NCBI GenBank assembly: GCA_027051265.1 | Contig: JALTZH010000030.1 | Coordinates: forward strand, 1-6,105 | Length of the DNA stretch: 6,105 nt | From: an archaeon | Lineage (GTDB): Archaea > Hydrothermarchaeota > Hydrothermarchaeia > JALTZZ01 > JALUTC01 | Direction: 5' to 3' | Shown here: positions 1 through 6,105 of the stretch, one piece after another | Numbering within the stretch: the stretch's first letter is position 1 | Layout: each line of letters opens with the position of its first letter | Notes under the pieces: model-generated | What the model was told of the DNA's origin: nothing | Databases searched by the model: none | Seen by the model: the letters and a program-made list of their open reading frames with translations, nothing else | Program-made: the position numbers and the translations under genes

Positions 1-524
1 TGAACTATTTAAAGGAGATATATCCCGAAACTAAAGATTATGCATTGGTATTTTTGGGAAATGAAATGCCTGGATATTTGACAGGATATGGATCAGTTAT
101 AAATTACGTAATAGGTATAAGACATTCACATTTGGATAATGCTGGTTATAGTTTTGATCAAAAGAATCCTCCTGAAAATTTAGATCCAAAATATGTTGTA
201 GATAAACTAGTTGAAGAAGAAATTTGGAGAAATGTTCTCAACAGTTTAATTGTATGTTTGTTTGCACGTGAAATCTATAAGGAAGATATTGTTAGAGATG
301 CGTTGGAAGCGATGGGTAAATCTTTAAGTATTGAAGAGATTAAAAATATAGGAAGAGATACGTATTTCAGAAAACTGAAGATGAAAAAACGGATGGGTTA
401 TGATGTAGATAACGTATTTCTTCCGAAAAGGATCCTTGAAGTGAAAACATTACACGGATACTTAAATGAAAACTTTATAAGAAGGGCGTTGAAATACTTT
501 AAGGAGAGTTATCTTGAAAAATGA
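1..524 (+). CDS. Aldehyde:ferredoxin oxidoreductase-family protein, C-terminal part (5' end outside window)
   Basis: This is the last 173 codons of a tungsten-pterin aldehyde:ferredoxin oxidoreductase (AOR) family enzyme; such cytoplasmic enzymes oxidise aldehydes to carboxylic acids and pass electrons to ferredoxin. The frame is open to the left edge (first full codon at 3), so the gene starts outside the window; the TTG at 45 is only an internal codon. Visible family signatures are PGYLTGYGS followed by GIRHSHLDNAGYS, typical of the C-terminal AOR domain, and the segment LIVCLFAR, whose single Cys fits the last [4Fe-4S] ligand of the family (the other three lie further upstream). The tail, with LPKRI and HGYLNE, also fits AOR C-termini. 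Full-length members have about 600 residues, so roughly 430 are missing. The exact substrate class cannot be told from this fragment. The next gene follows after 63 bp with its own likely promoter. Confidence 0.85.
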   Translation, partial: NYLKEIYPETKDYALVFLGNEMPGYLTGYGSVINYVIGIRHSHLDNAGYSFDQKNPPENLDPKYVVDKLVEEEIWRNVLNSLIVCLFAREIYKEDIVRDALEAMGKSLSIEEIKNIGRDTYFRKLKMKKRMGYDVDNVFLPKRILEVKTLHGYLNENFIRRALKYFKESYLEK

Positions 525-542
525 AGCAAATCTTATTGCATC

Positions 543-553
543 GAAATATATAG
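543..553 (+). promoter_or_regulatory. Probable archaeal BRE/TATA element for the signal peptidase gene
   Basis: The stretch gaaatatatag has a purine-rich BRE-like start followed by TATATA. It lies about 38 bp before the ATG at 588, so with the usual archaeal spacing of about 25 bp transcription would begin near 574-576 and give a leader of only about 12 nt. No Shine-Dalgarno motif is visible before the ATG, which agrees with a very short leader. The region is AT-rich throughout, so a chance match is possible. Confidence 0.4.
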
Positions 554-587
554 TTCTTAATTTTTTAGAATATTTAAAAATTATTTT

Positions 588-1043
588 ATGAGTTTAAAAA
601 AAGAGATTTTCAGCAATTTAAAAGCACTAGCCATTGCTATACTCATAGCACTCCTCATAAACTATACGTTAGCTGCGACATTAAAAGTACAGAAACCTGT
701 TATGGTTGTTGTTTCAAGTAGTATGGAACCAACGATTAAACCGGGAGATATAATCGTTGTAAAAAAGGTTAATATTGAAGATATAAAGGTTGGAGATATT
801 ATAGTATATAAAAATCCCTACACACAAAAGGAGATTGTTCATAGAGTAATTTATAAGGGAAAAAAATACGGAAAAGTTTATCTCATAACGAAAGGTGATA
901 ACGATAAAACAAATCCCCTCCCTGATCAATTGGTTGGAGCTGCTCCTCCAATAACTGAAGAAATATTTGTTGGAAAAGTAATCCTCATAATTCCATACTT
1001 AGGATATCCTAGATATTTAGTTTATCTAATATTTAAAATATGA
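588..1043 (+). CDS. Archaeal type I signal peptidase (Sec11-like)
   Basis: A 151-residue membrane-bound serine protease (family S26, ER/archaeal type) that removes signal peptides from secreted proteins on the outer face of the membrane. Residues about 13-31 form the N-terminal membrane anchor. The catalytic Ser45 sits in VSSSMEP, and His85 in IVHRV replaces the Lys of the bacterial enzyme, which marks the archaeal/eukaryotic Sec11 branch. The TKGDND segment (residues 101-106) carries the conserved Asp region. The C-terminus (about 129-150) is hydrophobic and may be a second membrane-associated segment. Length is close to the short archaeal members. The ATG at 588 is chosen because it places the anchor at the expected position; there is no Shine-Dalgarno motif, so a nearly leaderless mRNA is likely. 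Its stop overlaps the start of the next gene (ATGA), implying co-transcription and coupled translation. Confidence 0.93.
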   Translation: MSLKKEIFSNLKALAIAILIALLINYTLAATLKVQKPVMVVVSSSMEPTIKPGDIIVVKKVNIEDIKVGDIIVYKNPYTQKEIVHRVIYKGKKYGKVYLITKGDNDKTNPLPDQLVGAAPPITEEIFVGKVILIIPYLGYPRYLVYLIFKI

Positions 1044-1666
1044 ACATATTAAGAGTTCAACGATTTATACTGGATACCTCTGCCTTAACACACTTTAAAG
1101 AAAATATATGTGAAAATATAAACAAATTACTCGATCTAATTGCTATTGCTAGAATAAAACTGAACATAAGTTGTCATATCCCTTATCCTAGTGTATATGA
1201 TGAAATCATTCAATTTCTAAAAAACTATAATTGCTCAGATGATATATATTTAAAGATAGATACATGGCTTGTTAAAAAATCTCCAAACAGATATGAGGTA
1301 AGAATTCCTGTGGAAATCTTTTATGAATATATCAGAGAAATGAGAGAACGTGTAAATAAAGGCTTAAAGATTTCTGAGAACATTATAAAAGAAGCTTTTA
1401 CATTGGGGAGAGCGGGAAATGAGACAAGATTAGGTGATGTGATAAGAACTTTTAGAAGTAAATATAGAGACGCTTTAAGATATGGTACAATAGATTCTGT
1501 TCCAGATTTAGATGTGTTAATATTGGCAAAGGAATTAGATGCTGGTGTGGTTGCTTGTGACGAAGGTATAAAAAGATGGTCTGAAAAATTAGGGCTGAGA
1601 TTTATACACGGTGAAAAATTTCCAAAATTACTGGAAGAGTATCTTAAATTTTCAAGAACAATATAG
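1040..1666 (+). CDS. RNA ligase partner protein, PIN-domain family (UPF0278/COG1458)
   Basis: A 208-residue protein of the archaeal family called 'RNA ligase partner' because its members tend to occur in genomes with the archaeal Rnl3-type RNA ligase. Its biochemical role is not established as far as I know. The PIN-like nuclease fold is suggested by acidic positions in the usual order: Asp12 in RFILDTSA, Asp54-Glu55 in YPSVYDE, Asp156/Asp158 in PDLDVLILAKEL, and Asp174-Glu175 in VACDEGIKRW. The block from about 138 to 181 (FRSKYRDALRYGTIDS onward) is the most recognisable family signature. The start codon overlaps the signal peptidase stop by 4 bp (ATGA), so it is probably translated by re-initiation from the same mRNA. 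No RNA ligase gene is in the window. An active metal-dependent ribonuclease role is inference from the PIN residues. Confidence 0.9.
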   Translation: MNILRVQRFILDTSALTHFKENICENINKLLDLIAIARIKLNISCHIPYPSVYDEIIQFLKNYNCSDDIYLKIDTWLVKKSPNRYEVRIPVEIFYEYIREMRERVNKGLKISENIIKEAFTLGRAGNETRLGDVIRTFRSKYRDALRYGTIDSVPDLDVLILAKELDAGVVACDEGIKRWSEKLGLRFIHGEKFPKLLEEYLKFSRTI

Positions 1667-2013
1667 TTAATATCTTCTCATTGAATATTGAAAGAAATAA
1701 AGCGCTTATAACTTTTCTGATTGGTAAATGGAGATCGTATAAGTAAATAAACATGATCTCTTAACATATCCACATCTTCGTTTTGGATAGTTTTTCGATA
1801 TCTATATCAATGAGAAATTCCTAACCAAGAGAATTATAAGAGCCCCTTTTAAAACTTTAATTCCCAACAGAAATAACATGATACATATCTCACATAACTT
1901 TATCAAACGAGTAAACCTATCTCCTCATTTCTCATTTCCAACGAATTTTTGTACTCTCTATATCGTTACCTTTGAGATGAGAGCTAGAGTTTTCAAAAAC
2001 GTTTTCCGAAGTT
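1667..2013. other. Non-coding stretch between PIN gene and coiled-coil gene
   Basis: About 350 bp without a convincing gene. It holds repeat copy A at 1703-1730 just after the PIN gene stop, a short inverted pair (ttctcattga at 1675-1684 and its complement at 1807-1816), and a possible hairpin (gagatc at 1731-1736, gatctc at 1755-1760). The promoter of the coiled-coil gene should lie in the right half; the only TATA-like string is weak (ctctatatcg, 1955-1964). A 67-codon open frame starting at 1878 runs into the coiled-coil gene in another frame and reads as non-protein-like sequence. Confidence 0.6.
1703..1730 (+). repeat. Repeat copy A, T-rich 3'-end motif (possible terminator)
   Basis: Begins cgcttataactttt and ends taaatg. 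It matches copy B (2564-2591) at 25 of 28 positions, and the similarity continues weakly into a shared gatc (1733-1736 and 2594-2597). It lies 36 bp after the stop of the PIN gene, in that gene's direction. The T-run fits archaeal transcription termination at T-rich tracts. Confidence 0.6.
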
Positions 2014-2484
2014 ATGAAAAATCGGTTGGATATGGATGTGATTTCGACGCTTATCGATGCTGTAGTAAGAGAAGCGTTTGAAAGAATAGTCAACAAGATT
2101 AGAGAGGGAAAGAAACTAAGCGATGCGGAGGTTTTGCTACTGGTAGTTAGCCAAATGCAAAAAGAGCAAAAATCCATTGCCAAAACGTTAGAGGATTTCA
2201 AAAACGATACCAATAGAAGGTTTAACGAAGTCGATAAAAAGATCGATGATCTCAAAAATTATGTCGATAAAAGATTCGAGCAAGTGGATAAAAGATTTGA
2301 GCAAGTGGATAAAAGGTTCGAGCAGGTGGATAAGAAATTTGAGCACGTTTATGAAGAGATAAAGGAGCTTAGAGGATATGCTGAGAAGAGATTCGAGAGC
2401 ATAGAGGAAGAGATAAAGTTTTTGAGACGAGAGATTTCTTCGATAAAGAGTGACATAATAAACCTTCTGAAGGAAAAGATTTGA
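2014..2484 (+). CDS. Hypothetical coiled-coil protein with tandem heptad repeat
   Basis: A 156-residue soluble, highly charged protein that I do not recognise as a named family. Residues 1-50 look like a small helical N-terminal domain (DVISTLIDAVVREAFERIV, then LSDAEVLLLVV); from about 51 to 156 it is an almost continuous coiled coil. The core is four heptads at residues 85-112, DKRFEQV three times then DKKFEHV, with earlier weaker copies (NRRFNEV at 68-74). There is no signal peptide or membrane segment. Similar DKRFE heptads occur in archaeal and bacterial proteins where the coil precedes a PD-(D/E)XK nuclease-like domain (DUF3782 type), but no such domain follows here, so it may be a stand-alone coil or a shortened relative; this is inference. 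ATG 2014 is the most upstream start; ATG 2032 (residue 7) is an alternative. Neither has a clear Shine-Dalgarno. The gene sits alone between long non-coding stretches. Confidence 0.7.
   Translation: MKNRLDMDVISTLIDAVVREAFERIVNKIREGKKLSDAEVLLLVVSQMQKEQKSIAKTLEDFKNDTNRRFNEVDKKIDDLKNYVDKRFEQVDKRFEQVDKRFEQVDKKFEHVYEEIKELRGYAEKRFESIEEEIKFLRREISSIKSDIINLLKEKI
2266..2349 (+). repeat. In-frame 21-bp tandem repeat, four copies
   Basis: Four consecutive 21-bp units at 2266-2286, 2287-2307, 2308-2328 and 2329-2349. The first two differ at one base (attcga/atttga), the third at a few, and the last is more diverged. Each unit encodes one heptad (DKRFEQV or DKKFEHV). The near identity at DNA level points to recent slippage or recombination, so copy number may vary between strains. 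Confidence 0.9.
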
Positions 2485-2563
2485 TACAAATATCGTTCCT
2501 TTACAATTTTTCGTTTCTAAAGTCTTCTCTTTATTTTATCGAAGAATAGAATTATTATTATCA

Positions 2564-2591
2564 CGCTTATAACTTTTTTGTTTGATAAATG
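2564..2591 (+). repeat. Repeat copy B, T-rich 3'-end motif (possible terminator)
   Basis: Starts cgcttataac, then a six-T run, then gtttgataaatg. It is 80 bp after the stop of the coiled-coil gene and in its direction. It matches copy A at 25 of 28 positions, and its core 2568-2585 is perfectly complementary to 2820-2837. Confidence 0.6.
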
Positions 2592-2606
2592 AGGATCATG
2601 GATTTA

Positions 2607-2620
2607 ACGTTTTCAAACGT
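2607..2620. repeat. 14-bp palindrome acgttt-tc-aaacgt
   Basis: Perfect 6-bp arms around a 2-bp centre. It could be a protein-binding site or a chance palindrome in AT-rich DNA. It lies 15 bp before the ATG at 2635, but that open frame is not supported as a gene. Confidence 0.3.
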
Positions 2621-2644
2621 ATAGTTGTTTTCGTATGAATAATA

Positions 2645-2752
2645 AACGTTGCAAAAACTTTATTGCTGTGAGAAGAAAATTCGCAACCGTTAATATTCGT
2701 AGCTGTAAATCTTTGAAATTCGTAGCAATCGTAACCAAGTTTTTCCAACGTT
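2645..2752. repeat. Imperfect inverted repeat, 16-bp arms
   Basis: Left arm 2645-2660 (aacgttgcaaaaactt) matches the reverse complement of the right arm 2737-2752 (aagtttttccaacgtt) at 15 of 16 positions, with a 76-bp interior. It is nested inside the outer B/C inverted pair, so two levels of inverted symmetry share roughly the same centre (near 2699-2702). Confidence 0.65.
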
Positions 2753-2819
2753 GCTACCAACCAGCAATTTATAATACGATGCTTCTGTTCCTTTTAACTC
2801 TTATGCTGACGAAAAATTC

Positions 2820-2837
2820 TCAAACAAAAAAGTTATA
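2820..2837 (-). repeat. Repeat copy C, T-rich 3'-end motif on minus strand (possible terminator)
   Basis: On the minus strand this reads tataacttttttgtttga, identical over 18 bp to copy B. A cgct lies just before it on that strand, 2 bp further away than in A and B. It begins 20 bp after the stop of the cysteine-module gene and in that gene's direction of transcription. Confidence 0.6.
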
Positions 2838-2857
2838 GTAGCGAAAAATAAAACAAT

Positions 2858-3586
2858 TTACTCCTCTTCCTCTTCAATTTCTTTAAGACCTAATTTTTTA
2901 AGTTCTTCTTTAATTTTAACTGGAGAAATATCTCCAACAAATTTTATTTCATCGTTTATCATGACAACAAATTGAAACATGCCACCTTTCATAAGAATCT
3001 CCTTAACTTTTGGAAACATATCTATTTTGCTGCTGGTTACATCGATAGCTTCAACTATAACTTGGTCTCCGAATTTTCTCTTGAGATAGTTTTCTATTAT
3101 ATCTGCGTAAAGATGTACATCCTCATAATCCACATATTCATCCGATTCGTCTGCTATGTAATAATATTTTGAACCTCTACCAAATATTCTAACAATAACT
3201 TTTCCTTCTTTCTTAATTTTCTCTTCCTTTTCTAACGGTAAAGTTTTCGGTTTAAATCTTTCATCGATTATTTCTGAAGCTTGATAATTTTTGCATGTTT
3301 TCTCCTTTAATTCATCGAAGTACCATCTACCTGTAACTTCATCGAAAACAAAACCTACACACGTTTGATTTGTTAGTACGCATAGGGATTCCTCTCTATA
3401 CTTGCATGGTGCTTTAACCTCTTTAGGTAATTCAACTTTAACAGTATCTCTAGGTTTATATACGGGACATGCTTTTTCAAAATATTCATCGAAATACCAT
3501 TGATTCGATTCGGGATCAAATCTTTTACCAAAACAAGGTTTATTCATCAACGTACAATTTTCACCCTCTCTATACATACATGGCAT
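2858..3586 (-). CDS. Protein with two tandem four-Cys modules and a possible thioredoxin-like C-terminal domain
   Basis: A protein of 242 residues that I do not recognise as a named family. Numbering from the GTG at 3595, Cys 6, 14, 21, 43 and Cys 64, 72, 79, 101 form two modules with the same spacing, C-x7-C-x6-C-x21-C, each starting PC-x-YRE and containing a W-Y-F-D-E motif; they are a tandem duplication offset by 58 residues. Four Cys per module suggests a metal or Fe-S site, or disulfides. After a charged linker (about 108-131), residues 132-237 (KVIVRIFGRG, VEAIDV, FPKVKEI, FVVMINDEIKFVGDIS) resemble YuzD-like thioredoxin-fold proteins but lack a CxxC. The tail is Glu-rich. I prefer ATG 3586 as start because GAGGTG (3598-3593), six bases before it, is a good Shine-Dalgarno; the GTG at 3595, three codons upstream, lies inside that motif. 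It is the last gene of the L21e operon and is presumably cytoplasmic. Confidence 0.8.
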   Translation of the reverse strand: MPCMYREGENCTLMNKPCFGKRFDPESNQWYFDEYFEKACPVYKPRDTVKVELPKEVKAPCKYREESLCVLTNQTCVGFVFDEVTGRWYFDELKEKTCKNYQASEIIDERFKPKTLPLEKEEKIKKEGKVIVRIFGRGSKYYYIADESDEYVDYEDVHLYADIIENYLKRKFGDQVIVEAIDVTSSKIDMFPKVKEILMKGGMFQFVVMINDEIKFVGDISPVKIKEELKKLGLKEIEEEEE

Positions 3587-3592
3587 TTTAAA

Positions 3593-3598
3593 CACCTC
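3593..3598 (-). promoter_or_regulatory. Shine-Dalgarno GAGGTG that decides the start of the Cys-module gene
   Basis: Reads GAGGTG on the minus strand, overlapping the stop codon of the DUF655 gene, followed by TTTAAA and ATG (3586-3584). The spacing of 6 nt is normal. The GTG within this motif is the upstream alternative start, but it would have no Shine-Dalgarno of its own. Confidence 0.6.
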
Positions 3599-4163
3599 AT
3601 GGAGCTACGAAAAGTCTCCACTTTAACCTACCAGATCTCTCCTCTCCTCTTATTTCCATTAAAATTCTCTCAATAATAATTTTTTTAGGATCAGGTATTG
3701 ATTTAATCCTATCTTTTATATCTTTAAACGATTCAAATTTTTTCTTTTTTCTTTCTTCAAGAATTTCATGTAGGATTTTTTTACCAATACCAGGTAATAA
3801 TTCCAATTGATGTATTCTAACATTAATAGGTTTAGCATTGTTAAAGAAATTTATAAAACGGTTTTCATCTTCATCAACAATTTTTTTAACAGCTTCTTCT
3901 AAAGTGTCTTTTGCCAGAGAAGTTAGTTCTTCATATCTTATTCTTTTTTTTATATATTCAATTTTTTCTCTAAAACCTTTTCCTATGTAAACTTTTTCAA
4001 GAGGTTCGAGATAAACATTCCTTTTTGGTACCAATTCTAAAAGAACGAAATATTTTACACCTACGGCTTGAGCGATCGGTTCCTTTTTTAGTTCGGTAGG
4101 CTTTCCTTCAGGTAAAAAATCTAAAATTATTGCATATTCCTCTTGAAATTTCAAAACGATCAC
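3597..4163 (-). CDS. DUF655 family protein with helix-hairpin-helix motif
   Basis: A 188-residue archaeal protein of the DUF655 family, thought to bind nucleic acid; its exact role is unknown. The N-terminal part (about 1-63) is beta-rich (YAIILDFLPEG, AQAVGVKYFVLLELVP) and fits an OB/S1-like fold. The helix-hairpin-helix motif is LLPGIGKKILHEI at residues 122-134, preceded by the family-typical NVRIHQLE, and the protein ends in RLKWRLFVAP as the family usually does. It follows rpoF with a 4-bp overlap (GTGA) in the conserved cluster L21e-rpoF-DUF655. The first start is GTG 4163; TTG 4154 (residue 4) is a possible alternative because AAGGTGAT could act as its Shine-Dalgarno. The neighbours suggest a role linked to the ribosome or transcription machinery, which is inference. 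Confidence 0.92.
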   Translation of the reverse strand: MIVLKFQEEYAIILDFLPEGKPTELKKEPIAQAVGVKYFVLLELVPKRNVYLEPLEKVYIGKGFREKIEYIKKRIRYEELTSLAKDTLEEAVKKIVDEDENRFINFFNNAKPINVRIHQLELLPGIGKKILHEILEERKKKKFESFKDIKDRIKSIPDPKKIIIERILMEIRGEERSGRLKWRLFVAP

Positions 4164-4507
4164 CTTAGATATTTATAAACGATGTTCAGTATTTTTTCCA
4201 CATCCTCCTTGGTTAATATATATATTTCTTTCGCATATATAGCTCTAACCTCTTCTGGAGTTCTAGGCATTAAGTCAACGATTTTAATTGCAATTCTTTC
4301 GTTTATTTTATCTAACTTTAATAGCTCTTCCAACATCTTTTTTGCATCTTCAGCAGAGATTCTTATAAATTTTTTCAAATAATCTAGTGTTTGTTTAGTT
4401 ACATATGATACTTCCTGTATCTTTTTCTCTTTTATTAATTTCTCGAGTAATTCTTTAGCTTCTGCCATTGTTATCGTTTTTTCATCGAGAATCTTTTTTC
4501 CTATCAT
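4160..4507 (-). CDS. rpoF: DNA-directed RNA polymerase subunit F (Rpb4 homologue)
   Basis: A 115-residue subunit which, with subunit E (Rpb7), forms the stalk of archaeal RNA polymerase; the stalk aids promoter opening, RNA binding and termination. The sequence is nearly all helical. The signature LMPRTPEEVRAIYAKE (residues 79-94) is typical of RpoF and lies in the C-terminal HRDC-like domain; the N-terminal ILDEKTITMAEAKELLEKL (6-24) matches the region that contacts subunit E. Length is normal for the family. The ATG at 4507 overlaps the L21e stop (ATGA) and its stop overlaps the DUF655 start, so all three are translationally coupled. No subunit E gene is present in the window. Confidence 0.95.
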   Translation of the reverse strand: MIGKKILDEKTITMAEAKELLEKLIKEKKIQEVSYVTKQTLDYLKKFIRISAEDAKKMLEELLKLDKINERIAIKIVDLMPRTPEEVRAIYAKEIYILTKEDVEKILNIVYKYLR

Positions 4508-4794
4508 ACTTTTTTTAGATGAACAGGTAATACTATTAAAATTTTTTTACTATCCATATCTGGAACTTCTATGATATATGCTCTACCTCTTTTTCCTATC
4601 ACTTTACCAACCCTACCTTGAAATCGTGGATGAGGCATTCCTTTATGTACGCTTGGTTCTATATCAATTGCAACTCTGTCTCCTATGTTAAATTTCTGTA
4701 AATATCTTGTTATTGAAATCTTTCCTCTATTCCGTGGTGATTTTCTTAACACATGCCTACTACCAGCTCTAAACCCCTTAGATTTTGGTGCCAT
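4504..4794 (-). CDS. rpl21e: Large-subunit ribosomal protein L21e (eL21)
   Basis: A 96-residue basic protein of the 50S ribosomal subunit, found only in archaea and eukaryotes. It begins PKSKGFRAGSRHVLRK, contains the conserved GDRVAIDIEPSVHKGMPHPR and GRVGKVIGKRGRAYIIEV segments of its SH3-like barrel, and ends with a short basic tail. The length is standard. ATG 4794 is supported by GGGTGAT (minus strand, about 4801-4807) with a 6-nt spacer. It is the first gene of the operon; rpoF follows with a 4-bp overlap. Confidence 0.97.
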   Translation of the reverse strand: MAPKSKGFRAGSRHVLRKSPRNRGKISITRYLQKFNIGDRVAIDIEPSVHKGMPHPRFQGRVGKVIGKRGRAYIIEVPDMDSKKILIVLPVHLKKV

Positions 4795-4800
4795 AATATA

Positions 4801-4838
4801 TCACCCTTTTACTTAATATATATAAAATTTTTAAAAAC
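4801..4838 (-). promoter_or_regulatory. Promoter region and Shine-Dalgarno of the L21e operon
   Basis: On the minus strand two TATA-like strings, tttttaaaaa (about 4837-4828) and ttttatatata (4827-4817), precede GGGTGAT (4807-4801) and the ATG. The upstream one would give a start near 4806-4808 with the Shine-Dalgarno in a short leader; the nearer one would start transcription at about the ATG and lose it, so the upstream string is the better candidate. Confidence 0.45.
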
Positions 4839-4869
4839 AATCGTGAAAGTTTCATCGAATAATTCTATT

Positions 4870-4879
4870 ATGATATATT
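4870..4879 (+). promoter_or_regulatory. Possible TATA element for tRNA-Met
   Basis: The string atgatatatt is about 43 bp upstream of the tRNA. It would start transcription near 4900 and leave a leader of about 17 nt for RNase P to remove. Other AT-rich strings nearer the tRNA (about 4890) are alternatives. Confidence 0.25.
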
Positions 4880-4917
4880 CCTTTAGTTAACTTTAATGAT
4901 TATTATAGAATATAAAT

Positions 4918-4991
4918 GCCGGGGTAGCTTAGCTGGTTAGAGCGCCGCGCTCATAACGCGGAGGTCGTGGGTTCAAATCCCACCCCCGGCA
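4918..4991 (+). tRNA. tRNA-Met (elongator), anticodon CAT
   Basis: A complete 74-nt cloverleaf. Acceptor stem GCCGGGG pairs fully with CCCCGGC, the discriminator is A (4991), the D stem is GCTT/GAGC (one G-T pair), the anticodon stem is CCGCG/CGCGG with loop CTCATAA (anticodon 4952-4954), and the T arm is GTGGG-TTCAAAT-CCCAC. There is no intron and the 3' CCA is not encoded. The G1-C72 pair and the lack of three consecutive G-C pairs in the initiator arrangement argue against initiator tRNA; the overall sequence resembles archaeal elongator tRNA-Met more than the CAT-anticodon tRNA-Ile2. The GC-rich stems in an AT-rich window suggest a thermophile. Confidence 0.93.
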
Positions 4992-5047
4992 TTATTACTT
5001 TGTAATACGAAAAAGAAATGGATATTAGAGTTTAAACTTTAAGTGTA

Positions 5048-6105
5048 TTATAAGCTTATAATTTTTATATTATTTGTAAAATACTTCAATAAGTATTTAT
5101 AAAAATCTGGAAATGATTTCTCTACACATTCGGATTGATGGATAATGCTCTTTCCTTTAGATGCTAATGCTAATATTGTTATTGCCATTGCCAACCTATG
5201 ATCGTTATGACAATAAAATATCGACCCCTTTGTTTCTTTAGCGCCATAAATTTTTAACCCATCTTCCATTTCCTCTATTTTAACACCAAATTTTTTAAAT
5301 TCAATATAACATGTTTTTAATCGATCGCTTTCCTTGTATCTTGCGTGTTTAACATTTTTTATAACCGTAACCCCTCTCGCTCTACATGCCAGTGCTACTA
5401 CCGTTGGAAGTAAATCTGGAGAATCCTTTAAATCCAATTCAATTCCTTCTAAACTGTTACCTTCCACACAGATTTCATCTCTTTTAACAAATATTTTACA
5501 TCCCATTTCTTTAAGAATATTCAGTATTTTTTTGTCTGCTTGTTTTGAGTTAGGATTCAAGTTTCTTATCCTTACTTTTGTTTTTAATAAAGGTGCTAGT
5601 GCTAATAGATAAGAACTCGATGAAAAATCACCTTCAATTTTAAATGTATTAGATGAGTATATACCTTCCTGAACTTCAAAGATTTTATAATCGTTGTTAA
5701 TTACATCGACACCGAATTTTTTCATCGTATCAATAGTTATATCAATATATGGTTTTGATACAAGATCACCGAGAATTTTCAATCTTAAACCATTTTTTAA
5801 ATACGGTGCTATAATTAACAACGATGAAATGAACTGTGAACTTATATCACCTCTTATAGAGATTTCACCGCCTTTTGCTTTACCTCTAAGTTTTATCGGT
5901 GGATAACCATTTCGAGTTTTTATATTTACACCTAGAGATTTTAAGGCGCTTGCCAATTCTCCAACTGGTCTATTTATCAGAGATTTATATCCCGTGATTA
6001 TAATCTCATCCGTAGCTAAAGATGCAAGACCTGTTATCAATCTCAATGTCGTTCCTGAGTTTCTACAGTTTAATCTTAAGCTTAATGGTTTCAGATAACC
6101 TTTAG
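5048..6105 (-). CDS. aroA: 3-phosphoshikimate 1-carboxyvinyltransferase (EPSP synthase), 5' end outside window
   Basis: Catalyses transfer of enolpyruvyl from PEP to shikimate 3-phosphate, the sixth step of the shikimate pathway to aromatic amino acids. Counting from the TTG at 6046, visible motifs are RGDISSQF (Ser69, Ser70, Gln71; shikimate-3-phosphate binding), GDFSSSSYLLA (139-149), DLKDSPD with the catalytic Asp208, RYKESDR with Lys238/Glu239/Arg242, HNDHR with Arg284 (PEP binding), and EKSFPDF with Lys310. The frame stays open upstream to the window edge, and codons at 6047-6070 read NCRNSGTT, the family's N-terminal PEP-loop motif. The TTG at 6046 is therefore internal and the gene continues beyond 6105. 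About 351 of an expected 420-430 residues are present and nothing looks damaged. It converges on the tRNA gene with 56 bp between them. Confidence 0.95.
   Translation of the reverse strand, partial: KGYLKPLSLRLNCRNSGTTLRLITGLASLATDEIIITGYKSLINRPVGELASALKSLGVNIKTRNGYPPIKLRGKAKGGEISIRGDISSQFISSLLIIAPYLKNGLRLKILGDLVSKPYIDITIDTMKKFGVDVINNDYKIFEVQEGIYSSNTFKIEGDFSSSSYLLALAPLLKTKVRIRNLNPNSKQADKKILNILKEMGCKIFVKRDEICVEGNSLEGIELDLKDSPDLLPTVVALACRARGVTVIKNVKHARYKESDRLKTCYIEFKKFGVKIEEMEDGLKIYGAKETKGSIFYCHNDHRLAMAITILALASKGKSIIHQSECVEKSFPDFYKYLLKYFTNNIKIISL

Follow-up and report, generated by a model that had tools for sequence, protein, structure and literature searches.

The described domain that comes closest to the C-terminal part of the protein discussed here is YuzD, or DUF1462 (Pfam PF07315), represented by 1xg8 from S. 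aureus. It is a thioredoxin-like domain of about 100 amino acids, devoid of any N-terminal four-cysteine module, with a CxxC motif after its first strand (CASC in 1xg8). A literature search retrieved a few mentions of it and no described role. Thioredoxins proper use a CxxC active site, and ArsD carries its cysteines in a thioredoxin-like domain. Yet other proteins, zinc ribbons and those with Fe-S modules, gather four invariant cysteines within a short module. Most small zinc ribbons have a CxxC knuckle, and the HiPIP-like module is found in the small subunits of decarboxylases.

In the window, by which we mean the whole stretch of 6,105 nucleotides of archaeal DNA that was analysed, a single gene appears to bring together features of these systems. 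It is laid out, with its immediate surroundings, as follows:

2858-3595, minus strand: whole gene, an open reading frame of 245 amino acids with a GTG start; two four-Cys modules, a charged linker and a predicted thioredoxin-like C-terminal domain
2876..3202, minus strand: C-terminal thioredoxin-like, YuzD/DUF1462-like domain as predicted, residues 132-240; no Cys in the window protein
3281..3412, minus strand: module 2, residues 62-105, C64-x7-C72-x6-C79-x21-C101; counterpart, in the alignment, of the one module that every other homologue has
3455..3586, minus strand: module 1, residues 4-47, C6-x7-C14-x6-C21-x21-C43; extra copy, in the window's genus only
3597..4163, minus strand: DUF655 gene, directly upstream, with a 1-bp gap
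4160..4507, minus strand: rpoF (RNA polymerase Rpb4/F)
4504..4794, minus strand: ribosomal protein L21e

The original prediction had described a duplicated C-x7-C-x6-C-x21-C module with a shared W-Y-F-D-E motif, and the description stands: the eight cysteines fall into two identically spaced sets, the WYFDE motif is common to both, and the gapless alignment of one module with the other has a BLOSUM62 score of 124, to be compared with 50 for the best of 5000 shuffles (0/5000 reach 124). The span proposed at the same time, 2858-3586, needs a correction at one end. Its first coordinate holds, but 3586 is the edge of module 1, and the start codon extends the reading frame to 3595. The window's own genome has one copy of the gene.

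Homologues, sought with a profile built from 18 sequences, are present in 16 of the 23 genomes of the window's phylum, or 12 of the 14 among those of good quality, and a search of 61 genomes found them confined to that phylum. In a scan of genome contigs the sister genome was the sole match, while scans of IMG/VR returned no homologue. A profile search of some 370 other archaea recovered the full family in none of them; its two marginal matches both concern just the C-terminal domain. The match in G089 is part of a 115-amino-acid reading frame; the other, a weak one in G318 (L057:1429-1773, plus strand), is a Cys-rich protein of 114 amino acids encoded directly after an FMN reductase gene. The protein is real, and it is known so far from one archaeal phylum only.

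Homologues that would have lost the cysteines were looked for as well, and every homologue keeps all those of the module. The four of them are invariant in the 18 sequences, as is a glutamate located three residues before the last one. Outside the window's genus every homologue has one module; two are found in that genus only. As module 2 of the window protein aligns with the single module of its homologues, it is the N-terminal copy that we take as the extra one. The family is a single-module one, which the duplication has elaborated locally.

The module itself had been deemed impossible to name, and it still is. Scans of Pfam and NCBIfam with the protein, with all 18 homologues and with single modules gave nothing over the cut-off, and no significant match came out of the PDB sequences when they were searched with the protein or with the profiles of the family and of the module. 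When the module alone was searched for in 297 archaeal genomes, it retrieved the family only, besides one marginal and one weak match. The marginal match, in G230, covers 19 residues within a frame of 22 amino acids. The weak one, in G008 (L082:1423-1647, minus strand), is a 74-amino-acid reading frame with the pattern C-x7-C-x6-C-x13-CPVF, possibly a free-standing relative.

With its four invariant cysteines within a short module, this unit resembles zinc ribbons and Fe-S modules. It differs from them in its spacing, C-x7/10-C-x6-C-x21-C, where 7 or 10 residues separate the first two cysteines and the next two gaps are fixed at 6 and 21 in all homologues, so that not a single CxxC of the zinc-ribbon or zinc-knuckle type is present. 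The HiPIP-like module was also considered: the module profile matched no PDB chain at E values up to 10, and a relation, if there is one, would be distant. The confidence of the structure models of the module (AlphaFold, pLDDT roughly 30-53) is too low for a metal site to be placed in them. The four invariant cysteines suggest a candidate metal site. What comes out of this comparison is an unnamed, fully conserved four-Cys module, defined in one archaeal phylum.

The C-terminal domain, which had been seen as YuzD-like but without CxxC, proved to be just that, in sequence and in the predicted model. Pfam matches to DUF1462 appear below the cut-off in 10 of the 18 homologues (best E 2.7e-4), and in the best one the match is collinear over profile positions 13-93. 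The gathering score of PF07315 (25 bits) is not reached: the best homologues come to about 20 bits, the window protein has no match, and none of the 23 genomes of the phylum has a PF07315 match over the cut-off. With hhalign, the sequence of 1xg8, confirmed against 1xg8, gave an E value of 1.2e-4 and a probability of 55%. The AlphaFold model, made from two sequences, reaches good confidence over most of the stretch 121-240, with residues 142-157 as the exception, and has the strand and helix order of thioredoxins. Fold matches of the full model cover residues 115-240. With VIA-align against the PDB, 1xg8 came second (Z 9.2, rmsd 3.6, 99 of 108 residues aligned), its Z being tied with that of ordinary thioredoxin-domain proteins, and of the 50 matches that Foldseek listed it was the one with the best TM-score when scaled by target length (0.64). 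The profile matches, hhalign and the predicted model agree on a YuzD-like thioredoxin fold as in 1xg8.

The differences are in the cysteines. Where YuzD has a CxxC after strand 1, 14 of the 18 homologues have a C-x4..6-C pair, beside the position of the thioredoxin active site, and the thioredoxin-fold domain has no Cys whatsoever in the window's genus, G002 and G022. To thioredoxins, including the small archaeal thioredoxin 1nho, the domain is related by the order of strands and helices in the model and by a weak profile match (E 0.08), but it has no CxxC active site, a long low-confidence insertion follows strand 1, and there is the additional N-terminal module. Through this fusion to a Cys4 module, which DUF1462 does not have, YuzD-like domains gain a new context.

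The sole recurring neighbour of the family is a gene for a B12-binding radical SAM protein (PF02310 and PF04055), which is convergent with it in the archaeal families f3 (genus g5), f4 and f8; in G017 the C-terminal end of the radical SAM gene is found at the contig edge, 1.4 kb downstream. The two genes are convergent rather than co-directional, and they are not adjacent in the window's genome, g3 and g4. Because f4 and f8 have a wider syntenic block in common, which by eye resembles a molybdoenzyme operon, adjacency there may not be independent. Across the 23 genomes of the phylum, 15 have both genes and six have neither; of the two others, G009 (91% complete) has the family but not the enzyme, and G020 (62% complete) the enzyme but not the family. 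Fisher's test gives p 4.6e-4 for this co-occurrence when relatedness is ignored, and p 0.03 with the genomes at least 90% complete only. Four of the six genomes with neither gene belong to f5 and f6, and the co-occurrence may stem from a single loss in the clade that holds both. Outside the phylum, the enzyme has one homologue in the other archaea searched, in G044, a genome in which no member of the family was found. This protein of about 710 amino acids (L034:5106-7238 and homologues) is nearly confined to the phylum, and no NCBIfam equivalog matches it above the cut-off.

Other neighbours vary. They include, by eye, isopropylmalate or isocitrate dehydrogenase-like and chaperonin genes in G002, grpE in G003 together with dnaK, dnaJ and a P-type metal ATPase (these three by eye), a universal stress protein in G013, TctA in G004 (by eye also in G009) and DUF411 in G016. 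In the sister genome G001, a radical SAM/SPASM gene of the TIGR04084 family (L022:1705-2754, minus strand) directly follows the gene; it was not found downstream in the window.

We tentatively propose, with a probability of roughly 0.35 for the reading as a whole, that the gene product joins a Cys4 module for metal binding or redox work to a YuzD/DUF1462-like thioredoxin fold, possibly as a partner of the B12-binding radical SAM enzyme. The N-terminal module would most likely bind a single metal centre, either zinc or an Fe-S cluster, and two such centres are proposed in the window protein because of the genus-level duplication. Most relatives also have, in the thioredoxin-fold domain, a pair of cysteines close to where the active site usually lies, which makes it probable that the ancestral protein worked in thiol/metal redox chemistry or in metal handling. 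This pair is missing from the window's lineage, whose cysteines all lie in the modules, and the protein might act as a redox or metallo-partner of the phylum's radical SAM enzyme. The strength of what we infer decreases from metal binding by the module to redox or metal-transfer work, and from there to assistance to the radical SAM enzyme. A more specific version, in which the protein is a dedicated electron- or metal-delivery partner of that enzyme and in which one genus has transferred the redox site from its thioredoxin domain to the duplicated modules, we consider unlikely. If the link is real, a candidate partner has been named for a B12-binding radical SAM enzyme.

The same cysteines may be understood in a more static way. 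The module could be a structural zinc site carried by a scaffold or adaptor protein of YuzD-like type, which would perform no redox chemistry and have no particular tie to the radical SAM enzyme. This is a possible account, at odds somewhat short of even. Four invariant cysteines would suit a structural site, neighbourhoods are diverse, and the cysteine-free thioredoxin-fold domains of the window's genus, G002 and G022 indicate that thiol chemistry is dispensable there. It agrees less well with the missing CxxC knuckle, with the second Cys pair kept by most homologues, and with the adjacency to, and co-occurrence with, the radical SAM gene. The resemblance of the model to ArsD chains (Foldseek TM-scores by target of 0.60-0.61 among the matches listed), together with the DUF411 gene beside the family gene in G016 and the metal ATPase in G003, would rather evoke an ArsD-like or DUF411-like metallochaperone that passes a metal or metalloid from one protein to another. 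Neither neighbour is conserved, however, the thioredoxin fold is generic, and the window protein has no cysteine where ArsD has its own, in the thioredoxin-like domain, which makes this quite improbable.

A last interpretation goes back to the original prediction, where the place of the gene at the end of the L21e-rpoF-DUF655 operon suggested a protein that responds to redox state, zinc or Fe-S and is connected to translation or transcription, in other words a regulator. The local arrangement is indeed tight: L21e, rpoF, DUF655 and the gene are all on the same strand, the gene starts one base past the DUF655 stop, and the sister genome has the same adjacency. Yet DUF655, present in 22 of the 23 genomes of the phylum, adjoins the gene in two only, both of the window's genus; the remaining 14 genomes that carry the gene have DUF655 on a different contig, except for G008, where the distance is about 850 kb, and G002, where it was not found. 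It is also kept in seven genomes where the family was not found, four from f5/f6 and three incomplete. Only one genus shows the ribosomal-operon context, an operon-linked role for the family at large is largely refuted, and we give very little credence to the regulator. Our preferred view is still that of a metal or redox module on a thioredoxin fold.

Elsewhere in the window, a 34-nt direct repeat (85%; 1703-1736 and 2564-2597) flanks a coiled-coil open reading frame at 2014-2484, inside which 21-nt tandem repeats (2242-2367) encode coiled-coil heptads (DKRFEQV). A further arm, inverted and 21 nt long, lies at 2817-2837, and the direct repeat and this arm might together form a small element, mobile or regulatory.
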